DNA of 9,860 nt from Frankiales bacterium (lineage in GTDB: Bacteria; Actinomycetota; Actinomycetes; Mycobacteriales; SCTD01), in assembly GCA_025464695.1 (NCBI GenBank), contig JAODNQ010000171.1, positions 1 to 9,860 of the forward strand, given 5' to 3'. Within the stretch, counting starts at the first letter, position 1; the number at the start of each line of letters is the position of its first letter. The notes beneath the pieces are model-generated. The model saw only the letters and a program-made list of their open reading frames with translations, made no database searches and was not told where the DNA came from. The translations under genes were made by a program, and so were the position numbers. This document shows positions 1 to 9,860 of this stretch, in pieces.

Positions 1-22
1 GCAGCCCTAGCCGGCACGCGCC

Positions 23-59
23 CGACGCCCCGTCCTCCCCCTCGGAGGGCGGGGCGTCG
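23..59 (+). terminator. GC-rich terminator-like hairpin
   Basis: Bases 23-38 pair with 44-59 to form a 16 bp stem (one T-G wobble at 33/49) closed by the 5-base loop CCCTC. No T run follows, which is common for actinobacterial terminators. It sits just upstream of the promoter of the next operon, so it probably ends transcription of a gene that lies left of the window. A TAG at 8-10 could be the end of that gene, but too little sequence is present to support a call. The hairpin is directly visible; the terminator role is inferred. Confidence 0.65.
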
Positions 60-73
60 TGCTGTCCGGGGGC

Positions 74-99
74 TAGACTCCCCAAGAGGTGTTGGGGAG
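74..99 (+). promoter_or_regulatory. Promoter -10 box with overlapping palindromic operator for the ArsR-type regulator
   Basis: TAGACT at 74-79 fits the actinobacterial -10 pattern TANNNT, which puts the transcription start near 86-87. A perfect inverted repeat, CTCCCCAA (78-85) and TTGGGGAG (92-99) separated by 6 bases, overlaps the end of the -10 box and the predicted start. A dimeric winged-helix repressor bound there would block transcription of the downstream regulator-exporter operon, so autoregulation is the natural reading. No good -35 hexamer is visible about 17 bases upstream. The palindrome is a sequence fact; its role is inference. Confidence 0.55.
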
Positions 100-114
100 C
101 GAGGGGGTGGACAG

Positions 115-606
115 GTGGAGCCGACGACGATGCGGGCCCTGGCCTCGCCCGTGCGGCTGCAGGTGCTGTCCCTGCTCACCGGCACCCCGATGAGCGCCGC
201 CGAGCTGGCCCGCGAGCTCGACGTCGCGCACGCCGCGGCGAGCTACCACCTGCGCCGGCTCGCGGACGCCGGCCTCGTCGAGCTCGCGGAGGAGCGGGTC
301 CACCGCGGCGGCCGCGAGCGCCGCTACCGCGCCTGTCCCCGTCCGCTGACGGCCGCGCCCGGAGACCGCGTCCTGCTCGCCGAGGCCCTGGCCGGGCAGC
401 TGCGCCGCCGGACCGCCGACCACGACGACGCCCTGCCCGAGACCACCGCCGACGCCGAGCTCTGGGTCGACCCGGAGCTGTACGCCGACGTCGTCGTGCG
501 GGTGCGGGCGGCGCTGCAGGACCTGCACGACGCCGCCCGACCGCCCCGCACCGAGGGCACCCGGCGGGTCGCTGCCACGGTCGCCCTGTTCGGGATGCGC
601 ACGTGA
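115..606 (+). CDS. ArsR/HTH_20-type winged-helix transcriptional regulator
   Basis: This 163-residue protein is a small DNA-binding regulator, probably a repressor of itself and of the exporter gene that follows. Residues 1-75 form a winged helix. It opens with the typical LASPVRLQVLSLL helix, continues with the helix-turn-helix (AAELARELDV...ASYHLRRLADAGLVEL) and ends in a basic wing (HRGGRERRYRA). The remaining 85 residues are an unassigned effector or dimerisation region. Only one cysteine is present (in YRACPRP), so the classical ArsR metal thiolate site is absent and the ligand is more likely an organic compound. The GTG start at 115 follows a GAGGGGG ribosome site (101-107) at good spacing; an ATG at 130 would cut into the first helix. 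The stop overlaps the next start (GTGA), which implies translational coupling. The family is clear; ligand and targets are unknown. Confidence 0.88.
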   Translation: MEPTTMRALASPVRLQVLSLLTGTPMSAAELARELDVAHAAASYHLRRLADAGLVELAEERVHRGGRERRYRACPRPLTAAPGDRVLLAEALAGQLRRRTADHDDALPETTADAELWVDPELYADVVVRVRAALQDLHDAARPPRTEGTRRVAATVALFGMRT

Positions 607-1814
607 GCGCGCTGGCCGTCCCGGCCTTCCGCTGGCTGTACGCGGGGCAGGCGGTCAGCGCGGTCGGCGACCAGGTCTTCCCGGTGACGGTGGCCGTCCT
701 CGTGCTGGACGGCGGAGGCAGTGCCGGCGAGCTGGGCCTCGTGCTCGCCGCCCGCTTCGCCGCCCTGGTGCTGTTCAGCCTGCTCGGGGGCGTCTGGGCC
801 GACCGGCTGCCACGGCGTCGCGTCATGCTGTCGGCCGACCTGCTGCGGCTCGCCGCGGTGCTCGGGCTGGTGGTCGCGGGCACAGCGAGCACCCCGGTGC
901 TGGCCGTCCTGGTGTTCGCCGTCGGCGCCGGCGAGGCCTTCTTCCGCCCCGCGTTCGGGGCGCTGCTGCCGTCGGTGCTGCCGCCCTCCCTCCTGCCCTC
1001 CGGCAACGCCCTGGCCTCCAGCACGCACCAGCTCGCCCAGGTGGTCGGGCCGGGCCTGGCCGGTCTGCTCGTGGCCGCCGCCGGCGTCCGGGCGGGCTTC
1101 CTGTTCGACGCCGCCACCTTCGCCACCAGCGCCCTGACCCTGCTGCGGGTGCACGAGGAGCCGCACGTGCCTGCGCCCCGCGCCCGGGTGCTCCGCGAGG
1201 TCGCGGACGGGGTCCGGGCCGTCCGCGACCGCTCCTGGATCGCCGCCTGCCTGGTCATGTTCAGCGTCTACATGCTGGTGGTCGGCGCCCCCGTGCAGGT
1301 CCTGCTGCCCGTGACCGTCCGCGACACCACCGGCGAGACGGCGACCTACGGCGTGGTGCTCGCCCTCGGCGCCGTCGGCGGGCTGCTCGGCGCCTGGGCC
1401 GCCACCCGGCTGCCCGCCGCCACCCGCGGCCGCACCGCGGTCCTCGCGACGTCCCTGTGCGCCGCCGAGCCGCTGGCGCTGCTGCTCGAGGCGCCCCTGC
1501 CGGTCCTGTGCGCCGCGTGGGCGGTGTCGTCGGCCGGGATCGGGCTGTTCGTCGTCGCCTGGGAGAGCTCTCTGCAGGCCGACGTGCCGCCCGCGCTGCT
1601 GGCCCGGGTGGTCTCGCTGGACTGGATGATGAGCTTCGCGCTCTACCCGCTCGGCCTCGCCCTGACGGGCCCGGTCGTGCACGCCGTCGGGCGGGGACCG
1701 GTGCTCGTCACGGCCGTCGTGCTCGCCCTCGGCCTGCCGCTGCTCGTGCTGGGCGTGCCCGGCGTGCGGGAGTTCCGCACGCTCCCGGCTACGGCGTCGT
1801 CGGCGCCACGTTGA
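603..1814 (+). CDS. MFS transporter, MFS_3 / EntS-like exporter
   Basis: This 403-residue integral membrane protein is rich in Leu, Val and Ala stretches consistent with about 12 helices, the usual size of the major facilitator superfamily. The first helix carries the S-x-x-G-D motif (residues 19-23) of the MFS_3/EntS-like branch. The loop between helices 2 and 3 carries motif [13 protein letters not shown] (62-73). Members export small molecules such as drugs or siderophores by proton antiport; the substrate cannot be read from sequence. The GTG start overlaps the stop of the upstream regulator by four bases, so the two are co-expressed and the regulator probably senses a substrate of this pump. 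The last 26 bases overlap the 3' end of the convergent dcd gene. The C-terminal tail is short and ends in a Thr/Ser/Ala-rich segment. Confidence 0.87.
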
Positions 1815-3414
1815 ACCGCAGGTGCGACTTGCTCGCCGTCGGGCCCCGCTGACCCTGGTAGCGGGAGCCGTAGCGCTCGCTGCCGTAGGGGCTCTCGGCG
1901 GGGGAGCTCAGCGGCAGCACGCAGACCTGGCCGATCTTCATGCCCGGGTAGAGCTTGATCGGCAGGTTCGCGACGTTGCTCAGCTCGAGGGTGACGTGGC
2001 CGGAGAACCCGGGGTCGATGAAGCCGGCCGTCGAGTGGGTGAGGAGCCCGAGGCGGCCGAGGGAGCTGTTGTGGGTCGGCACGTAGGTGCGCCCGACCAG
2101 GAACATGCCGCTCGGAGCAGCCACCTGGATGCAGCGCACCGGGACGGAGGACAGCGGGCGCACGGCCACCACGGCGCGGTGCCGGGACTGCCGCAGCTTC
2201 GGTGCCAGGCGGTCGAGCTTGCGCTGCAGGCGGAAGACCGGGAGGTGGGGGACGAACTTGACCTGGTAGGCCGGGGAGCACTCGACGCCGTAGAGCGTGA
2301 CCCGCTTCTTGCGCTTGACCGGGCGCAGGCCCAGCGACGCCGCCAGCTCGACCACGGCGTCGGACAGGTGCTCGAGGGTCGAGACGAACTCGCACCGGCC
2401 GAGCGTGTCGGCGTAGCCGTCGCTGTCCATGAGTCCCTGCAGCAGGGCGAGCCGCTGGTCGTAGCCCGCGGTGAGGTACTGCTGCGGGACGTGCTTGTCG
2501 CCGAGCAGCCCCTCGGCCCGGAGCACGGAGTTCAGCCCGGCGTCGGGCGCGTACCGCCCCGCGGCGTCGCGCGCCCGGTCCTCGGGACGACCGCCGACGC
2601 GCCAGCCGTACGGCGCGCTGGTCCGGTGCACGTCGTAGCCGGCCGCCCGGACCTCGTCGACGACCTGCGCGTCCGCGGTGGTGACCGTCGCGCACGACGT
2701 CGTCCCGTCGCCCAGCCAGACGCCCAGCACGTAGGGGTCGACGGGGAGGTCGTCACGGTCGGCGTACTGGGCCGGACCGGCCATCGCGACGTGGTGGTTC
2801 CACTCGCGGCCCGCCCGCAGCGTCGCGGCCAGCTGCTCGGTCGTCACGGAGCGGGCGACGGACGCGTGCCCACCGCGGACGCGCACGCGCTCGGCCTTGG
2901 TCGTCGTCACCCACAGGTGCTGGGCGTCAGCGACGAAGCGGGAGCCGTCGGACAGCAGGACCTCGAAGCAGGGGCGGTCGGTCATGACGTCGGTGGCGGC
3001 CACGACGCGGGTGGGGGCCCCGGTCTCGTCGAAGACCTCGTCCCCGACCTCGAGGTGCTCCATGGTCGTCCAGCCCCACGGTGTGGGGACCTCGGTGTCG
3101 AGCCCGAGCGCCTTCCCCTCCAGGCGGGCGGCGAGGTCGTCGCCCAGGCTGATCACCTCGAGGGTCGACCCGAGGACGAACTCGCCGGGGTGCAGCACGA
3201 ACGGCTCGTCGCCGACCGCCTCCACCAGCTCGGTGAGGTCGTCCTGCGCCGTCGCGGGGTCGATGTGGGTGTAGCGGTGGTTGGCGAAGACCCGGAACCA
3301 CCGGTCCAGCCGGACGTCGATGCTGCTGGGCTGCACCATCGCCTCGTCGTACGGCGCCAGGCCGAGACGACCGGAGGCGAGGGCGGCCTTGAGGTCGCGG
3401 TCGGAGAGCAGCAC
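1789..3414 (-). CDS. dcd: dCTP deaminase (probably bifunctional dCTP deaminase/dUTPase) precursor containing an intein
   Basis: The enzyme deaminates dCTP in the cytosol to feed dTTP synthesis. The Mycobacterium tuberculosis-type enzyme also hydrolyses the product to dUMP, and this protein resembles that type closely ([44 protein letters not shown]). The precursor has 541 residues: N-extein 1-101, intein of 348 residues, C-extein of 92. The spliced product is 193 residues, close to the roughly 190 of the mycobacterial enzyme. In mature numbering, S102, R106 and E129 align with E. coli catalytic residues Ser111, Arg115 and Glu138. The intein splits the protein between K101 and S102, so no active site exists before splicing. 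GTG at 3414 matches the family N-terminus (LLSDRDL). Another GTG lies two codons upstream at 3420. No ribosome site is visible, and a -10 box placed 7 bases before 3414 suggests a leaderless message. The gene lies divergent to tRNA-Gly, and I recall the same pairing in mycobacteria. Confidence 0.95.
2068..3111 (-). mobile_element. Class 3 intein with LAGLIDADG homing endonuclease, inserted in dcd
   Basis: This in-frame 348-residue element starts with Ala1 ([11 protein letters not shown]) and ends THN before extein Ser+1. Block A is degenerate for the usual Cys/Ser nucleophile. Block B reads AQHLW with His65 and Trp67. Block F reads VRCIQV with Cys327 where most inteins have Asp. Block G reads PTHN with Thr346, His347 and Asn348. 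Trp67, Cys327 and Thr346 form the W-C-T triplet that marks class 3 inteins, in which the block F cysteine makes the first attack instead of residue 1. The endonuclease region has both LAGLIDADG motifs: LGVWLGDG (129-136) and [10 protein letters not shown] (223-232). Each retains its acidic residue, so homing activity may be intact. Codon usage looks like that of the host gene, which argues against very recent arrival from a low-GC source. Splicing and homing activity are inferred from motifs. Confidence 0.93.
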
Positions 3415-3421
3415 GGGCACG

Positions 3422-3449
3422 ACGCTAGCGGTCAGGCGGTGGCGGTCAG
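3422..3449 (-). promoter_or_regulatory. Predicted leaderless promoter of dcd
   Basis: On the minus strand, TAGCGT (3427-3422) fits the -10 pattern TANNNT. CTGACC (3449-3444) resembles a -35 TTGACA at a 16-base spacing. Seven bases separate the -10 box from the GTG at 3414, which puts the expected transcription start on the first base of the start codon. With no Shine-Dalgarno sequence upstream, a leaderless transcript is the simplest reading, and such transcripts are common in actinobacteria. It also supports GTG 3414 over GTG 3420. Predicted only. Confidence 0.5.
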
Positions 3450-3461
3450 ACGGGGAGCCGC

Positions 3462-3467
3462 TACGCT
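3462..3467 (+). promoter_or_regulatory. Possible -10 box for tRNA-Gly
   Basis: TACGCT fits TANNNT and would place transcription start near 3474, giving a leader of about 7 bases before the tRNA. I see no convincing -35 element at 16-18 bases. If correct, this promoter lies back to back with the dcd promoter inside the 66-base gap. Confidence 0.35.
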
Positions 3468-3480
3468 GTGCCCTGTCTAC

Positions 3481-3554
3481 GCGGGCGTAGCACAATGGTA
3501 GTGCGCTTGCTTCCCAAGCAAGACACGCGAGTTCGATTCTCGTCGCCCGCTCCA
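3481..3554 (+). tRNA. tRNA-Gly (anticodon CCC), CCA encoded
   Basis: The full cloverleaf can be drawn. The acceptor stem is GCGGGCG with CGCCCGC (3544-3550), followed by discriminator T and an encoded CCA (3552-3554). The D arm is GCAC/GTGC around AATGGTA. The anticodon stem is CTTGC/GCAAG with loop TTCCCAA, so the anticodon is CCC. A 4-base variable loop follows, then a T arm with loop TTCGATT. The U at the discriminator position and the AATGGTA D loop are typical of bacterial tRNA-Gly. Anticodon CCC reads GGG codons, which are frequent in GC-rich genomes. Confidence 0.97.
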
Positions 3555-3668
3555 CGAGCAGCCCCTCTTCCCGGGGGCCTCCGTCCCGCCCGCCGGGCGC
3601 GTCCAGGAGCACCCGCGAGGGGCGCCCCGGACGGGCCGGCCCGCGGTCGGCATCGGGCTCGGACAGCC

Positions 3669-3740
3669 GTCCGGGCACCGGCTCGCGGCACAGGTCCGGG
3701 CCCAGGTCCGGGCGCACCGCCCCGGCAGCACCGTCCGGGC
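3669..3740. repeat. Cluster of four GTCCGGGC octamers upstream of the SNF2 gene
   Basis: Copies lie at 3669-3676, 3694-3701, 3706-3713 and 3733-3740. The middle two belong to a 12-base tandem duplication (3691-3702 and 3703-3714, one mismatch). The cluster ends about 40 bases before the SNF2 start codon, within the non-coding stretch 3555-3778. It could be a multi-site binding region, or a chance enrichment in very GC-rich DNA. The same stretch also holds a weak hairpin just after the tRNA (GCCCC 3561-3565 with GGGGC 3574-3578) that might end tRNA transcription. Confidence 0.4.
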
Positions 3741-3778
3741 CCACAGGCCGGACGCCCGTCCCGGCAGGAGGAGAGCGC

Positions 3779-5935
3779 ATGGCCCGGAGCGACGCGCGCG
3801 ACCCCCGAGCGGCTGCCGGCCCCAAGCGGCGCACCGCCACGGCGGCGCCCCGGCAACGCACCCTGGTGCAGGTCCTGGACCGCGCCGTGCGCGAGGTCGA
3901 CGCCGTCGTGCAGTCGGGCCGCCAGCGCCCCGCCACGCGCAGCACCTTCCAGGCGTCCGCCCTGCTCATCCGGCACGAGCGCGCGCGGCTGCAGACGGCC
4001 GAGCTGTCCGAGGCCCGCCGCACCGCCGCCCTCAAGGACCTCGACGCCGTCGCGACGGTCCTCGCCCGCACCGCTGCCCGCGACGGCACGCTCCTCACGC
4101 TGCTGACCGACGAGGCCGAGCTGCTGCCCGACACCCGGACGGTGCTGGCCGACCTGCAGCGGGCCGCCGGGATCGAGGAGCCGTACCTGCCCGCAGCCCC
4201 GTCCCCGACCGGTCCCGCCCGCGCGGCCACCGCGAACGGGCGGCCGGCCGGCCAGGTCGTGCCCCAGTCGGTGGTCTCCCGGCAGCTGGCGAACCCCTTC
4301 CTCGCCCCGGACTACAGCGCGGTCGCCCCGCTGCAGCGCCCCCGCCTGCTGGCCGGCTGGGAGCTGCTGACCCCGCTGCTGCGCTCGTTCGCCGAGGCCT
4401 CCGGCGGGGCGACGTCGTGCATGCAGCTGCCCGCCCCCATCCGCTGGCGGACGCCGCCCGGCCTGGAGCTGATGCCGCACCAGGCGCAGCTCGTGGCGGC
4501 GGCCGAGGACGGTCACCGGACGTTCCTGCTGGCCGACGAGCCCGGCCTGGGCAAGACCGCGCAGGCCCTGCTGGCGGCAGAGGCCGCGGACGCCTTCCCG
4601 CTGCTCGTCGTCGTGCCGAACGTCGTCAAGACCAACTGGGCCCGCGAGGCCGCGCGCTGGACCCCGCGCCACCCCGCCACCGTCGTGCACGGCGACGGCC
4701 ACGACCTGGACGCCTTCTCCGACGTCGTCGTCGTCAACTACGAGGTGCTGGACCGGCACGCGGGGTGGCTCGGCAGCTTCGGGTTCCGCGGGATGGTCGT
4801 CGACGAGGCGCACTTCATCAAGAACAAGACCTCGCAGCGGTCGCGCCTGGTGCTGGAGCTGGCGGAGCGGATCCGCGCCCGCACCGTCCGCCCCCTGCTC
4901 ATGGCGCTCACCGGCACCCCGCTCATCAACGACGTCGACGACTTCCTGGCCATCTGGGAGTTCCTCGGCTGGGTCGACGACGACGACCCCTCGCTGGAGC
5001 TCGTCGCCCGGCTCGAGCGCAACGGGCTGACCCCCGGTGAGCCCGGCTTCTACCCGGCGGCCCGCGGGGCGGTCATCGACATGGGGATCGTCCGGCGTCG
5101 CAAGGTCGAGGTCGCGTCCGACATCCCGGCCCGCCGCATCGCCGACCTGCCCGTCGAGCTCGACGGCGCCCTGGGCCGCTCCATCCGCGACGCCGAGAAG
5201 GCCCTCGCGAAGCGGCTGGTCAAGCGCTACGACAGCGCGCTCGAGGCCCGCGACCCCGGGGCGGTGGTCGAGGGTATCGACGCCGACCTCGTGCGCAAGG
5301 TCGCCGGGTGGGAGCGCCAGGACACCCAGGGCGAGGGCGGCACCGACAACGTCTTCAGCGTCATGCGCCGCATCGGCCAGGCGAAGGCGGTCCTCGCGGC
5401 CGACTACACCGCGCAGCTGGCGCGCAACGTCGGCAAGGTGGTCCTGTTCGCCAAGCACGTCGACGTCATGGACGCCGCCGAGGAGCTGTTCACCTCGCGG
5501 GGGATCGGCCACGTGTCGGTCCGCGGCGGCCAGAGCACCACGGCGCGCCAGCGCAGCATCGACGCCTTCACGAAGGACCCCGACGTCGCCGTCGCCGTCT
5601 GCTCCCTGAGCGCCGCGGGCGTCGGGCTGAACCTGCAGGTCGCGTCCAACGTCGTCCTCGCGGAGCTGAGCTGGACCGACGCCGAGCAGACCCAGGCGAT
5701 CGACCGGGTGCACCGCATCGGGCAGGACCAGCCCGTCACCGCCTGGCGGATCATCGCCGCCCAGACGATCGACGCCCGGATCGCCGAGCTGCTCGACGAG
5801 AAGGCCGGCCTGGCCGCCCGGGCGCTCGACGGCGACGACTCCGGCGGCGCGTCCGCCGACGTCCAGCTCGAGGCGCTCGTGACCCTGCTGACCGACGCCC
5901 TGGCCGCTCGCGCCGGCCAGCAGGCCCGCTCCTGA
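3779..5935 (+). CDS. SNF2-family DNA-dependent ATPase (DEAD/DEAH helicase fold)
   Basis: This 718-residue protein is a superfamily 2 ATP-driven DNA translocase of the SNF2 type. The first RecA lobe has MPHQAQLV just before the Walker A motif DEPGLGKT (residues 253-260), the Walker B/DEAH box (342-345) and motif III TGTP (378-381) followed by LIN. The second lobe has the [17 protein letters not shown] segment, the AAGVGLNLQ motif V and the diagnostic SNF2 motif [10 protein letters not shown] (642-649). Residues 1-230 are helical and charged and match no domain I recognise. I see no zinc finger, SWIM or nuclease domain, so this looks like a stand-alone remodeller. The ATG start has a strong AGGAGGAG ribosome site (3766-3773). 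Bacterial SNF2 proteins act in DNA repair, transcription recycling or phage defence; nothing nearby decides which. It is probably transcribed alone. The family is certain; the role is unknown. Confidence 0.92.
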
Positions 5936-6004
5936 CAGCGGACGAGAAGAGGTCCGGTCGGCCCGGTTGAGGCGCTCGACAGCGGGTACCGGGCGCCGGA
6001 TGGT

Positions 6005-6030
6005 GTGACGGTACGGTCGCACCGCGTCAC
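6005..6030. promoter_or_regulatory. Inverted repeat around a possible -10 box before the protease gene
   Basis: GTGACG (6005-6010) and CGTCAC (6025-6030) form inverted arms, with a nested GGT/ACC pair at 6010-6012 and 6021-6023. TACGGT at 6012-6017 fits the -10 pattern and lies inside the repeat, about 35 bases before the GTG start at 6052. No -35 box is clear. It could be a promoter with an operator. Elsewhere in the 116-base gap 5936-6051 I see only the ribosome site. Confidence 0.3.
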
Positions 6031-6051
6031 GTCGCGATCCGGGAGTCCCTC

Positions 6052-7720
6052 GTGCACAAGCTCGTCGCCGGCGCCGTCCTGGTCGGTCTCGCCGGCCTCT
6101 CGGCCGCCCTGCCCGCACCGGCGCAGGCGGCCGCCCCCGGCCAGCGCGTGGTCGTCCAGTCGACGACCACCGCGGCCGACGCCGCGCGCGCCGTCCGGGC
6201 GGCGGGCGGCCGGGTCACCCGGTCGCTCCCTCGTCGACGGCGTCAGCGCCACCGTCCCGGCCGCGGCCCGGGCCCGCCTGGCGTCCGCGGCCGGCGTGCT
6301 CGCCGTCACCGACGACCTCCCGGTGGGCACGGCCGGCACCGCCGACAGCGGGGGCCAGCAGGCCGCGCTGCTCGAGACCGGGGCGGTCCCGCTGCAGAGC
6401 TCGGGGCTCGACGGCAGGGGCAGTGTGGTCGCCCTCGTCGACACCGGCATCGCCGACCTGCCCGACCTCGCCGGCCGGGTCCTGCCGGTGGCCGACCCGG
6501 ACGACCCGCGGGCCCCGGACGGCCGCTGCGTCGACTTCTCGGGCGAGAGCAGCTGCGAGGACGGCTACGGCCACGGCACGTTCGTCGCGGGGCTCATCGC
6601 CGGCACGGGCGCGAGCAGCGGCGGCACCTACCGGGGCGCGGCCCCCGGCGCCCGGCTGGTGAGCGTCAAGATCGCGGGGCGGACCGGTGCGGCCGACGTC
6701 TCCAAGGTGCTGGCCGGCATCCAGTGGGTGGTCTCCTTCCGCGAGCGCTACGGCATCGACGTCCTCAACCTCTCGCTCGGCACCGACGCCGACACCGACC
6801 CCTCGGTCGACCCGCTGGACCGGGCGGTCCAGCGCGCCACCGCCGCCGGCATCACCGTCGTCGTGGCCGCGGGCAACGCCGGGACCGCGCCGGACGGCGG
6901 CGGCACGGTGTTCAAGCCCGGCGACGACCCGAGCGTGCTGACGGTCGGCGCCGTGGACGACCTCGCCACCGGCTCCGTGCAGGACGACCGCGTGCCGGCC
7001 TTCACCAGCCGCGGGCCGACGGCGCAGGGGCTGGCCAAGCCCGACGTCGCCGCGCCGGGTGCGCACCTGGTGTCTCTCCGCGTGCCGGGGTCCTTCGTCG
7101 AGGAGTCGGCGCAGGGCGCGGGCGTCGTCGACGCCACCTACCGGCGCGGCAGCGGCAGCTCCTTCGCCACCGCGCTGGTCAGCGGCCTCGTCGCCGACCT
7201 GCACCAGGCCCACCCCGACTGGACGCCGGCCCGCCTCAAGGCGGCGGTCGTGGCCACCGCGGCACCCGGCAAGCTCGGGCAGCCGCGGGCGGTGGGCGCC
7301 GGCGTGGTCAACGCCGCCGCGGCAGTCAAGAGCTCCGCGACCGGCGCCTCCGCCGTGGGCACCGGGGAGCTCGGCACGCTCGAGGCGGCCCGCGGCACGG
7401 TCCACGTGGCGCGGACGGACTGCGGGCAGCTCGCGCAGCTGCTCGACAAGCGCTGCAGCACCGGCCTGACCGGCGAGACGACGTCGCAGGGCGGCCTCCC
7501 CCGCACGTTCGACCCGAACGCCTTCTCGGGCGCCTGGACCCCGGAGACCTGGTACTCCTCGCAGTGGTCCGGCAACAGCTGGCTCGGCAACTCCTGGCTG
7601 GGCAACAGCTGGCTCGGGAACAGCTGGCTGGGCAACAGCTGGCTCGGCGACGACTCCGGCGCCGACAGCAGCTACGGCACCCCGCGGCGGGGCTCGGCCT
7701 TCTACGGCACGGGCGAGTAG
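6052..7720 (+). CDS. Secreted subtilisin-family (S8) serine protease with GNSWL-repeat tail; reading frame broken near 6226-6233
   Basis: An N-terminal piece starts at GTG 6052 with a GGGAG ribosome site (6041-6045). It encodes a signal peptide (MHKLVAGAVLVGLAGL..., likely cut after PAPAQA) and the start of an I9-like propeptide (AVRAAGGRVTRSL). The propeptide continues (LVDGVSATVPAAAR) in the next frame, so the gene as given needs a shift of one base between about 6226 and 6233. The downstream frame holds a full S8 triad: Asp of DTG at 6440, His of GHGT at 6572 and Ser of GSSFA at 7160. The oxyanion Asn of AAGNAG is at 6875. Two Cys pairs may form disulfides (RCVDFSGESSC; DCGQLAQLLDKRC). After the catalytic domain comes a linker of about 100 residues, a Trp-rich tail of five GNSWL repeats, and the end SAFYGTGE. 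Repaired length is about 555 residues. If the shift is real, no secreted protease is made and this is a pseudogene; a sequencing error is equally possible. Confidence 0.85.
7571..7645 (+). repeat. Five tandem 15-base units encoding GNSWL
   Basis: Units begin at 7571, 7586, 7601, 7616 and 7631, each coding Gly-Asn-Ser-Trp-Leu. The amino acids are identical in all five, while the DNA varies at synonymous sites (Ser as AGC or TCC, Gly as GGC or GGG, Leu as CTC or CTG). That pattern points to selection on the peptide rather than recent slippage. A related unit, SSQWS, precedes the array and GDDSG follows it. The array forms the C-terminal tail of the secreted S8 protease. Confidence 0.95.
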
Positions 7721-7726
7721 GAGGCG

Positions 7727-9860
7727 GTGGCCGGCGACGGGGTCCCGCGCGGCAGGCAGGCGCCTGTCCTCGCGCTGGTCGCCGTCCTCGCCGCGGGAGC
7801 GGTCGCCCTCGCGGCCGCGGGCGGCACCGCCCCGGGTCCGCGCGCGGACGCCGCCCTCCCCGTCCTGGCCGGGGTGCTGTTCGCGGCGTCGCTGCTCGTC
7901 GTCCGGTTCCGCTCGGGCAAGGAGGTCGACGGCGTCACGCTGGTCGAGGCCGCGCTCGCCCCGCTGCTCTACGCCTTCGGCGGCCTCGTGGTGGTCGCGA
8001 CCGTCGCCGTGACCGAGACGGCGGTGGCGCTGGTGCGCCGCGACGAGCCTGTCAAGGGCGCCTTCAACGTCGCGCAGTGGTCGTTCGCGGCAGGGCTCGG
8101 AGCCCTCGTGGTCGACCGCGCCGGCACCGGTCCGGCCCTCGCGGTCGTGCTCGGGCTGGTCGCCGTCGGGCTGGCCAACAACGCCGCCTTCACCACGGTG
8201 CTGGCCCTGGTCGGGCGCGAGCCGCCGCGGGTCCTGCTCCGCAGCCTCGCCCCGGTGATCCTGCCCGGCTGGCTGGTCGGCTTCGGCGTCAACCTGCTGC
8301 TGGGCCTGCTGTTCGTCGCGGCCTACGAGGGCTCGCCCTGGTCGGTCGTGCTGTTCCCCGTGCCGGTGCTGGTCCTGCACCTGGCCTACCGCGGCTACGC
8401 CACCGTGCGCACCGACCGCCAGCGGCTTGCCGGGCTCCACCGCGCCTCCCGCGCGCTGGTCGCGCCCCTCGACCCCCTCGACGCCGTGCCCGCCTTCCTG
8501 CAGGAGGTCGCCGAGACGTTCGACGCGGCGACGGCGGTGCTCGTGCTGGACGGGCGGGTGCACCGGCACGACGCCCGGCCGGTGCCCGCGTGCACGGTCG
8601 GCGACCTCGGCGCGCTCGACCGCGAGCTGCTGCGGCTCGCGGAACCGGTCCGGGTGGCCCGCGGGGACGCCGGGGCGCTCGGCGAGCTGCTGCGCGGGAC
8701 CGCCGTCACCGACCTGCTGGCGGCGCCGCTGCGGGCCGACGGCGCGACGGTCGGGGCGCTGGCCGTCCTGGACCGCGCCGGCGTCGAGGGGCTCCCGACC
8801 GGGGAGCTCGACGTCCTGGCCGCGGCCGCCCGCGAGGCGCAGGCGACCCTGGCCCGGGGCCGCCTGCTGGGCGACGTCCTCGAAGAGCGCCGCAAGCTCG
8901 ACGAGCTGGTCTCGACCAGCTCCGACGGCATCGCCAGCCTCGACCCCGAGGGCGTCGTCCGCTCCTGGAACCCCGCGCTGGAGCGGCTGACCGGCCTCTC
9001 GGCGGCCGACGTCGTCGGGGTGCCCGGCGCGCTCGCGGGGCTGGCGCTGCGGACCTCCGAGGGCGCGCCGGTGTCGGTGCACGACTGGGAGACCGGGCAC
9101 CTCCCCAGCGAGCTGGCCCTCGACGCCCCGGCCGGCCCCCGCCGGGTGGTGTGCTCGTACTCCCGCGCCGAGGGCACCGACACCCTCGTGGTCGTGGCGC
9201 GCGACGTGACGCCCGCGCAGGAGTTCGCGGAGCTGCGGGCGCAGTTCGCCCGGCTGGTCGAGGCGGAGGCGGCCCAGCGGCTCGTGGTCGAGCACCTGCA
9301 GCGCGCCGTCATGCCGACCCTGCCGTCGGTCGCGGGCAGCGAGCTGGGCGTCCGCTACGTCGCCTCCGACCCGAGCGAGCCCACCGGCGGCGACCTCTAC
9401 GACTGTCAGGTGCTGCCCGACGGCACCGTGCACCTGGCGGTCGTCGACGTCGTCGGCCACGGCGTGCAGGCCACCCAGCACGCGCTGTCGGTCGCCCACA
9501 CGCTGCGCACGGTCGTGCTGGACGGCACCCCCCTCGGCGACGTCGTCGCGCGCGCGGACCTCCTGCTCGGGCGGCAGGACCCGGACCTCGTGGCCACCGT
9601 CGTGCTCGCCCGGTACACGCCCGCGACGGGCGCCCTGCAGCTCGCCGGCGGCGGCCACCCGCCGCCCCTCGTGGTCGGCGCGGACGGCACCTGCCGGCAG
9701 CTGGACGTGCCGGGCGGGCCGGTGGGCTGGCCGCTCGCCGGCTCGGACGGCGTCGTCGAGGCGGCGCTCGGGCCGGGCGACGCGCTGGTGCTCTACACCG
9801 ACGGGCTGGTCGAGGCGGAGGCGGCCCAGCGGCTCGTGGTCGAGCACCTGCAGCGCGCCG
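7727..9860 (+). CDS. Membrane-anchored GAF-PAS-SpoIIE/PP2C phosphatase (partial, runs off the right edge)
   Basis: An open frame of 711 codons continues past the window. Residues 12-225 are hydrophobic with about six or seven membrane helices, including a conserved-looking KGAFNVAQ segment (110-117). I recall similar segments in the membrane sensors of actinobacterial cyclic-di-GMP and HD proteins. Residues 240-385 look like a GAF domain. A PAS domain follows (about 390-500, with SSDGIASLDPEGVVRSWNPALERLTG). The SpoIIE-type phosphatase starts near 510: LQRAVMPTLPSV, metal-ligand GGDLYD (D556, D559), DVVGHG (D574), GGGHPPPL and YTDGLVE (D692). Such RsbU-like enzymes dephosphorylate anti-sigma antagonists or similar Ser/Thr-phosphoproteins after sensing a signal. 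GTG 7727 is the only start near the protease stop; its AGGAGG (7719-7724) overlaps that stop and is unusually close, so the start is less certain than the gene. The last 57 bases copy an internal segment, so the 3' end may be an assembly join. Confidence 0.82.
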   Translation, partial: MAGDGVPRGRQAPVLALVAVLAAGAVALAAAGGTAPGPRADAALPVLAGVLFAASLLVVRFRSGKEVDGVTLVEAALAPLLYAFGGLVVVATVAVTETAVALVRRDEPVKGAFNVAQWSFAAGLGALVVDRAGTGPALAVVLGLVAVGLANNAAFTTVLALVGREPPRVLLRSLAPVILPGWLVGFGVNLLLGLLFVAAYEGSPWSVVLFPVPVLVLHLAYRGYATVRTDRQRLAGLHRASRALVAPLDPLDAVPAFLQEVAETFDAATAVLVLDGRVHRHDARPVPACTVGDLGALDRELLRLAEPVRVARGDAGALGELLRGTAVTDLLAAPLRADGATVGALAVLDRAGVEGLPTGELDVLAAAAREAQATLARGRLLGDVLEERRKLDELVSTSSDGIASLDPEGVVRSWNPALERLTGLSAADVVGVPGALAGLALRTSEGAPVSVHDWETGHLPSELALDAPAGPRRVVCSYSRAEGTDTLVVVARDVTPAQEFAELRAQFARLVEAEAAQRLVVEHLQRAVMPTLPSVAGSELGVRYVASDPSEPTGGDLYDCQVLPDGTVHLAVVDVVGHGVQATQHALSVAHTLRTVVLDGTPLGDVVARADLLLGRQDPDLVATVVLARYTPATGALQLAGGGHPPPLVVGADGTCRQLDVPGGPVGWPLAGSDGVVEAALGPGDALVLYTDGLVEAEAAQRLVVEHLQRA
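9252..9308 (+). repeat. 57-base direct repeat, internal copy
   Basis: This stretch is identical to 9804-9860, at an in-frame distance of 552 bases. It encodes LVEAEAAQRLVVEHLQRA (residues 510-527) as the helix leading into the phosphatase domain. That is where RsbU-like proteins normally carry an xLQRxLLP motif, so this is the native copy. Confidence 0.95.
9804..9860 (+). repeat. 57-base direct repeat, terminal copy at the window edge
   Basis: Identical to 9252-9308 up to the last base of the window; the base before it differs (G versus C). It follows the YTDGLVE motif directly, where SpoIIE phosphatases normally continue with a different helix. The context is therefore foreign to this copy. 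The junction falls on a shared GGCTGGTCGAG. Either an assembly join or a tandem duplication would produce this. Confidence 0.95.

Follow-up and report, generated by a model that had tools for sequence, protein, structure and literature searches.

How can an intein settle in the catalytic loop of a small metabolic enzyme, and by which chemistry would it leave again? The question is raised by the dCTP deaminase gene (dcd) on a GC-rich stretch of 9,860 bases, here called the window, from a Frankiales-like actinobacterium. Just before the active-site serine, the reading frame of this gene is interrupted by 348 codons. From its sequence and alignments, the insert is very probably a class 3 intein. 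It has both LAGLIDADG motifs, and the enzyme whose active-site loop it splits is probably a bifunctional dCTP deaminase-dUTPase with a chromosomal-looking gene. With it, Dcd, a metabolic enzyme that is not an ATPase, would be added to the hosts of class 3 inteins.

The host gene and the position of the insert

The gene and its parts are located on the window as follows (a slash in the motifs below marks an insertion point).

1789..3414, minus strand: dcd gene, precursor with intein, 541 amino acids plus stop (GTG start at 3414, TAG at 1789)
3112..3414, minus strand: N-extein, Dcd residues 1-101, ending in EGK, aligned to residues 1-101 of 2qxx
2068..3111, minus strand: insert, very probably a class 3 intein, 348 amino acids (precursor residues 102-449), between K101 and S102
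1792..2067, minus strand: C-extein, Dcd residues 102-193, starting with SSLGRLG, aligned to residues 102-186 of 2qxx

Translation of the 541-residue frame puts the 348-residue insert between K101 and S102 at 2068-3111, right to the base where an earlier note on this DNA had it, and leaves a spliced Dcd of 193 residues when the insert is removed. In the alignment with E. coli Dcd (1xs1), the chain from residue 110 onward is matched to query residue 449 onward. S102 then falls on Ser111, which we take to be catalytic, as the note had claimed for this position. M. tuberculosis Dcd (2qxx) matches the window protein on both sides of the insert (E 4.3e-83), and S102 is aligned with its Ser102.

The name dCTP deaminase, given to the host before, agrees with TIGR02274, which scores 183.8 bits (cut-off 92.8), but bifunctional dCTP deaminase-dUTPase is the better name. 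According to the accessible text of PMC3360063, citing Helt et al., Ser102, Asp119 and Gln148 are indispensable for the dUTPase activity of M. tuberculosis Dcd, and an aromatic residue replacing the Arg of monofunctional enzymes marks a bifunctional Dcd. The window Dcd has S102, F117, D119, E129 and Q148 in spliced numbering. Because the Ser102/Asp119/Gln148 set and the aromatic F117 match that description, the enzyme probably makes dUMP directly from dCTP. In the predicted structure, for which the alignment had 71 rows (the window and 70 of the 120 listed homologues described below), the C-extein is poorly modelled, with pLDDT below 50 at 450-465 and 501-541.

Might the insert be an assembly chimera, or an unrelated open frame that lies within dcd by accident? 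What speaks for such an accident is that the window is a contig of only 9860 bases and ends in a 62-base repeat, but the same junction occurs in many other contigs and genomes, and we give the idea almost no credence. One of the homologues, P0002, shares 93% identity with the window protein, contains this insert too, and is encoded on a separate MAG contig, which by its length is that of L097.

Splicing residues and class assignment

The residues on which the class of the intein depends are these.

3109..3111, minus strand: Ala1, intein N-terminus without a nucleophile, in 118 of 118 Dcd inteins
2911..2919, minus strand: block B H65-L66-W67 with the W of the W-C-T triplet (H65 at 2917-2919, W67 at 2911-2913); H and W invariant in 55 rows
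2131..2133, minus strand: Cys327, block F position 4, C of the triplet, presumed initiating nucleophile; aligned to Cys124 of the M. chimaera DnaB1 intein, invariant in 55 rows
2068..2076, minus strand: T346-H347-N348, block G, with the T of the triplet, the penultimate His and the cyclising Asn
2065..2067, minus strand: Ser+1, that is, Dcd Ser102, presumed second splicing nucleophile and active-site residue of the mature enzyme

Each of them was found at the position at which the earlier note had placed it. Residue 1 is neither Cys, Ser nor Thr, Trp stands at block B:12 and Cys at block F:4, and Thr at block G:5 is followed by His-Asn and a nucleophilic +1 residue. When the intein is aligned by phmmer with that of M. 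chimaera DnaB1 (6rix, E 1.3e-27), A1, H65, W67, C327 and THN346-348 fall on A1, H65, W67, C124 and THN143-145, and the corresponding class 3 residues are aligned also with M. smegmatis DnaB1 (6bs8). The HINT fold is present. Among 55 related inteins H65, W67, C327, T346 and N348 are invariant, and an alignment of homologues that would put another residue at block F position 4, named beforehand as a ground for doubt, was not obtained.

A search with the Dcd-intein protein found 4784 proteins at E ≤ 0.001, of which the best 120 were listed; the remaining matches may include other hosts. Of these 120, with the window as P0001, all but P0046 and P0099 could be parsed, and A1, HxW, the block F Cys and THN are kept in 118 of 118. 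In 37 relatives from hosts other than Dcd, residue 1 is Ala in 32, Pro in two, Gly in two and Ser in one. A Pfam profile search of the window protein gave no match to PF14890 (Intein_splicing). Alignment to solved class 3 inteins, the fold match and the invariant triplet bear out the class 3 assignment, while the remark that class 3 inteins are few has to be given up: 1701 of them had been counted in NCBI nr by 2020, according to the part of PMC7891396 that is available.

Could a class 1 or class 2 intein merely have acquired a block F Cys, splicing being started by residue 1 or by direct attack of Ser+1 on the N-junction? Direct attack by Ser+1 is possible in principle, Cys at F:4 is known from some class 1 inteins (PMC3196547, in its accessible part), and class 1-like inteins do occur in Dcd. 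But Ala is residue 1 in every one of the 118 Dcd inteins, the W-C-T triplet is complete and invariant, the nearest mini-intein structures are of class 3, and the class 1-like inteins of Dcd begin with Cys and use another site (R/C, in 119 of 120 listed proteins, as described below). Splicing by the class 1 or class 2 route is thus very improbable.

If the established chemistry of class 3 applies, Cys327 would attack the K101-Ala1 bond to form a block F branched intermediate, the acyl group would then pass to Ser102 (+1), Asn348 would cyclise with the help of His347, and an O-N acyl shift would give the 193-residue enzyme. Such splicing of the Dcd precursor is what we infer from the conserved residues. 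The precursor should be inactive, with the active-site loop of Dcd split until splicing, and the earlier claim that deaminase activity depends wholly on splicing is a sound inference. Two roles would fall to Ser102, that of +1 nucleophile in splicing and that of active-site residue in the enzyme. In DnaB the P-loop Ser has the same double role, as described in the accessible text of PMC6195587.

What are the closest known systems? The DnaB-b (DnaB1) inteins of M. smegmatis and M. chimaera (6bs8, 6rix, 6riy) share with the window intein Ala1, HxW, the block F Cys, THN and a cysteine at position 48, and have the same fold (rmsd 1.2-1.5); that of M. smegmatis also precedes an active-site Ser doubling as +1, there in a P-loop (PMC6195587, accessible part). 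Unlike Dcd, their host is an ATPase helicase, and the solved forms have 139-146 residues while the window intein contains a LAGLIDADG domain. In a tree that was made without these mycobacterial sequences, DnaB and Dcd inteins are separate clades. The TerL inteins of mycobacteriophages Nebkiss, Violet and Eureka (L139, L144, L145) are similar to the window intein in the WCT residues, in Ser or Thr at +1 and in length; they differ in their phage terminase host, are 38-39% identical to the window intein, and only that of Eureka follows Gly-Lys. The inteins on which the mechanism was founded, those of Deinococcus radiodurans Snf2 and mycobacteriophage Bethlehem DnaB, are likened here by description (PMC3196547, in the part available): class 3 with a block F branched intermediate, in other hosts.

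The homing endonuclease and the integrity of the intein

Three features belong to the endonuclease part.

2323..2739, minus strand: homing endonuclease region, intein residues 125-263, aligned to PI-SceI (phmmer to 1dfa, E 0.00013)
2704..2733, minus strand: LAGLIDADG motif 1, intein residues 127-136
2416..2445, minus strand: LAGLIDADG motif 2, intein residues 223-232

Both motifs have acidic ends. PF05204 reaches 25.7 bits against a cut-off of 21.1, and LAGLIDADG_3 (PF14528) stays below its Pfam cut-off (20.5 against 22.5). Such an endonuclease would spread the element to empty dcd alleles. The 118 parsed of the 120 listed Dcd inteins are 273 to 353 residues long. In 17 of them a LAGLIDADG motif is deleted or altered, a count that takes variants such as VFGIWLGDG as motif present and that includes P0095, in which the Asp is kept and only the Gly lost. 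The splicing residues are intact in all of them. That splicing residues are kept where the endonuclease is not argues for active splicing.

Is it possible, nevertheless, that the intein has decayed and no longer splices, like the Arth_1007 element of Arthrobacter FB24, leaving a dead Dcd? Mutagenesis screens suggest that the M. tuberculosis enzyme is dispensable (PMC3360063, in its accessible text), so that a dead copy might be tolerated. Arth_1007, as far as PMC3196547 is available, has no block F Cys, whereas the splicing residues are intact in the window intein and in every one of the 118 relatives, the 17 with lost or altered endonuclease motifs included. Moreover, dN/dS between the window and its closest relative, L097, is low: 0.03 and 0.11 for the exteins and 0.09 to 0.15 for the intein. 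Decay of the intein is accordingly given only a small chance. Against this stand the higher dN/dS values of the full set of 105 pairs from 15 selected genes, in which the intein parts have medians of 0.28 to 0.41 and maxima of 0.79 to 0.97, and the extein medians are 0.22 and 0.27; dS is also difficult to measure where genes are so GC-rich.

The shortest Dcd class 3 intein that we saw (L006:8304-8846) has 181 residues with all splicing residues and is a natural mini-intein. Dcd members with lost endonuclease motifs, down to this length, are compact class 3 inteins that might serve protein engineering.

Distribution and origin

Presence of the intein is patchy. It was found in 15 of 397 genomes of one order sample, six of them (G001 to G006) already known before sampling; in one of 66 genomes of a group searched as the class of G705, namely G705 itself; and at E ≤ 1e-60 in five of 299 genomes of the class of G663, with G663 included and four of the five parsed. 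Either class may coincide with that of the main group.

Did it enter Dcd once or many times? In a tree of class 3-type rows only, 31 from Dcd (18 from the window and loci, 13 from the 118 parsed proteins) and 37 from other hosts, the sampled Dcd inteins form one clade with support of 100/99. In the tree of the host Dcd (34 with and 71 without intein, together 105 of 219 parsed rows), presence and absence need seven changes, at least five of them on well-supported branches; the deepest part of this tree is unsure, with long basal branches. One origin of the Dcd intein followed by repeated gain or loss is suggested by these trees. A direct jump from DnaB to Dcd is not borne out by the intein tree, in which Dcd inteins are not nested in the DnaB clade. 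Sixteen of the 17 DnaB rows make up a clade of their own (97/98), with L126 elsewhere on a long branch, and a sister relation of Dcd and DnaB inteins finds no support but is not rejected either (AU p 0.474).

No phage carrier of the class 3 Dcd intein was found in searches of phage, plasmid and viral_contigs records. By tblastn, none of 50,697 phage records has one place covering 80% of the Dcd-intein protein. One of 72,556 plasmid records reaches that coverage; the match listed at 80% bears the annotation ATP-binding protein. Records with any match numbered 807 for phages and 98 for plasmids, of which nine and three were inspected. A scan of viral_contigs with the intein matched 10 stretches, none of which was confirmed as a carrier.

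The earlier note had supposed that a class 3 intein at the Dcd site was not yet described. This holds for the literature covered: open-access PMC yielded no article on a class 3 intein in Dcd, and the word 'deaminase' is absent from PMC7891396, PMC7664689, PMC5222942, PMC3196547 and PMC5050341. It does not hold for the sequences, since 118 parsed clusters, the window included, are already in databases. As far as this literature goes, what is new is Dcd as host and site for a known intein class.

Why the Dcd site was taken

Among the 37 related class 3 rows from hosts other than Dcd, Gly-Lys precedes the intein in 31 (the other six read otherwise), and the +1 residue is Ser, Thr or Cys in all 37. 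Seventeen of them are DnaB helicases by Pfam, in which the site is the Walker A motif (GK/STLG and similar), and 14 of the 20 that are neither DnaB nor Dcd also follow Gly-Lys. The classic P-loop insertion is between the invariant Lys and Thr (PMC5050341, accessible part). The Dcd loop reads EGK/SSLG, and a second GK[STC] is found in none of 219 parsed Dcd rows; as these rows were chosen by GK[STC] and some are copies of one locus, only the absence of a second motif is informative. The loop thus seems to imitate the site that these inteins prefer, because Dcd is no ATPase and yet reads Gly-Lys/Ser. The site may have been open to the class 3 family because its loop resembles the P-loops of most sampled relatives, and this likeness is the likeliest account of why it would have been taken, although it is short of a shown transfer. 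It is to be noted that two class 3-type inteins, L131 and L133, follow Gly-Lys in RecG-like helicases, RecG domains having been checked in L131 only.

Does the likeness extend to DNA? The consensus cores are close, GGgAAG/TCCTCGCTcGGC and GGCAAG/TCGACGCTGGGc. Mean flank identity over 30 bases is 15.8 between Dcd and DnaB, 11.9 between Dcd and other hosts, and 22.3 between Dcd genes with and without intein. The DNA flanks support site likeness in part only. A strict DNA pattern of the shared core site had only three matches, in two of eight genomes, and exact DNA identity of the sites is therefore not general.

A second type of intein in the same loop

The Dcd of cyanophage vB_AphaS-CL131 (ORF069) contains an intein that excises itself in E. 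coli, and intein-bearing Dcds are known from Proteobacteria and Chloroflexi (PMC6293099, accessible part). It also lies in the active-site loop of dCTP deaminase. Unlike that of the window, it is class 1-like by sequence, with Cys first, Asn last, Cys at +1 and an HNH endonuclease, and its site is five residues downstream (GKSTYAR/C). The junction GK[ST][ST]x[AGS]R/C is present in 119 of the 120 proteins listed out of 1456 at E ≤ 0.001, the CL131 Dcd included, P0141 being without GK[STC]; the C-junction pattern missed some class 1-like Dcd inteins. No class 1-like intein was seen at the K/S site of Dcd among these 120 listed relatives of CL131 Dcd. Two intein types thus occupy one catalytic loop of Dcd. 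How is a site chosen, if a class 3 and a class 1-like intein are found five residues apart and the former at a copy of the P-loop Gly-Lys/Ser?

Is splicing gated by redox state?

One further residue of the intein deserves attention.

2968..2970, minus strand: Cys48, at the place of the Cys48 that is the redox partner in M. smegmatis DnaBi1; Cys in all 118 parsed Dcd inteins and in 33 of the 37 relatives from other hosts

In M. smegmatis DnaBi1, H2O2 leads to a disulfide between Cys48 and the catalytic Cys118, and splicing is reversibly blocked; Cys48 is called non-conserved in the accessible text of the same paper (PMC6195587), whereas by the counts just given every parsed Dcd intein and most of the other class 3 rows have it. 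The cysteine pair of M. smegmatis DnaB1 is thus kept in the inteins of Dcd, a small enzyme, and raises the question of regulatory splicing there. Might the intein be a redox-gated switch rather than purely selfish? Oxidation would then join Cys48 to Cys327 and halt splicing, and the making of dUMP from dCTP would have to wait for reducing conditions. The DnaBi1 precedent and the wide conservation of Cys48 are consistent with such a switch. So is the occurrence of a second, non-Dcd class 3-like intein in 10 of 15 genomes with the Dcd intein and in 88 of the 382 that lack it (Fisher p 0.0006, with no correction for kinship); these genomes were counted by hand from tables, and the 15 of 397 include G001 to G006, known beforehand. 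The host of the second intein is DnaB in all four of the 10 genomes that were checked (L090, L091, L092, L093). But Cys48 also matters to splicing itself in DnaBi1 (PMC6195587, in its accessible part), so that its conservation may be structural, the patchy presence of the intein speaks against a needed regulator, and the further cysteines 140, 240 and 278 might behave in another way. A redox-gated switch is therefore unlikely in our estimation, and a selfish element is a simpler view than a response to redox state common to replication and nucleotide supply.

A wider scenario joins both parts: a P-loop class 3 lineage would have moved once into the non-ATPase Dcd through the likeness of GK/S[ST]LG, in protein and partly in DNA, and would now be kept as a Cys48-Cys327 redox switch on dUMP synthesis under oxidative stress, in many genomes beside a second class 3 intein (DnaB in the four checked). 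This whole is somewhat more doubtful still.

As a separate observation, a DnaB class 3-type intein is located about 18 kb from a Dcd mini-intein in one genome (L093 and L087; G006, contig C17).

The genomic neighbourhood

The dcd gene looks chromosomal, because it is set among genes for a regulator, an MFS transporter, a helicase, a subtilase and a phosphatase; genomic context of the window was taken from related MAGs. Outside the intein, a tRNA gene adjoins dcd.

3481..3554, plus strand: tRNA-Gly(CCC), opposite strand to dcd

Of 19 loci scanned, 12 have this tRNA gene near dcd: six carry the intein (L002, L003, L004, L005, L006, L097) and six lack it (L008, L009, L010, L011, L012 and L018, in the last about 450 bases off). 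It was not found near dcd in the other seven (L001, L050, L098, L100, L101, L103, L104). A fixed synteny of tRNA and dcd was rejected, since strand and side vary: opposite in the window, L004, L005 and L009, on the same strand upstream in L002 and L097, and downstream in L003. The tRNA-Gly(CCC) sequence is identical in the window (3481-3554) and L097 (1291-1362), on opposite strands relative to dcd.

Some minor features of the window may be added. A 62-base stretch in the SpoIIE-type phosphatase gene (9247-9308) recurs with 97% identity at 9799-9860, the contig end, which may be an assembly effect. An SNF2-related helicase gene (3779-5935) is near dcd and the tRNA gene, and at 115-1814 an ArsR/HTH_20-type regulator gene overlaps the MFS transporter gene by a few bases. 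Near the C-terminus of the subtilase (6005-7720, PF00082), about five copies of a 15-base unit at 7570-7648 encode an NSWLG repeat.
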